Below, piece by piece: positions 1 through 64,000 of a stretch of DNA of 64,000 nucleotides. The notes under the pieces are model-generated. The model saw nothing but the letters and a program-made list of their open reading frames with translations, ran no database searches and was not told the origin of the DNA. The translations under genes and the position numbers were made by a program. This DNA comes from Streptomyces sp. NBRC 110611. Lineage in GTDB: Bacteria; Actinomycetota; Actinomycetes; Streptomycetales; Streptomycetaceae. The first letter of the stretch is position 1, and every line of letters starts with the position of its first letter. The stretch covers positions 127,754-191,753 of the forward strand of contig NZ_BBUY01000001.1 of assembly GCF_001590865.1 (NCBI RefSeq). Reading direction: 5' to 3'.

Positions 1-208
1 CCCGTCCCCCGGCCACCACCCCTGAACGACGCCCTGCGGGCGGCTTGCGCCCTCCCGTCACCCGGCCACCACCCCTGAACGACGCCCTGCGGGCGGCTTG
101 CGCCCTCCCGTCACCCGGCCACCACCCCTGAACGACGCCCTGCGGGCGGCTTGCGCCCTCCCGTCACCCGGCCACCACCCCTGAACGACGCCCTGCGGGC
201 GGCTTGCA
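1..208. repeat. 53-bp tandem repeat array, about four copies
   Basis: The word CCTGAACGAC recurs at 21, 74, 127 and 180, giving an exact 53-bp period. Copies are identical apart from one base near the window start and the decay of the last copy. The array may extend left of the window. The last copy runs straight into the left arm of the CIRCE operator. No open frame, hairpin pattern or CRISPR spacer structure is present, because the whole unit is conserved. Confidence 0.95.
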
Positions 209-259
209 CTCTCTACCCCCGAGTGCTAATCATTGGCGTTAGCACTCTCCGAGTGAGAG
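203..259 (+). promoter_or_regulatory. groEL2 promoter with overlapping CIRCE (HrcA) operators
   Basis: CTTGCACTC (203-211), nine bases, then GAGTGCTAA (221-229) fits the CIRCE layout TTAGCACTC-N9-GAGTGCTAA. GAGTGCTAA is followed after nine bases by TTAGCACTC (239-247), and that by GAGTGAGAG (251-259), so operator half-sites are packed in series. TTGCAC (204-209) with TAATCA (227-232) at 17-bp spacing could be the -35 and -10. HrcA is known to repress chaperonin genes through CIRCE, so heat-shock control of groEL2 is expected. Confidence 0.9.
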
Positions 260-292
260 TGACAAACAGGACCGGGTCGGTGAGGCCCGTAG

Positions 293-2053
<1,761 letters not shown>

Positions 2054-2109
2054 TCGGCCACTGGTACCACGCCGGTACCGCCACTGGTTGATCAACCGTC
2101 CTTGGTTCG

Positions 2110-2146
2110 CTGGGGCGGCACCCTCCTCCCAGGGGGTGCCGCCCCA
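2110..2146 (+). terminator. groEL2 terminator hairpin
   Basis: A 14-bp stem, CTGGGGCGGCACCC paired with GGGTGCCGCCCCAG, encloses a short C-rich loop about 55 bases after the groEL2 stop. There is no T-tract, as is usual for Streptomyces terminators. Confidence 0.85.
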
Positions 2147-2195
2147 GCGGCGTTTCGCGGCCCATTGCGACGACAGCTGACTACTCTGTGCATCA

Positions 2196-2213
2196 AGCTG
2201 AATATATTCAGCT
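2196..2213. promoter_or_regulatory. Perfect 18-bp AT-rich palindrome (putative operator)
   Basis: AGCTGAATATATTCAGCT equals its own reverse complement and is strikingly AT-rich for this genome. It ends one base before the first possible ATG of the DUF998 gene. TGAATATATTCA-type cores are typical of dimeric repressor sites (MarR, PadR or TetR-like). No regulator gene is adjacent, so the binding protein is unknown. Confidence 0.6.
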
Positions 2214-3116
2214 ATGCCCAGTTATGTTCCACCATGTTCGGCTATGTCGTGTGATGAGAGTGGGCGACGCCTGACCATGTTCGTCAGAGCCATCAAAGAC
2301 ATCAGCGCCATCAGAGGCATCAGGACCATCGGAGCCATCGGAGCCATCGGAGCCATCAGGACCATCAGGGCCATCGGAGAGGGAAGCCCCGAGCTGCCGC
2401 TCGACCTCGCACGAGTGGGCGCTCGCCGCCGCCGGGAGGCAACGGCGGCCTTCCTGCTCGCGGCGTCCGCTGTCCTCTACAACGCCTGGGTCCTGGAATT
2501 CCCCCTCCCGACCGGCCTGGACCCGCGCCACTCCTACGTCAGCGAGCTGTACGCCGCCGACCAGCCGTTCCGACCGCTCTTCGGCGGCATCGAGATCCTC
2601 TGCGCGGTACTGACGAGCGTGGGCGCGGTGCTGGCCCGCGGCAGCGCGACCGGCCCCTGGGCGCGGGCCGGGTGGCTGGCGGTCCTCGGCCTGGGCCTGT
2701 CGTCCCTCGCGGACGTCCTCCTCCCCATGTCCTGTGCGCCGTCCCTGGACCCGGGCTGCGAGGCCGTCCATCCCTGGCACACCGTCACCAGCGCCCTGGC
2801 CCACTTCTTCGTCTTCGCCTCGATGGGGCTGCTCAGCCTGGCAGGCGGTGTCGAACGGCCCCGCCTGCCGCTGGTCCGCCGCTGGGGGCCGCGGGTCCTC
2901 GGGCTGGCCCTCCCGGCGGCGGTCGGCACGGTGGGACCGCTGTTCGGCCGGCCGGGCTGGCACGGCATTCCGCAGCGGACGCACCTGGCGCTGGTCGGCG
3001 TGTGGTTCGCCCTGCTGGCGGCCGAGCTGGCGAGGTCGGCCGCCCGGTATCCCACCCGGTACGCCACCCCGGAGCCGGCTGAGCGCGGGTACCCCACTCG
3101 GGGGTCAACCGTGTGA
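2214..3116 (+). CDS. DUF998 family integral membrane protein
   Basis: The protein is up to 300 residues with about six hydrophobic helices. Signature features of DUF998 are the SYVSELYA motif after the first helix and a DVLLPMSC segment mid-protein. The biochemical role of the family is unknown. The N-terminal 55 residues are odd: a run of Ile-Gly-Ala/Arg-Thr-Ile units encoded by imperfect 9-bp repeats (about 2290-2375) precedes the first membrane segment. The first ATG directly abuts an 18-bp palindrome, so the true start may lie downstream, at ATG 2277 or GTG 2415. No convincing ribosome site settles it. Confidence 0.8.
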   Translation: MPSYVPPCSAMSCDESGRRLTMFVRAIKDISAIRGIRTIGAIGAIGAIRTIRAIGEGSPELPLDLARVGARRRREATAAFLLAASAVLYNAWVLEFPLPTGLDPRHSYVSELYAADQPFRPLFGGIEILCAVLTSVGAVLARGSATGPWARAGWLAVLGLGLSSLADVLLPMSCAPSLDPGCEAVHPWHTVTSALAHFFVFASMGLLSLAGGVERPRLPLVRRWGPRVLGLALPAAVGTVGPLFGRPGWHGIPQRTHLALVGVWFALLAAELARSAARYPTRYATPEPAERGYPTRGSTV

Positions 3117-3216
3117 GCGCCACTCACTCTTTGGGGGGCGGGTGCGGAGCGGGGGTGCCTGCGTTTCGTCCGAACCGCCTGAGAGCCGCCGACGGGACGC
3201 GTACGCTGCTCCGACG

Positions 3217-3798
3217 ATGACCGAGTTTGTCGAAGAAGTCCGTTCCCGTGTCGTGCGGCTGCTGCGGATGGCCAACACCACCGACGACCGGCTGCGCAAG
3301 CAGATCGTCGCCTACGCCGACGCGACGCCGGAGCCACCGATCATGGGGTCGCTGGGGATCGGGACGACCGGCTGCCCACGATGCCGGCGCACCATGTGGC
3401 AGCAGCGGGACAACGAGGGCCCGGTGTGGGTGTGCGCATTCTGCGGCCACGTCGAGAGCGTGACCGTGATCTGCCCGCACTGCGCCGTGTCGATGGAACC
3501 ACCGCCCGCGGGCTGGGTGGACCGCTGGTCCTGCTCCGAGTGCCCCCGGGTCGCCGCGACCGGCGAGAGTGCGCAGGAGATCGACGCCCGCGAACGGGAC
3601 CGCCAGCGTGCCCTGGCACTGCTGGACCAGGCCCTCACCTCGCACCCCTGCACCACCACCCGCCCCCCGGTCCCGGGGCCCACCACCCGCCCCCCGGGCC
3701 CCGAGCCGGGACCGGGGCCCGCGCCGACGACGGGGCCAGGGCCGGCGACGGAGCCGGGAGCGGGGCCCAAGCCTGGGGCGGCCCCCGGGCTGGCTTGA
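3217..3798 (+). CDS. Zinc-ribbon protein with Pro/Gly-rich tail
   Basis: This hypothetical protein has 193 residues. The N-terminal helix-rich 40 residues are followed by two paired-cysteine knuckles: CPRC and CAFC, then CPHC and CSEC, eight cysteines fit for two zinc sites. The C-terminal 45 residues are low complexity (Pro, Gly, Thr). The ATG at 3217 is the first methionine before the conserved-looking part; a longer upstream frame has no coding character. Function is not recognised; metal binding is inferred from the cysteine pairs. Confidence 0.75.
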   Translation: MTEFVEEVRSRVVRLLRMANTTDDRLRKQIVAYADATPEPPIMGSLGIGTTGCPRCRRTMWQQRDNEGPVWVCAFCGHVESVTVICPHCAVSMEPPPAGWVDRWSCSECPRVAATGESAQEIDARERDRQRALALLDQALTSHPCTTTRPPVPGPTTRPPGPEPGPGPAPTTGPGPATEPGAGPKPGAAPGLA

Positions 3799-3824
3799 CG
3801 AGAAGTGACGTTCGAGAAGTGACG

Positions 3825-3926
3825 CTCCGAGATCTCCGAGATCTCCGAGATCTCCGAGATCTCCGAGATCTCCGAGATCTCCGAGATCTCCGAGATCTCC
3901 GAGTTCAGGGATCGAGTTCAGGGATC
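3825..3926. repeat. 9-bp tandem repeats plus 13-bp duplication over the murP stop
   Basis: GATCTCCGA is repeated eight times from 3831 to 3902. GAGTTCAGGGATC then occurs twice in tandem (3901-3913, 3914-3926), and the second copy contains the murP stop codon. The array lies between convergent genes and could also serve as spacer or weak terminator. Confidence 0.95.
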
Positions 3927-5501
3927 AGTGAGATCTGAGAGAGGTGAGATGGGCTCCGCATCGGAGTTCAGCTCGGCCCGCATCCGCCTGCTGAGCCCGA
4001 ATACATACGTGGTGAGAAAGCCGGCCGCATAGCCGACGGCGAGGCCCAGGGCGTAGACCACGACGGTGGTGCCGAGGCTCTGGCCGCCCCGGACCAGGGG
4101 GAACAGAGCCCAGCCGGAGGGGCCGATGGCCGTGGAGCCGACCGTATCGCCGAGCTGGTTGAAGAGGCCGACGAAGCCGCCGCCGAACGCGCCCCCGATG
4201 CAGGCGGTGATGAACGGGCGGCCGAGGGGGAGCGAGATGCCGTAGATCAGCGGCTCGCCGACGCCCAGGAAGCCCGCGGGGAGGGCGGACTTGATGGTCC
4301 TGCGGATCGAGCGGTTCCGGGGAAGGCGGAGGTAGACGGCGAGTGCGGCGCCGACCTGTCCCGCGCCGGCCATGGCGAGGATCGGGAGAAGCACCGTGTA
4401 GCCCTGCTGCTGGATGAGCGTGGTGTGGATCGGGATCAGCGCTTGGTGGAGGCCCAGCATGACGAGGGGCAGGAAGAGACCGCCCAGGAGAAACCCGGCG
4501 AGCGCACCGCTGTGCGCCAGCAGCCAGTGGGCGGAGGTGCCGATGGCGGTGGATGCCTCACCCGCGGTGTACATCAGGCCGAAGATCGTGACCAGGCCGG
4601 TGACGAGAACGGTGAGGGCCGGAGTGAGGAGGACATCGAGCGCCTGGGGGATCAGCCGGCGGCAACGCTTCTCCACCTGGACGGCGAGCAGTGCGGCAGC
4701 CAGCGCGCCGAGGACACCGCCTTGGCCGGGGGAGAGCTGTTGGCCGAAGGCGGTGATGTGAGTGACGCCGGGGAAGACGATGACGGCGGCCACCGCGCCG
4801 CCGAGGACCGGAGTGCCGCCGAACTCCTTGGCGGTGTGGTAACCGACGAAGACCGCGATCAGCGACATGAAGCCCGAGGCGATGGCGGTGAGCGCGGGGA
4901 CGATGGACGGCAGCCAGCCCAGGTTGGCCAGCAGGCCGTTGACGCCGGCGACGATACCGCAGCCGATCAGGGCCGGGATCAACGGGACGAAGACGTTGGC
5001 GATCCGGCGGAGGAAGAGTCTGAGGGGGGTGGCGTTTCTGGTCTTCTGACGGGCCTTGAGGGCGGTGCCCTGGGCGGCGAGTCGCTCGGCCGTGGTTGTA
5101 GGGGCCTGCGTTATGGGGGCCTTGCGCGCTGCCTCCTTATTCCGGCAACGAATACGGAGCGTGATTGATTCCTTGCGGAGCGGGGTTTTTTGGAGCGGGT
5201 TCTGGGTGGTTGAGGTCGGCGTGGCGGTGATGGGGGCTGCGCGGGTCTGCGCCACCAAGTGTTCGAGCTGGGGGGTGACCTGGGCGACCGTGCCGGGGCC
5301 CAGCACGATCTGGTACGTGTCGTCTTCGACCACGCCCATGACGGCCGACAGCCCTTTGAGTGCTTCGCCCTGGACCAGTGAGCGGTCCTGGAGGCCGAGG
5401 CGGAGCCGGGTCATGCAGTGGGCGATGGCGGTGATGTTCTCGGCGCCGCCCACGAGCGGGAGGATCGCGGCGGCGATGGCGCGGTTCGGGTCTTCGGGCA
5501 T
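3918..5501 (-). CDS. murP: PTS EIIBC permease, MurNAc type
   Basis: A sugar-phosphotransferase transporter of 527 residues. Residues 1-85 are a glucose-family EIIB domain with the phospho-accepting Cys29 in HCMTRLR. Residues from about 165 are the multi-helix EIIC channel, including the GEPLIYGI substrate motif. There is no EIIA domain, so phosphate must come from a separate EIIA. It lies downstream of murQ and a murR-like regulator, which makes N-acetylmuramic acid the likely substrate, imported as MurNAc-6-phosphate. Odd: the linker (residues 113-122, ITLRIRCRNK) is encoded by a 28-bp repeat that also occurs in an intergenic region at 43190. Other amino sugars cannot be excluded. Confidence 0.85.
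   Translation of the reverse strand: MPEDPNRAIAAAILPLVGGAENITAIAHCMTRLRLGLQDRSLVQGEALKGLSAVMGVVEDDTYQIVLGPGTVAQVTPQLEHLVAQTRAAPITATPTSTTQNPLQKTPLRKESITLRIRCRNKEAARKAPITQAPTTTAERLAAQGTALKARQKTRNATPLRLFLRRIANVFVPLIPALIGCGIVAGVNGLLANLGWLPSIVPALTAIASGFMSLIAVFVGYHTAKEFGGTPVLGGAVAAVIVFPGVTHITAFGQQLSPGQGGVLGALAAALLAVQVEKRCRRLIPQALDVLLTPALTVLVTGLVTIFGLMYTAGEASTAIGTSAHWLLAHSGALAGFLLGGLFLPLVMLGLHQALIPIHTTLIQQQGYTVLLPILAMAGAGQVGAALAVYLRLPRNRSIRRTIKSALPAGFLGVGEPLIYGISLPLGRPFITACIGGAFGGGFVGLFNQLGDTVGSTAIGPSGWALFPLVRGGQSLGTTVVVYALGLAVGYAAGFLTTYVFGLSRRMRAELNSDAEPISPLSDLTDP
5139..5166. repeat. Dispersed 28-bp repeat, copy A (inside murP)
   Basis: The sequence starting ATTCCGGCAACGAATACGGA matches 43190-43217 at 25 of 28 positions. 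Here it is translated in frame as part of the murP interdomain linker. Confidence 0.85.
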
Positions 5502-5630
5502 GGGTGGCGCCTTGCTGTGCGGGTTGTGTCACTGGTTCATGTTCGTGGGTTCATGTTCGTGTCGCTGGTGGCGGGTTGATGGTTGTTCGCGGTGGTGGTT
5601 TGGGGGTTCGTGGGTGGGGTTTGGTGGGGT

Positions 5631-6575
5631 TTATTGGTTGTGGTTCTTTGCGGCCTTTAGTGCGGTACGGAGGTGGCCGTTGGAGGACTTGAGGAGGAGG
5701 GCGGCGGTGGGGGCGTCGACGTTGCCGAGGAGGGTGAGGATGGCGTTCTTCACCTCGCCGTCCGTGATGCGGAGTGCGGTCTCGATCTCCAGGTCCGTGG
5801 CGCCGGTGGCGAGTGCGACGATGCGGTGCGAGCGGGCTCGCAGCTTGTCGTTGGAGGCGCGGACGTCGACCATCAGATTCCCGTAGGTCTTGCCCAGTCG
5901 GATCATGGTGATCGTGGAGAGCATGTTGAGTACGAGCTTCTGTGCTGTGCCGGCCTTGAGGCGGGTGGAGCCGGTGAGCAGCTCGGGGCCGACCACGATC
6001 TCGATGCCCTGCTCGGCGGCCGCGGCCAGTGCCGAACCGGCGTTGCAGGACAGGCCGATGCTGAGCGCGCCGGTGGCGCGGGCGTACTCGACGGCACCGA
6101 TCGCATACGGGGTGCGGCCGGAGGCCGAGATGCCGACGACGGTGTCGCGGTTGGTCAGGCCGATCGCGGTGAGGTCCTTGGCGGCCAACTCCCTGCTGTC
6201 CTCCGCCCCTTCGACGGCGGTGACCAGAGCTGTCGGCCCGCCGGCGATCAGGCCGAGGACCTCGGACGGGTCGGTGTTGAAGGTCGGCGGGCACTCGCTG
6301 GCGTCCAGGACGCCGAGGCGCCCCGCCGTACCGGCACCGGCGTAGACGAGACGGCCACCGAGGGCCATTCGGGCAGCGGTGGCGTCGATGGCGGCGGCGA
6401 TCTCCGGCAGTCGCGTGGCGACGGCGGCGGGGACGGTGGCGTCCTCGCCGTTCATCGTGCGGGCGATGTCGAGGGTGGAACGGTGGTCGATATCGGCGAG
6501 GTCGGGCCGGAAGGCCTCGGTGGTGAGGGTGTCCAGTTGGGCCCGCAGCTGGGCGGGGTCGGTGGTGGCGGTCAT
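5631..6575 (-). CDS. murQ: N-acetylmuramic acid 6-phosphate etherase
   Basis: MurQ (314 residues) is a SIS-fold cytoplasmic enzyme that splits the lactyl ether of MurNAc-6-phosphate to give GlcNAc-6-phosphate and D-lactate in cell-wall recycling. Recognisable family stretches are TEAFRPDLADIDHRSTLDI near the N-terminus, VYAGAGTAGRLGVLDASECPP (about 75-95), GGPTALVTAVEGAEDS, and VGISASGRTPYA. The length matches the family. It sits between the regulator and the PTS permease on the same strand. The 129-bp gap to murP contains a 14-bp duplication around GGTTCATGTTCGTG. Confidence 0.95.
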   Translation of the reverse strand: MTATTDPAQLRAQLDTLTTEAFRPDLADIDHRSTLDIARTMNGEDATVPAAVATRLPEIAAAIDATAARMALGGRLVYAGAGTAGRLGVLDASECPPTFNTDPSEVLGLIAGGPTALVTAVEGAEDSRELAAKDLTAIGLTNRDTVVGISASGRTPYAIGAVEYARATGALSIGLSCNAGSALAAAAEQGIEIVVGPELLTGSTRLKAGTAQKLVLNMLSTITMIRLGKTYGNLMVDVRASNDKLRARSHRIVALATGATDLEIETALRITDGEVKNAILTLLGNVDAPTAALLLKSSNGHLRTALKAAKNHNQ

Positions 6576-6674
6576 GGCTGGGCGCTCATTTCCGTGTGCG
6601 GTTGTGGGGCGGGTCGGGGGCGCGGGCCTGTTTCCTGTCCGTTGAGGGCTGTCCTTGAGGGTGTCTGTTTGGGT

Positions 6675-7604
6675 TTACGGCTGGTGTCGGTGGGCGAGGG
6701 CTTCGTAGGACGCGGACAGGGCCGGGGCCGCCGTGTCGTATGTGCGCTGGGCGACGCCTATGAACAGGCAGTCGATGACGAGTAGTTGGCTGGTGCGGGA
6801 CGACATCGCGGCGGGGCGGAGTTCGCTCTCGCGGGCCGTGGAGGTGGTCAGTATGTAGTCGGCGTAGGCGGCGATCTCGCCGTCGGGGCGGCCAGTGATC
6901 GCGATGGTGGTGGCGCCATGGTCGAAGGCCACCCGCAGGGGCTCGATGACGTCGGTGGTGCGGCCGGAGTGGGTGATGGCGATGGCGACGTCGCCTGTCT
7001 GCATCTGTACCGCGTTGGTGACGGCGAGGTGCGGGTCTGCATGGGCGTGGGCGATCAGGCCGATGCGCAGGAACTTCTGGGCGAGGTCCTGGCCGACCAG
7101 GTTGGAGGCGCCGATGCCGTACACATCGATCCGGCGGGCCCCCGAGAGTGCGGCGACGGCGGCCTCGAGCTGAGTGACGTCCAGCCCGGCCGCGGTGTCG
7201 GCCAGGCACTGCTGCTCCTCCTGCGCCAGCTTGGTGACCACGTCGACGAGGGAGTCGTCGACCGCTATGTCCGCGGTCACGGCGGGCGCGCTGCCGGCCG
7301 CCTGCTGTGCGGCGAGCGCGGCGAGCGCGAGGCGGAGGTCGCGGTAGCCCGGATAGCCGAGCAGCCGGGACGTTCGTACGACGGTGGCTTCGCTGGTGCC
7401 CGTGCGCTCGGCGAGGCCGGTGACGGTGAGCGCGGCGCAGCCGGCCGGGTCGCTCGCGACGGTCTCGGCGACCCGCTGCATGGAGCGGGTCATCGTCGGC
7501 GCGAGTGTGCGGACCTTGGCGGCGAGTGCCGCGGGGGCGGGCGGGGCCGGTGGTCGGGGATCGACGGCCACTTCTTTGAAAGTTTCCTTCACGTTATTAC
7601 TCAC
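6675..7604 (-). CDS. murR: RpiR/MurR family transcriptional regulator with SIS domain
   Basis: The N-terminal RpiR-type HTH spans about residues 30-105 (TRSMQRVAETVASDPAGCAALTV... TSEATVVRTSRLLGYPGYRDLR, broken here by an ellipsis) and a C-terminal SIS sugar-phosphate-binding domain about 130-290 (GIGASNLVGQDLAQKF, ITHSGRTTDVIEPL). It is first in the minus-strand cluster with murQ and murP, so a MurNAc-6-phosphate-responsive repressor is likely. The longest start is GTG 7604, but an inverted repeat (7577-7591) lies inside the first 10 codons and a GTG at 7571 follows AAGGA, so the true protein may be 11 residues shorter. Confidence 0.88.
   Translation of the reverse strand: MSNNVKETFKEVAVDPRPPAPPAPAALAAKVRTLAPTMTRSMQRVAETVASDPAGCAALTVTGLAERTGTSEATVVRTSRLLGYPGYRDLRLALAALAAQQAAGSAPAVTADIAVDDSLVDVVTKLAQEEQQCLADTAAGLDVTQLEAAVAALSGARRIDVYGIGASNLVGQDLAQKFLRIGLIAHAHADPHLAVTNAVQMQTGDVAIAITHSGRTTDVIEPLRVAFDHGATTIAITGRPDGEIAAYADYILTTSTARESELRPAAMSSRTSQLLVIDCLFIGVAQRTYDTAAPALSASYEALAHRHQP
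7577..7591. promoter_or_regulatory. Inverted repeat at murR 5' end (putative MurR operator)
   Basis: TGAAAGTTTCCTTCA (plus strand) has matching TGAA and TTCA outer arms, a common RpiR-family operator form. It overlaps the first codons of the longest murR frame, which supports either autoregulation by roadblock or a start at 7571. Confidence 0.5.
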
Positions 7605-7655
7605 GTCTGAAAAGTAATTTCATTGATTGTTGTGCGTCAATACCCTCCGTGAGGA

Positions 7656-7696
7656 TGTGGATAACGTGTCGCAGCCGCCGCCAGGGCTGTGGACAA
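7656..7696. promoter_or_regulatory. Pair of DnaA-box-like 9-mers
   Basis: TGTGGATAA (7656-7664) is the complement of TTATCCACA, and TGTGGACAA (7688-7696) the complement of TTGTCCACA, the Streptomyces-preferred DnaA box. Both have the same orientation, 32 bp apart, in the murR / small-protein intergenic region. This is not an oriC, which carries many boxes. Confidence 0.5.
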
Positions 7697-7735
7697 CGTC
7701 GGGCGCCGAGCGGCGGTCGGGAGACAATGGGGGAC

Positions 7736-8098
7736 ATGGAGCTGGAACAGGCGTTGCATGCCGCGCGGGCGCTGGTGCTCGCTGATCTGATAGCGGACGA
7801 GGTGGCCGACGCCGACATCGTCTCGCTCGTGGAGGATGCGGTGGTGCACCGCCGGTGGTGGGTGGAGCAATGGCCTGACGGCGCGGAATTCGTCGCGGGG
7901 CTGATAGCGCAGGACGTCCAGGACGCCCTCCTGGAGCGGTACGGCCGCTGGCCGCTGTGCCCTGTGTGCACGGAGTCGGGTGATCCCCATGCCCTGGACG
8001 TGGAGCCGGAGTTGGGGCCCGATCCGCACTGGGTCTGCCCCAAGACGGCGGTCGCGGTGGCCCGGGTCGGCCGGCTGCGTGCCTCGGTGGAAGGCTGA
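7736..8098 (+). CDS. Conserved hypothetical protein
   Basis: A 120-residue acidic protein beginning MELEQALHAARALVLADLI. It is largely helical, with a WW pair in HRRWWVEQW and a CPVC knuckle near residue 85 followed by a lone Cys in HWVCPK, which could bind a metal. No family was recognised. An in-frame ATG at 7727 is possible; GGGAG (7719-7723) suits the 7736 start better by spacing. The next gene starts five bases after the stop, suggesting one transcript. Confidence 0.75.
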   Translation: MELEQALHAARALVLADLIADEVADADIVSLVEDAVVHRRWWVEQWPDGAEFVAGLIAQDVQDALLERYGRWPLCPVCTESGDPHALDVEPELGPDPHWVCPKTAVAVARVGRLRASVEG

Positions 8099-8103
8099 GG
8101 TGC

Positions 8104-8397
8104 GTGGCGGTCCTCATCGACCCACCCATATGGGCGGGACACGGCCGTATGTGGTCGCACCTGGTCAGCGACCGGTCCTTCGACGAGCTGCATGCCTTCG
8201 CGGCTCGGCTCGGCATCCCGCGGCGGGCATTCGAGCGGGATCACTATGACCTGCCCATCGAGCGTTACGACGAGGCGGTGCGTGCCGGGGCGGCGGAGGT
8301 CGGGAGCAAGGAGCTGGTGCTGCGGCTGACGGAGGCGGGTCTGCGGAGACCGAAGCACCGGCCGGCTCCGCGGCGTAGCGGTGTCAGCAGGCCGTAG
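8104..8397 (+). CDS. DUF4031 domain protein
   Basis: A 97-residue protein with the DUF4031 pattern: VLIDPPIWAGHGRMWSHLVSD at the start (given in family terms as IDxPxWxxHGxxWxHLxSD), FAARLGIPRRAFERDHYDLP in the middle, and a basic tail. The function of the family is unknown. The GTG start lies directly after the previous gene. The stop region reads CCGTAGCCGTAG, a small duplication. Confidence 0.85.
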   Translation: MAVLIDPPIWAGHGRMWSHLVSDRSFDELHAFAARLGIPRRAFERDHYDLPIERYDEAVRAGAAEVGSKELVLRLTEAGLRRPKHRPAPRRSGVSRP

Positions 8398-8481
8398 CCG
8401 TAGGGGGCGGGGGGTAACCCGAGTGGCCGAGGGGCCGGGTGGTCGAGCGGCCCCGTGCGGGAGTGCCGAGTGGCTGCCTGG

Positions 8482-8521
8482 CCCAGGGGTCGGCCCCGGA
8501 TCGGTGGCCAGTACCCCTGGG
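8482..8521. terminator. Possible bidirectional terminator
   Basis: CCCAGGGGT (8482-8490) pairs with ACCCCTGGG (8513-8521), with GGCC/GGCC pairing nested in the loop. It lies between the convergent DUF4031 and exporter genes. Confidence 0.55.
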
Positions 8522-8571
8522 TCAGGTGGCTCGGTGGTCGAACGGTCTCCGTCGGGCTTCCCGGGCCCCGG

Positions 8572-9861
8572 TCAGTGCCGCTTCGCGGTCTCCCTCGCGG
8601 GTGCCGCGGCCGTCGAGGACGCGACGACCCGGGAGTGCTGCCGTGTGTGGTGGAGCCGGAAGGCGACGGCGGTGGTGACGACGGCCGCCGCGGCCAGCGC
8701 CGCGCCCGTCCAGGCCACGGACGGGTAGCCCCAGTGCGCGCTGATGGCCAGGCCGCCGAGCCAGGGGCCGAGGGTGTTGCCGATGTTGAAGGCGGCGGTG
8801 GTGGTCGCTCCGGCCAGCGTCGGCGCGGCGTTCGCCACGTTGAACATCCGGGCGTTGAGAGCCGGAGCGGTGGTGAACGCGGTCACCCCGAGCATCAGGG
8901 AGAGCGCGATGGCCGCGAATGCGTTGTGCGCGGTCAGCGCCAGCACGGTCAGGACGGCGGTGGACGCGGCGATGCCGCCGAAGATCGTGCCGAAGGGGTG
9001 CGCGTCGGCGATCCGCCCACCGATGAACGTGCCGATCAGCGCGCCGACACCGAAGAGCGCGAGCACGGTCGGCACCCAGCTCTCGGCGAGGCCGGCGGTG
9101 TCGGTCAGCAGCGGCGAGAGGTACGAGAAGAGCGCGAAGACCGCGGCACCGTTCAGGGCCGTGGCGGTCAGCGCAAGCCAGACCTGGGCGTCCTTGTAGA
9201 TGGTGAGCTCGCGGCGGAGCTGGGGGCGGTCGTCGCCGGTGGGCACGGCCGTACGCGGCACCAGCGCGATCACCCCGACCAGGCCGAGCGCGGCGAGCCC
9301 GGCCACGGCCCAGAACGCGGCGCGCCAGCCGGCGTGCTGGCCCAGCATCGCGCCGGCCGGGACACCGGCGATATTGGCGATGCTCAGGCCGCCGACCATG
9401 ACGGCCATCGCGCGGGCCCGCGCGGTCACCGGTACCAGCGAGACGGCGACCGCGGCGCCGACCGCCCAGAAGCCGGCGCAGGCCAGCGCGCTGATGACGC
9501 GCGAGACGAACAGCACGCCGTAGGACGGCGCCAGCGCACCTGCCACCTGCCCGAGCCCGAAGACGGCGAGGAGCGCGATCAGCGTCGTGCGGCGGGGGAG
9601 CCGCAGTGTGGCGGCGGCGAGCACCGGGGCGCCGACCACCATGCCGATCGCGAAGGCGGACACCAGCAGACCGGCCTGCGGGATGGAGACCCCCAGGTCA
9701 CGGGCGAGCGGCTGGAGAATGCCGGAGAGCATGAACTCGCTGGTGCCCAGGGCGAAGACCGACAGGCCGAGGATGTAGACGGCTATGGGCAGGCGCGTGC
9801 GAGTGGTGGGTGCGGTAGCGGGGTGGTCGGAGGCAGTGGGGGGAGTGGCGGGTGCTGACAT
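8572..9861 (-). CDS. Cmx/CmlR-type MFS exporter (chloramphenicol efflux family)
   Basis: A 429-residue, 12-helix DHA1 transporter. The opening PIAVYILGLSVFALGTSEFM, the segment AFAIGMVVGAPVLAAATLRLPRR and the VGGLSIANIAGVPAGAMLG stretch closely follow the actinomycete chloramphenicol exporter Cmx. The ATG at 9861 places helix 1 normally after about 25 polar residues; the longer frame upstream is not coding-like. Substrate is not proven by sequence; arabinose-efflux relatives share the fold. Two tandem 22-bp repeats lie about 60-100 bp upstream. Confidence 0.85.
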   Translation of the reverse strand: MSAPATPPTASDHPATAPTTRTRLPIAVYILGLSVFALGTSEFMLSGILQPLARDLGVSIPQAGLLVSAFAIGMVVGAPVLAAATLRLPRRTTLIALLAVFGLGQVAGALAPSYGVLFVSRVISALACAGFWAVGAAVAVSLVPVTARARAMAVMVGGLSIANIAGVPAGAMLGQHAGWRAAFWAVAGLAALGLVGVIALVPRTAVPTGDDRPQLRRELTIYKDAQVWLALTATALNGAAVFALFSYLSPLLTDTAGLAESWVPTVLALFGVGALIGTFIGGRIADAHPFGTIFGGIAASTAVLTVLALTAHNAFAAIALSLMLGVTAFTTAPALNARMFNVANAAPTLAGATTTAAFNIGNTLGPWLGGLAISAHWGYPSVAWTGAALAAAAVVTTAVAFRLHHTRQHSRVVASSTAAAPARETAKRH

Positions 9862-9920
9862 GACAGCTACCAACCGTGACGGTGCTCTGCGCATTCCCGG
9901 TTGGCGCGGTCGGTTGACGT

Positions 9921-9964
9921 GACATTGGCCATGGTGGTTCCGGACATCGGCCATGGCGGTTCCG
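9921..9964. repeat. Two tandem 22-bp repeats upstream of the exporter
   Basis: GACATTGGCCATGGTGGTTC begins the first unit (9921) and the second (9943) differs at two positions. The period equals about two DNA turns, so bound proteins would sit on one face. A control role for the exporter is inferred only from position. Confidence 0.6.
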
Positions 9965-10106
9965 GCGCGCGGCTCACCGGTCGGCCGTGCGCCGGTACCG
10001 CCGTTCGGTGATCGGCGGGCTGTCAGTGGCTGCGCGTAAGGTGATGGATACGGAGTGAGGTGGCGGGGGGAGGTGGGTGGTGGATGAGTGATGGCCGCGG
10101 CGGGCC

Positions 10107-10805
10107 TCAGCCGCCGAGGAGGTCCAGTTCGGTGGTGAGGTTGCGGCGGGCCAGGTGCTCCCAGCGGTCGAAGCCCAGCGGAGTCCTGAACAGCCGTGGC
10201 AGAGCGAGGAGGTGGCGGAGAACGGCGGAGCGGCCGGCGGCGAAGTCGGGGTCCGGTACGAAGGCGTACTCGTTGCGGACGGCGGCGGCGTAGGCGGCGT
10301 AGCCGTCCGGCGAACCGGCGAGCACCGCGAGATCGGCATCGCACAGCACTTCGCCGTCGGCGTCGTCGGGGTCCGGATCGTGGGTGACGGTGAGCCGCAC
10401 CAGGCGGGCGACCTCGGCGGTGCGGGCCGCGTCGATGCCCAGCTCGGGCAGGGCGCGCTCGGCGAGGGCCGCGCTGCGCTCCTCGTTCTCGGAGCGGTCC
10501 GGCCGGTAGACCGCGTCGTGGAACCAGGCCGCCAGCTGGACCACGGCCAAGTCATCGGCATGACCGGCGAGTTCGTCGATGCGGGTGAGGACCGTGGCCA
10601 GGTGCTCGACAGTGTGGTAGTGGCGCTGCGGCTCGCTCCACCGGGCGAGCAGGTTGTCCGCGTACGGGGTGGGGTCGGGGGCCGGTGCGCCTCCGGGGAG
10701 CGCGGTCTGCGCGCCGCCGCGGGCCTCGGCGATGGTCGCGGCCCAGCGTCGGCGCAGTTCCGGCGCCGGGTCGGTGGTGTCTGCCGCACGGGACACGGGG
10801 GTCAT
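10107..10805 (-). CDS. HD-domain metal-dependent phosphohydrolase
   Basis: A 232-residue cytoplasmic protein of the predicted metal-dependent HD superfamily. Metal-ligand motifs visible are RHYHTVEHL (about residue 60-70), AWFHDAVY with the HD pair near residue 93, and later the CDADLAVL segment. The substrate is unknown; relatives hydrolyse phosphate esters or nucleotides. ATG 10805 was chosen; ATG 10814 would add three residues. It is transcribed away from cutC, with a dre-like site between them. Confidence 0.85.
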   Translation of the reverse strand: MTPVSRAADTTDPAPELRRRWAATIAEARGGAQTALPGGAPAPDPTPYADNLLARWSEPQRHYHTVEHLATVLTRIDELAGHADDLAVVQLAAWFHDAVYRPDRSENEERSAALAERALPELGIDAARTAEVARLVRLTVTHDPDPDDADGEVLCDADLAVLAGSPDGYAAYAAAVRNEYAFVPDPDFAAGRSAVLRHLLALPRLFRTPLGFDRWEHLARRNLTTELDLLGG

Positions 10806-10849
10806 GCGAATCATTGTGCCCTGGGGGCGACCAGCCCGTTACGCTGGAG

Positions 10850-10865
10850 ATTGGACTAGACCTGT
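10850..10865. promoter_or_regulatory. dre-like site (putative DasR operator)
   Basis: ATTGGACTAGACCTGT follows the DasR consensus form A-x-TGGTCTAGACCAGT with TGG, CTAGACC and GT intact. It lies 45 bp upstream of the HD gene and 175 bp upstream of cutC. DasR senses glucosamine/GlcNAc phosphates. A link to the nearby MurNAc cluster is an inference. Confidence 0.5.
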
Positions 10866-10918
10866 AGGCCCCTGTTGCCGGAGGTCCGGGATCGTCACCG
10901 ATACCGGACCGTCGGCAC

Positions 10919-11008
10919 CGTCATACGGCATCGTCATCGATAGCGGATCACCGGAATCGTGAGCGGCACCGGATCACCGGATCCCGGATCACCGGAATCA
11001 CCGGAGTC
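10919..11008. repeat. Imperfect CGGATCACCGGA repeats upstream of cutC
   Basis: Copies of CGGATCACCGGA-like words occur near 10944, 10970 and 10985 with degenerate neighbours, filling the gap before cutC. No gene is seen. Confidence 0.7.
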
Positions 11009-11039
11009 GTCAGCGAGCTTCACCAAGGATTGAGGTCAT

Positions 11040-11753
11040 ATGAGCAAGCGCGCGCTCCTGGAGGTGATCGCGCTCGGCCCCGAGGACGCGGTCGCCGCCC
11101 AGGCCGGCGGTGCCGACCGCCTGGAACTCGTCACCGATATGGCGGCCGACGGGCTCACGCCCTCCCGGGCCACCTTCGCGGCGATCCGGGCGGCCGTCGA
11201 TCTCCCGCTCCGGGTGATGCTGCGGGCTGCCGACGGCTTCGCGGCCGGTGACCTGGAGGCGCTGTGTGAGGACGCGGCGGCGCTGCGTGCGGAGGGCGCC
11301 GAGGAGTTCGTGCTCGGATTCCTGACGCCGGACGGGCGGCCGGACCTCGCCGCGGTGACGGCACTGGCCGAGGTGATCGACGGCTGCCGGTGGACGTTCC
11401 ACCGGGCCATCGACCGGGCCGCTGACCGCGATGCCCTGCGGAAGGAACTGGCGGGGGCAGCCGGCGCCGCGGGCCTCGACACCTATCTGACGGCCGGTGG
11501 TGCGCAGGGCGTCGCGTCGGGGTTGCCGGTGCTGCTCACCGAGCAGGCGCGTAGGGCCGGGGCCGAGCCCGGATACGCACCGCGGATGCTGGTCGGCGGG
11601 GGACTCGGGCTCGGCCATCTGCCGGCGCTGTGCGCGGCCGGCCTCGACGCCTTCCATATCGGAGGCGCCGCCCGGCCGGCCGGCTGGGATGCGCCGGTGG
11701 ATGCGGCGGCGGTACGGGAGTGGCGTGAGGCGCTGGACCGCGAGGTGTCCTGA
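11040..11753 (+). CDS. cutC: CutC family protein
   Basis: A 237-residue TIM-barrel protein of the CutC family, linked by name to copper homeostasis although direct copper binding by bacterial CutC is doubtful. Recognised stretches: LEVIALGPEDAVAAQAGGADRLEL (N-terminal, quoted in part), TFHRAIDRA around residue 120, LTAGGAQGVASGLPVL, and LVGGGLGLGHLPAL. GAGGT lies just before the ATG. It stands alone, with a repeat-rich upstream region and a dre-like site 175 bp upstream. Confidence 0.92.
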   Translation: MSKRALLEVIALGPEDAVAAQAGGADRLELVTDMAADGLTPSRATFAAIRAAVDLPLRVMLRAADGFAAGDLEALCEDAAALRAEGAEEFVLGFLTPDGRPDLAAVTALAEVIDGCRWTFHRAIDRAADRDALRKELAGAAGAAGLDTYLTAGGAQGVASGLPVLLTEQARRAGAEPGYAPRMLVGGGLGLGHLPALCAAGLDAFHIGGAARPAGWDAPVDAAAVREWREALDREVS

Positions 11754-11950
11754 GGCAGCGGCTCGGGGGCTTGGCGGGTTGGTGGGCTCGGCGGGTTTGG
11801 TGAGGTGGCTTGGCGGCGGACTGGGCGGCGCAGGCGGCGTCCGCCAGTCCGCTCCTCGGTCCGCCCGGTCCGCCCGGCCGTACGGGGACGCCGCCCGGTG
11901 GTACGGGTAGGCGGGAGGAGGGACGGGACCCCTTGAGGCCGCCGGGCTCC

Positions 11951-12214
11951 CTATCCCAGGCAGAATTGCACCCAGATGGCGATGCAGTTGGCGGTGCCTT
12001 CGTCGGGATCACCGTCCCTGTGGTGCTCGTCGCTGCGGGCGATCGGGCCCGACTGGGCAACCGGGGCCTTGGCGGCGGCATGAGGGCCGAGCGGGGTGGC
12101 CACGGCGGATGCGGCCGTCACCGTCCCGGCCGAAAGAGCAAGGGCCAGGGCGGCGGCACTGACTGTCGCGATGCGGGCAACGGCCTTCTTCGGCCGGTTC
12201 ATGTGTGTGTTCAT
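11951..12214 (-). CDS. Small secreted peptide precursor
   Basis: An 87-residue protein with a clear Sec signal: basic MNTHMNRPKKAVARIATV, hydrophobic core AAALALALSAG, and likely cleavage after ASAVA (about residue 37). The mature part is about 45 residues, charged (SDEHHRDGDPDE), and ends in a hydrophobic NCIAIWVQFCLG with two cysteines seven residues apart that could form a disulphide. No family recognised. ATG 12202 is an alternative start. Nothing nearby suggests a modifying enzyme. Confidence 0.65.
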   Translation of the reverse strand: MNTHMNRPKKAVARIATVSAAALALALSAGTVTAASAVATPLGPHAAAKAPVAQSGPIARSDEHHRDGDPDEGTANCIAIWVQFCLG

Positions 12215-12294
12215 GGGAAAACCATGCATGGCTTGGCGGCGCATCACGCCCTGAGCGCGACTGATCGGATGACGGGTCGTCGGAAGTTCATCCG

Positions 12295-12412
12295 GCGGGA
12301 TCCGCGGTGACGCCACTATGAGGATCCGCGGGCGACGCCGACCACGAGATCCGTGGCGATGCCCGCCATGAGATCCGTGGCGGGCCCACTATGCGGTCCA
12401 GGGCGACGCCCG
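12295..12412. repeat. Degenerate tandem repeats at the helicase 3' end
   Basis: Five degenerate 22-29 bp units built on GATCCGYGG-N-GACGCC and CTATGAG run from about 12295. The last unit is the helicase's own final codons and stop (GCGGTCCAGGGCGACGCC). The array therefore looks copied from the gene's 3' end. Confidence 0.75.
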
Positions 12413-14560
12413 CTGGTCGGTCAGTTGTTCCGGGAGCGGGGCCGCGTGGACCACCGTCAGGCCCGAAACCGGACGGGTCAGGCATACGTACAGGCGCCGC
12501 AGGCCGGTCCGTTCGTCCGGTTCGCCGTCGACGATGGCCGCGGGCTCGTCCAGGACCACGTAGTCGTACTCCAGGCCCTTGGCGAGCGTGGCCGGTACCA
12601 GAGTCAGCCGGGACTCGGCCGAGGTCTCCTCCCCTGGAGCCAGGCAGGCGATTCCGGCCGCCTCAAGGGCCGTGCGCAGCAGCGGAATACGGGCCTCCGA
12701 CGCGATCAGGCCGATCGATCCCTCCTTCTTCAGGGCGTCGTCGCAGGCCGCCAGAGCCGCCGCGGTCAGGTCGTCCGGCTCGACCCGGCAGATCGCGAAG
12801 TCGCCCGCCGACTCGCGGATCGAGGTGGCTTCCGTCAGGCCGGGTGCGATGGCGGGCAGCAGCCGGGACGCGTACGCGATCACCTCGCGCGGTACGCGGA
12901 AGCCCTGGGTGAGTTCTTCGACGGCCGAACCCGGCTTGCCCAGGTGGGCCAGTGCTTCGTCCCATGTGCCGGTGGCCCAGGGGGTGGTTCCCTGGGCGAT
13001 GTCGCCGAGGATGGTCGCCGAGCCCGTCGTGCAGCGGCGGCCGACCGCGCGGTACTGCATGGGGGAGAGGTCCTGCGCCTCGTCCAGGACCACATGACCG
13101 AGCGAGGGCGTGCGCTCGATCAGATCCATCGCCTCGTCGATCAACACCGTGTCCGCGGCGGACCACTTGGCGCTCTTCACGCTGCGCGCCGCCCTCTTCC
13201 CCGAGCCGGGCTGCGTCCACAGGATCGCCTTCTGCTCCTCGGGCGTCAGGATCCCCTCGGCCTGCTCCGCGAGGAAGTCCGCGTCGCCCAGCAGCCGCAG
13301 CACCAGCTTCGCCGGATCGACCGGTGGCCAGGCCGCCTTGACCACGGCCTTCACGGCGGCATGACGGGCCACCGCGTCCTGCACCCGGTCGTCCGGGGCC
13401 TCCCCGGCCTGCTCCATGCGGACCAGCACGGCATGTGCGATCCGCTGGGGGAGCGCCTCGCGGGCCGCGCCGTAGCGGATGTCGCGGTCGGTCAACTCGC
13501 GGACGAGTTCTTCGAGTTCATACGCCGGTACGCGCCAGCGGCGGGAGCCGCGGACGACCACACAGGGCTCCTCGGGCACCGAGATGTGCGAGCGGACGGC
13601 CCGGCGCAGGACCTCCGCCATCCGCGCGTCTCCCTTGATCATGGCCGCGGCCGCCTCGTCCGTGGCGCGTACCGGCACATGCGCCACCAGGTCGTCGACC
13701 GTGGCCTGTTTGACCTCCAGCTCACCGAGGGCGGGCAGGACCTGCTCGATGTAGTGCAGGAAGGAGCGGTTGGGGCCGATGACGAGGGTGCCGGCGCGGG
13801 CCAGCCGCTCACGGTGCGCGTAGAGCAGATACGCGACCCGGTGGAGGCCCACCGCGGTCTTCCCCGTACCGGGTGCCCCCTGGACGCAGACCGTGCCGCC
13901 GATCCCCGCGCGCACGATCTCGTCCTGCTCCGGCTGGATCGTGGCGACGATGTCCCGCATCGGGCCGACGCGCGGGCGTTCGATCTCCGCCTGGAGCAGT
14001 CGGCTGGTATGGGCCTCCTCGGGGGAGCCGGAAGGTGCCGTCACTGCCGGGCCGGTGAGGTGCTCGTCCTCGTACGCGGTCAACTCGCCGCCCGTATAAC
14101 CGAATCGGCGGCGCAGCTCGAGATCCATCGGGTCCTTCTTGGAGGCCCGGTAGAACGGCTGGGATACGGGGGCGCGCCAGTCGATGACCATCGGATCGCC
14201 GTCGGCGTCGTGCACATGGCGCCGCCCGATGTAGAAGCTCTCTCCCGCGGCGCCCTCGGCGAGGTCGATGCCCGGTGCGTGGAGGTAGTCGAGGCGGCCG
14301 AAGAAGAGGGGGGTGTGGGAGAGGTCGGCGAGCGCCTTGATGCGGGCGTCGATCTCGCCCTGGAGGACCTCGGCGTTGACCCAGTTCGCGGTCACGTCCG
14401 TGATGTTGAGGTTCTCGGCGTCCTTGCGCATGGCGCGGAGGGCGGCGCGGGAGGCGGCGAGGTGTGCACGTTCGGCGTGGAGCGCCGTCGATGAGGGGTT
14501 GTGGGGGTGGTGCGGAGGGTGGGGGTGGTCGTCGGGCGACGGGTGGGCAGGCGAGGGCAC
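12389..14560 (-). CDS. HelD/HelR-type UvrD-like helicase (RNA polymerase-associated)
   Basis: A 723-residue superfamily-1 ATPase. The N-terminal 180 residues form a coiled-coil-prone arm, followed by FGRLDYL and YIGRRHV stretches typical of HelD. Walker A is GAPGTGKT near residue 230, Walker B VVLDEAQDLS near 490, and the late motif VPATLAKGLEYDYVVLDEP near 660. HelD proteins remove stalled RNA polymerase from DNA; the HelR branch also displaces rifamycins. No rifamycin-associated element was seen upstream, so HelR function is not supported. GTG 14560 follows GGAGG by seven bases, and the SD sits inside a 14-bp palindrome. Confidence 0.88.
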   Translation of the reverse strand: MPSPAHPSPDDHPHPPHHPHNPSSTALHAERAHLAASRAALRAMRKDAENLNITDVTANWVNAEVLQGEIDARIKALADLSHTPLFFGRLDYLHAPGIDLAEGAAGESFYIGRRHVHDADGDPMVIDWRAPVSQPFYRASKKDPMDLELRRRFGYTGGELTAYEDEHLTGPAVTAPSGSPEEAHTSRLLQAEIERPRVGPMRDIVATIQPEQDEIVRAGIGGTVCVQGAPGTGKTAVGLHRVAYLLYAHRERLARAGTLVIGPNRSFLHYIEQVLPALGELEVKQATVDDLVAHVPVRATDEAAAAMIKGDARMAEVLRRAVRSHISVPEEPCVVVRGSRRWRVPAYELEELVRELTDRDIRYGAAREALPQRIAHAVLVRMEQAGEAPDDRVQDAVARHAAVKAVVKAAWPPVDPAKLVLRLLGDADFLAEQAEGILTPEEQKAILWTQPGSGKRAARSVKSAKWSAADTVLIDEAMDLIERTPSLGHVVLDEAQDLSPMQYRAVGRRCTTGSATILGDIAQGTTPWATGTWDEALAHLGKPGSAVEELTQGFRVPREVIAYASRLLPAIAPGLTEATSIRESAGDFAICRVEPDDLTAAALAACDDALKKEGSIGLIASEARIPLLRTALEAAGIACLAPGEETSAESRLTLVPATLAKGLEYDYVVLDEPAAIVDGEPDERTGLRRLYVCLTRPVSGLTVVHAAPLPEQLTDQRASPWTA

Positions 14561-14987
14561 GGCGTTGCCTCCGGAGGCAGGTACTGTGGCGCGAAGCGAA
14601 CGGCGGATACGCAGATGCGTATCCGCGTATCCGCATACGTGGATACTGCGGCGTGAAGCGAAGGACCGGCCGGTTTCCGACCGGGCGGCGGCACTCCTCG
14701 GCGGGAGGCAGGCAGGCGCGCGATTGTAGTCAGCGCGTTGTTGTGGCGCCAACGAATTTCCGGCCCCCCCGGGGTCCGGCGCCTCCCTTTTCCCCGGCCT
14801 CCCCGGCGTGCCGGCCTGGGGCCCGGGCGCCATGCCGTAGGGGATGACCCTGACAGCCGGAGGCCTTCAGTAGGTCTCCGGTAGGTCTCCCGTAGGGGAC
14901 GGGGTGGACTGGAGGTGGAGATCCGGTGCTCTCGGAATGGGCCCAGGGGCCGATGTGCGGCAATCGGGTGAATCCCATCATGGAGTC
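14561..14987. other. Intergenic region with inverted repeats
   Basis: There is no gene. GCGGATACGCA (14603-14613) and TGCGTATCCGC (14616-14626) form a perfect 11-bp stem with a two-base loop. GTATCC (14627-14632) and GGATAC (14641-14646) add a second inverted pair. All lie 45-85 bp upstream of the helicase GTG. A GTAGGTCTCC motif repeats near 14872-14895 on the other side. Confidence 0.7.
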
Positions 14988-15248
14988 ATGAGCAGCGCAG
15001 CGATTCCACCAGCCTCCATTCCGTCCGCCGCATTCCACCCGGCCCGGGGGGCCACGGCCCTAGGGCCCGACTCCGTCCGCGGTGCGGCGTCCGCCCCCGG
15101 GCACCGCCACCTCCTGGGCGATGCCGTGCGCGCGGTCAAGGTCTTCGGCAAGGCCGCCTTCAGCGTCGCCGTCCTGGGCGAGTACGCCGACGACGTTCCC
15201 GGCGTCCGCCAGGCCGACCGTCGGGCCGGTCGCCGGACCAGCCACTGA
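14988..15248 (+). CDS. Small conserved hypothetical protein
   Basis: An 86-residue protein. After a Pro/Ala-rich start, the core GHRHLLGDAVRAVKVFGKAA and FSVAVLGEYADDVPGVRQ look conserved and amphipathic. The ATG at 14988 follows GGAG by three bases; the longer frame upstream lacks coding character. Function unknown. Confidence 0.65.
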   Translation: MSSAAIPPASIPSAAFHPARGATALGPDSVRGAASAPGHRHLLGDAVRAVKVFGKAAFSVAVLGEYADDVPGVRQADRRAGRRTSH

Positions 15249-15257
15249 ACCATCGAC

Positions 15258-15296
15258 CACCCACCCGTCACACCCACCCGTCACACCCACCCGTCA
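15258..15296. repeat. Three tandem 13-bp repeats
   Basis: CACCCACCCGTCA occurs three times without a break, just after the preceding stop codon. The rest of the 310-bp gap up to 15559 holds no gene; degenerate ATCACCGCGTCGATC words follow. Confidence 0.9.
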
Positions 15297-15559
15297 CCAC
15301 CCAATCGATCACCGCGTCGATCAGCGCGTCGACCACTGAACCGACTCGTATGTAGCCGCACACGTGTCCATCGCGACGCCTTCCGGGCAGAATGCGGACA
15401 ATCGCGATCGGGATTCGACTCCGCGGCGACTCAGCACGCCTTCCGGCGACCTCGTGTCGACATCTGGATGACCGAAAACCGTTACGGATGATCGGCCCCG
15501 GTCCACTAGCGTCGCGGCAGAGCGCGCTCGGGGCTATGTCGACGAGGAGGAGTCAGCGA

Positions 15560-16861
15560 GTGTCTGCCGCCGATGGGATGCGGCCGTGGAGAGGGGCCTG
15601 GGCCCTGAGCATCGCGAGCCCGCGCCGTCTGGTGTGCGCAGCGGCGCTGCTCCTGGCGTCGTTCGCCGGGCTGTACGTGCTGTATCGGTTCCACCCGCTG
15701 TCGATGTCCGACATAGCGGTCTACCAGGCCGAGGGCGAGGCCGCCGCGGCCCGCGGCGACCTCTACGGATTCACGGTCACCAAGTGGAATCTGCCGGCCA
15801 CCTATCCGCCGTTCGCCGCTCTGCTCTTCATCCTGACGACGTGGGTCTCGCTCAGTACCCTCAAGGTGGTCTGCGTCCTGGTCAACGCGGCTCTCCTCGC
15901 CCTGCTGGTCCACCTCTCCTGCAAGGCCGCCGGCCTGCGACGAGTCGCGTACAGCGCCCCCGCCCTGCTCACCGCCACCGCACTCGGACTCTGGCTGGAG
16001 CCGGTCTTCCAGACCTTCGCCTTCGGCCAGATCAACCTCGCTCTGACCTGCCTGGTCCTCTGGGACCTCTCCCGCCCGGACGGCGCGCGCGGCAAGGGCT
16101 TCGTCACCGGGATCGCGGCCGGTATCAAGCTCACCCCGGCGATCTTCGCCGTCTACCTCCTGATCACCGGCCGGGTGAAGGCCGCTTTCACCGCCCTTGC
16201 CGGGTTCGTGTTCTCGGCGGTCCTGGGCTGGCTGGTGCTGCCGGAAGCCAGTGTCGAGTTCTGGACCCGGCGGATGTTCGAGACCGGCCGGGTCGGTCTG
16301 GCCTGGATCGTCGACAACCAGTCACTCCAGGGCCTGATCAGCCGGGTACTGCACACCCCGGAACCGGGCCTGCTGTGGGCGGTGCCGACGGCGCTGACCG
16401 CGGCGGCCGGACTCTGGACCGCCCGGCGGATATATCTGCGGCGCGGACTGGAGATCTGGGGCGTACTGGCAACGGCCGTCACCGCGCTGCTGGTGTCGCC
16501 GATCAGCTGGTCCCACCACTGGGTCTGGTGCGTGCCGCTGCTGATCGCGCTCGCCGCCCACACCCGGCGCAGCCCGTGGCGGCGGGCATTGCTGGCTGCC
16601 CTCGCCGTCGCCTTCACCCTCCGCACGATGTGGATCGTGCCGCACGCCGGGGACCTCGACCTGCGCTTCTCCTGGTGGCAGCAGCCGCTCGCCGCCCCGT
16701 ACCCGCTGATCGGCCTCACCCTGCTCGCGGTGCTGGCCAGCTGGTCACCTCGGCCCGCGGGCGCCCTGACCGAGGAGCCCGGCGACGTCCCGAGCAGACC
16801 TGCCGGCCGTATGCCCAAGCCGAGGACGGACGCCCAGGAGCTCCCCGCCCGGACCGGCTAG
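15560..16861 (+). CDS. GT87 polyprenyl-sugar mannosyltransferase-like membrane protein (DUF2029)
   Basis: A 433-residue protein with about ten membrane helices. It carries the GT87 pattern: an acidic site after helix 1 (SDIAVYQ, probable catalytic Asp), TYPPFAALLF, FGQINLAL, AAGIKLTPAIF and WSHHWVWC. Family members use polyprenyl-phosphate sugars to build lipid-linked glycans on the outer membrane face. The GTG start at 15560 is placed by AGGAGG eight bases upstream. The tail after residue 395 is polar. Confidence 0.85.
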   Translation: MSAADGMRPWRGAWALSIASPRRLVCAAALLLASFAGLYVLYRFHPLSMSDIAVYQAEGEAAAARGDLYGFTVTKWNLPATYPPFAALLFILTTWVSLSTLKVVCVLVNAALLALLVHLSCKAAGLRRVAYSAPALLTATALGLWLEPVFQTFAFGQINLALTCLVLWDLSRPDGARGKGFVTGIAAGIKLTPAIFAVYLLITGRVKAAFTALAGFVFSAVLGWLVLPEASVEFWTRRMFETGRVGLAWIVDNQSLQGLISRVLHTPEPGLLWAVPTALTAAAGLWTARRIYLRRGLEIWGVLATAVTALLVSPISWSHHWVWCVPLLIALAAHTRRSPWRRALLAALAVAFTLRTMWIVPHAGDLDLRFSWWQQPLAAPYPLIGLTLLAVLASWSPRPAGALTEEPGDVPSRPAGRMPKPRTDAQELPARTG

Positions 16862-16885
16862 GAGCTGGGGGCGTCTCAGCCGTTC

Positions 16886-18538
16886 TCACACGTCCTCATC
16901 CGCCGCCAGCAGCTCGTCCGCGTCCACGATCCGGTACGCGTACCCCTGCTCGGCCAGGAAGCGCTGACGGTGGGCGGCGAAGTCCTGGTCGATGGTGTCC
17001 CTGGCGACCACCGAGTAGAACCGCGCCTCGTGCCCGTCCGCCTTGGGGCGCAGCACCCGCCCCAGCCGCTGTGCCTCCTCCTGCCGTGAACCGAACGTCC
17101 CCGACACCTGGATCGCGACCGTGGCCTCGGGAAGGTCGATCGAGAAGTTCGCCACCTTGGAGACGACCAGTACCGAGATCTCGCCCTCCCGGAACGCGTC
17201 GAAGAGCTTCTCCCGCTGGGCGTTGGTGGTCTCGCCCTTGATCACCGGCGCGTTCAGATGCTCGCCGAGCTCGTCCAGCTGGTCGATGTACTGGCCGATG
17301 ACCAGTGTCTGCTCGCCCTCGTGCCGGCGGACCAGCGCCTCGGTCACATCGCGCTTGCTGTCGGTGGTCGCGCAGAAGCGGTACTTCTCCTCGGTCTCCG
17401 CCGTCGCATACGCCAGCCGCTCCGACTCGGTCAGGTTGACCCGGACCTCGACGCAGTCGGCCGGGGCGATGTACCCCTGCGCCTCGATCTCCTTCCACGG
17501 TGCGTCGAACCGCTTGGGCCCGATGAGGGAGAAGACATCCGACTCCCGGCCGTCCTCCCGCACCAGCGTCGCGGTCAGCCCCAGCCGCCGCCGCGCCTGC
17601 AGATCGGCGGTGAACTTGAAGACCGGCGCGGGCAGCAGATGCACCTCGTCGTAGACGATCAGGCCCCAGTCCCGGGAGTTGAACAGCTCCAGGTGCGGGT
17701 AGACGCCCTTCCGCTTGGTCGTCAGCACCTGGTACGTGGCGATGGTGACCGGCCGGATCTCCTTCTTCGTGCCGCTGTACTCGCCGACCTCGTCCTCGGT
17801 CAGCGAGGTCCGCCGTACCAGCTCGTGCTTCCACTGCCGGGCCGAGACCGTGTTCGTCACCAGGATCAGCGTGGTGGCCTTCGCGCGGGCCATGGCACCC
17901 GCCCCCACCAGCGTCTTTCCCGCGCCACAGGGCAGCACGACGACACCTGAGCCGCCGTGCCAGAAGCCCTCCACGGCCTGCTGCTGGTACGGCCGCAGCC
18001 CCCAGCCGTCCTCGTGCAGCTCGATCGGATGCGCCTCACCGTCCACGTAACCGGCCAGGTCCTCGGCCGGCCAGCCCAGCTTCAGCAGCGTCTGCTTGAT
18101 CTGTCCGCGCTCGGAGGGGTGCACGATCACGCTGTCCGGGTCGATCCGCGCCCCGACCAGCGGCTGCACCTTCTTGGACCGGAGGATCTCCTCCAGTACC
18201 GGCCGGTCGGTGGTGGTCAGCACCAGCCCGTGGGCGGGGTGCTTGACCAGCGTCAGCCGGCCGTACCGGGCCATGGTCTCGGCGACGTCGACGAGCAGCG
18301 CGTGCGGTACCGGGTACCGCGAGTACTGCACCAGCGCGTCGACGACCTGCTCGGCGTCGTGCCCGGCGGCCCGCGCGTTCCACAGCCCCAGCGGCGTCAC
18401 CCGGTACGTGTGGATGTGCTCCGGTGCCCGCTCCAGCTCGGCGAAGGGCGCGATGGCCCGCCGGCAGGCGTCCGCCAGCTCATGGTCCACCTCCAGAAGC
18501 AGCGTCTTGTCGCTCTGGACGATGAGAGGTCCGTTCAC
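16886..18538 (-). CDS. XPB-type DNA repair helicase (superfamily 2)
   Basis: A 550-residue XPB/Ssl2 homologue. The N-terminal damage-recognition-like region spans about 1-180. Walker A is PCGAGKT near 205, the DEVH box (IVYDEVHLLP) near 297, LTATLVREDG near 325, then helicase domain 2 with VVSKVANFSIDLPEA and QRLGRVLRPK. Bacterial XPB proteins are 3'-5' helicases linked to repair and transcription coupling. GTG 18538 was chosen because the protein then opens with VNGPLIVQSDKTLLLEVDH as in relatives. It is 114 bp from the large helicase-associated gene upstream on the same strand. Confidence 0.92.
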   Translation of the reverse strand: MNGPLIVQSDKTLLLEVDHELADACRRAIAPFAELERAPEHIHTYRVTPLGLWNARAAGHDAEQVVDALVQYSRYPVPHALLVDVAETMARYGRLTLVKHPAHGLVLTTTDRPVLEEILRSKKVQPLVGARIDPDSVIVHPSERGQIKQTLLKLGWPAEDLAGYVDGEAHPIELHEDGWGLRPYQQQAVEGFWHGGSGVVVLPCGAGKTLVGAGAMARAKATTLILVTNTVSARQWKHELVRRTSLTEDEVGEYSGTKKEIRPVTIATYQVLTTKRKGVYPHLELFNSRDWGLIVYDEVHLLPAPVFKFTADLQARRRLGLTATLVREDGRESDVFSLIGPKRFDAPWKEIEAQGYIAPADCVEVRVNLTESERLAYATAETEEKYRFCATTDSKRDVTEALVRRHEGEQTLVIGQYIDQLDELGEHLNAPVIKGETTNAQREKLFDAFREGEISVLVVSKVANFSIDLPEATVAIQVSGTFGSRQEEAQRLGRVLRPKADGHEARFYSVVARDTIDQDFAAHRQRFLAEQGYAYRIVDADELLAADEDV

Positions 18539-18652
18539 GCGCCTCGCCCTTTCCCTTCGGCACCCGGCCGGCACGCGAGTGTCCCGTACCGCCAAACCTC
18601 CAGTGTGCCCCATCGGGGCGGAACGGGGACGGGGCTGCCGGGAGCGCGGATC

Positions 18653-21517
18653 TCAGACCGCGTCGTCCGCCAGTTCCGCCACCCCCGTGATCCGGTGCAG
18701 GGGGTAGGTGCGGACCTCGTCGGCGGTGTGGTCGTAGGCGGTCACGAAGCCGCCCTCCACGCGTACGGGGGCGATGACGCGCTGGCTGGCCGCGCCGTCC
18801 GCGTTGACGTACCCGATCCAGACGGCCGAGTTGGTGAGCACCGCGGCCTGCATGGTGGCGAGGGTCTCCGCGGAGGTGGTGCGCGGGAAGGCGCCCCGGG
18901 ACCGGTCCGGGACCTTGGCCTGGTCCTGGTCCCGGGTCTGATCCTGGGCCCTGGTCTGGCCCTGGGCCTGGGTGGGGGCCCGGACCGGCTTGCGTTCCGC
19001 GGTGGCGGCGAGGTCGCCGGCCCGGATGGCGCGGACCGCCGCTTCGAGCAGGGTGCGGTCAGGGGACGGCGGCCCGTCGGGCACCGGGACGGGCGCACTG
19101 CGCGGCAGGGTGCGGTACGAGTCGGCGCGGGCGACCAGGACATCGCCGGCGGCGGACTCCGCGGCCGGGGCGTAGCCCATCTCCCGTAGTCCGTCCAGGA
19201 GTTGTTCCGGGGAGGACTGCGCGGCCAGTACGGTCGGGGCGAGCCGGCGCAGGCGGAGTGCGGCGGCGCGGCGGTCGGCGAGGATCTCGGAGAGCAGCGC
19301 GTCGTCGTCGCAGCGGACGTAGGCGGTGGCCGCGCCGACCCGCAACTGGCCGTGTTTACGGGCCACATCGTCGATGAGGTAGGCGAGTGGCTGAGGAACC
19401 GGCGTACGGGAGTGGGTGCGGAGGAACTCCCGCAGCTCGGCGGCCGAGCGGCCGGCGTCCAGGGCGCGGCGTACGGAGGCCGGGGTGAAGCGGTAGACCG
19501 TGGCTCCGCCCTTGGACTCGATGTCGGCGAGTACGCCGAGCGCCTCGGCGAGCGGGCGCCGCAGCGGGCCGGGGGCGACGGCGGTCAGGTCCGCCTGGAG
19601 GAGGACGTGGTCGAGCGGTTCGGGGAGCAGCGGGGCGAGCAGGGCCGCGGCGCGGGCGGCGGCCGTCGCGGTCTCGGCGGGGGTGGGGACGGTGACGGTC
19701 GCGGTCGCGGTGGGGACGGTCGTGATCTCGGTGGGGGTGGTCGCTTCGTGCGCGGCGTTGATCAGGGTCCGGCCGTGGGCCGACAGCGCGCCCCGGCCCG
19801 TCACGCCGAGCAACTCCGCCTCGGACAGCGTCCATTGGGCGATCCGTGAGCGCAGGTCGAGGGTGGGTGCAGAGCTGCCAGGAGGGGATGCGGCCGAGGT
19901 GGGGGCAGGGGTGCCCGGGGAGGCGGTCGCGGTGGGCGCGAGGCCGCCAGGGGAAGCGATCGGGGAGGGTGTGGGGATGCCCGGGGTGGTGTTCCCGGCA
20001 GGTGCTGCGGCGGTTGCGGCCGGTCGTCCCGCCGTCCCCGCCCCGCGCAGCGGACGTTCCCACCGCAGCCGGGACAGGACCGTCGCCGCCGGTACGGAAG
20101 CGCCCGGCGGCAGACCGGCGAGCAGCGCCAGGGTGCGCCGGCGGACCTCGGGCGCCGGGGAGCGGTCCAGATGCGGGCCGAGCGCGGCCAGCGTGCGCCC
20201 CTTCGCGTCGGCGGTACCGACCACGCCCGGGGTGCGGGTGGCCGGCAGCCAGCTGGTCACCAGCGCCGCCCAGCGCTCATGATCGGGCAGCTGCAGCCAC
20301 TCCTCGGCCGCCGGGGTGGCCGCGTACCGCTCATCGGCCTCGCCGTCAGAGGCGATCAGCCCGGCCCCGTGGGCGAGTTCGAGCCAGAAGGCGGCGAGCT
20401 GCTCAGTGGTGTCCAGGGCCACGGCGGTCCGCTTGAGATCGCGGACGCTCAGGCCTCCGGCGCGCAGCACCGGGGGCCCGCCCAGGTCCCACTCCTTGAG
20501 CAGCTCCTCGACGGTCGCCAGCGCGGTGTACGCCTGGCCCGCGGCGGTGCGGTCCACAAGCTGGGGATCGCGTTCCGTGACCGGCTCCAGCGCGGGCGGC
20601 ACCGGCTCGGGGTGACGGTGTGCCCGCCCGCCCCGCAGAAAGAGCGCCGCCTCGCGCGGCAGGACGACGTTACGGCCGCCGGCCGGCAGCAGCAGTCCGC
20701 GGTCGAGCAGCCACTGCAGGTGCGGGGCCGGGCGGTCGGTGACACCGCCGTACGGCGGGCCCCACATCAGCTTGTCGAGGACGGCCACGGACTCGGCGGG
20801 CGCACTGTCGAGCAGCGCCGCCATCCGCGGGCGGTCGGCGAAGAGCGAGGTCAGCGCGGCGACCGCGGAAACCGGGTCATGGGTGGTGGGCAGCCCGGCG
20901 GCCGCGATGATCTCCTGTAGCCGGCCCGGTGACATACCGGCCGTGGCCTCGGCGACGGTGGGGCCCAGACCGGTCGGCGACGGGTGCGCGGCGCTGGGCG
21001 TCAGCAGCTCGCGGGCCGTACGTACCAGCCGCAGCCGGTCGTCCGGGCCCCACACCAGCGCCTGCGCACGCAGCTGCGCCACCGCCCGGGGCAGTTCGGC
21101 GACGACCGCCTCGTCCGCGGCGCTCACGGCCTCGTTGCCGTTGGCCGCCTCGTCTTCCCGGCCCTTCTCCCGGCCCTTCTCCCGGCCCTTCTCCCGGCCC
21201 TTCTCCCGGCCCTTCTCCCGGCCCTTCTCCTGGCCCTTCGCCTCGTCTTCGGCGTCTCCGCCCATCAGCGCGGCCAGTGTCCCGTACGGGCACGGATCCG
21301 GCGCCACCGCCAGCGCCTCGGCGGTCTGCAGCGCGAACAGGTCGAGCCGCTCCACCGCGCGCACGACGGACGCCCGGGTCCCGGCCCGGGTCGCCAGCTG
21401 TGTGACGTCGCCCGGTACCGGATTGAGCAGGTCGGGCCGGGCCCGCAGCAGCCCGATGAGCCCGCCGTCGGTGCGGGTTCGAAGCTCCTCGGCGAGGGTG
21501 CGGGGGATACCGGTCAT
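18653..21517 (-). CDS. Helicase-associated domain protein paired with XPB
   Basis: A 954-residue protein without Walker motifs. It begins with winged-helix-like segments (LAEELRTRTDGGLIGLLRARPDLL). The middle is helical, with a Pro/Ala/Thr-rich linker about 505-560. The C-terminal third has the helicase C-terminal-like region (FTPASVRRALDAGRSAAEL... LAYLIDDVARKHGQLRVG, quoted in parts) and a WYL-like end, SAVWIGYVNADGAASQRVIAP. Same strand as and upstream of XPB, so a protein partner is likely. It contains six EKGR repeats near residues 96-119, which are probably not conserved. Confidence 0.8.
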   Translation of the reverse strand: MTGIPRTLAEELRTRTDGGLIGLLRARPDLLNPVPGDVTQLATRAGTRASVVRAVERLDLFALQTAEALAVAPDPCPYGTLAALMGGDAEDEAKGQEKGREKGREKGREKGREKGREKGREDEAANGNEAVSAADEAVVAELPRAVAQLRAQALVWGPDDRLRLVRTARELLTPSAAHPSPTGLGPTVAEATAGMSPGRLQEIIAAAGLPTTHDPVSAVAALTSLFADRPRMAALLDSAPAESVAVLDKLMWGPPYGGVTDRPAPHLQWLLDRGLLLPAGGRNVVLPREAALFLRGGRAHRHPEPVPPALEPVTERDPQLVDRTAAGQAYTALATVEELLKEWDLGGPPVLRAGGLSVRDLKRTAVALDTTEQLAAFWLELAHGAGLIASDGEADERYAATPAAEEWLQLPDHERWAALVTSWLPATRTPGVVGTADAKGRTLAALGPHLDRSPAPEVRRRTLALLAGLPPGASVPAATVLSRLRWERPLRGAGTAGRPAATAAAPAGNTTPGIPTPSPIASPGGLAPTATASPGTPAPTSAASPPGSSAPTLDLRSRIAQWTLSEAELLGVTGRGALSAHGRTLINAAHEATTPTEITTVPTATATVTVPTPAETATAAARAAALLAPLLPEPLDHVLLQADLTAVAPGPLRRPLAEALGVLADIESKGGATVYRFTPASVRRALDAGRSAAELREFLRTHSRTPVPQPLAYLIDDVARKHGQLRVGAATAYVRCDDDALLSEILADRRAAALRLRRLAPTVLAAQSSPEQLLDGLREMGYAPAAESAAGDVLVARADSYRTLPRSAPVPVPDGPPSPDRTLLEAAVRAIRAGDLAATAERKPVRAPTQAQGQTRAQDQTRDQDQAKVPDRSRGAFPRTTSAETLATMQAAVLTNSAVWIGYVNADGAASQRVIAPVRVEGGFVTAYDHTADEVRTYPLHRITGVAELADDAV
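21158..21238. repeat. 12-bp in-frame tandem repeats in the helicase-associated gene
   Basis: CCCTTCTCCCGG repeats at least six times, encoding (Glu-Lys-Gly-Arg) units on the minus strand. The repeat length is a multiple of three, so copy changes keep the frame. Confidence 0.95.
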
Positions 21518-21856
21518 TCGTCCTACGTTAGCGGGGTGAGGGGGGCGGGGGCAGTGCGTGGCGGCGTGGGGCGGGGACCGGGCCCGAATCGGGGGCTCGA
21601 ATCGGGGCCGGAGGCGGGGCCGGGAGCTTTGACTGGGGTGGGGGGCCGCCGGAGGATGCCAGGTGCCGCGAGACGCCGCTGAGCGTGCCGGGCGGCCTCC
21701 GGTCCGTTGTCAGTGCGGGGCGGTACCGTCGAGGCGGTTGCGGTAACCAGCGGACGCCGCAGGTGATTTCGTCGCCGGTGAACGCATCTCGGGGGAGTCG
21801 CCGCTGCGGACCAAGGGGATCAGTGGATCAAGGAGAGCAAGGGGGCAGGGGATTTC
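21518..21856. other. Intergenic region, nothing recognised
   Basis: A G-rich 339-bp stretch between divergent genes. It should hold promoters for both, but no clear -35/-10 pair, inverted repeat or RNA structure was recognised. Confidence 0.6.
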
Positions 21857-23140
21857 GTGGGGATCGAGAGCGATCAGCTCGTCTTCGACTATCTGAGCCG
21901 GGTGGGCGACCTGGCCCAGCAGCAGGGTCTACCCGCCGCCACGCGGATGCGGCTGGTGACCCGGCTCCGGGCCGAGATAGACGAGCGGAAGCCCGACTCG
22001 GTGTCCGGTGTGAAGCGGATGCTGGCGCGGCTGGGGTCGCCGGAGGCGGTGGTCGCGGAGGCCGGCGGCACCACGCCGTCCGGGGAGCTGTCGGGGGACG
22101 GGCCTACCGCGCGGGCCGGGCACTCCTCTGGAGCTGGGCACCTTTCAAGGGCCGGCGAGCCGCCTTCCCGGCGGACTTCCCCTCGCGACAAGCTCGCCGG
22201 CCTGGCCTGGCGCAGCGGCCTGACCGGTAAGGCGCTGCGGTACGGCAAGGCGTCCACGGATGACAAGCCGCAGACCTCCGGCCTCCCCCCGCACCTTGCC
22301 GGTGCGGACGAACTCGGCGACGGGGGCGGCGCTCCTGACTGGTGGCGGATGGGGCCGGCACCGTTGGGCCCGGGCGAGACCGTGCCCGGATTCGTCGGGG
22401 GCATCGAGATTCCGGAGATGTGGGACCGGCCGGATGGCAAGGGCACGGGCAAGGGCACGGGGGAGGACGGGGGCGAGGGCGAGGGTCAGGGTGAGAGCGG
22501 TGAGGGCTGCACGGGTGGCAAGGGCAGTGGTGGCGACGGCGGCCGACTGTCGCTGAGCAAGAGGGACGAGAGCGGCGAGGGAGGCAAGGGAGGCAAGAGG
22601 GCGACGGGCAGGGCTGCGGGGGGCAGGCGGGGTGCGGCGGTAGACGCCGAGGATGCCGTGGCGGCGGCCGACGTGGCCGACATGACCGATGTGGCGGACG
22701 GCAGCGGTGAGACCGGTGACACCGGCGGCACCGGTGAGGAAACCGGTGAGGAAGTGGAGCCCGGTGTCCGGGAGGACACCGCCGGTCCGATGCCCCTCCG
22801 GGCATGGCTGAGCCCCGTCCCGACGCTGGCCGCGCTCCTGCTCGTGGCCGGTGCGGTGCTGGGGTCCTGGTGGGCGGTGGCGGGGGGCTGGGCGCTCGCC
22901 TACGTATCGCGGCGGCTGAGCCGGACCGAGGCCAAGTTCGCGGCGCTGGGGGTGCCCGGGATCGTCGTCGGCGGCCTGCTGGTCTGGTTGTGGGGGCGCC
23001 TCGACCGCCGCTGGGGCGAGCCGGTCGCCGAGGGCCGGCTGGGGCAGGAGTTGCTCGATGGTCTGCCGGTCGTGGCCCGGTTCGCGGCCATCGCCTCCGC
23101 GCTGTTCCTGCTGTGGCGGATGCGGCGGGCGGCGCGGTAG
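21857..23140 (+). CDS. HAAS-like domain membrane protein with low-complexity middle
   Basis: A 427-residue protein. Residues 1-70 (QLVFDYLSRVGDLAQQQGLP... LRAEIDERKPDSVSGVKRML, in parts) resemble the HAAS signalling/permease-associated helical domain, ending in LGSPEAVVAEA. Residues about 80-300 are charged low complexity (Gly, Lys, Glu, Asp). The C-terminal 120 residues have three or four hydrophobic helices. GTG 21857 is supported by AGGGGA upstream. Role unknown; PadR-type regulators often pair with HAAS proteins but none is adjacent. Confidence 0.75.
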   Translation: MGIESDQLVFDYLSRVGDLAQQQGLPAATRMRLVTRLRAEIDERKPDSVSGVKRMLARLGSPEAVVAEAGGTTPSGELSGDGPTARAGHSSGAGHLSRAGEPPSRRTSPRDKLAGLAWRSGLTGKALRYGKASTDDKPQTSGLPPHLAGADELGDGGGAPDWWRMGPAPLGPGETVPGFVGGIEIPEMWDRPDGKGTGKGTGEDGGEGEGQGESGEGCTGGKGSGGDGGRLSLSKRDESGEGGKGGKRATGRAAGGRRGAAVDAEDAVAAADVADMTDVADGSGETGDTGGTGEETGEEVEPGVREDTAGPMPLRAWLSPVPTLAALLLVAGAVLGSWWAVAGGWALAYVSRRLSRTEAKFAALGVPGIVVGGLLVWLWGRLDRRWGEPVAEGRLGQELLDGLPVVARFAAIASALFLLWRMRRAAR

Positions 23141-23295
23141 CGCAGACGAGGCGGACGCGGCAGACGAGAGCCCCTGCGCCAGCCCCCTGGCCCTCGCAGC
23201 CCCTACCCCTCGCAGCCCCTGGCCCTCGCCCCCGTGTCCTCGCCCCGCAGCCCCTGCCCAGTGCCCCTGCCCGACCGGCCGGGAGCGCCTGCACA

Positions 23296-24060
23296 ATGGC
23301 AGGCATGGCTGCGTACCCCCTGACGGTCGGATTCGACCTCGACATGACGCTGATCGACTCCCGGCCGGGCATCAAGGCCGCCTACGAGGAGCTGGCCGCC
23401 AGGACCGGTACGTATATCGATGCCGAGGCCGCGGTGACCCGGTTGGGACCGCCGCTGGAGGAGGAGATCCGCCGCTGGTTTCCCGAGGAGCGGGTGGCGG
23501 AGGCCAGCGGCCTCTACCGCGAGCTGTATCCGGAGTACGGGATCACGCCGACCCTGGCCATGCGCGGCGCCCGGGAGGCCATCGCCGCGGTGCAGGCAGC
23601 AGGCGTCGGCGCGGGCCATGGAGCACAAGCAGAAGCAGAAGCAGGAACAGCAGCAGGAACAGGAACAGGAGCACCAGGGCGGGCGATTGTGGTGACGGCC
23701 AAGTACGAGCCGAACGCCAAGCTGCACCTGGCACACCTGGGCATCGAGCCGGACGCGGTGATCGGCTCGCTGTGGGCGGAGGCGAAGGCCGAGGCGCTGC
23801 GCGAGTACGGTGCGCGGATCTACGTCGGCGACCACACCGGTGACGTACGGGGTGCGCGCGCCGCGGGCGCGGTGTCCGTGGCCGTGGCCACCGGGCCGTG
23901 CGACGGGAGTGAGCTGCTGGCGGCCGGCGCCGATGTGGTGCTCGGGGACCTCATGGACTTCCCGGCGTGGCTGAACCGTTACGTTGCGGAGTCACTGGAC
24001 GGTTCGGGCGCTCCGGACGGTCCGGACACTCCGGGCACTCCGGACGTCGCCTCGGCCTGA
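23296..24060 (+). CDS. HAD superfamily hydrolase
   Basis: A 254-residue phosphatase-like protein of the phosphoglycolate phosphatase/PPase group. Motif I is FDLDMTLID with nucleophile Asp14 and Asp16; motif II IVVTAKYEPNAK; motif III/IV YVGDHTGDVRGARAAG. Substrate unknown. A run of Ala/Glu/Gly/Thr (about residues 110-130) encoded by GCAGAAGCAGAA-like repeats sits in the core just before motif II, which is unusual. The C-terminal tail has Pro-Asp-Thr repeats. It overlaps the convergent small membrane-protein gene by 82 bp. Confidence 0.88.
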   Translation: MAGMAAYPLTVGFDLDMTLIDSRPGIKAAYEELAARTGTYIDAEAAVTRLGPPLEEEIRRWFPEERVAEASGLYRELYPEYGITPTLAMRGAREAIAAVQAAGVGAGHGAQAEAEAGTAAGTGTGAPGRAIVVTAKYEPNAKLHLAHLGIEPDAVIGSLWAEAKAEALREYGARIYVGDHTGDVRGARAAGAVSVAVATGPCDGSELLAAGADVVLGDLMDFPAWLNRYVAESLDGSGAPDGPDTPGTPDVASA

Positions 24061-24275
24061 CGCCGCTGCGTGAGCGCGGAACGGACCAGTCCGGTGGCGG
24101 CGACCAGGAAGCCGAGACCCATCAGCATGCACAGCCAGTAGAAGGCGGACGGCAGCGGAGGGGTCCCCAGGAACAGCGGCGTCACTGTGGCGAGAGTGGC
24201 CAGTGCGCCAAGTAGGAACATGATCGCGCCGATTCGGACCAGCAGATCCCCGGCCCGGGGAGTTTCGTCAGACAC
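23979..24275 (-). CDS. Small two-helix membrane protein
   Basis: A 98-residue protein opening MSDETPRAGDLLVRIGAIMF from GTG 24275. Hydrophobic helices span about 15-40 and 45-70, with a basic loop LTQRRQ after helix 2. The C-terminal 25 residues (Gly/Pro/Ser) are encoded antisense to the HAD gene's tail. Conserved-looking but not assigned. Confidence 0.65.
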   Translation of the reverse strand: MSDETPRAGDLLVRIGAIMFLLGALATLATVTPLFLGTPPLPSAFYWLCMLMGLGFLVAATGLVRSALTQRRQAEATSGVPGVSGPSGAPEPSSDSAT

Positions 24276-24494
24276 CTGACCAGGGTAAGTCCGGGCCAGA
24301 GGCGACGAGGATCCACCCGGCGGCGTCTTGTCACCGGCCCCGGGACCATTAGCCTTGGTGGTGGCGGGTCCTGCGGCCCGCTGCATTGCTATCCAGACCC
24401 GTTTCTTCCGCAGCCAGTTCCCGCGGCAGACCCAGCCCAGATTTCCACCGGATTCCCACCAGATTTTCCAACGAGTACGAGGACGAGGACAGAC

Positions 24495-24878
24495 GTGCCT
24501 ACCGGCAAGGTCAAGTGGTTCAACAGCGAGAAGGGCTTCGGCTTTCTCTCCCGCGATGACGGCGGCGACGTCTTCGTGCACTCGTCGGTGCTGCCCGACG
24601 GCGTGGCCGCGCTCAAGCCTGGCCAGCGTGTCGAGTTCGGCGTCGTCGCAGGGCAGCGCGGTGACCAGGCGCTGTCCGTGATGCTCCTCGACCCGACCCC
24701 CTCGGTCGCCGCGGCCCAGCGCCGTAAGCCCGATGAGCTCGCCTCGATCGTTCAGGACCTCACCACGCTTCTGGAGAACGTCACCCAGCAGCTGGAGCGT
24801 GGCCGTTACCCCGACAAGGCGCACGGGGCGAAGATCGCCGGCATGCTGCGCGCGGTCGCCGACCAGCTCGACGTGTGA
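24495..24878 (+). CDS. Cold-shock domain protein with C-terminal extension
   Basis: A 127-residue nucleic-acid-binding protein. The cold-shock domain (1-65) has GKVKWFNSEKGFGFL with RNP1 KGFGFL at 13-18 and RNP2 VFVHS at 26-30. An extra helical region (about 75-127, ELASIVQDLTTLLENVTQQL) distinguishes it from 67-residue CspA proteins and is common in actinomycetes. It starts at GTG 24495. The upstream 210 bp contain no gene and probably form a long 5' leader, a feature often used in cold-shock control. Confidence 0.92.
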   Translation: MPTGKVKWFNSEKGFGFLSRDDGGDVFVHSSVLPDGVAALKPGQRVEFGVVAGQRGDQALSVMLLDPTPSVAAAQRRKPDELASIVQDLTTLLENVTQQLERGRYPDKAHGAKIAGMLRAVADQLDV

Positions 24879-24920
24879 GCCGGTTAGGCATCTGAACCAG
24901 TCCGGCCGCTGAACCGGCTC
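24877..24920. terminator. Bidirectional terminator candidate
   Basis: GAGCCGGTT (24877-24885) pairs with AACCGGCTC (24912-24920), and CCGGCC/GGCCGG pairs overlap it. It lies between the convergent csp and mqnD genes. Confidence 0.6.
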
Positions 24921-24936
24921 GGCCGGTCACAGAAAA

Positions 24937-25824
24937 TCAGACAAACTTCAGCGCATCCCGGCCGAGGGGCGGCACCAGCCCCTCGGCCGCGGCGCGGGTG
25001 AGCAACCCGCGCACCGCGGCATAGCCGTCCTCTCCGAGGCCGGCGGTGAACTCGTTCACATACAGCCCGATGTGCTGGTCGGCCACCTTCGGGTCCATCT
25101 CCTGCGCATGCTCCAGGACGTACGGACGGGACGCTTCCGGGTCGTCCCAGGCCATCCGGACGGAGGTGCGGATGGCGGCCGCCAGCTCGCGCAGCGTCCG
25201 CTCGCCCAGTGACCGCTTGGCGATGATCGCGCCGAGCGGGATCGGCAGCCCGGCGGTCCGCTCCCAGTGCTCGCCCATGTCGGCCAGGCACACCAGGCCG
25301 TAGTTCTGGTAGGTGAAGCGCGCCTCGTGGATGACCAGGCCCGCGTCGACCCGGCCGTCCCGGACGGCGGGCATGATCTCGTGGAACGGCAGCACCACGA
25401 TCTCCCCGACACCGCCCGGTACCTCGGCCGCCGCCCACAGCCGGAACAGCAGGTACGCGGTGGACCGTTCGCTGGGTACCGCGACCCGTCGGCCGGCCAG
25501 GTCCGCGGCCGTCCCCTGCTGCCGGGTCAGCACCAGCGGCCCGCAGCCGCGCCCCAGCGCCCCGCCGCAGGGCAGCAGCGCGTACTCCTCCAGGACCCAT
25601 GGCAGCACCGCGTACGACACCTTCAGGACGTCGAACTCACCGCGCTCCGCCATCCCGTTGGTCAGGTCGATATCGGCGAAGGTGACCGCGAGCTCCGGCG
25701 CGTCCGGGACGCGGCCGTGCGCCAGCGCGTCGAAGACGAAGGTGTCGTTCGGGCACGGCGAGTACGCGATGTCCAGCGGCCGGGTCACGGGCTGGGCCAC
25801 GGGCTGGATGACGGGCCGGGTCAC
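24937..25824 (-). CDS. mqnD: 1,4-dihydroxy-6-naphthoate synthase (futalosine pathway)
   Basis: MqnD (295 residues) converts cyclic dehypoxanthine futalosine to 1,4-dihydroxy-6-naphthoate in menaquinone synthesis. It has the periplasmic-binding-like fold with DIAYSPCPNDTFVFDALAHG at the start, FDVLKVSYAVLPWVL, VPSERSTAYLLFRLW, and the DAGLVIHEARFTYQNYGL segment. GTG 25824 follows GGAGG by five bases, ten bases after mqnB ends, so the two are cotranscribed. The N-terminal 16 residues are a Thr/Arg/Pro/Val repeat not seen as part of the fold. Confidence 0.95.
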   Translation of the reverse strand: MTRPVIQPVAQPVTRPLDIAYSPCPNDTFVFDALAHGRVPDAPELAVTFADIDLTNGMAERGEFDVLKVSYAVLPWVLEEYALLPCGGALGRGCGPLVLTRQQGTAADLAGRRVAVPSERSTAYLLFRLWAAAEVPGGVGEIVVLPFHEIMPAVRDGRVDAGLVIHEARFTYQNYGLVCLADMGEHWERTAGLPIPLGAIIAKRSLGERTLRELAAAIRTSVRMAWDDPEASRPYVLEHAQEMDPKVADQHIGLYVNEFTAGLGEDGYAAVRGLLTRAAAEGLVPPLGRDALKFV

Positions 25825-25834
25825 GGGGGCCTCC

Positions 25835-26797
25835 TCAGGGGTGGGACGGGGCGGATCCGGGGGCGGCCGGACCGTCGGCCGGACTTGCGGTGCCGGGGAC
25901 GGCGGTCGGATATGCGGTGTCAGGACCATCGGCCGGACCTGTGGTGTTCAGGGGGGCGGCGGCCGCGGTCGTCAGGTCTTCCGGGAGCGCGCGGAGCGGG
26001 CGGAGCGGGCGGAGCGGGCGGACCGTGCGGAGCGTACGGAAGGCGCCGGTGAGCGCGGCGAGGGCGTCGCCGATGCGCCAGGCGGCGCGGTCGCGCGGGC
26101 CGACGGCGTTGGAGATCGCACGGACCTCCAGTACAGGCACACCGTGCGCGGCGGCCGCCTCGGCGACCCCGAAGCCCTCCATCGCCTCGGCCAGCACGCC
26201 CGGGTGACGTTCCGCCAGCTCGGCGGCGCGCTCCGCGCTGCCGGTGACCGTGGAGACCGTGATGATGGTGCCGATGGCCGCGCCGGCCGCCGTGGCGACG
26301 GCCCGGACCAGCGCCGGGTCGGGCCGGTGCACCACCGTGCCGAAGCCCAGTTCGGTGACCGGAGCGAAGCCGTCCGGAGTCTCGGCGCCCAGGTCCGCCG
26401 CGACGATCGCCTCCGCGACCACCACCGAGCCCAGGGGCGCGCCGGACGGGGAGCTCCCCGGTGGCGCCGCGCTGAGGCCGGGGGCGAAGCCGCCGCCGAT
26501 ACCGGCCGAGACCGCCAGGTCGTAGGGCTGCCCGGAGAGCGCGGCGGCGGTCAGCGCGGTGGCCGTGCCGGCGGCCGCGGCGGCCGGGCCGACACCGGCG
26601 GCCAGCACATCGAACGACGCCACTGCCACTGCCTCGTCCGACGTCACTGCCACTGGCTCGTCCTCGCCGTCCTCGCTGTCGCCGGCGCACCGCAGCAGCT
26701 CGTAGCCGCCGGGCAGCGGATCCGGCTCGCCACCGTCCAGCGCGGCAGCGACCGCATCCCGCTCGGCGGCCACCGCCGTGACTACGAGAATCCGCAT
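25835..26797 (-). CDS. mqnB: Futalosine hydrolase
   Basis: MqnB removes hypoxanthine from futalosine. The nucleoside-phosphorylase-like core covers about residues 1-245: MRILVVTAVAAERDAV, FDVLAAGVGPAAAA, AVSAGIGGGFAPG, VLAEAMEGFGVAEAA and VRAISNAVG are family signatures. At 320 residues it is longer than usual. The extra 75 C-terminal residues begin with RTVRPLRPLRPLRAL, encoded by 9-bp GGGCGGAGC-type repeats (about 25990-26040), and continue as Ala/Pro/Thr low complexity. This tail is probably dispensable. Confidence 0.93.
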   Translation of the reverse strand: MRILVVTAVAAERDAVAAALDGGEPDPLPGGYELLRCAGDSEDGEDEPVAVTSDEAVAVASFDVLAAGVGPAAAAAGTATALTAAALSGQPYDLAVSAGIGGGFAPGLSAAPPGSSPSGAPLGSVVVAEAIVAADLGAETPDGFAPVTELGFGTVVHRPDPALVRAVATAAGAAIGTIITVSTVTGSAERAAELAERHPGVLAEAMEGFGVAEAAAAHGVPVLEVRAISNAVGPRDRAAWRIGDALAALTGAFRTLRTVRPLRPLRPLRALPEDLTTAAAAPLNTTGPADGPDTAYPTAVPGTASPADGPAAPGSAPSHP

Positions 26798-26835
26798 CAG
26801 AACGCCCCCACAGCCCGTCGGTTGTCGGCCCGTGC

Positions 26836-27339
26836 TCAGCCCTTCCGCTGCAGCGTGAAGTGCCACATCGTCTTGGGGCCCTCGCCCTTGCCGATCTCCG
26901 CGACCTGGAGGGTGACGTCCTTCTTGTACGACGGCTGGCCGGTGACCGGGTCCCGCTGCATGAAGAGGGTGTCCGCGTCGAAGCTGCGGTACGTCTGCTT
27001 GCTGGGCTCCTCCATGACGGGGCCCGCGCCGATGGCGACCCAGCCGGACTTGGCGACGTCCGGGTCGACGCCGACACGCACCTTCTCACCCGGGTGGACG
27101 GTGATCGTCTTGCCGCCCTTCTTGGTGATGCAAGCGGCGATGTCCTTCCGCGACAGTTCCTTGCCCTCGCCGTCGCAGCCGGGCGTGGCCTCGGCCGTCA
27201 CCGTCGTCGAACCGACGGACACGGTCGCGAGCGAGGTCGGCTTCTCGCAGGCGGAGAGGGTGATGAGACCCAGGGACACGGCACCGATGGCGGCAGCGGC
27301 GCGGCGGCCCTTGCCCCAGGAGATCAACGCAGCGGTCAT
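26836..27339 (-). CDS. DUF2771 family lipoprotein
   Basis: A 167-residue lipoprotein. The signal runs to the lipobox LSAC with Cys31, so the mature protein is membrane-anchored outside the cell. The domain has two further cysteines in PGCDGEGK and IAACITKK and ends TMWHFTLQRKG, matching DUF2771. Function unknown. It lies 38 bp upstream of mqnB on the same strand and may share its transcript. Confidence 0.85.
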   Translation of the reverse strand: MTAALISWGKGRRAAAAIGAVSLGLITLSACEKPTSLATVSVGSTTVTAEATPGCDGEGKELSRKDIAACITKKGGKTITVHPGEKVRVGVDPDVAKSGWVAIGAGPVMEEPSKQTYRSFDADTLFMQRDPVTGQPSYKKDVTLQVAEIGKGEGPKTMWHFTLQRKG

Positions 27340-27466
27340 ACGGGCAGGCTATCTGGCGCCCCGGTCCACGCCACGCGCGGGTACGGCGTGCCGCGCCGCC
27401 CATCGCACTCGGGTCCCACCGCCGTCGCATTCCGGGTTCGCCGCCGTCGCACTCCGGGGCCGGCCG

Positions 27467-29083
27467 TCATGCCACTCGCGCCGTCGGCCCGCCCCCGTGC
27501 CGGGCCGCGCTCAGCAGCCCCCGTACGGCCAGCAGGGCGCCCAGCGCCACCAGCCCCGCGGCCACCGACATCCCCAGCTCCCCGATCAGCGGCAGCACGA
27601 TCCCGAGCGCACCGCCCACCACCCACGACATCTGCAGCACCGTCTCCGACCGGGCGAACGCGGAGGTCCGTACCGCCTCGGGCACATCGCGCTGGATGAC
27701 CGCGTCCAGCGACAGCTTCGCCAGCGCCTGGCACAGCCCCGCCGTGGCCGCCGCCGCGGTCACCACGACCACCGCCATCCCGTCGTAGAACACCGCGGCG
27801 AGCACCATCACGCCCAGCGCCAGCCCCAGTACCCCCGCGATGATCGGCTCCGGCCCCCGGGCCTTCAGCCACGCCCCGACCGCCGTCCCCAGTGCGTTGC
27901 CGGTGCCGGCCGCCACCGCCACCAGCCCGAGTGAGACGGCCGGGCTCAGCCCGCCCAGCGGGTGCTCGCGCAGCAGGAACGCCAGGAAGAACGTCAGGAA
28001 TCCGGAGAGCGCCCGCAGCGCGGCATTCGCCTGCAGCCCGTGCAGGACGGACGGCCCCACCGACCGCAGCCCCGGCTTCGGCCGCCGACCGCGCCGGGCT
28101 CCCGCCTCCTCATGCCCTGCCTCCTCGTGCCTTGCTTCCTCACGCCCCGCTTCCTCCTCCCCGACCCACCTCTCCCCGACCCACTTCTCCCCGACCCACC
28201 TCTCCCCGACCCACCTCTCCCCGACCCACTTCTCCCCGCGGGACGCCGCCTCCTGGGGCGCCGCGTCACGGGACGCGGCCTCCTGGGACGCCGCCTCATG
28301 GGACGCCAGCCGGGCCCGTCCCTCCCCCTTCGCCGAATCGACCTTGTGCGGCAGCGAGAACGACAGGAACGTGCCCGCCACGAAGACCGCGAACGCCCCG
28401 TACAGCGGCCAGTGCGGCCCGATCAGATGCAGCCCGGCCCCGGCCGGCGCCCCGACGCCGGTCGCCAGCAGCCCCGCCAGCGTCACCCGCGAATTGGCCT
28501 TCACCAGCGAGATCCTCGGTGGCAGCAGCCGCGGCACCACCGCGCTGCGCACCACGCCGTACGCCTTCGACGCCACCAGCACCCCCAGTGCCGCCGGATA
28601 CAGCTCCAGCCCCCCGGTGGCGACCGCGCCCGCCATCGTCAGCGCCAGCAGTGCCCGGGCCAGCATCGCGCCCGCCATCGCCGCCCGACGGCCGTGCGGC
28701 AGCCGGTCCAGCAGTGGCCCGACCACGGGCGCGAGCAGCGCGAACGGCGCCATCGTCACGGCCAGATACAGCGTCACCCGGCCCCGTGCCTCGTGCGTCG
28801 GCACCGAGAAGAACACCGTCGAGGCCAGCGCGACCGTGATCATCACGTCGCCCACGGCGTTCACCGCGTGCAGCTCGATCAGCTTGGCGAGCCCCGACTC
28901 GCCCGCGCCCTGCGCATGCGTCGCGCGCCGCACCCCGCGGGCCGCGCGGGCCAACGGCCGGTGCAGCGCCCGGCCGACCGCCCGGCCCGCCCGACGGACC
29001 CGGCCGTCCCCGAAACCGCCCCGCTTCGACGTCCGCGACGCCCGGGGAGGCTGCCGTGCCGACACTTGGTCATAGTGCCCCAC
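27467..29083 (-). CDS. MFS transporter with repetitive cytoplasmic loop
   Basis: A 538-residue, 12-helix protein (helix set starts near residue 70, LAKLIELHAVNAVGDVMIT). The central loop is expanded by tandem VGERW/VGEKW pentapeptides (about residues 295-320), from 15-bp repeats near 28155-28235, and by AASQEAAS/AAPQEAAS units. These are probably neutral expansions between helices 6 and 7. Substrate unknown. The start is uncertain: GTG 29083 was chosen because it is near the first coding-like residues. Divergent from the DUF3027 gene. Confidence 0.8.
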   Translation of the reverse strand: MGHYDQVSARQPPRASRTSKRGGFGDGRVRRAGRAVGRALHRPLARAARGVRRATHAQGAGESGLAKLIELHAVNAVGDVMITVALASTVFFSVPTHEARGRVTLYLAVTMAPFALLAPVVGPLLDRLPHGRRAAMAGAMLARALLALTMAGAVATGGLELYPAALGVLVASKAYGVVRSAVVPRLLPPRISLVKANSRVTLAGLLATGVGAPAGAGLHLIGPHWPLYGAFAVFVAGTFLSFSLPHKVDSAKGEGRARLASHEAASQEAASRDAAPQEAASRGEKWVGERWVGERWVGEKWVGERWVGEEEAGREEARHEEAGHEEAGARRGRRPKPGLRSVGPSVLHGLQANAALRALSGFLTFFLAFLLREHPLGGLSPAVSLGLVAVAAGTGNALGTAVGAWLKARGPEPIIAGVLGLALGVMVLAAVFYDGMAVVVVTAAAATAGLCQALAKLSLDAVIQRDVPEAVRTSAFARSETVLQMSWVVGGALGIVLPLIGELGMSVAAGLVALGALLAVRGLLSAARHGGGPTARVA

Positions 29084-29520
29084 CGTGCGCCCCAACTCGC
29101 CCAGGAGAGGGTGGTTTCTCCTATCTGTCCTACGGGATGCCGTACGCGATGCCCCGCCTGGCCGCCGTTGCCACTGCCTTCCGAGTCTTCCGAGCCTTCC
29201 GGGTCTCTTCCGGGTCTTCCGAGCCCTCCGGTCGCGGTTCCCGCTGCCATTTGCCGCTCCCGCCGGGGAGTCGTACACCCGTGAAGGGGTAGCGTGTGTA
29301 ACGCGCCACCGGCGGTCGGAACTGGCCGCGTGTCTCATCACCGTCCGCGATCCCGCAGAATGGTTCGTATGAGGTGCGCTCGGCCGAACCGATCGGGCGC
29401 GGACGTCGACGCGGTCCCACGGTCCGCTCCGCCCGCCCCCGTCCCGCCGGTCGTCCGGAACGACAAGGACCGCTCCGGCTGGCGCACTCGTGAGACGGCG
29501 TAGAAGAGAGAACGATTCTT

Positions 29521-30438
29521 GTGAGTGCTGCGATGCGAAGCCGTACCCCCGACCGCCTGTGCGCCGAGGCGGTCGACCTTGCCCGGACCGCGGCGCAGGA
29601 CGTCGCGCTCCCCGGCGTGGTCGGGGAGCACCTCGGGGCCGTCGCCGACGGCGACCGCGTCGTCACCCACCTCTTCGCCGCCGACGAGCCCGGCTACCGC
29701 GGCTGGCGCTGGGCCGTGACCGTCGCCCGGGCCTCCCGCGCCAAGATCGTCACCCTCGACGAGGCGGTGCTGCTGCCCGGCCCCGACGCGGTGCTCGCGC
29801 CGGAGTGGGTGCCCTGGAGCGAGCGGCTCCGCCCCGGCGACATGGGCCCCGGCGACCTGCTGCCCACCGAGTCCGACGACCTGCGTCTGGAGCCCGGTTT
29901 CTCCGGCGAGGACAGCCCCCCGCCGAACTCCGCCGTCGCGGAGGGCATGGCCGCGGACGTCGCGGACACGGAGGAGGCGGATGTCCTCCCCGGCTCGCCC
30001 GCCATCCAGCCCACGCCTGCCCGGGGCGGTATCGCGGACGTCGCCGAGGAGCTCGGCATGCGGCGCGCACGGGTGCTGTCCCGCTACGGACTGCACGCCG
30101 CCGCCGACCGCTGGGAAGAGGCCTACGGCGCCAAGACGCCCATGGCCCAGGCGGCCCCCGCCACCTGCATGACCTGCGGCTTCCTCGCCCCCCTCACCGG
30201 CTCCCTGCGCCAGGCCTTCGGCGTCTGCGCCAATGAGTTCTCCCCCGCGGACGGCCGGGTCGTCTCCCTCGCGTACGGCTGCGGAGCGCACTCCGAGGCG
30301 GCCGTCATGCCGAAGCCGCCGCGGCCGGCGCCGCCGGTGGTGGACGAGACGGTCGTCGAACCGCTGACCCTGCGGCCGGAACGGGACGGCGGCTCGGTGG
30401 AGGAGGCCGGCCCGGCGGAGGAACTGGGCCACAGCTGA
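29521..30438 (+). CDS. DUF3027 family protein
   Basis: A 305-residue actinobacterial protein. It has GYRGWRWAVTVARASRAK and LDEAVLLPGPDAVLAPEWVPW in the N-terminal half, typical of DUF3027, and a CMTCGF...C...CGAHS cysteine set (about residues 217-260) that may bind zinc. Function unknown. The GTG 29521 start gives MSAAMRSRTPDRLCAEAVDL. It lies 200 bp upstream of the sacsin-like ATPase gene on the same strand. Confidence 0.88.
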   Translation: MSAAMRSRTPDRLCAEAVDLARTAAQDVALPGVVGEHLGAVADGDRVVTHLFAADEPGYRGWRWAVTVARASRAKIVTLDEAVLLPGPDAVLAPEWVPWSERLRPGDMGPGDLLPTESDDLRLEPGFSGEDSPPPNSAVAEGMAADVADTEEADVLPGSPAIQPTPARGGIADVAEELGMRRARVLSRYGLHAAADRWEEAYGAKTPMAQAAPATCMTCGFLAPLTGSLRQAFGVCANEFSPADGRVVSLAYGCGAHSEAAVMPKPPRPAPPVVDETVVEPLTLRPERDGGSVEEAGPAEELGHS

Positions 30439-30638
30439 GGGGCTGGGCCCCCGTTGTCCGTATCCCTGCTGTTGTCCGCATCCCTGACGTTTCCCGCTGC
30501 TCCGCCCACTCCGGCACCTCTTCAGCTCTCCGCGCTCCTCCGGCCGTAGGCCGGAAAACTGCACCCCCGCCCTGGCTCGGCCGACGACGTGGGGCGATAC
30601 CGTCTGTGGCAAGGAGACGGACGAGGGAGACGAGACAC

Positions 30639-33600
30639 GTGACCGCAACGTCGTGGGTGCGAGGCGCAGCCGGAGACCCGTTCGGGACGGCTCGACTGCG
30701 GCGCGGCGTACTGGACGCCTGGGCCGCGTCACCGGCCCGGTTCCGGGAGGACGCCAACGCGGAGGAGGACCTCGCGCTCGGCGGGTACCGCGACCGCCTC
30801 GCCGTGGAGCTGGCGCAGAACGCGGCCGACGCGGCGGCCCGGGCCGGCGTCCCCGGACGGCTCCGGCTGACGCTGCACCCGGCCGACGCCGGCGCGCCCG
30901 CCGTCCTCGTCGCGTCCAACACCGGCGCCCCTCTGGACGCCACCGGTGTCGAGTCGCTGTCCACGCTGCGCGCCTCCGCCAAGCGGGAGCCGAGCATCGC
31001 GGCCGGTGCCGTGGGCCGGTTCGGCGTGGGCTTCGCCGCGGTGCTGTCCGTCAGCGACGAGCCGGCGCTGGTGGGCCGTACCGGCGGGGTGCGGTGGTCG
31101 CTCGCCGAGGCCCGCGAGATGACCGAGGCGGTGGCGGCGCACAGCCCCGGCCTCGGCGGCGAACTGCGCCGCCGCGACGGGCATGTGCCGCTGCTGCGGC
31201 TCCCGCTGCCCGCGGAGGGCACCGCCCCCGACGGCTACGACACCGCGGTCGTCCTCCCGCTGCGCGACATCGCGGCCCAGGACCTCGCCGAGCGGCTGCT
31301 GGACGGGATCGACGCGGCGCTGCTGCTGACCCTGCCGGGGCTGGCCGAGGTGATCGTCGAAACCCCGGAGGGGGTACGGGAGCTGAGGCGCCGCCAGGAC
31401 GGCCCGTACGTCCTGATCGAGGACAGTGAGCGGGGCGCCACCCGGTGGCGGGTGGTGAGCGACGGCGGGCCGCTGGACCCGGCGCTGCTCGCGGACCGGC
31501 CCGTCGAGGAGCGGCTGCGGCCGTTCTGGACGGTGACCTGGGCGGTGCCGGTGGACGCCGAGGGCGCGCCGGCCAGGCCCGGTACCGCGCCGGTGGTGCA
31601 CGCACCCACCCCGACCGACGAACCGCTGGCCCTGCCCGCCCTCCTCATCGCCTCCTTCCCGCTGGAGCCGACCCGCCGTCATGTAGCGGCGGGCGCCCTG
31701 GCGGACTTCCTGACCGGCCGGGCGGCCGCCACGTACGCGACGCTGCTGGCCGACTGGCGTCCGGTGTCGGTGGGCACCCTCGACCTGGTGCCGGGCCCGC
31801 TGGGCAAGGGCGGCCTGGACAGCGAGCTGCGCCGCCAGGTGCTGGAACTGCTGCCGCGGGTACGGTTCCTGCCGAGCGCGGGGGAGGCGGTGCGGCCCGA
31901 GGCCTCGCCGGCCCTCGCCGGGGCCCTGGGGGAGCCTGCCGCGGAGCGGGAGGAGGGGGACGCGGGCGAGAACGCCGCGGAGTGGGCCCAGGCCGAAGTC
32001 GCCGAGGAGTGGGCCCTGGGTGAGGGCGCCGCGGAGTGGGACCAGGACAAGAGCGCGGCCGACCGCTACGTACTGCGCCCCGTCGACGCGGAGCTGTGGG
32101 AAGGCGCGGGCGCCGCGGCCGTCGCCGTGCTGGCCGAGCTGTTCCCCAGCCTCCTCCCCGCAGGCCTCGAACGACGCCCGGAGCTCCGTTCGCTGGGCGT
32201 GTCCCGGGTGCCGCTCGGCGAGATGATCGACCGGCTGGCGGGCGTCGAGCGCTCTCCCGGCTGGTGGTGGCGGCTCTACGACGCGCTGGCCGGCACCGAC
32301 CCCGACCGGCTCAGCGGGTTGCCGGTGCCCCTGGCGGGCACCGCCGCCCAGGGGCCCGGCGGCGAGCACGGCACCGTACGCACCACCATCGGCCCGCGCC
32401 AGGTCCTCCTTCCTCTGCCCGGCGGCGGCCCCGCCGCGGACACGGAGGCCGCGGCCCGGCACCGTACGCTCGCCCGGCTCGGGCTGAAGGTCGCCCACCC
32501 CGACGCGGTCCACCCGCTCCTGGAGAAGCTCGGCGCCACCCCGGCCGCGCCCCGGGCTGTCCTCAACACTCCCCAGGTCCGCGCGGCCGTCGCCCACTCC
32601 CTCGACGCCGACGAAGACGCCTACGACGTCCTCGCCGAAGACTTCGACCGCGCCCCAGGGGGCGGTGCCGTGCCGGGCGCTTCCCTGGGCGCCGAGGAAC
32701 TCGCCGACACCGTCCTCGCGCTGGTCCGCGACGCCAACCTGTCCCCCGGCGACGAGCCCTGGCTCGGTGCCCTCGCCCTCCCCGACGAGGACGGCGAGCC
32801 GGCGCCCGCGGGCGAGCTGGTGTACCCGGGCAGCGCCTTCGAGCGCGTCATCCGTCCGGGCGAACTGGCGGCCTGTGACGCCGACTTGGCCGCGCGGTGG
32901 GGCGAACAGCCCCTCACCGCCGTCGGTGTGCTGGCCGACTTCGCCCTCGTACGCGCCACCGATGTGGTGCTCGACCCGGACGAAATGGAGCCGCGGGACG
33001 GCGACTTCGCCGAACCGGACGACGTAGGTCTGCTGGACGCGGTCGACGTCTGGTGCGAAGACCTCCTCGACGCCCTCCCGGAGACCCCGGTCCCGCCCGT
33101 CCTCACCGAACTGGTCGCCGTCCGCGACCTCGACCTCGTCGACGACGACGCCTGGCCGCAGGTGCTGGCCATGCTCTCCCGGCCGCCCCTGCGCGACGCG
33201 CTCACCGCACCCGTACGCGTCCTCCTGCCCGACGGCACCACCGACTCCGTACGCCCCTACACCGCCTGGTGGCTGCGCGGTCACCCCGTCCTGGACGGCC
33301 GCCGTCCGGCCGGCCTCCGCTCGGCGAGCGGCGACCCCCTGCTGTCCGGGCTCTACGAGTCCGCGGACGCCGGCGACGTCGACGCCCAGGTCCTGCGCGC
33401 CCTCGGAGTCCGGACCTCCGTCGCCGCCCTGCTCGACGAACCGGGCGGCGCCGCCGAACTCCTCGCCCGCCTGGCCGACCCGTCCCGGCCCGTGACCGCC
33501 GCCCAACTCCACTCGCTCTACGGCCTTTTGACGGACCTCGATCCCGACCAGGTCACCCTCCCCGACGAACTCCGTGCCGTCCTCGGCCACGACATCCAGG

Positions 33601-34061
33601 TGGTCGACGCGGCCGACGCCGTCATCGCCGACGCCCCCGACCTGATGCCCCTGGCGGCCCACCTCCCGCTCCTCCCGGTCCGCCCGGAACGCGCCGCCGA
33701 CCTGGCGGAGCTCCTGCAGGTCCGGCGGCTGAGCGAGGCGCTCCCCGCCGAGGTCCGCTCCGAGGGCGTCCGCCACGAAGTCCCGGCCCCCGTACGGACA
33801 CTCCTCGGCCCCAGCACCCCCACGTCGTACGTGGAGCACGAGGAACTCCTGGTGGGCGACGCCCCGGACGGCGCTGCCGCCACCACCGAACTCGACTGGC
33901 GCTGGACCCCGGACGGCACCCTCCACGCCGCCACCGTCGAGGGCGTGGCCGCCGGCCTCTCCTGGGCCACCGCCCAATGGCCCCGCCGCTTCGAGGTGGC
34001 GGCCCTCCTGGAATCCCCGGACCGGGGGGACGAAATGGCCCGGGCCCGCTGGTTCGACTGA
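30639..34061 (+). CDS. Sacsin-like GHKL ATPase-domain protein
   Basis: A 1140-residue cytoplasmic protein. The N-terminal 250 residues form a GHKL/Hsp90-type ATP-binding fold: ELAQNAADAAARAGVPG (N-box, conserved Glu/Asn), LVASNTGAPLD, and AVGRFGVGFAAVLSVSD (G-box). The remaining 900 residues are acidic, helical and unassigned, with a Glu/Ala/Trp repeat stretch (about 430-475). Bacterial sacsin-N relatives are thought to be chaperone-like but are uncharacterised. GTG 30639 is preceded by GAGGGA. A strong terminator follows. Confidence 0.82.
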   Translation: MTATSWVRGAAGDPFGTARLRRGVLDAWAASPARFREDANAEEDLALGGYRDRLAVELAQNAADAAARAGVPGRLRLTLHPADAGAPAVLVASNTGAPLDATGVESLSTLRASAKREPSIAAGAVGRFGVGFAAVLSVSDEPALVGRTGGVRWSLAEAREMTEAVAAHSPGLGGELRRRDGHVPLLRLPLPAEGTAPDGYDTAVVLPLRDIAAQDLAERLLDGIDAALLLTLPGLAEVIVETPEGVRELRRRQDGPYVLIEDSERGATRWRVVSDGGPLDPALLADRPVEERLRPFWTVTWAVPVDAEGAPARPGTAPVVHAPTPTDEPLALPALLIASFPLEPTRRHVAAGALADFLTGRAAATYATLLADWRPVSVGTLDLVPGPLGKGGLDSELRRQVLELLPRVRFLPSAGEAVRPEASPALAGALGEPAAEREEGDAGENAAEWAQAEVAEEWALGEGAAEWDQDKSAADRYVLRPVDAELWEGAGAAAVAVLAELFPSLLPAGLERRPELRSLGVSRVPLGEMIDRLAGVERSPGWWWRLYDALAGTDPDRLSGLPVPLAGTAAQGPGGEHGTVRTTIGPRQVLLPLPGGGPAADTEAAARHRTLARLGLKVAHPDAVHPLLEKLGATPAAPRAVLNTPQVRAAVAHSLDADEDAYDVLAEDFDRAPGGGAVPGASLGAEELADTVLALVRDANLSPGDEPWLGALALPDEDGEPAPAGELVYPGSAFERVIRPGELAACDADLAARWGEQPLTAVGVLADFALVRATDVVLDPDEMEPRDGDFAEPDDVGLLDAVDVWCEDLLDALPETPVPPVLTELVAVRDLDLVDDDAWPQVLAMLSRPPLRDALTAPVRVLLPDGTTDSVRPYTAWWLRGHPVLDGRRPAGLRSASGDPLLSGLYESADAGDVDAQVLRALGVRTSVAALLDEPGGAAELLARLADPSRPVTAAQLHSLYGLLTDLDPDQVTLPDELRAVLGHDIQVVDAADAVIADAPDLMPLAAHLPLLPVRPERAADLAELLQVRRLSEALPAEVRSEGVRHEVPAPVRTLLGPSTPTSYVEHEELLVGDAPDGAAATTELDWRWTPDGTLHAATVEGVAAGLSWATAQWPRRFEVAALLESPDRGDEMARARWFD

Positions 34062-34096
34062 CGGGCCGAGGAGGACGAGGAGAGCGAGGAGGACGA

Positions 34097-34121
34097 GGGG
34101 CCCCGTCCGGTACGGGGCCCC
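34097..34121 (+). terminator. Terminator of the sacsin-like gene
   Basis: GGGGCCCCGT and ACGGGGCCCC form a perfect 10-bp stem around a five-base loop, 36 bases after the stop codon. Confidence 0.85.
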
Positions 34122-34239
34122 GACGGTGAAATTACCCTGACTGCCGTAGGGACACTTCTACGCCGGACCCTTGCATGATCGCCACAACGGTCGCCGTGAA
34201 CTCTTCTCCCAGTTGATGAACTCCCGCCAGGCGGCCGCG

Positions 34240-34509
34240 TCATCCTCCGCCGACGCGCGCGGCCGCCGCCTTGACCTCCGGCCCGGCGGCGCGGTCGGTC
34301 TCCCGCTGCTTGTCGACCTCGTACGCCGCGTGGATGCCCTGGGTGAGGAACCGGATGTGGTCCTCGGCGGTGGCGGAGGGGGCCATGGCGTCCTCGGCGG
34401 TCAGAGCGGTAGCGGTCACGATCCCACGGGTGATGAACGTCCGTGTCCGAGCGGAACTGCTGCTGGTGCTGGTGCCCTTGTGCATCGCTGTTCTCGGATA
34501 CCCCAGCAT
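34240..34509 (-). CDS. Doubtful small gene, possibly degenerate
   Basis: An 89-residue frame whose second half (AEDHIRFLTQGIHAAYEVDK) has natural-protein character. The first half is Ser/Thr/Arg-rich and may be upstream of a real start at GTG 34419. Just past the stop, another frame reads DDAAAWREFINWEKSS, also protein-like, suggesting one gene split by a frameshift (34160-34420). No family, no clear ribosome site. Confidence 0.3.
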   Translation of the reverse strand: MLGYPRTAMHKGTSTSSSSARTRTFITRGIVTATALTAEDAMAPSATAEDHIRFLTQGIHAAYEVDKQRETDRAAGPEVKAAAARVGGG

Positions 34510-34535
34510 TCAGTGCCGCTCCTGTGACGGGCGGC

Positions 34536-35936
34536 TCAGGTGTGCGGGGTGGGGAAGAGGAGGCGGGTGGTGAGGGATGCGGTGAGGGCGGCTGCCGCGG
34601 TGGGGAGGGCGAGGGCGTAGTAGCCGCTCAGTTCGAGGGCGAGGAGCGTCGCCGTGGCGGGGGCGCGGAGTGCGGCGGCGACGAAGGCGGCCATGCCCAT
34701 CGTGGTGGAGAGGCCGGCGTTGTCCATCGCGTCCTGGCCGAGCAGGACGGCGGCGGTCTGTCCGCAGAGGGTGCCGAGGAGGCCGCCGAGGCAGAGCAAG
34801 GGCGCCAGCAGGCCACCGGAGCCGCCGATGCCGAGGGTGACCGAGGTGGCGAGGGCCTTGCCGAAGAGGAGGAGGAGAAGGAGCTCTGCCGGATACCTGC
34901 CGTGTGCGGCGGGTCCGATGACGGCGAGCCCGGTGCCGTACAGCTGAGGCAGGAGCAGGAGCATCGCGCCGAGGAGGAGTCCGCCGCAGGCCGGGTGGAG
35001 CGAGGTGGGCAGCCGGCTCGCCCGCAGGGCGGTGGCGCAGGTTCGGCGGACGAGGAGCAGGAGGCGGTGGAGGCACGCGGCTGCCGTCGCGGCGAGCAGG
35101 CCCAGGGCGGCGCTCAGGCCGTAGCCGTAGGCGGCCGGGTGCGGCGGTGCGGCGAGCGGCAGGTCGAGCAGGGGAGCGGGGGCGAGGAGGAGGGCGGTGG
35201 CGGCGGTGGCCGCCGTGGTGGCGAGCGCGGTGGCGGCGAGGGCGGTGGCGCCGGTGATGCCGAGGAGTTCGATGGCGAACAGCAGGCCGGCCAGCGGCGC
35301 GTGGAAGACGGCGGTGATACCGCCCGCCGCTCCGCAGGCCGCCAGGAGGCGGCCGTGTGCCGCGATGGCGGCTCCCAGGCGGGAGCCTGCCGTGTGCAGG
35401 CAGGAGCCGAGGGCGGCGCCCAGGTGGAGGACGGGGCCGGTGGCGCCCAGCGAGCCGCCGCAGCCGATGGTCGCGGCGGCGGCGAGTGCGCGGGCGAGGG
35501 GCCCGGCCGGGTCGATGCGCGTGCCGTGCCGGACGGTGTGCTGCAGATCGGGTATGCCGCTGGTGCCCGGTGCGAGGCCGTGGACCAGGGCCCCGGTGAG
35601 CAGGCCGCCGAGGACGGGGGTGAGCAGGAGGACGGGCGTGGGCTCGGCCGGTCCGTCCGGGGAGGTGGTGAACAGGACGGTGAGGGCGGTGACCAGGCCG
35701 GTGACGCCCGCGGCGCCGACGGCCGTACCGGCTCCGGTGAGGAGCGCCAGCCCGCACAGCGTCCAAGGGAGGGAACGCAGCCGGGATATGAGCCCGTTGC
35801 CGGGGGCGGGCGGCGCCGGCTCCTCGGTGTTGAGCGGCGGTGTCCGCGGTTGTCCGGTGTGCGGTGGTGCCGGCTGTCCGTCCGGTCCGTGGCGGGGTTC
35901 GTACGACGGGCCGACCGGTGCCGAGAAGCTGTCCAT
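34536..35936 (-). CDS. ClC-type chloride channel or antiporter
   Basis: A 466-residue membrane protein. The three anion-path signatures are visible: GTSGIPDL (about 120), GSLGATGPVLHLGAALG (about 160) and GGSGGLLAPLLCLGG (about 375), with the late YYALALP helix. The usual internal 'gating glutamate' position in GKEGP reads GATGP here (Ala-Thr-Gly-Pro), so the external gate Glu is absent, which in known ClCs favours channel-like behaviour. The N-terminal 45 residues are Pro-rich and cytoplasmic. Part of an ion-transport block. Confidence 0.88.
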   Translation of the reverse strand: MDSFSAPVGPSYEPRHGPDGQPAPPHTGQPRTPPLNTEEPAPPAPGNGLISRLRSLPWTLCGLALLTGAGTAVGAAGVTGLVTALTVLFTTSPDGPAEPTPVLLLTPVLGGLLTGALVHGLAPGTSGIPDLQHTVRHGTRIDPAGPLARALAAAATIGCGGSLGATGPVLHLGAALGSCLHTAGSRLGAAIAAHGRLLAACGAAGGITAVFHAPLAGLLFAIELLGITGATALAATALATTAATAATALLLAPAPLLDLPLAAPPHPAAYGYGLSAALGLLAATAAACLHRLLLLVRRTCATALRASRLPTSLHPACGGLLLGAMLLLLPQLYGTGLAVIGPAAHGRYPAELLLLLLFGKALATSVTLGIGGSGGLLAPLLCLGGLLGTLCGQTAAVLLGQDAMDNAGLSTTMGMAAFVAAALRAPATATLLALELSGYYALALPTAAAALTASLTTRLLFPTPHT

Positions 35937-36422
35937 GCGGGTGTCCCCTCATCCTTGCGCAGAACGCCACGGAGAGTGTGCGGGAGGTGCGCGGCAGGCC
36001 GAAGGGGTCTGCCGGGGGTGGAGTTGGGGCATTCGGATCGCGCCACCGCCCATGGCGCGCGGGGGCAAAGGTGGTGCGGTGCGCGACGCGTACGACGTGC
36101 GGGAGTCCCGCCGTCTGCGAGACCTGGGCGTACGTCGGCCGGGCCGGCGAACGGGGCGAGGCCCGGCGAACGAGGCGAGGGCCGGTGAACGGGCGAGGGC
36201 CGGCGAACGGAGTGACGGCAGGGGAACGGCCGCTCCCATACGCGCAACCCGGCAGGTAGAAATCACTCGGGCTTTTACCGGGAATACGGCGGAAGCGCGG
36301 TGAATCAGGCAATCCTCTCTAGGTCATATGCATCGGACACAGTCCTGCGTGGCCGCCGCACCGCATGAGCGGCCTCCGCCGCCTGCGATCCGCGGCACCA
36401 CTGTGAAGGGGACCCCACACCC
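35937..36422. other. 486-bp intergenic region with 19-bp repeats
   Basis: No gene is supported between divergent ClC and antiporter genes. GGCCGGCGAACGGGGCGA-like units recur four times at 36142, 36161, 36180 and 36198 (to 36212), a 19-bp period. The following 120 bp are less GC-rich (TTTTACCGGGAATACGG) and should contain the antiporter promoter. Confidence 0.75.
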
Positions 36423-37748
36423 ATGCACCATTCCCATGCGCCCGCCCCCGTCGTGGTTCTGATCGACCTCGCCGTGATCCTGCTGTGCGGGATCGCCCTC
36501 GTACCGCTGTGCAGACGGCTGCGCCAGCCGGTCATCGTCGGCGAGATCGCCGTCGGCATCCTGCTCGGGCCCAGCGTCCTCGGCCAGCTCCCCGGCGACC
36601 TGCCCCGCCTGCTCTTCCCCGACGAGGTCCGCCCCTACCTGGGCGTCGTCGCCGAAATCGGCATCGTCTTCTTCCTGTTCGCGGCAGGGTGGGAACTCGA
36701 CCTCGGTGCCCTGCGCGGACGCGGACGCGCCGTCGTGGCCGTCTCCGCCTCATCTATGGCCCTCGCCCTGCTGTGTGCGAGCGTCGTCGCCTACGCCGTC
36801 CAGGCCATCCACCCCGCCCTCCCCGCCCGCGGGGTTCACCCGCTCGTCTTCTCCCTGTTCGTCGGCACCGCCCTGTCCATCACCGCCTTCTCCGTACTCG
36901 CCCGCGTCCTGCACGAGAACGGGCTGCACACCACACCGGTCGGCACCACGGCCACCGCGGCAGCGGGCGTGGGCGAGATCTTCGCCTGGTGCGGCGTCAC
37001 CGTCGTCATCGCCCTGGGAACAGGCGGCGGCACGGGGCAGCTCGCCCGTACGGCCGCCGAACTCGCCGTCTACGGCCTTGTCATGGCCTTCCTCGTACGC
37101 CCTCTGCTGCGCCGCCTCGCCGTACGGATCGACCTCGTCCAGCACCACTCCCTCGCCCTGGCCACCGTCTGCGCCGGGCTCTTCCTCTCCGCGAGTGCCA
37201 CCGCCTGGATCGGTGTCCACGCGGCCCTGGGCGCCTTCGCCTTCGGAGTCGCCCTGCCGCGCCTGGACCCTGCCACCCAAGCCGCCGTGGCCGCACCGTT
37301 CCAGCAGATGGGGGCCATCCTGCTGGCCGCGTTCTTCGTGGTCACCGGCCTCTCCGCCGATCTGACCACCCTCAGTGGGCTCGGCCTGCTCAGCGTGGGC
37401 ATCCTGCTGTTCGCCGCCTGCGCGGGCAAGTTCGCCGGTGCGGCCCTCGCCCACCGCGCATTCGGTGCCGCCTGGGGAGAGGCGGGGTTGCTCGGTGTCC
37501 TGCTCAACTGCCGTGGTGTGACGGAACTCGTCGTCCTGGCCATCGGCCGTCAGGCCGGGCTGATCGGCGACAAGCTGTTCACCATGCTCGTGCTCATCGC
37601 ACTCCTCACCACCGCCGCTGTCGCCCCCCTCACCCGCCTCCTCAGCGCCAGGGCCGACACGGCGCCCCCGTCGCCGCCGCTGCCCGCGCCCCGGGGGTCG
37701 CGGCACGAACAGTCCTCCGGCCCCGCGACGCCGCCCCAGTCGCGCTGA
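36423..37748 (+). CDS. CPA2-family cation/proton antiporter
   Basis: A 441-residue protein with about 12-13 helices of the KefB/NapA type. LCRRLRQPVIVGEIAVGILLGPSVLG (part) is the hallmark N-terminal pattern; VAEIGIVFFLFAAGWELDL and ALGAFAFGVALPR follow. There is no TrkA-N regulatory domain; the last 40 residues are Pro/Ser-rich. Likely exchanges Na+ or K+ for protons. The ATG at 36423 gives a short His-containing N-terminus before helix 1. Confidence 0.88.
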   Translation: MHHSHAPAPVVVLIDLAVILLCGIALVPLCRRLRQPVIVGEIAVGILLGPSVLGQLPGDLPRLLFPDEVRPYLGVVAEIGIVFFLFAAGWELDLGALRGRGRAVVAVSASSMALALLCASVVAYAVQAIHPALPARGVHPLVFSLFVGTALSITAFSVLARVLHENGLHTTPVGTTATAAAGVGEIFAWCGVTVVIALGTGGGTGQLARTAAELAVYGLVMAFLVRPLLRRLAVRIDLVQHHSLALATVCAGLFLSASATAWIGVHAALGAFAFGVALPRLDPATQAAVAAPFQQMGAILLAAFFVVTGLSADLTTLSGLGLLSVGILLFAACAGKFAGAALAHRAFGAAWGEAGLLGVLLNCRGVTELVVLAIGRQAGLIGDKLFTMLVLIALLTTAAVAPLTRLLSARADTAPPSPPLPAPRGSRHEQSSGPATPPQSR

Positions 37749-37787
37749 GCGCGAACGTACGGGACCGGCCCCAGGGCCGCGCGGCTC

Positions 37788-38342
37788 TCACCGTGACGAG
37801 GGCCGCGGTTGACGAGCGTGCGAGAAGCGGTCGACGGCCACGTTGGCCAGGGCCACCAGAAGGGCGGCCAACAGAGCCGGGAGCCAGGGGTGTTGGACGC
37901 GCAGCCCCGGGGTGAAGGCTGCGACGAACAGCGCGGCCAGGAAGGTGCTCACCAGGGAAAGGAGCGCCTCCGCACCGCGTCGGGCCTTCGGAGAGAGGGA
38001 GGGGGAGCGGGACAGGGAGAAGGAGCGGGAGAGGGCGGTGGAGACGGGGACGAGGCGGAGGAGCAGGCGCAGCGGGAGAGTGAGGACCGAGGCGAGCAGC
38101 CCGCAGGGCAGGCACAGCACGGCGGCCCAGATGAGGGGCCCAGGGCCGTCGATTTCGATCAGGCCGCGGGAGACCGCGGCGACGACGAGGACGCCGAGCA
38201 GCAGCGCCAGGACGACGAAAGCGAGGACGCCGAGGCCCAGTCCGGTCATGCCGAAGGCGGCGAGCGCCTTCTCGCGTGGGGGCATGGAACCCCAGGTCGG
38301 CTCGGAGTCGTCGTCCGACTGCTGCTGTTGCTGATGTGACAC
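37788..38342 (-). CDS. Hypothetical membrane protein
   Basis: A 184-residue protein. A polar start (SHQQQQQSDDDSEPTWGSMP) precedes four hydrophobic helices (about 30-58, 68-95, 132-152, 158-175). A Ser/Leu/Arg repeat (SRSFSLSRSPSLSPK) joins helices 2 and 3. GTG 38342 follows GGGAGG. No family recognised. Confidence 0.72.
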   Translation of the reverse strand: MSHQQQQQSDDDSEPTWGSMPPREKALAAFGMTGLGLGVLAFVVLALLLGVLVVAAVSRGLIEIDGPGPLIWAAVLCLPCGLLASVLTLPLRLLLRLVPVSTALSRSFSLSRSPSLSPKARRGAEALLSLVSTFLAALFVAAFTPGLRVQHPWLPALLAALLVALANVAVDRFSHARQPRPSSR

Positions 38343-38463
38343 GGTGCGCCTCCCCTCCCCTCTCCTCAAAGCCCTTCCCTCCTCCCGCTCTTCCTCCCGC
38401 TTCATGCTCGCAGAGGGCCGTATCCGTCCTCACACCCCCTTGGCTGATCAACCGGGAAGCGGC

Positions 38464-40932
38464 TCAGGCAGGGAAGCGGCGGGAGATCCAGTGCCAGGTG
38501 ATTTCCAGGAGGAGTGCGGCCACGGCGGCGATCGCCACCGCCGCCCAGGGCATCGTCGTACCGACCAGGCGCAGGTCGAAGAAGTCCTGCAGCCAGGGCG
38601 TGACAAGGACGACGAGGAAGCCGAGGGCCATCGCCAGGACCAGGGCGACCCGCCACCAGGTGTAGGGGCGGGCGATGATCGCCAGCACCCAGATCGCAGC
38701 GAGGAAGAGGGTCAGGGTGGCGGCGCTGGTCTCGGCGGAGAGGGCGTCCGGGCCGGTGTAGTGGTAGCGCGCGAGGAAGTACGTGCCGAACGCGGCGAGG
38801 CCGGTGATGAGGCCGGAGGGCAGGGCGTAGCGCATCACCCGGCGGACGAAGTGCGGGCGGGCGCGTTCCTTGTTCGGGGCGAGGGCGAGGAAGAACGCCG
38901 GGACGCCGATGGTGAGGGTGGAGAGCAGGGTGAGGTGGCGGGGGAGGTAGGGGTACGGGATCTGCCAGCAGGCGACCAGGAGGGCGAGGAGGACGGAGTA
39001 GACGGTCTTGGTGAGGAAGAGGGTGGCCACGCGGGTGATGTTGCCGATGACGCGGCGGCCCTCGGCGACCACCGAGGGGAGGCTGGCGAAGCTGTTGTCG
39101 AGGAGGACGATCTGGGCGACGGCGCGGGTGGCCTCGGAGCCGGAGCCCATGGCGACGCCGATGTCGGCGTCCTTGAGCGCGAGGACGTCGTTGACACCGT
39201 CACCGGTCATCGCGACGGTATGGCCGCGCGACTGGAGGGCGGCGACCATGTCCCGCTTCTGCTGAGGGGTGACGCGGCCGAAGACCGCACCCTCGTCGAG
39301 AGTGGCGGCCATCGCGTCGCGGTCGGTGGGGAGGGTGCGCGCGTCGACGGGGGACTCGGCGCCGGGCAGGCCCAGTTTGGCCGCCACCGCGCCGACCGAT
39401 ACCGCGTTGTCGCCGGAGATGACCTTCGTGTGCACACCCTGGTCGGCGAAGTAGCGCAGGGTGTCCGGGGCGTCGGGGCGCAGGCGCTGTTCCAGGACGA
39501 TCAGGGCGGTGGGGTGTGCGTCCCGGGTGATCTCGGGGGCGTCCAGTTCCTGTGCGGTGCGTGCGAGGAGAAGTACGCGCAGGCCCTGGGCGTTGAGGTC
39601 GTCGACGTCGGTGAGGCGGTGGTCGCCGGGCGGAAGCAGGACGTCGGGCGCGCCGAGCAGCCAGGTCGTGCGCTCGCCGTCAGGGCCGGTGAGGCAGGCG
39701 CCGCTGTATTTGCGGGCGGAGGAGAAGGGGAGCGACCGGGTGCACTGCCAGCCGCCGTCGGCGGGGTAGGCGTCGATGATCGCCTGGAGGGAGGCGTTGG
39801 GGCGGGGGTCGGCGTCGCCGAGGGCGCCGAGGACCTGCTTGATGTAGGCCTCGTCGCGGCTCTCGGTCGCGGTGCCGTGGCGCTCGGTCGGGGGACTCCC
39901 GTCGCTCGGGGGCTCGCCCGGGGGCTCGCCCGGGGGCTCGCTCAGGGACCGTAGCGCGCTGACGTCCATACCGCCCTCGGTGAGCGTGCCGGTTTTGTCC
40001 AGGCAGACCACGTCCACCCGGGCGAGGCCCTCGATGGCGGGGAGCTCCTGGACGAGGCACTGCCGGCGGCCGAGGCGGATGACGCCGATGGCGAAGGCCA
40101 CAGAGGTCAGGAGGACCAGCCCCTCCGGGATCATCGGCACGATGCCGGCGACCATCCGGCGGATCGCCTCGTCGCCCGGCAGCCCGAGGGTCAGCAGATG
40201 GCTGGCGATCAGGCCGATCGCGGTCGGGACCATCATCCAGGTCACGTACTTGAGGATCTGGCTGATGCCGGTCCGCAGCTCGGAGTGGACCAGGGTGAAG
40301 CGGCTGGCCTCCTCGGCGAGCTGGGCCGCGTACGCCTCCCGGCCGACCTTGGTCGTGGTGAAGGCGCCGCCGCCGGCGACGACGAAGCTGCCGGACATCA
40401 CCGGATCACCGGGCTTCTTGACGACCGGGTCGGCCTCGCCGGTCAGCAGTGATTCATCGATCTCCAGGCTGTCGCTCTCCAGCACCTCGCCGTCGACGAC
40501 GACCTTGTCGCCCGGCCCGAGTTCGATGAGGTCGTCGAGGACGACCTCGGAGGTGGGGATCTCGGCGGCGACGCCGTCGCGCCGGACGGTGGGCCTGGCC
40601 TCGCCGATGACGGCGAGGTTGTCCAGGGTCTTCTTGGCACGCAGCTCCTGGATGATGCCGATGCCGGTGTTGGCGACGATGACGAACCCGAAGAGACCGT
40701 CCTGGAGGGGCCCGATGACCAGGATGATCGCGAAGAGGAAGCCGATGATCGCGTTGAAACGGGTGAAGACGTTGGCGCGGATGATGTCGACGGTGGAGCG
40801 GGAGGAGCGCACCGGGACGTCGTTGACCTCGCCCCTGGCCACGCGCTCGGCGACCTGGGCGGCGGTCAGGCCGGGGTTGACCGGCGGCGGGTGCTGAGGA
40901 GCGGCAGTGGGGGGCTGTGCCCGTTCCGTCAT
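38464..40932 (-). CDS. P-type cation ATPase (CtpE-like)
   Basis: An 822-residue membrane pump. The phosphorylation motif DKTGTLT starts at Asp312, the actuator loop has TGEADPV at 164-170, helix M4 has PMIPEGL at 267-272, and the hinge TGDGVNDVLALKDADIG is intact. The M4 and C-terminal architecture resembles mycobacterial CtpE, implicated in Ca2+ uptake; ion choice is not proven here. A small PPGEPPGEPP duplication follows the phosphorylation loop. There are no N-terminal metal-binding domains. Confidence 0.88.
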   Translation of the reverse strand: MTERAQPPTAAPQHPPPVNPGLTAAQVAERVARGEVNDVPVRSSRSTVDIIRANVFTRFNAIIGFLFAIILVIGPLQDGLFGFVIVANTGIGIIQELRAKKTLDNLAVIGEARPTVRRDGVAAEIPTSEVVLDDLIELGPGDKVVVDGEVLESDSLEIDESLLTGEADPVVKKPGDPVMSGSFVVAGGGAFTTTKVGREAYAAQLAEEASRFTLVHSELRTGISQILKYVTWMMVPTAIGLIASHLLTLGLPGDEAIRRMVAGIVPMIPEGLVLLTSVAFAIGVIRLGRRQCLVQELPAIEGLARVDVVCLDKTGTLTEGGMDVSALRSLSEPPGEPPGEPPSDGSPPTERHGTATESRDEAYIKQVLGALGDADPRPNASLQAIIDAYPADGGWQCTRSLPFSSARKYSGACLTGPDGERTTWLLGAPDVLLPPGDHRLTDVDDLNAQGLRVLLLARTAQELDAPEITRDAHPTALIVLEQRLRPDAPDTLRYFADQGVHTKVISGDNAVSVGAVAAKLGLPGAESPVDARTLPTDRDAMAATLDEGAVFGRVTPQQKRDMVAALQSRGHTVAMTGDGVNDVLALKDADIGVAMGSGSEATRAVAQIVLLDNSFASLPSVVAEGRRVIGNITRVATLFLTKTVYSVLLALLVACWQIPYPYLPRHLTLLSTLTIGVPAFFLALAPNKERARPHFVRRVMRYALPSGLITGLAAFGTYFLARYHYTGPDALSAETSAATLTLFLAAIWVLAIIARPYTWWRVALVLAMALGFLVVLVTPWLQDFFDLRLVGTTMPWAAVAIAAVAALLLEITWHWISRRFPA

Positions 40933-41000
40933 GCTCTCGACGTTACGGGCGGAATGCGCTGCTCACCCGTTGAGCGGTCTCGCGGGCTGTATCAGCGCCG

Positions 41001-41116
41001 GTATCGGTCCGGCCGGTATCGGTCCGGGGGGCGGCCGGTATCGGTCCGGGAGCGGCCGCAGCAGTCAGGAGTTGTCGCAGCGGTCAGGAGTTGTCGCAGC
41101 GGTCAGGAGTTGTCAC
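41001..41116. repeat. Tandem repeats running into the DUF2530 stop codon
   Basis: CCGGTATCGGTCCGG occurs three times at 41001-41050. Then AGCGGTCAGGAGTTGTCGC (19 bp) occurs three times at 41060, 41079 and 41098. The last copy contains the DUF2530 stop and final codons (Asp-Asn-Ser-stop on the minus strand), so the others look like copies of the gene end. Confidence 0.92.
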
Positions 41117-41363
41117 CGGCCGCCGCTGCGCGCTTGATCGCGGCATCGCGCTTGCGGACGTACCAGATGCCCAGCAATCCCAGGGCGCCGCCGGCCAGGC
41201 AGGTCCAGACCCACCAGGTGTGGCCGTGGTCGGCGAACCAGCCGTAGAAGGGGAGCTGGCCGAGGAAGAGGACGAACCAGATGATGGTGCCGCCGGTGAT
41301 CGTGCCGACGACAGGGCCCTCCAGAGGGGCCGGGGCCTCACGCAGTTCGGACTTCTTCCACAT
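41103..41363 (-). CDS. DUF2530 family small membrane protein
   Basis: An 86-residue protein with two helices: GTITGGTIIWFVLFLGQLPF and WWVWTCLAGGALGLLGIWYV, the DUF2530 pattern, with a basic tail RKRDAAIKRAA. Function unknown. Both flanks are short intergenic stretches; the 3' end is followed by tandem copies of its last codons. Confidence 0.88.
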   Translation of the reverse strand: MWKKSELREAPAPLEGPVVGTITGGTIIWFVLFLGQLPFYGWFADHGHTWWVWTCLAGGALGLLGIWYVRKRDAAIKRAAAAGDNS

Positions 41364-41564
41364 GGCGCTCAGCTTACGGGGCGGGTGGTGCTCGGCTCAC
41401 GGGGCGGGTCACGGAGAGCATTACGGGGCGGGCTACGGGGGCGGGGGACCGGCCTGCGGGGACGGGGGCGTGGCCCTGCGGCCCGTGTGCCGCAAGGGTC
41501 TACGCGCGGAGATAGCGATCACTGCATTGTTTATTCATACTGAACCTTTCTGGATCTGACCGGG

Positions 41565-41585
41565 TTGGATCGTCTGTTCATCCAA
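41565..41585. promoter_or_regulatory. Inverted repeat upstream of purine permease
   Basis: TTGGAT (41565-41570), nine bases, ATCCAA (41580-41585), about 60 bp before the permease ATG in a locally AT-rich stretch. It may be an operator or a leader hairpin. No purine riboswitch was recognised. Confidence 0.4.
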
Positions 41586-41645
41586 TTCGCTCCCTTTTTG
41601 GCCCACCTTCTGTGCCTGCCCAGGCCCGTACGACTGAGGTCCCGC

Positions 41646-43115
41646 ATGTCCCCCTCGGCCACCAAGCCGGTCGACACCCTTGAGAACCCGGCTCCGAAGC
41701 CACCCCGGAACGGCTTCGACCGTTTCTTCAAGATCTCCGAGCGGGGGTCGACGGTAAGCCGCGAGCTGCGCGGCGGCCTGGCGACGTTCTTCGCGATGGC
41801 GTACATCATCGTGCTGAACCCGATCATCCTCGGTTCTGGTGTCGACAAGTACGGTCACCATCTCGACAACGGCCAGCTGGTCACCGCCACCGCGCTGATG
41901 GCCGGTCTGACCACGATCCTCATGGGCGTCATGGGCAACGTCCCGATCGCCGTCGCCGCCGGGCTCGGCATCAACGCCGTGGTGTCCCTGCAGCTCGCCC
42001 CCAAGATGAGCTGGCCGGATGCGATGGGCATGGTCGTACTCGCCGGTCTGGTGCTGATGGTCCTGGTCGCCTCGGGCCTGCGGCAGCGGGTGATGGACGC
42101 GATCCCGAACGGGCTGCGGCGCGCCATCGCCATCGGTATCGGCATGTTCATCTCGCTGATCGGCCTGGTGGACGCGGGTTTCGTCAGCCGTAATCCGGAT
42201 TCCGCGCACACCACCGTTCCGTTGGGGCTGGGCGAGGGGGGACAGCTCAAGGGGTGGCCGGTGCTGGTCTTCGCCATCGGCCTGGCGCTGATGTTCGTGC
42301 TGATCGTGCGGAAGACCAAGGGCGCGATCCTGATCGGCATGGTCACCATGGCCGTGGTCGCGATCATCGTGAACGCCGTCACCGACACCCCGGACGCGGC
42401 CTGGGGCCTGGCGGTCCCCAACGTCCCGGAGAAGATCGTCGGCGCCCCGGACTTCGGCCTGATCGGCCATATCAGCCTCTTCGGCGGGTTCAAGGAAGTC
42501 GGCGTCCTGACCGGCTGCCTCTTCGTCTTCACCGTGCTGCTCTCCGGCTTCTTCGACGCGATGGGCACCATCATCGGCGTCGGCGAGGAGGCCGGGCTGA
42601 CGGACAAGAACGGCAACCTGCCGGGCATGGGCCGGATCCTGATGGCCGACGGCATCGCGGTCGCCGGCGGCGGCTTCGGCTCCGCCTCCGCCAACACCTG
42701 CTTCGTGGAGTCCACGGCGGGTGTCGGTGAGGGCGCCCGTACCGGCCTGGCGAATCTGGTGACCGGCGGGCTCTTCCTGCTCGCGCTGATCTTCACCCCG
42801 CTGGCGACGGTCGTCCCCTCGCAGGCCGCCACGCCCGCGCTGCTGGTCGTCGGCTTCCTGATCATGGCCGCCAACGTCAAGGACATCGACTGGGGCGACT
42901 TCACCGTCGGCATCCCGGCGTTCCTGACGATCATCTCGATGCCCTTCACCTACAGCATCACCAACGGCATCGGCATCGGCGTCCTCGCCTACATCCTGCT
43001 GCGCGCCGCTGCCGGCCGCTTCCGGCAGATCCCCTGGCTGCTGAACGTCGTCGGCCTCTGCTTCCTCGTCTACTTCCTGCTCCACCCGATCGAGCAGGCG
43101 CTCGGGGTGAAGTAG
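41646..43115 (+). CDS. NCS2-family purine (adenine/guanine/hypoxanthine) permease
   Basis: A 489-residue AzgA/PbuG-type transporter with about 13 helices. Signatures: ELRGGLATFFAMAYIIVLNP at helix 1, GNVPIAVAAGLGINAVVS, FFDAMGTIIGVGEEAGL, and GFGSASANTCFVESTAGVGEGARTGL (quoted in part). It imports nucleobases by proton symport. ATG 41646 is placed by GAGGT five bases upstream; the earlier ATG 41565 falls in a probable promoter with an inverted repeat. Confidence 0.92.
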   Translation: MSPSATKPVDTLENPAPKPPRNGFDRFFKISERGSTVSRELRGGLATFFAMAYIIVLNPIILGSGVDKYGHHLDNGQLVTATALMAGLTTILMGVMGNVPIAVAAGLGINAVVSLQLAPKMSWPDAMGMVVLAGLVLMVLVASGLRQRVMDAIPNGLRRAIAIGIGMFISLIGLVDAGFVSRNPDSAHTTVPLGLGEGGQLKGWPVLVFAIGLALMFVLIVRKTKGAILIGMVTMAVVAIIVNAVTDTPDAAWGLAVPNVPEKIVGAPDFGLIGHISLFGGFKEVGVLTGCLFVFTVLLSGFFDAMGTIIGVGEEAGLTDKNGNLPGMGRILMADGIAVAGGGFGSASANTCFVESTAGVGEGARTGLANLVTGGLFLLALIFTPLATVVPSQAATPALLVVGFLIMAANVKDIDWGDFTVGIPAFLTIISMPFTYSITNGIGIGVLAYILLRAAAGRFRQIPWLLNVVGLCFLVYFLLHPIEQALGVK

Positions 43116-43189
43116 CCCACTGGCCCGCCCCCCCCTGTTCCCGCCCTCCTGTTCCTGCCTTGCTCTCCTGCCTCGCCGCTTCCTCTTCC

Positions 43190-43217
43190 ATTACGGCAAT
43201 GAATACGGAGAGTGATT
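43190..43217. repeat. Dispersed 28-bp repeat, copy B (intergenic)
   Basis: ATTACGGCAATGAATACGGA begins a stretch matching 5139-5166 in murP at 25 of 28 bases, in the same orientation on the plus strand. Here it lies between the permease and the RHH gene. Confidence 0.85.
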
Positions 43218-43278
43218 AGTTTCCGGCAGGGGGTAGTGGAGGGGTGGAGGGGGAGCGGGAGGGGTGAGGGGTGAGGGG

Positions 43279-43527
43279 TCAGCCGGCTGGGCCCCAGATG
43301 CCGAGTCGCTTCGTCTCGTCGACCGACGACTGGAAGCGCTCGTCGAAATCCTCGCGGATGAGCGTCCGGACGACATAGTCCTGGACGCTCATTCCGCGTT
43401 TTGCCGCGTGCTGCCGGATGCGCTCCAGCAGCTCCCCGTCCACTCGCAGGCTGAGCACGTGCGACGCCATACGGACACGGTCCCGCTCCCGTGCGGTCAG
43501 GTGTGTCACGTTCGACCGCGTCCTCAC
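43279..43527 (-). CDS. Ribbon-helix-helix (Arc-type) small protein
   Basis: An 82-residue protein. HVLSLRVDGELLERIRQHAAKRGMSVQDYVVRTLIRED (about residues 22-58, quoted as a motif in parts: LSLRVDGELL, AKRGMSVQDYVV) fits a beta-strand followed by two helices, as in Arc/CopG repressors and antitoxins. No toxin gene is adjacent. GTG 43527 or GTG 43509 could be the start. Confidence 0.7.
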   Translation of the reverse strand: MRTRSNVTHLTARERDRVRMASHVLSLRVDGELLERIRQHAAKRGMSVQDYVVRTLIREDFDERFQSSVDETKRLGIWGPAG

Positions 43528-43625
43528 TCATAAGGGTGACCCCGGACGTATGCCTCCTGCCGGGCGCCAAGGCTGACTCCGGGCGCCGGTCTGCCATGCC
43601 GGCCTGCCGCGGCTTCCCGCTTTTC

Positions 43626-43638
43626 TTAGAAAGGCTAA
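43626..43638. promoter_or_regulatory. MarR-type operator over the marR-MFS promoter
   Basis: TTAG-N5-CTAA (43626-43638) is a perfect inverted repeat. TATGCT (43644-43649) is a likely -10, so the repeat lies between -35 and -10. Transcription would then start near 43656, right at the ATG. Confidence 0.6.
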
Positions 43639-43656
43639 TGAGCTATGCTAAATACC

Positions 43657-44121
43657 ATGTCGGAACTGTCCCGCCCCCAGCCCGACGGCCGGCAGGGCAC
43701 CCCGGACGACGCGGCCGCGGTGAGCGCGCTGCGGTCCGCCGTGATGCGCCTGTCCCGCCGTCTCAAGCACCAGCGCGTGGACGAATCGCTGAGCCCCACC
43801 GAGATGTCGGTGCTCGGCACTCTGGCCCGCTGCGGCAGCGCCACCCCCGGTGAGCTGGCCCGCAAGGAGCATGTGCAGCCGCCGTCGATGACCCGGATCG
43901 TGGCCATGCTGGAGGCCAAGGGACTGGTCCGGCTCGAACCGCACCCGGACGACCGCCGCCAGAAGGTCGTCACCCAGACCGAACAGGCCGAGGCGATGCT
44001 CGAAGAGAGCCGCCGCAAGCGCAACGCCTGGCTCGCCGAGCTGGTCTCCGGACTGGACGAGGACGAGTGGGCGAAGCTGCGGGCCGCCGCTCCAGTACTG
44101 GAGAAGCTCGCCCAGCTGTAG
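43657..44121 (+). CDS. MarR family transcriptional regulator
   Basis: A 154-residue winged-helix protein. LSPTEMSVLGTLARCGSATP, GELARKEHVQPPSMTRIVAML and VRLEPHPDDRRQKVV are the MarR recognition helix and wing. It probably represses its own promoter and the downstream exporter gene 28 bp away. ATG 43657 is preferred because a -10 box (43644-43649) places the transcript start at this codon, implying a leaderless message; the ATG at 43645 overlaps the -10. Confidence 0.9.
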   Translation: MSELSRPQPDGRQGTPDDAAAVSALRSAVMRLSRRLKHQRVDESLSPTEMSVLGTLARCGSATPGELARKEHVQPPSMTRIVAMLEAKGLVRLEPHPDDRRQKVVTQTEQAEAMLEESRRKRNAWLAELVSGLDEDEWAKLRAAAPVLEKLAQL

Positions 44122-44149
44122 ACCGCAAGCCCGAGGAGGCGAACCCACT

Positions 44150-45553
44150 TTGAGTACGGGACCCGGAGCAGACTCCGCCCCCGCACCGAACACCCACCAC
44201 GACACGGGCCGGGCCGCAGGCCCCACTGCCGGTCCCGCCGCCCCACCGCGCCGCGGGGGCATGTTCAGCTCCCTCCGCATACGCAACTACCGCCTCTTCG
44301 CGACCGGCCAGGTGGTCTCCAACACCGGCACCTGGATGCAGCGCATCGCCCAGGACTGGCTGGTGCTGAGCCTCACCGGCTCGTCCGCGGCGGTCGGCAT
44401 CACCACCGCGCTGCAGTTCCTGCCGATGCTGCTGCTCGGCCTCTACGGCGGTGTCCTCACCGACCGCTTCCCCAAGCGCACCCTGCTGCTGCTCACCCAG
44501 TCCGCCATGGGCCTCACCGGCCTCGCCCTCGCCGTCCTCACCCTCACCGGCCAGGTGCAGATCTGGCACGTCTACCTGGTCGCCTTCCTCCTCGGCCTGG
44601 TCACCGTCGTCGACAACCCCGCCCGGCAGGCGTTCGTCTCCGAGATGGTCGGCCAGGACGAGCTGCGCAACGCGGTCAGCCTCAACTCCGCCAACTTCCA
44701 GTCCGCGCGGCTCATCGGACCGGCCGTGGCCGGCGTCCTGATCACCGCCTTCGGCAGCGGCTGGGCCTTCCTCCTCAACGGCCTGTCCTTCACCGCGCCG
44801 GTCGCCGGCCTGCTGATGATGCGTACGGCCGAACTCCACAAGGCCGACCGGGTCCCGCGCAGCAAGGGCCAGCTCCGCGAGGGGCTCCGTTACGTCGCCG
44901 GGCGCCCCGACCTCATCTGGCCCATCGTCCTGGTCGGCTTCATCGGCACCTTCGGCTTCAACTTCCCGATCTGGCTGACCGCGTTCGTCTACCACGTCTT
45001 CCATGCGGGCGCCGGCACGTACGCCCTGTTCAACGGCCTGATGGCGGCCGGCTCCCTGATCGGCGCGCTGCTCGCGGCCCGCCGGGCCAGCTCCCGGCTG
45101 CGGCTGGTGGTCGGTGCGGGGCTGCTCTTCGGACTGCTGGAGATCACCGCCGCCCTGGCCCCCTCCTTCTGGGTCTTCGCGGCGCTCCTCACCCCCATCG
45201 GACTGGTCGGCCTGACGATCAACGTCACCTCCAACTCCAGCGTCCAGATGGCCACCGACCCGGCGATGCGCGGCCGGGTGATGAGCCTGTTCATGATGGT
45301 CTTCATGGGCGGCACCCCGCTGGGCGCCCCGCTCGTCGGCTGGGTCACCGACGCGTTCGGCGCCCGTATCGGCTTCCTCACCGGCGGTGTGATCTCCCTG
45401 GCCGCCGCGGCCCTCGTCGGCCTGATCCTCGCCCGGGTGGGCGGACTCCGCCTCAAGATCGACCTGCGTCGGGGGCATCGGCATGTGGCGTTCGTCCCGA
45501 GGATCCCGGACGCGACCCCACCGGAGGAGCGGGAGCTGGCTCCGGTGGCTTAG
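44150..45553 (+). CDS. MFS exporter downstream of MarR
   Basis: A 467-residue, 12-helix transporter of the EntS/MFS_3 group: RIRNYRLFATGQVVSNTGTWMQRIAQDWL is the characteristic opening (in part), and GGVLTDRFPKRTLLL the A-motif. Likely an efflux pump for a ligand sensed by the MarR protein. The start is TTG 44150, set by GAGGAGG at 44133-44139. The N-terminal 35 residues are Pro/Ala-rich. Confidence 0.88.
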   Translation: MSTGPGADSAPAPNTHHDTGRAAGPTAGPAAPPRRGGMFSSLRIRNYRLFATGQVVSNTGTWMQRIAQDWLVLSLTGSSAAVGITTALQFLPMLLLGLYGGVLTDRFPKRTLLLLTQSAMGLTGLALAVLTLTGQVQIWHVYLVAFLLGLVTVVDNPARQAFVSEMVGQDELRNAVSLNSANFQSARLIGPAVAGVLITAFGSGWAFLLNGLSFTAPVAGLLMMRTAELHKADRVPRSKGQLREGLRYVAGRPDLIWPIVLVGFIGTFGFNFPIWLTAFVYHVFHAGAGTYALFNGLMAAGSLIGALLAARRASSRLRLVVGAGLLFGLLEITAALAPSFWVFAALLTPIGLVGLTINVTSNSSVQMATDPAMRGRVMSLFMMVFMGGTPLGAPLVGWVTDAFGARIGFLTGGVISLAAAALVGLILARVGGLRLKIDLRRGHRHVAFVPRIPDATPPEERELAPVA

Positions 45554-45624
45554 GCGTATGGGGCTCAGCCGTACGGGGGCCGGGGGGAATTGACGACCGG
45601 GGGCGGGCGGCGTACGCCTGGCCC

Positions 45625-46221
45625 ATGAGACTCTTCGCCGCCGTCCTGCCTCCCGCCCCCGCGCTGCACGAGCTGGCCGCCGAGGTGGCACTGCTGAAGC
45701 GGCTCCCGGCCGCTGACCGGCTGCGCTGGACCGGGCGGGACGGCTGGCACTTCACCCTCGCCTTCTACGGCGAGGTCGCCGCGGAGACCCTTCCCGACCT
45801 CCAGGAGCGTCTGGCGCGTGCGGCCCGCCGGCGCGACCCGTACGAGCTGCGGATCGCCGGCGGCGGCCGCTTCTCCGACCGAGTGGTGTGGGCCGGAGCC
45901 GACGGCGACCGGCCCGCCATGCGCGGGCTCGCCGACTCCGCGGCAGCCGCCGCCCGCCGGGCCGGCATCGCCATGGCGGACGAGCACCGCCCGTACGCCC
46001 CCCACCTCACCCTCGCCCGGAACCGCGTCCCCACCGTGCACCTCGCCCCGTACGCGACCGCCCTCAAGGACTTCGCGGGCTCGCCGTGGACGGTGGGGAG
46101 GCTCTCCCTGATGCGGAGCCACCCACCCGTCGGTGGGGTGGCCGGCGCCCAGCCGCACTACGAGGAGATCGCCTCCTGGCCACTCGGCGCCACTCGGCCG
46201 GTGAACGGGCCTGGCCGGTGA
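45625..46221 (+). CDS. thpR: RNA 2',3'-cyclic phosphodiesterase (2H family)
   Basis: A 198-residue ThpR/LigT-like protein. The two HxT catalytic motifs, HFTLAFYGEV (about residue 43) and HLTLARNR (about 130), are present, each near the expected position in the two lobes. Family members open 2',3'-cyclic phosphates on RNA. The tail after residue 180 is variable. ATG 45625 gives the canonical MRLFAAVLPP start. Confidence 0.92.
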   Translation: MRLFAAVLPPAPALHELAAEVALLKRLPAADRLRWTGRDGWHFTLAFYGEVAAETLPDLQERLARAARRRDPYELRIAGGGRFSDRVVWAGADGDRPAMRGLADSAAAAARRAGIAMADEHRPYAPHLTLARNRVPTVHLAPYATALKDFAGSPWTVGRLSLMRSHPPVGGVAGAQPHYEEIASWPLGATRPVNGPGR

Positions 46222-46254
46222 AACGTTCGGGCCCACCCCGGTTACGCTCGTGGG

Positions 46255-46341
46255 GTGGACCCGAAAACCCGTAACCGGATCATGTCCGGCCTGTTCGCCG
46301 TGCTGCTCATTGTCGTGATCGTGGCGGCGGCACTGCGCTGA
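46255..46341 (+). CDS. Very small membrane peptide (28 aa)
   Basis: From GTG 46255 the frame encodes MDPKTRNRIMSG followed by a single helix LFAVLLIVVIVAAALR. The sequence form (charged DPKTRNRIM, then one membrane span) matches short conserved Streptomyces proteins known to me from annotation. Ribosome site is weak. Role unknown. Confidence 0.55.
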   Translation: MDPKTRNRIMSGLFAVLLIVVIVAAALR

Positions 46342-46403
46342 GCGCCGCCGCCGTACGGCTCACCGCCCGGCTTACCGTCCGGCTCACCGCCGGGCGCCCC
46401 GCC

Positions 46404-47402
46404 TCACCAGGCGAACGCCTCCGGCGACGGTCCCGGACCGGGGAAGATCTCATCGAGCGAGGCGAGCAGCTCGTCCGGCAGCTCCAGCTCGACGGCGCGC
46501 AGCGCGGAGGCGAGCTGGTCGGCCGTGCGCGGGCCGACGATCGGGCCGGTGACACCGGGACGGGTCAGCAGCCAGGCCAGCGCGACCTCGCCCGGCTCCA
46601 GGCCGTGCCGGTCGAGCAGGTCCTCGTAGGACTGGACCCGGCCGCGGATCGCGGAGTTGGCGAGCGAGTCGGCCGAGCGGCCGGAGACCGTACGGGCCGC
46701 GCCGCCCTCGCGCTCCTTCCGGATCGCGCCGCCGAGCAGCCCGCCGTGCAGCGGGGACCAGGGGATGACACCCAGGCCGTAGCTCCGGGCGGCCGGGATG
46801 ACCTCCATCTCGGCGCGCCGCTCGGCCAGGTTGTACAGGCACTGCTCGCTGACCAGGCCGTACGAACCCCGGCGCCGGGCGGTCTCGTTGGCCTGGGCGA
46901 GGTGCCAGCCCGCGTGGTTGGAGGACCCCGCGTAGAGGATCTTGCCCTGCTGGACGAGGACGTCCATGGCCTGCCAGATCTCGTCCCAGGGGGTGTCCCG
47001 GTCGACGTGGTGGAACTGGTACACGTCGATGTGGTCGGTCCCCAGCCGCCGGAGGCTGGCGTCCACCGACCGCCGGATGTTGAGGGCGGAGAGCTTGTCG
47101 TGGTTCGGCCAGACCCGGTCGCCGTCCGGCGCCATGTTGGCGTACACCTTGGTGGCCAGCACGGTCTTGTCCCGCCGCCCGCCGCCCTTGGCGAACCACG
47201 AGCCGATGATCTCTTCCGTCCGGCCCTTGTCGGCGCCCCATCCGTAGACGTTGGCGGTGTCGAAGAAGTTGATACCGGCCAGCTGCGCCGCGTCCATGAT
47301 GCCGTGGCTGTCGGCCTCGTCCGTCTGAGGCCCGAAGTTCATCGTCCCGAGGACGAGTCGGCTGACCTTGAGTCCGGTGCGCCCGAGCTGCGTGTACTTC
47401 AT
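46404..47402 (-). CDS. Aldo/keto reductase
   Basis: A 332-residue NADPH-dependent oxidoreductase with the TIM-barrel AKR fold. YTQLGRTGLKVSRLVLGTM opens it; the catalytic Asp/Tyr/Lys/His set is seen in FFDTANVYGWG, ATKVYAN and YQFHHVDR. VIPWSPLHGGLLGG is typical. Substrate unknown. The sequence just after its stop shows 12-bp repeats of GGCTCACCG words (46356-46395). Confidence 0.92.
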   Translation of the reverse strand: MKYTQLGRTGLKVSRLVLGTMNFGPQTDEADSHGIMDAAQLAGINFFDTANVYGWGADKGRTEEIIGSWFAKGGGRRDKTVLATKVYANMAPDGDRVWPNHDKLSALNIRRSVDASLRRLGTDHIDVYQFHHVDRDTPWDEIWQAMDVLVQQGKILYAGSSNHAGWHLAQANETARRRGSYGLVSEQCLYNLAERRAEMEVIPAARSYGLGVIPWSPLHGGLLGGAIRKEREGGAARTVSGRSADSLANSAIRGRVQSYEDLLDRHGLEPGEVALAWLLTRPGVTGPIVGPRTADQLASALRAVELELPDELLASLDEIFPGPGPSPEAFAW

Positions 47403-47458
47403 GGTGGGCCAGCCAACGCCTTCGAGTGAGCTCGAAGCAAGTACGGCACGCGGCCGCG

Positions 47459-49066
47459 TCACGGGTGTGCGGCGGGGAGCGGTGCGGGTGCCGGGGCGGC
47501 CGGGCAGGACGTGTCGCGTGCGGGGACGGAGCCGGTGAGGAGATAGGTGTCGACGATCCGGTCGACGCACCCGTTTCCGTTCAGGTACTGGCCGTGATCG
47601 CCACCGTCGACGGTCACCAGACGCGAGCCGCGCAGCGCCCGGTGTGCCCGTACCGCGGCTTCGTAGTACGTGGCGGGATCGTGCCGCGAGTTGAGCATGA
47701 GGACGGGGGGCAGGCCTTTGCCGGTGACGCGCACACGGGGGGCCGGGGGTGACGGCCAGGCCGCGCAGGTCGCGGCGAAGGCGAGGGAGCGCGCGCCCAG
47801 CAGCGGGTATCGGGCGGTGTCCTCGGCGCTCCGGGCGACCCAGTACCCGGTGTCGCCGGTCCAGGGTGTGTCGCCGCAGGTCACCGACGCGAACTCGGCG
47901 AGGAAGCCGGGGCTGAGGTAGCTGCCGTACAGCTTCGCGACGAGCGCCCGCTCCTCGCGCGTCGCGGTGTCCCAGTGCTCCAGGGCGGTGAGCGCCGCCG
48001 CCAGCACGGGGAAGCCCCGGGCCTTGTAGATGGCCTGGATGGCACCGCTGTCGAAGGCGTTGGGCCCGAGACGCAGCGAACGTGAACCGTCCGGTGCCGG
48101 GGAGCCGGCGGGCAGATCCAACGGGTGCTCGCGCAGGGCGGCGCGCCGGGCCTCCCAGGTCGCCTTCGCTTCGGCGGCGGTACGGCCGTAGTGGTAGACG
48201 GAGTCGTGGGCGGCGAGCCAGGGCAGGAAGTCCTGCTCGAACCGGCGCTGGAAGCTCAGCGGCTGCCCCTTCTCGAACTCCTCCCATGTGCCGTCGAATC
48301 CGATGTTGCTGTCCAGTACGACGCGCTCGACGCGCTGCGGGAACTCCGTGGCGTAGTACGCGCCGATCATCGTCGCGTAGGACGGCCCGTAGTAGGAGAC
48401 CTTCCGCTGTCCCAGCAGCGAGCGGAAAAGGTCCATGTCGCGCACCGTCTGATCGGTGGTGATGTACCGCGCCAGGTCCCCGGAGCGGCGCGCGCACCCC
48501 TCCGCCAGCTGCCGGGCCCGGTGCAGGACCCCGCGGATCGCGGCGGGGGAACGGTCGCGTAAGTCACCGTCGGAGCGGAAGAACTCCCGGAACTCCTCGT
48601 CGCTCTGGCAGCTCACCTGCGTGCTCTTCCCGACTCCGCGCTGGTCGAAGCTCACCACGTCGTATGCGGCAGCCACCGCCGGCGACTTCGCCACGAAGCC
48701 CGCCGGCCGCTCCAGCCCCTGGCCGCCCGGTCCGCCGGCCGCCATCATCAGCACCCCGCGTCGCCGCGCGGGGTCCGTCGCCCGGTGCCGGGACACGGAG
48801 AGGGTGAGGTCCCTTCCTGCGCCCGGACGGTGCCAGTTCCGCGGCACGGTCATCCGCGCGCACTCCAGCAGCGCACCGCTCGCTGTGCTGCACGGCTGCC
48901 AGTCGAGCCGCTGGGCCGTGTACCGGGCGGGTATCGGGGGCGCCGCTGCCCGGTGCTGCGCCGCGACCGCCGGCGCCGGAGCCGGGAGGACGGTGGCGGC
49001 GACCGCGGCCACCAGCGCGCTTGAGAGGGCGGGCAGCGTCCACCGTGGTTTTCGGGACTTCGGCAC
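47459..49066 (-). CDS. Secreted S33-family alpha/beta hydrolase (tripeptidyl aminopeptidase-like)
   Basis: A 535-residue exported protein: signal peptide about 1-36 (ALSSALVAAVAATVLPAPAPAVAA). AAGGPGGQGLE is the oxyanion-hole HGGPG-like loop, FDQRGVGKST the DQRG motif, and YYGPSYATMIGAYYA carries the nucleophile Ser. Asp in NSRHDPATYY and His in GGDHGQYL complete the triad. The elbow is G-P-S-Y-A rather than G-x-S-x-G, which is unusual but the fold allows Ala. Likely releases peptides or acyl groups outside the cell. Confidence 0.88.
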   Translation of the reverse strand: MPKSRKPRWTLPALSSALVAAVAATVLPAPAPAVAAQHRAAAPPIPARYTAQRLDWQPCSTASGALLECARMTVPRNWHRPGAGRDLTLSVSRHRATDPARRRGVLMMAAGGPGGQGLERPAGFVAKSPAVAAAYDVVSFDQRGVGKSTQVSCQSDEEFREFFRSDGDLRDRSPAAIRGVLHRARQLAEGCARRSGDLARYITTDQTVRDMDLFRSLLGQRKVSYYGPSYATMIGAYYATEFPQRVERVVLDSNIGFDGTWEEFEKGQPLSFQRRFEQDFLPWLAAHDSVYHYGRTAAEAKATWEARRAALREHPLDLPAGSPAPDGSRSLRLGPNAFDSGAIQAIYKARGFPVLAAALTALEHWDTATREERALVAKLYGSYLSPGFLAEFASVTCGDTPWTGDTGYWVARSAEDTARYPLLGARSLAFAATCAAWPSPPAPRVRVTGKGLPPVLMLNSRHDPATYYEAAVRAHRALRGSRLVTVDGGDHGQYLNGNGCVDRIVDTYLLTGSVPARDTSCPAAPAPAPLPAAHP

Positions 49067-49196
49067 TGTGTGCTCCTGACGAGGAGAAGAGGGAGGGGCG
49101 TCCGTACGCGCCGCGCGTGCCCTACGTGCTGCGCGTACGGCGCGTACGCGTACGGAATCGATGCTCCGCGCCCTGCCGCTCGTGATCCATCACGCT

Positions 49197-49228
49197 GGTG
49201 CCACTTCTCCGGTGGCACCAGTGCCACC
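49197..49228 (+). promoter_or_regulatory. Overlapping alternative hairpins
   Basis: GGTGCCAC (49197-49204), GTGGCACC (49212-49219) and GTGCCACC (49221-49228) allow arm 2 to pair with either arm 1 or arm 3. Position is 60-95 bp upstream of the propeller gene. Confidence 0.4.
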
Positions 49229-49291
49229 CCCACAGGAGGGCGCTCCTGGGGACGACGCCCGCCGCCGCCCCGGGGATGGCAGTCTGTGCCC

Positions 49292-50386
49292 ATGCGTTCG
49301 CTTCTGTGCGCGGCCGGGGCCGCGGGGATCCTCTGGGTGGCCGGAACCGTACCGGCCGCCGCCGTGCCGGCGGTTGCTGTACCGGCCGCTGATGGCGCCG
49401 TACCGGCCGCTGCCGCCGACGAGCCGGACGGCTTCACGATCAGCGACCCGCGCATCACCGAATCCAGCGGCCTGGCCGCCAGCCGCACGCACCCCGGTAT
49501 CTACTGGACCCACAACGACAGCGATGACGGCCCGTACGTCTACGCCGTCGACAGCCGGACCGGCCGCACGGTCGCCCGGATCACCCTGCGCGGCATCGGC
49601 ACGCCGCGCGACGTGGAGGGGATCTCCGTCGGCCCGGACGGCGCCGTCTACGTCGGCGACATCGGCGACAACCTCGGCGGCACATGGGACCACGTATGGA
49701 TCTACCGCTTCCCCGAGCCCCGGGAGCTGCGCGATGCCACCGTCACCGCCACCCAGTACACCGTGACGTACGCGGACGGCCCACGCGACGCCGAGGCGCT
49801 CATGGTGCATCCCAGGACCGGCCGGGTCTATATCGCCAGCAAGAAGCAGGACGGCAGCGGGGCGCTGTACGAGGGGCCCGCGCGGCTCAGCGCCACCGGT
49901 ACGAACACCTTCCGCAAGGTCGCCCCGGCCGACCTGTGGGTGACCGACGGCGCGTTCTCCCCGGACGGCACCCGGCTGGTGCTGCGCAGCTACTTCGGTG
50001 CCCGGCTCTACCGCTGGCAGGGCGGCGGCCACCCCGGCCCCGAGGACCTCGGCAGCGTCGGCGTCCCGATTCAGCGGCAGGGCGAATCGGTCTCCTTCAC
50101 CCCGGACGGCCGCACGCTGATGTACGGCTCCGAGGGGCGCGACAGCCACGTCACACCGGTCGGCCTGAGCGGCGACCAGCTGCCGGAGTCGGCGGGGGAG
50201 GGCGGAGCCCCGGGGAACGGCGAGCAGGGGAACGGCGGCGGTGACGCCGGGAAGCCCGGCGGCGAGGGGAGTTCAGGCGGCGAGGGGGCGGATCTGAACC
50301 CCAGCTTCGTGAAGGGCGCGATGGTCCTCGCGCTGGCGACGGCGCTGGTCGTGGCCGTACGGCGGCTGTTGCGTCGGCGTTCCTGA
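49292..50386 (+). CDS. Secreted beta-propeller protein with C-terminal anchor
   Basis: A 364-residue protein. The signal peptide is about 1-42 (Ala/Val/Pro-rich). Repeated propeller blades such as IYWTHNDSDDGPYVYAVDS, DVEGISVGPDGAVYVGDIGDN and DAEALMVHPRTGRVYIASK resemble WD40/SMP-like repeats. A Gly/Glu/Asn linker (about 295-335) leads to one membrane helix, VKGAMVLALATALVVAV, and a basic stop RRLLRRRS. It is therefore held on the outer face. Ligand unknown. Confidence 0.8.
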   Translation: MRSLLCAAGAAGILWVAGTVPAAAVPAVAVPAADGAVPAAAADEPDGFTISDPRITESSGLAASRTHPGIYWTHNDSDDGPYVYAVDSRTGRTVARITLRGIGTPRDVEGISVGPDGAVYVGDIGDNLGGTWDHVWIYRFPEPRELRDATVTATQYTVTYADGPRDAEALMVHPRTGRVYIASKKQDGSGALYEGPARLSATGTNTFRKVAPADLWVTDGAFSPDGTRLVLRSYFGARLYRWQGGGHPGPEDLGSVGVPIQRQGESVSFTPDGRTLMYGSEGRDSHVTPVGLSGDQLPESAGEGGAPGNGEQGNGGGDAGKPGGEGSSGGEGADLNPSFVKGAMVLALATALVVAVRRLLRRRS

Positions 50387-50403
50387 CCCGGGACAGGCGA
50401 CGC

Positions 50404-50446
50404 CTTGGTGTCACGTGCCGCACACGTCGCGGCACGTGACGCCAAG
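50404..50446. terminator. Bidirectional terminator
   Basis: CTTGGTGTCACGTGCCG (50404-50420) pairs with CGGCACGTGACGCCAAG (50430-50446) with one G-T wobble, between convergent propeller and serC genes. Confidence 0.88.
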
Positions 50447-50453
50447 TCCCCTG

Positions 50454-51581
<1,128 letters not shown>

Positions 51582-51673
51582 CTAAACCGTGGTGATGCGG
51601 GGCGGCGGTGCGTCCGGCGGGTGAGATGACGGTGGGTCGTACGGCGGACAGACGGTTCCTGGCGTGCTGGGGC

Positions 51674-52657
51674 TTATGGCCGGGTATCTGCCGCGTAGAC
51701 GGCGGTGATCGCGGCGGCGGCGTCGGCGATGACCCGGCGGGCTTCGGGCGGGTCCAGTACCTCGAGGGAATCGCCGAACTGGAGCAGCTGGCGGACGGCG
51801 TTGACGACCGGATAGGCCAGTTCGACGACCGCCCAGCCGTCGTCAGCGTCCTCCGCACCGCCGGTACGGGGCGGCCCGGTCAGCGCTCCGCCCAGGATCC
51901 GCACGGCCAGATCCAGCCGCTCCCGCCGGATCCGGGCGACGACCCGTACCCCCGCGGGCCGCTCCTCGACCTGGCGGCGCAGCTGCTGCCAGACGTCGGT
52001 GAGCTCCACGCCCGGGCGGCGCCGTACCGGGGCGTCGGTCAGCGTCGCGGACGCCACCCGGTCGGCGCGGAAGAGCTGGGGCCGGCCGCGCCGGTCGGCG
52101 ACGAGGTACCAGGTACCGGCCTTGGCCACCAGCCCGTACGGGTCGACCGTGTACGTCCGCAGCCGGGTCTCGCCGCTGTGGCGGTACCGGATCCGGAGCC
52201 GGTGGTCGGTGAAGACGGCGGTGTGCAGTGCGTCCAGGTCCGCCTCGGCGCGGGGGCCGCTCAGCCACCGGTCGGGGTCGACCAGGATGCGGCGGCCGGT
52301 CAGTTCCGCGGCCGGGCGGTGCGGTGCGGGCAGCGCGGCCATCACCTTGCGCAGGGCGGAGCCGAGCGCGTCGTCCAGGCCCAGCGCGGTGTGCGCGCCC
52401 TGCGCGGCCAGTACGAACAGGGCGCGGGCCTCGTCGGTGGTCAGGCCGGTCATGTCCGTACGGAAGCCGGGCAGCAGGGCGATCCCGCCGTGCCGGCCGC
52501 GCTCGGCGTAGACGGGCACGCCGGCCGCCGACAGCGATTCGATGTCGCGGTAGACGGTGCGGGTGGAGACCTCCAGCCGTTGGGCGAGCTCGCCGGCCGG
52601 CACCCGGCCGCGGGTCTGGAGGAGCAGCAGGATCGAGAGCAGACGGTCCGACTTCAC
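51674..52657 (-). CDS. WYL-domain transcriptional regulator
   Basis: A 327-residue regulator. Residues 1-60 are a DeoR/HTH_11 helix-turn-helix (SILLLLQTRGRVPAGELAQR, VSTRTVYRDIESLSAAG). The WYL ligand domain (about 135-215) includes YTVDPYGLVAKAGTWYLVADRRG. A WCX-like C-terminal part follows. Start GTG 52657. Divergent from the FAD oxidase gene, with four phased repeats in between that may be its sites. Confidence 0.9.
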   Translation of the reverse strand: MKSDRLLSILLLLQTRGRVPAGELAQRLEVSTRTVYRDIESLSAAGVPVYAERGRHGGIALLPGFRTDMTGLTTDEARALFVLAAQGAHTALGLDDALGSALRKVMAALPAPHRPAAELTGRRILVDPDRWLSGPRAEADLDALHTAVFTDHRLRIRYRHSGETRLRTYTVDPYGLVAKAGTWYLVADRRGRPQLFRADRVASATLTDAPVRRRPGVELTDVWQQLRRQVEERPAGVRVVARIRRERLDLAVRILGGALTGPPRTGGAEDADDGWAVVELAYPVVNAVRQLLQFGDSLEVLDPPEARRVIADAAAAITAVYAADTRP

Positions 52658-52691
52658 ACCCCGCTTTATATGTGACGGCCGTTGTCGATTT

Positions 52692-52772
52692 ATCGCCGGA
52701 GGGTCCTCTCGTGATCGCCGGAGGGTCCTCCGATATCGCCGGAGGGTCCTCCCGTGATCGCCAGAGGGTCTC
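52692..52772. promoter_or_regulatory. Four helically phased direct repeats (putative operator array)
   Basis: ATCGCCGGAGGGTCCTC recurs at 52692, 52714, 52735 and 52757 (the last slightly changed), spacings 22, 21 and 22 bp, close to two DNA turns. Each unit contains the small dyad GGAGG-GT-CCTC. It lies in the gap between divergent WYL regulator and FAD oxidase genes. Confidence 0.65.
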
Positions 52773-52844
52773 CCGCTCGGCTCGCGCGGGAAATCCGTCC
52801 ACCAATGGGCAGGATGACCCGGCCCCCACGGGCAGGCTGGGTAC

Positions 52845-55814
52845 ATGGCTGATCACACCGAGACGAACCGGCGGGGGAAGCGACAGAAGCAGCGGAACCA
52901 GGACGTCGGCCCGGACACCGGCCCGGACACCGGTGCGGATATCGACCCGGGCCTGGCGAAGGAGCTGACGGCCGCGGTACGAGGCGAGGTCTCGTTCGCC
53001 GCGGCCGACCGGGCGCTGATGACCATGGACGCGTCCAACTACCGGCGGGTACCCCGGGCGGTGGTCGCCCCGCGGGACGCCGAGGACGTCGCGTCGGCAC
53101 TCCGGGTGTGCCGGGAACACGGCGTACCGGTCGTGCCCCGAGGCGGCGGGACCAGCATCGCCGGGCAGGCCACCGGCACCGGCGTGGTGCTGGACTTCAC
53201 CCGGCACATGCGGCGGATCGTGTCCCTGGACCCCGAGGCCCGTACGGCCGTCGTCCAGCCCGGAGTGGTGCTCGACGAGCTGCGCGCCGCCGCCGCGCCG
53301 CACGCCCTCACCTTCGGCCCCGACCCCTCCACCCACAGCCGCTGCACCCTCGGCGGCATGATCGGCAACAACTCCTGCGGCTCGCACTCGGTGGCGTGGG
53401 GCACCACCGCCGACAACGTTCACGAACTGCGGCTGCTGACGTACGGCGGCGAGCAGGTACGCGCCGCCCGCGGCACCGATGCCGACGGCGTGCCGGCCGG
53501 CCTCCCGCCACGCCTCCGCGACAGCGTAAAGGCCCTGGTCGACAGGGAGTTGGCGGTGCTGCGCACGGGCTATCCGCAGGACCTTCCCCGCCGGATCTCC
53601 GGGTACGCCCTGGACGCGCTGCTCCCGGAGGCGGGCACCGACCTCGCCCGTGCCCTCACCGGCAGCGAGGGCACCCTCGGGGTGCTCACCGAGGCGACCG
53701 TACGGCTGGTGGAGACCCCGGCCGCCCGGGTGCTCGCCGTCCTCGGCTACCCCGACGAGAGCGCCGCCGCCGAGGCGGCCCACACCCTCCTCCCGCATCG
53801 CCCGATGACGGTCGAGGGGATGGCGGCCGACCTGGTGGGCGGCGCGGCCGGCCTGCCCGAGGGCGGCGCCTGGCTGTTCGTGGAGATGGGCGGCGCGAGC
53901 CCCGGCGAGGCGGCCGCCCGCGCCGGGACGCTCTGCCGGGCGGCGGTCGCGGACGGCGCCACCGCCCACACGGTCGTCACCGACCCGGCCGGCCGGCGCG
54001 CCCTGTGGCGGATCCGCGAGGACGCCTCCGGCACGGCCACCCGGCTGCCCGATGGCGGGGAGGCCTGGCCCGGCTGGGAGGACTGCGCCGTACCGCCGGC
54101 CCGGCTCGGCGCGTACCTGCGGGACTTCCGCGCCCTGCTGGCCCAGCACGGCCTGCGCGGCACCCCCTACGGCCACTTCGGTGACGGCTGCGTCCACGTC
54201 CGCATCGACTTCGACCTGCTGACGCCCCCCGGAATCCGCCGCTTCCGCCAATTCTCCACCGACCTCGCGGAGTTGGTGGTCTCCCATGGCGGCTCGCTCT
54301 CCGGCGAACACGGCGACGGCCAGGCCCGCGCCGAACTCCTCCCCACGATGTACGGCCCGGAACTGGTCGGCCTGTTCGGCCGCTTCAAGGACCTCTGGGA
54401 CCCGGCCGGCGGCCTCAACCCCGGCATGCTCGTCCGCCCCGCCCGCCTCGACGACAACCTCCGTTTCGCGCCGCTCCCCGACCGCCCCGTCCCGGTCGCC
54501 TTCGGCTACCCGCACGACAACGGCGACTTCTCCGCCGCCGTACGCCGCTGCGTGGGCGTCGCCAAATGCCGTACCGAAGCGCTGAGTCCGGCCTCGGCCG
54601 ACGTCATGTGCCCGTCCTACCGCGCCACGGGCGAGGAACAGCACTCCACCCGCGGCCGGGCCCACCTGCTGCACGAGATGCTCGCCGGGGAGGTGGTCAC
54701 CGACGGCTGGCGCTCACCCGAAGTGCGTGACGCCCTCGACCTCTGCCTCTCCTGCAAGGGCTGCCGCAGCGACTGCCCGGTCGGCGTCGACATGGCCACG
54801 TACAAGGCGGAATTCCTCCACCACCACTACGCGGGCCGGCCGCGCCCCGTCACGCACTACTCCATGGGCCGCCTCCCGCGATGGCTGCACGCCGCCGCCC
54901 CCGTCGCCCCCGCCCTCAACGCCCTCGCCCGTACGCCCCTGGCCGCCGTCGCCAAACGCCTCGCCGGCATCGCCCCCGAGCGGCCCCTTCCGACGCTGGC
55001 CGCCGACCCCTTCACCCACTGGTGGCGGCGGCGTCCCCGCCCCTCGGCTTCCGGCGGCACCACCGTGCTCCTCTGGCCCGACACATTCACCAACTACCTC
55101 TCCCCGGAGGTCGGCCGCGCCGCCGTACGGGTCCTGGAGGCGGCGGGCCTGCGCCCGCTCCTCCCCCCGACCGCCCCACCCCTGCGCAGCGGAAGGCCAC
55201 GGGTACGTGCCCGGCGTCCCCTCTGCTGCGGCCTGACCTACGTCTCCACCGGCCAGCTCGGCCACGCCCGCGCCACGATGCGCCGCACCCTCGAAGCCCT
55301 CGCTCGTCTCGTACGCGCCGGCCGCCCGCTCGTCGTCCTCGAACCCAGCTGCGCCGCCACCCTCCGCACCGACCTCCCGGAACTCCTCTCCGACGACCCG
55401 CGCGCGTCCCGGCTGGCGGCCTCCGTACGGACCTTCGCCCAAGCACTGGAGGAGTTCGCCCCCGACTGGCAGCCCCCACGCGTCAACCGCTCCATCGCCG
55501 GGCAGACCCACTGCCACCAGCATGCGGTCCTCGGCGACGCCGCCGACCGCCGCCTCCGCGAACGCGCCGGCCTCACCGGCGAGCTGAGCGGCGGCTGCTG
55601 CGGCCTCGCCGGCAACTTCGGCTTCGAACGCGGCCACTACGACGTCTCCGTCGCCTGCGCCGAGGACCAACTCCTGCCCGCCGTACGGGCCTCGGCCCCG
55701 GAAGCGGAGATCCTGGCCGACGGCTTCTCCTGCCGCACACAACTCTCCCAACTGGGAGACCGCCCGGGACGCCATCTGGCCGAGGTCCTGGCGGAGGCGC
55801 TGACGAAGCGCTGA
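52845..55814 (+). CDS. FAD-linked / Fe-S oxidoreductase (GlcD-GlpC fusion type)
   Basis: A 989-residue fusion. The N-terminal half is an FAD-binding PCMH domain (VVPRGGGTSIAGQ near 100, TLGGMIGNNSCGSHSVAWG near 170) with an FAD-oxidase C-terminal part. The middle has a 4Fe-4S set, CLSCKGCRSDCPVG near 633. The C-terminal part carries CCG-type segments, CCGLTYVSTGQ and GCCGLAGNFGFERGHYDVS. Such enzymes oxidise 2-hydroxyacids like D-lactate or glycolate and pass electrons to quinone. The first 30 residues are charged. D-lactate released by MurQ is a possible substrate, by inference only. Confidence 0.88.
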   Translation: MADHTETNRRGKRQKQRNQDVGPDTGPDTGADIDPGLAKELTAAVRGEVSFAAADRALMTMDASNYRRVPRAVVAPRDAEDVASALRVCREHGVPVVPRGGGTSIAGQATGTGVVLDFTRHMRRIVSLDPEARTAVVQPGVVLDELRAAAAPHALTFGPDPSTHSRCTLGGMIGNNSCGSHSVAWGTTADNVHELRLLTYGGEQVRAARGTDADGVPAGLPPRLRDSVKALVDRELAVLRTGYPQDLPRRISGYALDALLPEAGTDLARALTGSEGTLGVLTEATVRLVETPAARVLAVLGYPDESAAAEAAHTLLPHRPMTVEGMAADLVGGAAGLPEGGAWLFVEMGGASPGEAAARAGTLCRAAVADGATAHTVVTDPAGRRALWRIREDASGTATRLPDGGEAWPGWEDCAVPPARLGAYLRDFRALLAQHGLRGTPYGHFGDGCVHVRIDFDLLTPPGIRRFRQFSTDLAELVVSHGGSLSGEHGDGQARAELLPTMYGPELVGLFGRFKDLWDPAGGLNPGMLVRPARLDDNLRFAPLPDRPVPVAFGYPHDNGDFSAAVRRCVGVAKCRTEALSPASADVMCPSYRATGEEQHSTRGRAHLLHEMLAGEVVTDGWRSPEVRDALDLCLSCKGCRSDCPVGVDMATYKAEFLHHHYAGRPRPVTHYSMGRLPRWLHAAAPVAPALNALARTPLAAVAKRLAGIAPERPLPTLAADPFTHWWRRRPRPSASGGTTVLLWPDTFTNYLSPEVGRAAVRVLEAAGLRPLLPPTAPPLRSGRPRVRARRPLCCGLTYVSTGQLGHARATMRRTLEALARLVRAGRPLVVLEPSCAATLRTDLPELLSDDPRASRLAASVRTFAQALEEFAPDWQPPRVNRSIAGQTHCHQHAVLGDAADRRLRERAGLTGELSGGCCGLAGNFGFERGHYDVSVACAEDQLLPAVRASAPEAEILADGFSCRTQLSQLGDRPGRHLAEVLAEALTKR

Positions 55815-55852
55815 GGCGGAGGCACTGACGGAGACGCTGATGGAGACGCTGA
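55790..55852. repeat. Tandem echoes of the oxidoreductase 3' end
   Basis: The gene's last 25 bases (GGCGGAGGCGCTGACG... to the TGA, 55790-55814) are followed by a 26-bp near copy (55815-55840) and a 12-bp partial copy (55841-55852), all ending in CGCTGA. Confidence 0.88.
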
Positions 55853-55912
55853 TGGAGGCCTCGGGGCTGTCAGGTGCGACATAACCGTGTGCAATGGTGC
55901 AGAGTGACGCGA

Positions 55913-56275
55913 ATGCAGAGCGATGCGAAGGACGTAGATGCCTACCTGGCCGAGGTGCCCGAACGGCGCAGGGACGCCTTGGCCAGGTTGCGCCGGTTGT
56001 GCCGAGCCGAGCTGGAGGGCTTCGAAGAGGTCATGGCGTATGGAATGCCCGCGTACGAGCGCGACGGCATCGCCGAGATCGCGTTCGCCGGCCAGAAGCA
56101 GTACCTCTCCTTCTACCTGATGCGCGGTGATGTCCGCGAGGCGTTCGCCGAACGGCTCGCCGATCAGGACATGGGCAAGGGCTGCCTGCGTTTCCGCAGG
56201 CCGGAGACCATCGACTTCGACTTGCTGCGGGACCTGCTCAGGGCTACGGCGGCGCGGCCCGGCACGGTCTGCTGA
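55913..56275 (+). CDS. DUF1801 family protein
   Basis: A 120-residue protein of the YdhG/DUF1801 fold: DVDAYLAEVPERRRDAL, EVMAYGMPAYERDGIAEIAFA, YLSFYLMRGDV and MGKGCLRFRRPETIDFD fit the family pattern. Function unknown (SufBD-like or iron-related roles have been suggested for relatives). ATG 55913 begins at the conserved part; a CAGAG-rich short repeat surrounds it. Terminated by the strong hairpin that follows. Confidence 0.85.
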   Translation: MQSDAKDVDAYLAEVPERRRDALARLRRLCRAELEGFEEVMAYGMPAYERDGIAEIAFAGQKQYLSFYLMRGDVREAFAERLADQDMGKGCLRFRRPETIDFDLLRDLLRATAARPGTVC

Positions 56276-56276
56276 C

Positions 56277-56340
56277 ACCGCACAGCCGGCCTTCCCCTCG
56301 GGGCGGGAAGAGCCCGGAAGGGAAAGGCCGGCTGTGCGGT
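56277..56340. terminator. Strong bidirectional terminator
   Basis: ACCGCACAGCCGGCCTT (56277-56293) and its exact complement AAGGCCGGCTGTGCGGT (56324-56340) form a 17-bp stem with a 30-base G/C-rich loop, between convergent genes. Confidence 0.93.
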
Positions 56341-56371
56341 GTGTGCGGGTGAGCGCGGGTCAGCGCTCGTT

Positions 56372-57394
56372 TCAGTGCTTGTTGGCGGTGCGGCGGCGGG
56401 CGGCGATGACCAGGCCCGCGCCTGCGGTGAGGGCGGCGGCGGAGCCGCCGATGGCCCACGGGGTGGCCGGGCCGGCGCCGGTGGCGGCCAGCTTCTCGTC
56501 GCCACCGGAAGCGACCGGCTTCTCAGCGGCGGACTTCTCGGCCGAGGGCTTGTCGGCGGCCGGCTTCGCGGGTGCGACGGGCTCGCTCTGAGTGCTCCCG
56601 CCGGTCTTGCCGCCGGCCGTGTCGTCACCCTTGCCGTCGTGGGCACCCGGCGTCTTGCCGTCGCCGGTGGAGGGCTTGGAGTCACCGCCGCCGGAAGGCT
56701 TGTGGCCCGTGTCCCTGCCCGCGTCCGGCTTCTTCTCGCCGCCCGGAGTCTTGTCGTCGCCCGGCTTCTTGTCGTCACCCGGGGTCTTGTCGTCCCCGGT
56801 GTCCGGGCGCTTAGCCCCATCCGCGGGGGCCGGGAAGAAGTAGAAGAAGGGGGACCTCTCGATCGGCCGGTCCTTCTCCTTCGGCATTCCGAAGGGGGCG
56901 ATAAAGCCGTTGATGCCCTCCTCGTAGATGAGGCGGGTCGCAAGCCGCAGGCGAAGGTCCACGGTGAACTTGCCGTGCGCCTCCAGTGTCGGCACCTCAA
57001 GCTTGAACTCGTGGGGGTCGCTCGGGTCGCTCGGGTCGGGAGCGATCGCCGCCCAGGAACCGTCCTGGGAGCGCTGCTCCAGCTCGATCTCACCGGACTT
57101 GGCGTTCCAGCCCGAGTAGCCGACCACCATGCGCACCGAGAAGCCGGTGAGCGGTTCGTCATCGGGGTTCTTGACGGTCAGCTTCGCCTGCAGCCACTGG
57201 CCGGTGGTGACCTCGCTCTGGCCGGTGATGGTCAGCGGGACGGCGCTGAGCTTTCCGGCCTCCGCCGGCGACGGGGTGGTGACCTCCGTGGACCCGGCCG
57301 CCGGGGCGGTGGCCGCAACGGCACTGGGAGCCAGGAAGAGGACGGGGGCTATGGCCGCCGCGGCGACGACCGCGGCGGAACGGTGCAACTTCAC
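56372..57394 (-). CDS. LAATG cell-wall-anchored surface protein
   Basis: A 340-residue sortase substrate. Signal peptide about 1-28; an immunoglobulin-like or adhesin-like domain about 35-190 (TGQWLQAKLTVKNPDDEPL, GYSGWNAKSGEIELEQ); a Lys/Asp/Gly/Pro stalk of TPGDDKKPGDDK type repeats about 195-300; then LAATGAG, a hydrophobic helix and RRR tail. LAxTG is the class E sortase motif. GTG 57394 starts it. The last 110 coding bases nearly match those of the next gene, 1075 bp away. Confidence 0.87.
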   Translation of the reverse strand: MKLHRSAAVVAAAAIAPVLFLAPSAVAATAPAAGSTEVTTPSPAEAGKLSAVPLTITGQSEVTTGQWLQAKLTVKNPDDEPLTGFSVRMVVGYSGWNAKSGEIELEQRSQDGSWAAIAPDPSDPSDPHEFKLEVPTLEAHGKFTVDLRLRLATRLIYEEGINGFIAPFGMPKEKDRPIERSPFFYFFPAPADGAKRPDTGDDKTPGDDKKPGDDKTPGGEKKPDAGRDTGHKPSGGGDSKPSTGDGKTPGAHDGKGDDTAGGKTGGSTQSEPVAPAKPAADKPSAEKSAAEKPVASGGDEKLAATGAGPATPWAIGGSAAALTAGAGLVIAARRRTANKH

Positions 57395-57565
57395 GTGTCA
57401 GAACCTCTGATGGGAGAAAACGTGGGGGCGTGGAGGTGAGCGCGGATCAGCGCTCGTTGGCGGTACGGCGGCGGGCGGCGATGACCAGGCCCGCGCCTGC
57501 AGTGAGGGCGGCGGCGGAGCCGCCGATGGCCCACGGGGTGGCCGAGCCGGCGCCGGTGGCGGCCA
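56381..57565 (-). repeat. Two near-identical 110-bp anchor-coding segments
   Basis: Positions 56381-56490 and 57456-57565 are direct repeats with three mismatches seen. They encode the LAATG motif, membrane helix and basic tail of both surface genes. The remainder of the two genes is unrelated. Confidence 0.9.
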
Positions 57566-58634
57566 ACTGGGTGCCGGAGGAGTCGGTGCCGGAGGCCGCT
57601 ACGGCGTGCTCGGCGCCGGTGGTGCCGCGGGAGGCATGGACGTCCGAGACATTCCTGGCGCCGGCCTGCTCCTGCTGCTTGTCACCGCCGGAAGCCTTGC
57701 CGTCCTTGGACTCCTGGCTCCCCGTGGCCTTCCCGTCGCCCGTGCCGTCCTTGCCCTTGCCCTGGGCCTTGTCCTTGGCGGCCTCGGCCTCGTCCAGCCT
57801 GCGGGCCTCGTACTGGCCGACCTTGAGGAACTCACGGAGGGCCTCGTGGGTCTTCTTCCTCAGCGCCTCGGTGGCGGCCTTCTGTACGGCCTTGCCGCCG
57901 ACGCTGTAGATCTGGACCGTGCGCAGCCTGTCGTCCGCGAACTGGGCCATTTCATAGCCGGTTTCCAGGAAGCGCGTACGGTCCTCGGGACTGCCGTCCA
58001 TGACCTCCTGCGCGGCGTCGAAGACCACGCTCCCGGGCTTGGCCTTGGCGACGATGCGCATGATCTCGACGCAGTTGTCCTCGTCGCGGGCCTTGTACTG
58101 GCCGGTCTCGAGGAACTCGCGGAGGGCGGCGTAAGTGTTCTTCTCCAGCGCCTTCTGGGCTTCCCTCTTCACGCCCTTGCCGCCGACGCTCAAGATCCAG
58201 TAGACGCGCAGCCGGTAGTCGGTGGTCTGGGCCTTCTTGTAGCCCACCTCCAGGAAGCGCACGCGGTCCTCGGGGGAGCCGTTCATGGCCTGCTGCGCGG
58301 CTTTGTCGACATTGCTGCCGGGCTCGACCTTGCCGATGATCTTGAGGATGGCAAAGCGGTTGTCCTCGTCGCTCGCACCCTTGGACGAGGAGGCCGACGA
58401 GGACGCCGAGGCCGAGGGCGAGGAAGAGGAAGAGGAGGACGAGGAAGGCGACGAGGCAGAGCCCTCGGACGCCCCGCCCTTCTTCCCGCCCTCCTTCTGT
58501 GCCTCAGATGCCGTGTCCGGAGCCGAGGCCGGCGAGGTCTTGGGGGTGTCAGCGGCGAAGGCCGGAGAAGAGAACAGGACGGCAGGCGCTATCGCGGCAG
58601 TGGCTACTGCCGCGGAGACACGCTTGAGCTTCAA
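57447..58634 (-). CDS. ALF-repeat protein with LAATG anchor
   Basis: A 395-residue exported protein: signal peptide about 1-27, then a Ser-rich stretch (58-90). Residues about 95-285 hold two tandem copies of a roughly 100-residue unit, each with AMNGSPEDR/VMDGSPEDR, FLEVGY or FLETGY, and ALREFLETGQYKA or FLKVGQYEA pieces, the ALF repeat form found in Streptomyces extracellular proteins. A Lys/Gly/Asp stalk precedes LAATGAG, helix and RRR tail. Start TTG 58634 parallels the MKLHR start of its neighbour (MKLKR). Target unknown. Confidence 0.85.
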   Translation of the reverse strand: MKLKRVSAAVATAAIAPAVLFSSPAFAADTPKTSPASAPDTASEAQKEGGKKGGASEGSASSPSSSSSSSSSPSASASSSASSSKGASDEDNRFAILKIIGKVEPGSNVDKAAQQAMNGSPEDRVRFLEVGYKKAQTTDYRLRVYWILSVGGKGVKREAQKALEKNTYAALREFLETGQYKARDEDNCVEIMRIVAKAKPGSVVFDAAQEVMDGSPEDRTRFLETGYEMAQFADDRLRTVQIYSVGGKAVQKAATEALRKKTHEALREFLKVGQYEARRLDEAEAAKDKAQGKGKDGTGDGKATGSQESKDGKASGGDKQQEQAGARNVSDVHASRGTTGAEHAVAASGTDSSGTQLAATGAGSATPWAIGGSAAALTAGAGLVIAARRRTANER

Positions 58635-58835
58635 CGCGGATACCCCCAGCTTTCCGGTGGACAACCCTATGTCGGTATGTCGGTCATGGGTTCGTAAATT
58701 ACGCAATCCAGGGTAGAGCAGTCATGTTTTATCCCGGAGGGCGGGTTGGGCTGACCGGCTGCGCAGATACGGCCGGCCGGCCCGAAGGACGTCCTCCGGT
58801 ACCGGGCGAAGTCTCCGGAGCCTGGTCGTCGCCCC

Positions 58836-59435
58836 TCAGACCCGGCTCCCCTTCCGCTCGTCCGCACGCCGTCGTCTCCAGTACGCGATGGTCAGTACGG
58901 CAAGGAGCGGCCCCCACAGGATCAGCGGCGTGTAGCAGATGTGGAACCAGGCCTCCTCCCAGCCGCCGGCCTCGCCCGGGAAGTCACCGGGAAGCGCGTC
59001 ACCCCGGATCGTCGTGCCCATGACCTGGGTGACGGGACCGAGGACGGTCCACAAGAAGGTGAGGAGAGCGGCCCCGGTCGCGGCGGGGACGACTGCCGCC
59101 ATCGTCGGGACCCGGCGTCCTCCCACCAACGGGAGCCAGCGCGGGAACACCTCGCCCCACCGAGCGATCAGGCCGAACGCGGTGAACGCGAGAGCCTCGG
59201 ACAAGACCGACAGGAAGACGACGTACAGCCGCTCGCCGATCCCGCCCCTGCCCCCAGGAGCGAAAGCGACCGGGAGCCGCCACAAGCTGGACGGCAGGAC
59301 TGCCAACACCACGGCCCAGGCGGTGAGGTGCAGACGCCGGGAGACCCCGGCGACGGGCTCATGAGCGGCCCGCCAGGCACTGCGGAACCGTCCGGAGCGG
59401 ACTGGGTGTTCGTCGATGCGCGGGGGCAGATGCAT
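58836..59435 (-). CDS. Hypothetical four-helix membrane protein
   Basis: A 199-residue protein. Helices about 38-58 (LHLTAWAVVLAVLPSSLW), 72-95 (VVFLSVLSEALAFTAFGLIARW), 108-130 (VVPAATGAALLTFLWTVLG) and 162-182 (ICYTPLILWGPLLAVLTIAYW). ATG 59435 follows AGGGA. It resembles small Streptomyces membrane proteins of unknown role; no motif recognised. Confidence 0.75.
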   Translation of the reverse strand: MHLPPRIDEHPVRSGRFRSAWRAAHEPVAGVSRRLHLTAWAVVLAVLPSSLWRLPVAFAPGGRGGIGERLYVVFLSVLSEALAFTAFGLIARWGEVFPRWLPLVGGRRVPTMAAVVPAATGAALLTFLWTVLGPVTQVMGTTIRGDALPGDFPGEAGGWEEAWFHICYTPLILWGPLLAVLTIAYWRRRRADERKGSRV

Positions 59436-59741
59436 GTGTGTTCCCTGTCTCACTGGGCCCAACCGACCCGTTCGTCCACGAAGATCGCGGCCGGGAGGGT
59501 CGTCACACATCGAGCCGTGGGCTGACCCGGCTCCGCCATACGGCCGATGGGCCGTGTTACCGAAGGACGGTGCCTGGGGCATCACCCGGGCAGGGTGCAG
59601 GGCCTGGCCCGATGGCGGCTGCGGGCACCGCAGCCCGCCACCCACCCCCGCCACCCACCCCGAGCCTTCCGGTGGCGCCCCGACCAGCAAGAGGTGATTA
59701 CCGACAGTTTTGAGAAGCCGCCGACGTGACCGCACTGCCCT
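59436..59741. other. Intergenic region, nothing recognised
   Basis: A 306-bp gap between minus-strand genes with slightly lower GC near 59690-59725. No gene, tRNA or clear hairpin was seen. Confidence 0.5.
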
Positions 59742-59927
59742 TCAGCAGCCCTCTCCTTGCCATTCCAGCGCGGCATGAAGTCGCCGGAATCCCTTCAAAA
59801 CGGCGTCCACAGAAGTCTCTTGCTCAGCAGGAAAGTGACGGGAAAGCCGTGTCAGCCGCTGTTGCAATTCCCGCTGCTGTCCCGTAGTCCCAGCCTCTCC
59901 ATGTACGTGCTGGTCCCCGCTCCTCAC
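59742..59927 (-). CDS. Small hypothetical protein, translationally coupled
   Basis: A 61-residue protein from GTG 59927; this codon overlaps the stop of the preceding gene as GTGA, and GGAGG lies six to seven bases upstream. The core REFLQQRLTRLSRHFP-like part (actual start RELQQRLTRLSRHF) and DAVLKGFRRLHAALEWQG form two amphipathic helices. No family recognised. The coupling suggests it works with its 119-residue neighbour. Confidence 0.55.
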   Translation of the reverse strand: MRSGDQHVHGEAGTTGQQRELQQRLTRLSRHFPAEQETSVDAVLKGFRRLHAALEWQGEGC

Positions 59928-60283
59928 GCCCGACTCCTCCATGCTGTCCCCTTGTCCCCCAATACCCGAAGGTGCGTCGTCGTGGTACGCGCATCCCCAT
60001 CCGGTCGGGCGATGAACGCGTACATACAGCCCTCCGCGTCAACTGCCCGGAGCACGAACGGCACTCCTACCCCCAGCCCGTCCACCGCCCAGCTGTACTC
60101 GACCGTGTCGTCCAGCCACGCCCGCACCGCTCGGTCGTACGGAGCGCCCACCTGCTGCGCCACTTGTTCCGCCCGTTTGCGAACCCAGCTCAGCGCGTCG
60201 CTCGGCGAGTGCGAGACCCAGCCGCCAAGGTCCACCGGAGTCCCATCGGGGCAACGGGCGGTAGCCGCTGCCCGGTAGGCCAT
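59924..60283 (-). CDS. Hypothetical protein in ATPase operon
   Basis: A 119-residue protein. VDLGGWVSHSPSDALSWVRKRAEQVA is helical; VEYSWAVDGLGVGVPFVLRA and CMYAFIARPDGDARTTT look like a small beta-sheet. ATG 60283 is the first plausible start, 23 bp after the ATPase gene. Function not recognised. The three minus-strand genes 60783-59742 appear to be one operon. Confidence 0.65.
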   Translation of the reverse strand: MAYRAAATARCPDGTPVDLGGWVSHSPSDALSWVRKRAEQVAQQVGAPYDRAVRAWLDDTVEYSWAVDGLGVGVPFVLRAVDAEGCMYAFIARPDGDARTTTTHLRVLGDKGTAWRSRA

Positions 60284-60306
60284 GCACGCCGGGGCTGCCG
60301 GGCCTG

Positions 60307-60783
60307 TCACGGCCGGTTCTGCCCTGGCGTTGGCCGACCCGGCTGCGAACCACCGCCTACCGCCAGCTCGGCCCACACGGTCTTTCCGGTGTCGTCCCGG
60401 TCGACGCCCCAGCCACTCGCCAAGACGTCCACCAGCAACAAACCACGCCCGCATTCTTCGTCCTCCTCGGCTTGATTCATCATGGGTAGTTCGTCGCTCG
60501 AGTCGTGCACCTCCAGGCGCAGCCGGCCATCCGTCAACGTGAACCGGACGCCGATCTCCGGGGCGGGGGGAACCTGTGCCTTCACCGCGTTGGTGACCAG
60601 TTCGGATACCAGCAGCTCCGCCAAGCAGGCAAGTTCACCGATGACGTGCCAGATGCCGAGCTGGTGGCGGAGTGCTTCGCGCGCTCGCCTCACGCTGCGG
60701 TAATCGCTGGGAAAGTGGTGCGTCGAGGCGGGCTGTTGGGCGAATGCCAGCCGTTTTGCTGCTGGTCGGGCGCGTGTGGACAT
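60307..60783 (-). CDS. GHKL ATP-binding (anti-sigma/RsbW-like) protein
   Basis: A 158-residue protein of the HATPase_c_2 type common beside XRE-DUF397 pairs. The N-box is LAELLVSELVTNAVKA (Glu/Asn conserved), the G1-like box LRLEVHDSSDELP, and the G2 part ECGRGLLLVDVLASGWGV. Such proteins may be serine kinases like RsbW or just ATP-binding partners. ATG 60783 follows AAGGGA. It is divergent from the XRE gene with a 22-bp palindrome between, as in WhiJ-type clusters. Confidence 0.88.
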   Translation of the reverse strand: MSTRARPAAKRLAFAQQPASTHHFPSDYRSVRRAREALRHQLGIWHVIGELACLAELLVSELVTNAVKAQVPPAPEIGVRFTLTDGRLRLEVHDSSDELPMMNQAEEDEECGRGLLLVDVLASGWGVDRDDTGKTVWAELAVGGGSQPGRPTPGQNRP

Positions 60784-60890
60784 GGCTATCCCTTGGGGAG
60801 CGCGACTGGAGAACCGCCGTGCGGGCGACTGCCGCAGCGTGACGGGTTGGTACTCAAGGTGGCACCGACTGCAGTCCGCTAGCAAGCAAA

Positions 60891-60912
60891 TCTGGGGAAT
60901 TAATTCCCCAGA
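60891..60912. promoter_or_regulatory. Perfect 22-bp palindrome (putative XRE operator)
   Basis: TCTGGGGAATT followed directly by AATTCCCCAGA is fully self-complementary. It sits 79 bp before the XRE start and 108 bp before the ATPase start, so one dimeric regulator could control both. Confidence 0.7.
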
Positions 60913-60990
60913 GTGATAGCCTCAAGATCCATGTTGCAGCACAGAGTTGGGCAACTGGAGACTTGGCTCACCGTGTACGGGAGGTCAGAG

Positions 60991-61875
60991 TTGACAGGTC
61001 AACAGGCGGGTGCGGGGCGGAAGTCCACTGTCCTGGGCAGAAAGCTCGGTGGGGAGTTGCTGAAGCTTCGTGACGCACAAGGGCTGACACAGCCCCAGGC
61101 AGCGCGACACCTGACAGCGACACAAACGAAGATCGCCAAGATAGAGCGTGGTGTCGTGCCGGTCCGCGACCCCGATCTTCATGCGCTGTGTGACTTGTAC
61201 GGCGTGGAGCGTGCCGACGCAACCCGGGATCGTCTGCTCGCTCTGGCGAAGGCGGACCGAGAGCGTCGGCGCGCAAAGGGCTGGTGGGAGGAGTACACCG
61301 ACCTCGGCGACCTGCTGGAGTACATCCAACTGGAGGCCGGGGCTTCCAGCGTTCGGACGTTCCAGAACCAGTTGGTCCCTGGGCTGTTGCAGACGCCCGA
61401 GTACGCCCGTGCGGTGGCCGTAGCGGATGATGTGTGGGAGGACCCGGACCATGTTGATCAGTTCGTTGCGGCGCGTGTTGGCAGACAGGCCCGACTGACG
61501 GATGGCGAGACGCTCGAGTTGTGGGCGGTGCTCTCTGAGGCCGTACTTCGGCAGCAGGTTGGTGGACCGACGGTAATGCAGGCACAGCTGGAACGACTGC
61601 TTGAGGTTTCCGCCATGCCCAATGTCAAACTGCAGGTGTGGCCGTTCGAGGCTGGGGCGCACGCGTCGATGAGCGGACCGTTTGTGATTGTGGGTTTTGA
61701 GGAGCCAGCCTCTACGGACGTCGTCTACGTCGAGACCGCCAGCTCCAGGTTGTGGCTGGAGAGTGAGGAGGATGCGAACCGGCACCGAGGGCTGTTCGAT
61801 AGCGTTCGCAGGAAGGCGCTGTCTCCCGAGGACACCCGCGCCCGGCTGTCCAGCCTGATCAAGGAGAACCGGTGA
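60991..61875 (+). CDS. Scr1/WhiJ-type XRE regulator with DUF5753
   Basis: A 294-residue protein. An XRE helix-turn-helix spans about 14-70 (LGGELLKLRDAQGLTQPQAA, ATQTKIAKIERGVVPV). The DUF5753 sensor domain is about 95-290 (FQNQLVPGLLQTPEYARAVA, LSEAVLRQQVGGPTVMQAQL, VWPFEAGAHASMSGPFVIV). WhiJ and Scr1 relatives control sporulation or antibiotic production. The start is TTG 60991, set by GGGAGG six bases upstream. It overlaps the DUF397 gene by four bases. Confidence 0.9.
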   Translation: MTGQQAGAGRKSTVLGRKLGGELLKLRDAQGLTQPQAARHLTATQTKIAKIERGVVPVRDPDLHALCDLYGVERADATRDRLLALAKADRERRRAKGWWEEYTDLGDLLEYIQLEAGASSVRTFQNQLVPGLLQTPEYARAVAVADDVWEDPDHVDQFVAARVGRQARLTDGETLELWAVLSEAVLRQQVGGPTVMQAQLERLLEVSAMPNVKLQVWPFEAGAHASMSGPFVIVGFEEPASTDVVYVETASSRLWLESEEDANRHRGLFDSVRRKALSPEDTRARLSSLIKENR

Positions 61876-62066
61876 CCACGTTTGAGTTCCACAAGTCCAG
61901 CTACAGCGGTTCCCAAGGCGAGTGCGTGGAAGTGGCCCGGAACGTTCCTGGCGCCACGGCTATACGCGACAGCAAAGATGCGGTGGGCCCGCGTCTCGTC
62001 TTCGGAGCGGGAGCTTGGGGAGCGTTCTTGGAGATGCTGGCGACTGACGAGTTCACAGCTGCCTGA
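61872..62066 (+). CDS. DUF397 small protein
   Basis: A 64-residue protein with the full DUF397 pattern: FHKSSYSGSQGECVEVARN, AIRDSKDAVGPRLVF and WGAFLEML. The GTG start overlaps the XRE stop (GTGA), so translation is coupled. DUF397 proteins are partners of the upstream XRE regulator and are thought to bind it and relieve repression; toxin-antitoxin-like naming also exists. Confidence 0.92.
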   Translation: MTTFEFHKSSYSGSQGECVEVARNVPGATAIRDSKDAVGPRLVFGAGAWGAFLEMLATDEFTAA

Positions 62067-62339
62067 GAGGTATCCACCTGCGGCCGAGGGCGTGGAGGAC
62101 GCCTCCGAAGACGACGGGGCGGCGTGCTCGCGGCCGCCTCGTCCCTGGTCCGGCGGTGTGCCAGCTGACTACGAGATCCGCCACACGGGCTTCTCTACAA
62201 GGCTCAAGCGGTGGGGAGTACACGATCCGTCCCCGCGTGGTTGAGAACAGGTTCCCGGCCGGTCGCTGGCAACAGAAGGAGCCGACGACCGGCCGGGGCA
62301 GCTGTCCCTTAGCCACCTCTCCGGGCAGGGGCTCTGCCT
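62067..62339. other. Intergenic region between modules
   Basis: The 273 bp between the DUF397 and DUF5753 stop codons hold no supported gene. Convergent transcripts must end here, but no strong hairpin was recognised. Confidence 0.5.
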
Positions 62340-62954
62340 TCAGGTGCGGAGGGCGGCCAACTCGGCACTGATCAGAGCCTTGGCTTCATCGCCGTATACG
62401 GCTGATCTCTCCAGGAGGGTGAATGCCTTCTCGTAGGTGTCAATCTGCTTGCGGTCAGTGCACACCGGATCGGTCCCGTACAGTTCGACCTCGACCCGAT
62501 TTCCGTCGAAGATTCCGAACGAGTGGCCGGGGTAGATGTGCCGCTCTGCCCGGTCGGGGATGATGCCCAGTCTCAGGCCAGGAAGGTCAATCGCGTCATG
62601 GAGCCGGGCAAGCTGAGCGCGCATGACCTCCGGGCCGCCAATGTTGGTGCGCAGCGCTTCTTGAGCGAGGACCACGTGGTATGTACGTCCGCCTTGGCCG
62701 ATGAGGCTGGCCCTCGCGGTCCGAGCCTTCACCCCGGCCTCAACATCGTTGGGTGTTCCGTGGAAGTCAACGACCAGACGCAGCATCGCCCGTACGTAAT
62801 CCGGAGTTTGAAGGTGTCCCCAGATAACGTTCGAACAGTATTTCCGAGAGTGTTTAGTGTTCCTTACCAACTCCAAGAAGGCCTCTTGTGTCGGCCCCAT
62901 GCCTTCCTGAAGTAGTGCGTCCCAATCCGTGGGTTCGTTGGGCTGCGTTACCAC
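62340..62954 (-). CDS. DUF5753 domain protein lacking an HTH
   Basis: A 204-residue protein. After about 35 unrelated residues comes a DUF5753 domain: YCSNVIWGHLQTPDYVRAML, LAQEALRTNIGGPEVMRAQL, LRLGIIPDRAERHIYPGHSFGI. These align with LLQTPEYARA and AVLRQQVGGPTVMQAQL of the XRE protein at 60991. No DNA-binding domain is present. GTG 62954 follows GGGAGG by about four bases. It may be a free sensor or antagonist for an XRE protein. Confidence 0.82.
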   Translation of the reverse strand: MVTQPNEPTDWDALLQEGMGPTQEAFLELVRNTKHSRKYCSNVIWGHLQTPDYVRAMLRLVVDFHGTPNDVEAGVKARTARASLIGQGGRTYHVVLAQEALRTNIGGPEVMRAQLARLHDAIDLPGLRLGIIPDRAERHIYPGHSFGIFDGNRVEVELYGTDPVCTDRKQIDTYEKAFTLLERSAVYGDEAKALISAELAALRT

Positions 62955-63070
62955 GCTACCTCCCTCTCCGCCGGGCACTGCTGGCATCAGGAAACCCCAC
63001 ACCGGGCGTGCAGTCGATCACGGCCACCCAGAACGCGCCGTCGCCACTCTTCCTCACCCCCGCTGGAGAG

Positions 63071-63090
63071 TGGGCAAGTTTGGGCAAGTT
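63071..63090. promoter_or_regulatory. Tandem TGGGCAAGTT repeats
   Basis: TGGGCAAGTT occurs twice back to back, period 10 bp (one helical turn), 70-90 bp upstream of the 75-residue gene in a divergent promoter region. Confidence 0.5.
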
Positions 63091-63160
63091 CCTTTCTCCC
63101 GCGTGCAGTCCACGGCAAGCTCTGTCAGGGAGACCGTCATCTCTGCCCGAGGAGGACATC

Positions 63161-63388
63161 ATGACCCTGCACAAACTAGGCAAGGACCCTGAGAGCCCGA
63201 GCGGGGGGTCTCCCACGATCTACCTGGATGACGCAAAAGACACCTACCTTGTCCAAGGGTGGAAGATCGAGGACGCAGATCGCCTGACTCAACTGGACCT
63301 CCCCGCTCATGAGACGGTGGTTGAGATCCCCCGCCGCATGGTGCAGTTCTTCTTGGAGGTGAACGGTGACGAAGGCCCCGACTTTTGA
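63161..63388 (+). CDS. Small SPTIYLD-type protein of the DUF6879 module
   Basis: A 75-residue acidic protein: GGSPTIYLDDAKDTYLVQGW, LDLPAHETVVEIPRRMVQFF. This form regularly precedes DUF6879 genes in Streptomyces (recalled from annotation). GGAGGA lies five bases before the ATG. It overlaps the next gene by 23 bp, so the two are coupled. Function unknown. Confidence 0.8.
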   Translation: MTLHKLGKDPESPSGGSPTIYLDDAKDTYLVQGWKIEDADRLTQLDLPAHETVVEIPRRMVQFFLEVNGDEGPDF

Positions 63389-63878
63389 GGATCTGTTCCG
63401 CAGTTGCCGCCAGTCGGCAGTCCACCTGGAGATGCGGGACGGCTATATGCGGTCGGATCCTGCCTTCATCGACTGGGCCGCGGGGAAGGCCATCGATCCG
63501 GCGGAGCGCTGGCGAGGCTGGCTTGACATCGTGAGGGAAGCGACAGACAGAGGGGTAGCGGTCCGTCGCGCTCGCATCGTCTCGGAGCCCGTCTCCGACT
63601 ACATCCGGTTCGAGCACTCGGTCACCGACGGGCTCAACATCAACGCCGGAGAAGAAGTCGGCTGGCTCCCACGCCGTCAGGCCACGGCCCTCGCACTTCC
63701 AGGGAACGACTTCTGGGTCTTCGACGACAAGGCGGCACTGATCAATCACTTCGATGGTGACGGTGAGTCACTCCAGCACGAGTACGTCGAAAGCCCCCAG
63801 CTGGTGTCCTTCCTCTCCTCCGCGTTCAAGACCGTCTGGGAGAACGTCGTCCCCCATGCCCAGTACCGGCTGGTATGA
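63366..63878 (+). CDS. DUF6879 family protein
   Basis: A 170-residue protein: FEDLFRSCRQSAVHLEMRDGYM, RRARIVSEPVSDYIRFEHSV, NINAGEEVGWLPRRQ, and NDFWVFDDKAALINHFDGDG match DUF6879, found next to XRE regulators in streptomycetes. Function unknown. GTG 63366 lies inside the previous gene's end. The next XRE gene begins 21 bp after the stop. Confidence 0.88.
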   Translation: MTKAPTFEDLFRSCRQSAVHLEMRDGYMRSDPAFIDWAAGKAIDPAERWRGWLDIVREATDRGVAVRRARIVSEPVSDYIRFEHSVTDGLNINAGEEVGWLPRRQATALALPGNDFWVFDDKAALINHFDGDGESLQHEYVESPQLVSFLSSAFKTVWENVVPHAQYRLV

Positions 63879-63899
63879 GGACAGGGCGCCTGAAGCACA

Positions 63900-64000
63900 G
63901 TGTCCACTCCACCTTCCTCCTCCGCAGTAAGGGAGGCACGGGTATCCTTCGGTCGGCGCCTGCGCGAGATCCGGAAAGACTCCGGACTTACCGCACGGGC
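63900..64000 (+). CDS. XRE regulator, N-terminal part (cut by window end)
   Basis: From GTG 63900 the frame reads STPPSSSAVREARVSFG then RRLREIRKDSGLTARA, the first helix region of an XRE-type HTH. The sequence stops at the window end, so whether a DUF5753 domain follows is unknown. Only 21 bp separate it from DUF6879, implying one operon. Confidence 0.75.
   Translation, partial: MSTPPSSSAVREARVSFGRRLREIRKDSGLTAR

Follow-up and report, generated by a model that had tools for sequence, protein, structure and literature searches.

A palindrome between divergent ATPase and WhiJ-type regulator genes of Streptomyces sp. NBRC 110611 is a predicted operator whose half-sites vary with the recognition helix of the regulator

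We analyzed the intergenic region between two divergently transcribed genes in a window of Streptomyces sp. NBRC 110611 DNA, the window being the whole 64,000-nucleotide stretch. Domain matches on either side agreed with the earlier note, which had placed a perfect palindrome between an ATPase gene and an XRE-family regulator gene. By its sequence the locus is a cluster of the WhiJ-BldB-AbaA type, in which an XRE-DUF5753 gene is followed by a DUF397 gene and an anti-sigma-like ATPase gene lies nearby; such clusters are known in S. coelicolor and S. venezuelae, according to the available text of two papers (PMC10294661, PMC4255298). The features of the locus are as follows.

60307-60783, minus strand: gene for a histidine-kinase-like ATPase of the AbaA/RsbW type, 158 aa from ATG 60783
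60856-60861, minus strand: putative -10 element of the ATPase gene, CACCTT, with an 18-bp spacer
60880-60885, minus strand: putative -35 element of the ATPase gene, TTGCTA, a conserved element at a near-fixed distance
60891-60912, no strand: predicted dimeric operator of the XRE protein, TCTGGGGAATTAATTCCCCAGA, from the sequence and its relatives
60894-60909, no strand: conserved 16-bp core, GGGGAATTAATTCCCC, from exact and degenerate genome searches and the 93-locus table
60934-60939, plus strand: putative -35 element of the XRE gene, TTGCAG, placed from the sequence and from relatives by eye, on weaker evidence than the ATPase promoter
60958-60963, plus strand: putative -10 element of the XRE gene, GAGACT, of the pattern [CG]A[CG]ACT
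60979-60984, plus strand: Shine-Dalgarno-like GGGAGG preceding TTG 60991
60991-61875, plus strand: gene for an XRE-DUF5753 (WhiJ-type) regulator of 294 aa with HTH_31 and DUF5753 domains, probable start at TTG 60991, alternative GTG 60913
61872-62066, plus strand: gene for a small DUF397 (BldB-type) protein, PF04149 with an E value of 2e-18, overlapping the XRE stop codon

The ATPase reading frame stays open back to TTG 60885, and the longer frame matched PF13581 with an E value of 3.5e-12; against the NCBIfam model RsbA_anti_sig the ATPase reached 28.5 bits, below the cut-off of 210. The XRE protein matched HTH_31 (E 4.1e-13) and scored 239.4 bits over residues 12-292 against NF058600, the model of the Sco1979 family, missing its equivalog cut-off of 350. 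A defence label for the locus was dropped, PADLOC having returned a single weak HTH match (XRE protein, E 0.0028) and no match for the ATPase or DUF397 proteins. Judging from the sequence, GTG 60913, which abuts the palindrome, is probably not the XRE start, and translation probably begins at TTG 60991, six bases past GGGAGG. With most XRE relatives the alignment begins between query residues 15 and 44; the exceptions are the relative of 82% identity, whose alignment begins at residue 2, and partial matches, three in number, that begin at residues 100, 117 and 139. A start at TTG 60991 would separate the palindrome from the downstream XRE gene by about 80 bp. Near the XRE-DUF397 pair, 62340-63002 on the minus strand encodes a DUF5753 protein with no HTH match, and another DUF5753 match begins just outside the window; the region resembles a small cluster of WhiJ-type genes.

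A search by sequence for a solved homologue of the XRE protein gave none at an E value of 0.1. In the structure model (mean pLDDT 78.1, with blocks of residues 21-70 at 89-97) the HTH fold was again present, with helices at residues 34-41 and 45-52, the latter being the third helix; the recognition helix begins T44-Q45-T46-K47. The modelled HTH resembles those of the restriction-modification controller (C) proteins C.BclI and C.AhdI among many other XRE-type domains, a likeness of fold only. C proteins act as dimers on symmetric operators and both activate and repress. Unlike them, the XRE protein carries a long C-terminal DUF5753 domain, and the stretch that was read showed no restriction-modification genes. 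That domain (residues about 100-294 of the model) aligned with proteins of the phospholipase D (PLD) fold, namely SauUSI (Z 10.7, rmsd 2.9 over 143 residues), NgoAVII R (Z 9.5, rmsd 4.3 over 150 residues) and Zucchini (Z 9.1, rmsd 3.7 over 130 residues), with Foldseek E values not below 0.001. Since the HxKxxxxD motif is absent from the window's XRE protein, the modelled domain may be a dead PLD fold that serves as a sensor.

The palindrome itself was as previously described: positions 60891-60912 read TCTGGGGAATTAATTCCCCAGA, with identical 11-base halves and the centre AATTAATT. The latter occurs once in the window (expected mean 0.00), and 60891-60912 is the only perfect palindrome of at least 20 bp there. 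One other perfect palindrome of at least 18 bp lies in the window, at 2196-2213 (AGCTGAATATATTCAGCT). Across the window, length by itself is only mildly unusual, a perfect palindrome of at least 22 bp appearing in 9 of 60 first-order Markov copies of the 64-kb sequence; the same test on the 207-bp intergenic region gave one in 3 of 20,000 copies. It is conservation, rather than length, that makes the palindrome more than a chance occurrence.

We also searched the 7.9-Mb genome for further sites. The 18-bp core matched one place with 3 mismatches allowed, and the 16-bp core matched four others, all with exactly 3 mismatches, against two for the reversed control. With no other good site, a wider regulon marked by the palindrome motif is unsupported. 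The genome has 35 DUF5753 matches, and upstream DNA was scanned for 30 of them (the window's own and 29 others); at none of those 29 genes did the two top inverted repeats on the list include the palindrome. Upstream of one of the other DUF5753 genes (L059, C12) is a near-perfect 48-bp inverted repeat whose arm holds CGAACTCAAC, which fits the direct-repeat consensus CGXXCTCAAC given for WhiJ9 in the available text of PMC10294661. Three more WhiJ-type paralogues (L063, L065 and L067) each have inverted repeats of the form GTAG(N8)CTAC upstream and resemble one another in the recognition helix (SSVHVSAVE or SSVHISGVE), and by sequence are possibly a second helix-operator class.

The exact 16-bp core was present in 2 of 392 Streptomyces genomes, that of the window and one other (G330), in both cases between a divergent ATPase gene and an XRE-DUF397 pair. 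A degenerate core, GGRGAWWWWWWTCYCC, occurred at 15 places in 14 of the 392 genomes, with 11 places in 10 genomes for its reversed control; 7 of the 15 (the window counted) were flanked by an ATPase gene on one side and a divergent XRE gene on the other, and 8 were not. A DUF397 match was found at 6 of these 7. At the exception, L101 in genome G228, the XRE match spans only 152 residues of a frame of 177 codons, after which there is no DUF397 match; the gene is perhaps a decayed copy still bearing the operator.

Among the 19 named XRE relatives, 18 of them from Streptomyces, sites of this kind were found at 4 loci. L017 (82% XRE identity) carries TCTGGAGAATTAATTCCCCAGA, and L018 (72%) carries the 24-bp site CTCCCGGGAATTCATTCCCGGGAG with two central bases unpaired. 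In L026 and L027 (51%) the site is altered yet symmetric, that of L027 being a perfect palindrome of 34 bp. Different or weaker repeats were seen at the remaining loci of the 19 that were scanned, and L019, whose 91% identity covers residues 117-320 only, had neither an HTH frame at the expected place nor such a site. The site recurs at 46-55% XRE identity in L107, L039 and L003. GGGGAA half-sites were seen in L003 and L012, as expected from their helices, an expectation of which there is no prior written record. The earlier note had said that lack of conservation at orthologous loci would speak against an operator; the palindrome is kept at related loci. Its perfection is a property of the window's site and is not conserved, most related sites having at least one mismatched pair.

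For a broader comparison, an HTH-only search (E up to 1e-15) returned 89 places in 78 of 362 genomes, two queries giving identical places. These places together with the named relatives made 106 entries, or 93 loci after removal of duplicates with identical HTH and 120 bp of upstream DNA. An ATPase reading frame was divergent upstream in 90 of the 93. Residue 44 was T or Q at 49 loci, and the family pattern was called in 46 of these, doubtfully in L155 and L195; L130, L163 and L194 had no call. The call in L155 fell at the wrong place, the promoter anchor locating its site, and L195 has no convincing site. In the T/Q helix classes the general form of the 16-bp core is GGRGANNNNNNTCYCC.

We anchored the loci on a putative ATPase promoter, consisting of TTG, a spacer of 17-18 bp and a YACNNT-like element and independent of the operator letters. 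It scored at least 5 in 89 of 93 loci, against 1.7% of Markov copies. The window's own promoter, with a score of 5.0, was among the weaker matches, and a consensus scan of 60700-61100 found no sigma-70 promoter. The pattern was also present at two loci with no ATPase frame, L176 and L203, the latter cut by a contig end. Of the 45 called T/Q sites, 43 have their operator centre 14-16 bp from the ATPase -35; the two exceptions are the miscalled L155 and L018, which has no ATPase gene. The operator centre would thus lie at about -52 relative to the predicted ATPase start. Symmetry at the anchored offset averaged 6.07 of 9, compared with 3.15-3.73 at nine shifted positions, in 89 loci (L018 and the anchorless L130, L193 and L195 were left out). 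Both the promoter pattern and the residue-46 rule given below were formed after the loci had been viewed, and the shuffles and shifted positions are controls rather than independent tests.

The earlier note had proposed that the site controls both transcripts, a claim that is half supported. On the ATPase side the operator is distance-locked to the putative promoter, but on the XRE side the putative -10 ([CG]A[CG]ACT), found in 36 of 46 loci, lies anywhere from 29 to 49 bp from the core. The L018 locus of Streptomyces sp. SCUT-3 keeps the palindrome while the ATPase neighbour is absent, which suggests use on the XRE side too. A gene resembling an ABC-transporter permease, by reading only, stands in the ATPase's place there (L018:1041-2447, minus strand).

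The letters of the half-sites varied with the recognition helix. We named helix classes by the residues at positions 44-47 of the window protein, which is itself TQTK. Sites of the TATK and TQTK classes have the form GGGGAA..TTCCCC, those of TNSK are GGAGACAATTGTCTCC (half-site GGAGACA), those of TAAK are GGRGATAT and those of STTK are GGAGGAATTCCTCC (half-site GGAGGAA), while SVxK proteins go with a weaker, less symmetric GGCAGAAA form. The half-site followed residue 46, T occurring with GAA, S with GAC and A mostly with GAT. Taking base -3 of each half-site, the pairing was T with A in 29 of 32, S with C in 31 of 32 and A with T in 19 of 28, so that the rule fits 79 of 94 half-sites, a figure reached by 0 of 10,000 shuffles, though the rule was derived from the same data. 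Across 47 loci whose residue 44 is T or Q (L018 was added by hand at its called position), both half-sites fitted in 37, one in 5 and neither in 4, and one locus, with P46, had no expectation. The rule failed in both half-sites of L117, L124 and L128, which form one TAAK subgroup, and of L165, and in one half-site of L120, L122, L163, L166 and L203. Among the matched pairs of near relatives listed, 8 of 16 fitted in all four half-sites.

Operator similarity tracked helix class with a partial r of 0.424 (0 of 2000 permutations, n = 45) after removal of C-terminal and rest-of-HTH identity. Flanking DNA tracked helix class too (partial r 0.252, 0 of 2000). In a column-rank test, the columns of the recognition helix came first, fourth and fifth at the operator. 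We dropped this rank as decisive evidence, because in a control over 33 columns two of the three helix columns also ranked near the top at four control stretches, and used magnitude alone: mutual information of the helix columns was 0.253 at the operator versus 0.049-0.156 at the controls, 1.6 to 5 times higher. The covariation of the flanks and the high control ranks indicate that a co-inherited block of upstream DNA plus HTH explains part of the covariation.

Helix classes were scattered on a tree of the C-terminal domain (92 rows, the short protein of L101 being left out), well-supported branches forcing at least 4 changes for TNSK, 4 for TAAK, 6 for TATK and 2 for TQTK, and members in different clades mostly retained the operator of their own helix class. 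Such a pattern is what either convergence or a recombining operator-HTH cassette would give; we favour the cassette on these sequence data, since the flanks move along. We would put at about even chances a broader proposal, that WhiJ-type proteins of this subfamily carry an exchangeable operator-plus-HTH cassette in which residues 44-46 can be read against the half-site (TxT with GGGGAA, TNS with GGAGACA, TAA with GGRGATA, STT with GGAGGAA and SVx with the weaker GGCAGAAA). The cassette would be swapped among C-terminal sensors, with the operator locked upstream of the cluster's own ATPase promoter, making private, insulated AbaA-type switches.

A palindromic operator bound by its own XRE protein is an established kind of site. 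In the available text of a 2025 study, 9 of 10 palindromes tested upstream of XRE genes were bound by their protein, and SCO1979 of S. coelicolor, whose family model the window protein matches below the equivalog cut-off, is cited as a protein that binds upstream of its own reading frame (PMC12565409). The window resembles those cases in having an XRE gene with a palindrome upstream, and its motif may be among the 223 motif clusters of that study, in whose main text, as available, the term DUF397 does not appear. The closest counterpart by gene content is the iosA-whiJ9-bldB9 locus of S. venezuelae. According to the available text, WhiJ9 recognizes three copies of the direct repeat CGXXCTCAAC located 113 bp upstream of the start of iosA; it is required for activating the divergent iosA in a bldB mutant, and apparently lowers its own expression about two-fold (PMC10294661). 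The XRE and DUF397 families and the divergent layout are common to both loci, and binding of the shared intergenic region by WhiJ9 has a predicted counterpart here. The loci differ in that the divergent gene is iosA there and an ATPase gene here, and in that the window has, in place of direct repeats at 113 bp, a palindrome centred at about -52 of a predicted start; no CGXXCTCAAC with at most one mismatch was found in 60784-60990, the nearest being at 58319 and 61518. For XRE-DUF397 pairs, a type II toxin-antitoxin system with an XRE antitoxin and a DUF397 toxin was proposed in the available text of PMC2701414.

We consider it highly probable, from comparison of the loci, that the palindrome is the XRE-DUF5753 protein's own dimeric operator, from which the protein would switch the ATPase promoter and probably act on its own gene. 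The site is conserved, tends to be symmetric, changes with the recognition helix and has a near-fixed place, and these properties, brought out by comparison of sequences, favour the earlier note's suggestion of an operator for an XRE dimer, which stands as a prediction. Weighing against this reading are the covariation of the flanks, the loci that break the residue-46 rule, the direct repeats reported for WhiJ9, the weak score of the window's own ATPase promoter and the two loci, L176 and L203, that have the promoter pattern but show no ATPase frame. The mechanism we propose follows the published WhiJ9 case. An XRE dimer would read two GGGGAAT half-sites through the start of its recognition helix, T44-Q45-T46, and the bound dimer would be centred about 52 bp upstream of the predicted ATPase start, just upstream of the -35. 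From that position we infer that the XRE protein switches the ATPase promoter, with activation roughly twice as probable as repression; the claim of binding is the stronger of the two. The DUF397 partner would restrain the XRE protein, by analogy with WhiJ9, BldB9/BldB and iosA, and the XRE protein would probably feed back, more weakly, on its own gene.

The same operator might instead serve an XRE protein that represses the two divergent promoters in the classical manner, until the DUF397 protein or a ligand of DUF5753 lifts the repression; this seems to us a possible but doubtful reading. If the promoters are correctly predicted, it is disfavoured by a site that lies entirely upstream of the putative ATPase -35 at near-fixed spacing, a position more usual for activators. 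The 34-bp palindrome of L027, which by eye extends into the putative XRE -35, is more in keeping with repression. The published cases, as far as their available texts go, point in both directions, autoregulation being usual among XRE proteins (PMC12565409) and whiJ9 transcripts rising about two-fold on loss of WhiJ9, whereas WhiJ9 activates iosA (PMC10294661).

We think it unlikely that the upstream DNA and the HTH are inherited or exchanged as a block while another protein acts on the palindrome. Flanks that covary with helix class, and two helix columns that are high at control positions, are what such a block would give, but symmetry is far greater at the operator than at the nine shifted positions, and both mutual information and partial correlation peak there; gene comparison between loci covered ATPase, XRE and DUF397. 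That the palindrome works as RNA, as a hairpin or terminator on the minus strand, is very improbable: a pattern scan lists a terminator-like match on that strand with the tail TTTGCTTGCT, yet the palindrome lies upstream of both predicted transcripts, and the T-rich tail, itself the -35 region, is by eye not conserved in relatives including L039 and L107. Equally long palindromes do arise in Markov copies of the whole window, but their rarity in copies of the intergenic region and the recurrence of the site in L107, L039 and L003 leave a chance palindrome scarcely credible, a reading already contradicted, at the level of sequence, by conservation.

In the open-access literature searched, supplements aside, we did not meet the fixed placement at AbaA-type promoters or the correspondence between helix and operator. 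The WhiJ9 direct repeats were the only mapped WhiJ-type sites found in the available open-access texts, and a 2013 review, in its available part, gave WhiJ targets as being without information at that time. WhiJ-type clusters affect sporulation and antibiotic production. If the correspondence is true, three residues and a promoter position could suffice to predict, for many WhiJ-type regulators, both the DNA site and the gene that they target, and such predicted targets could be checked with short oligonucleotides.
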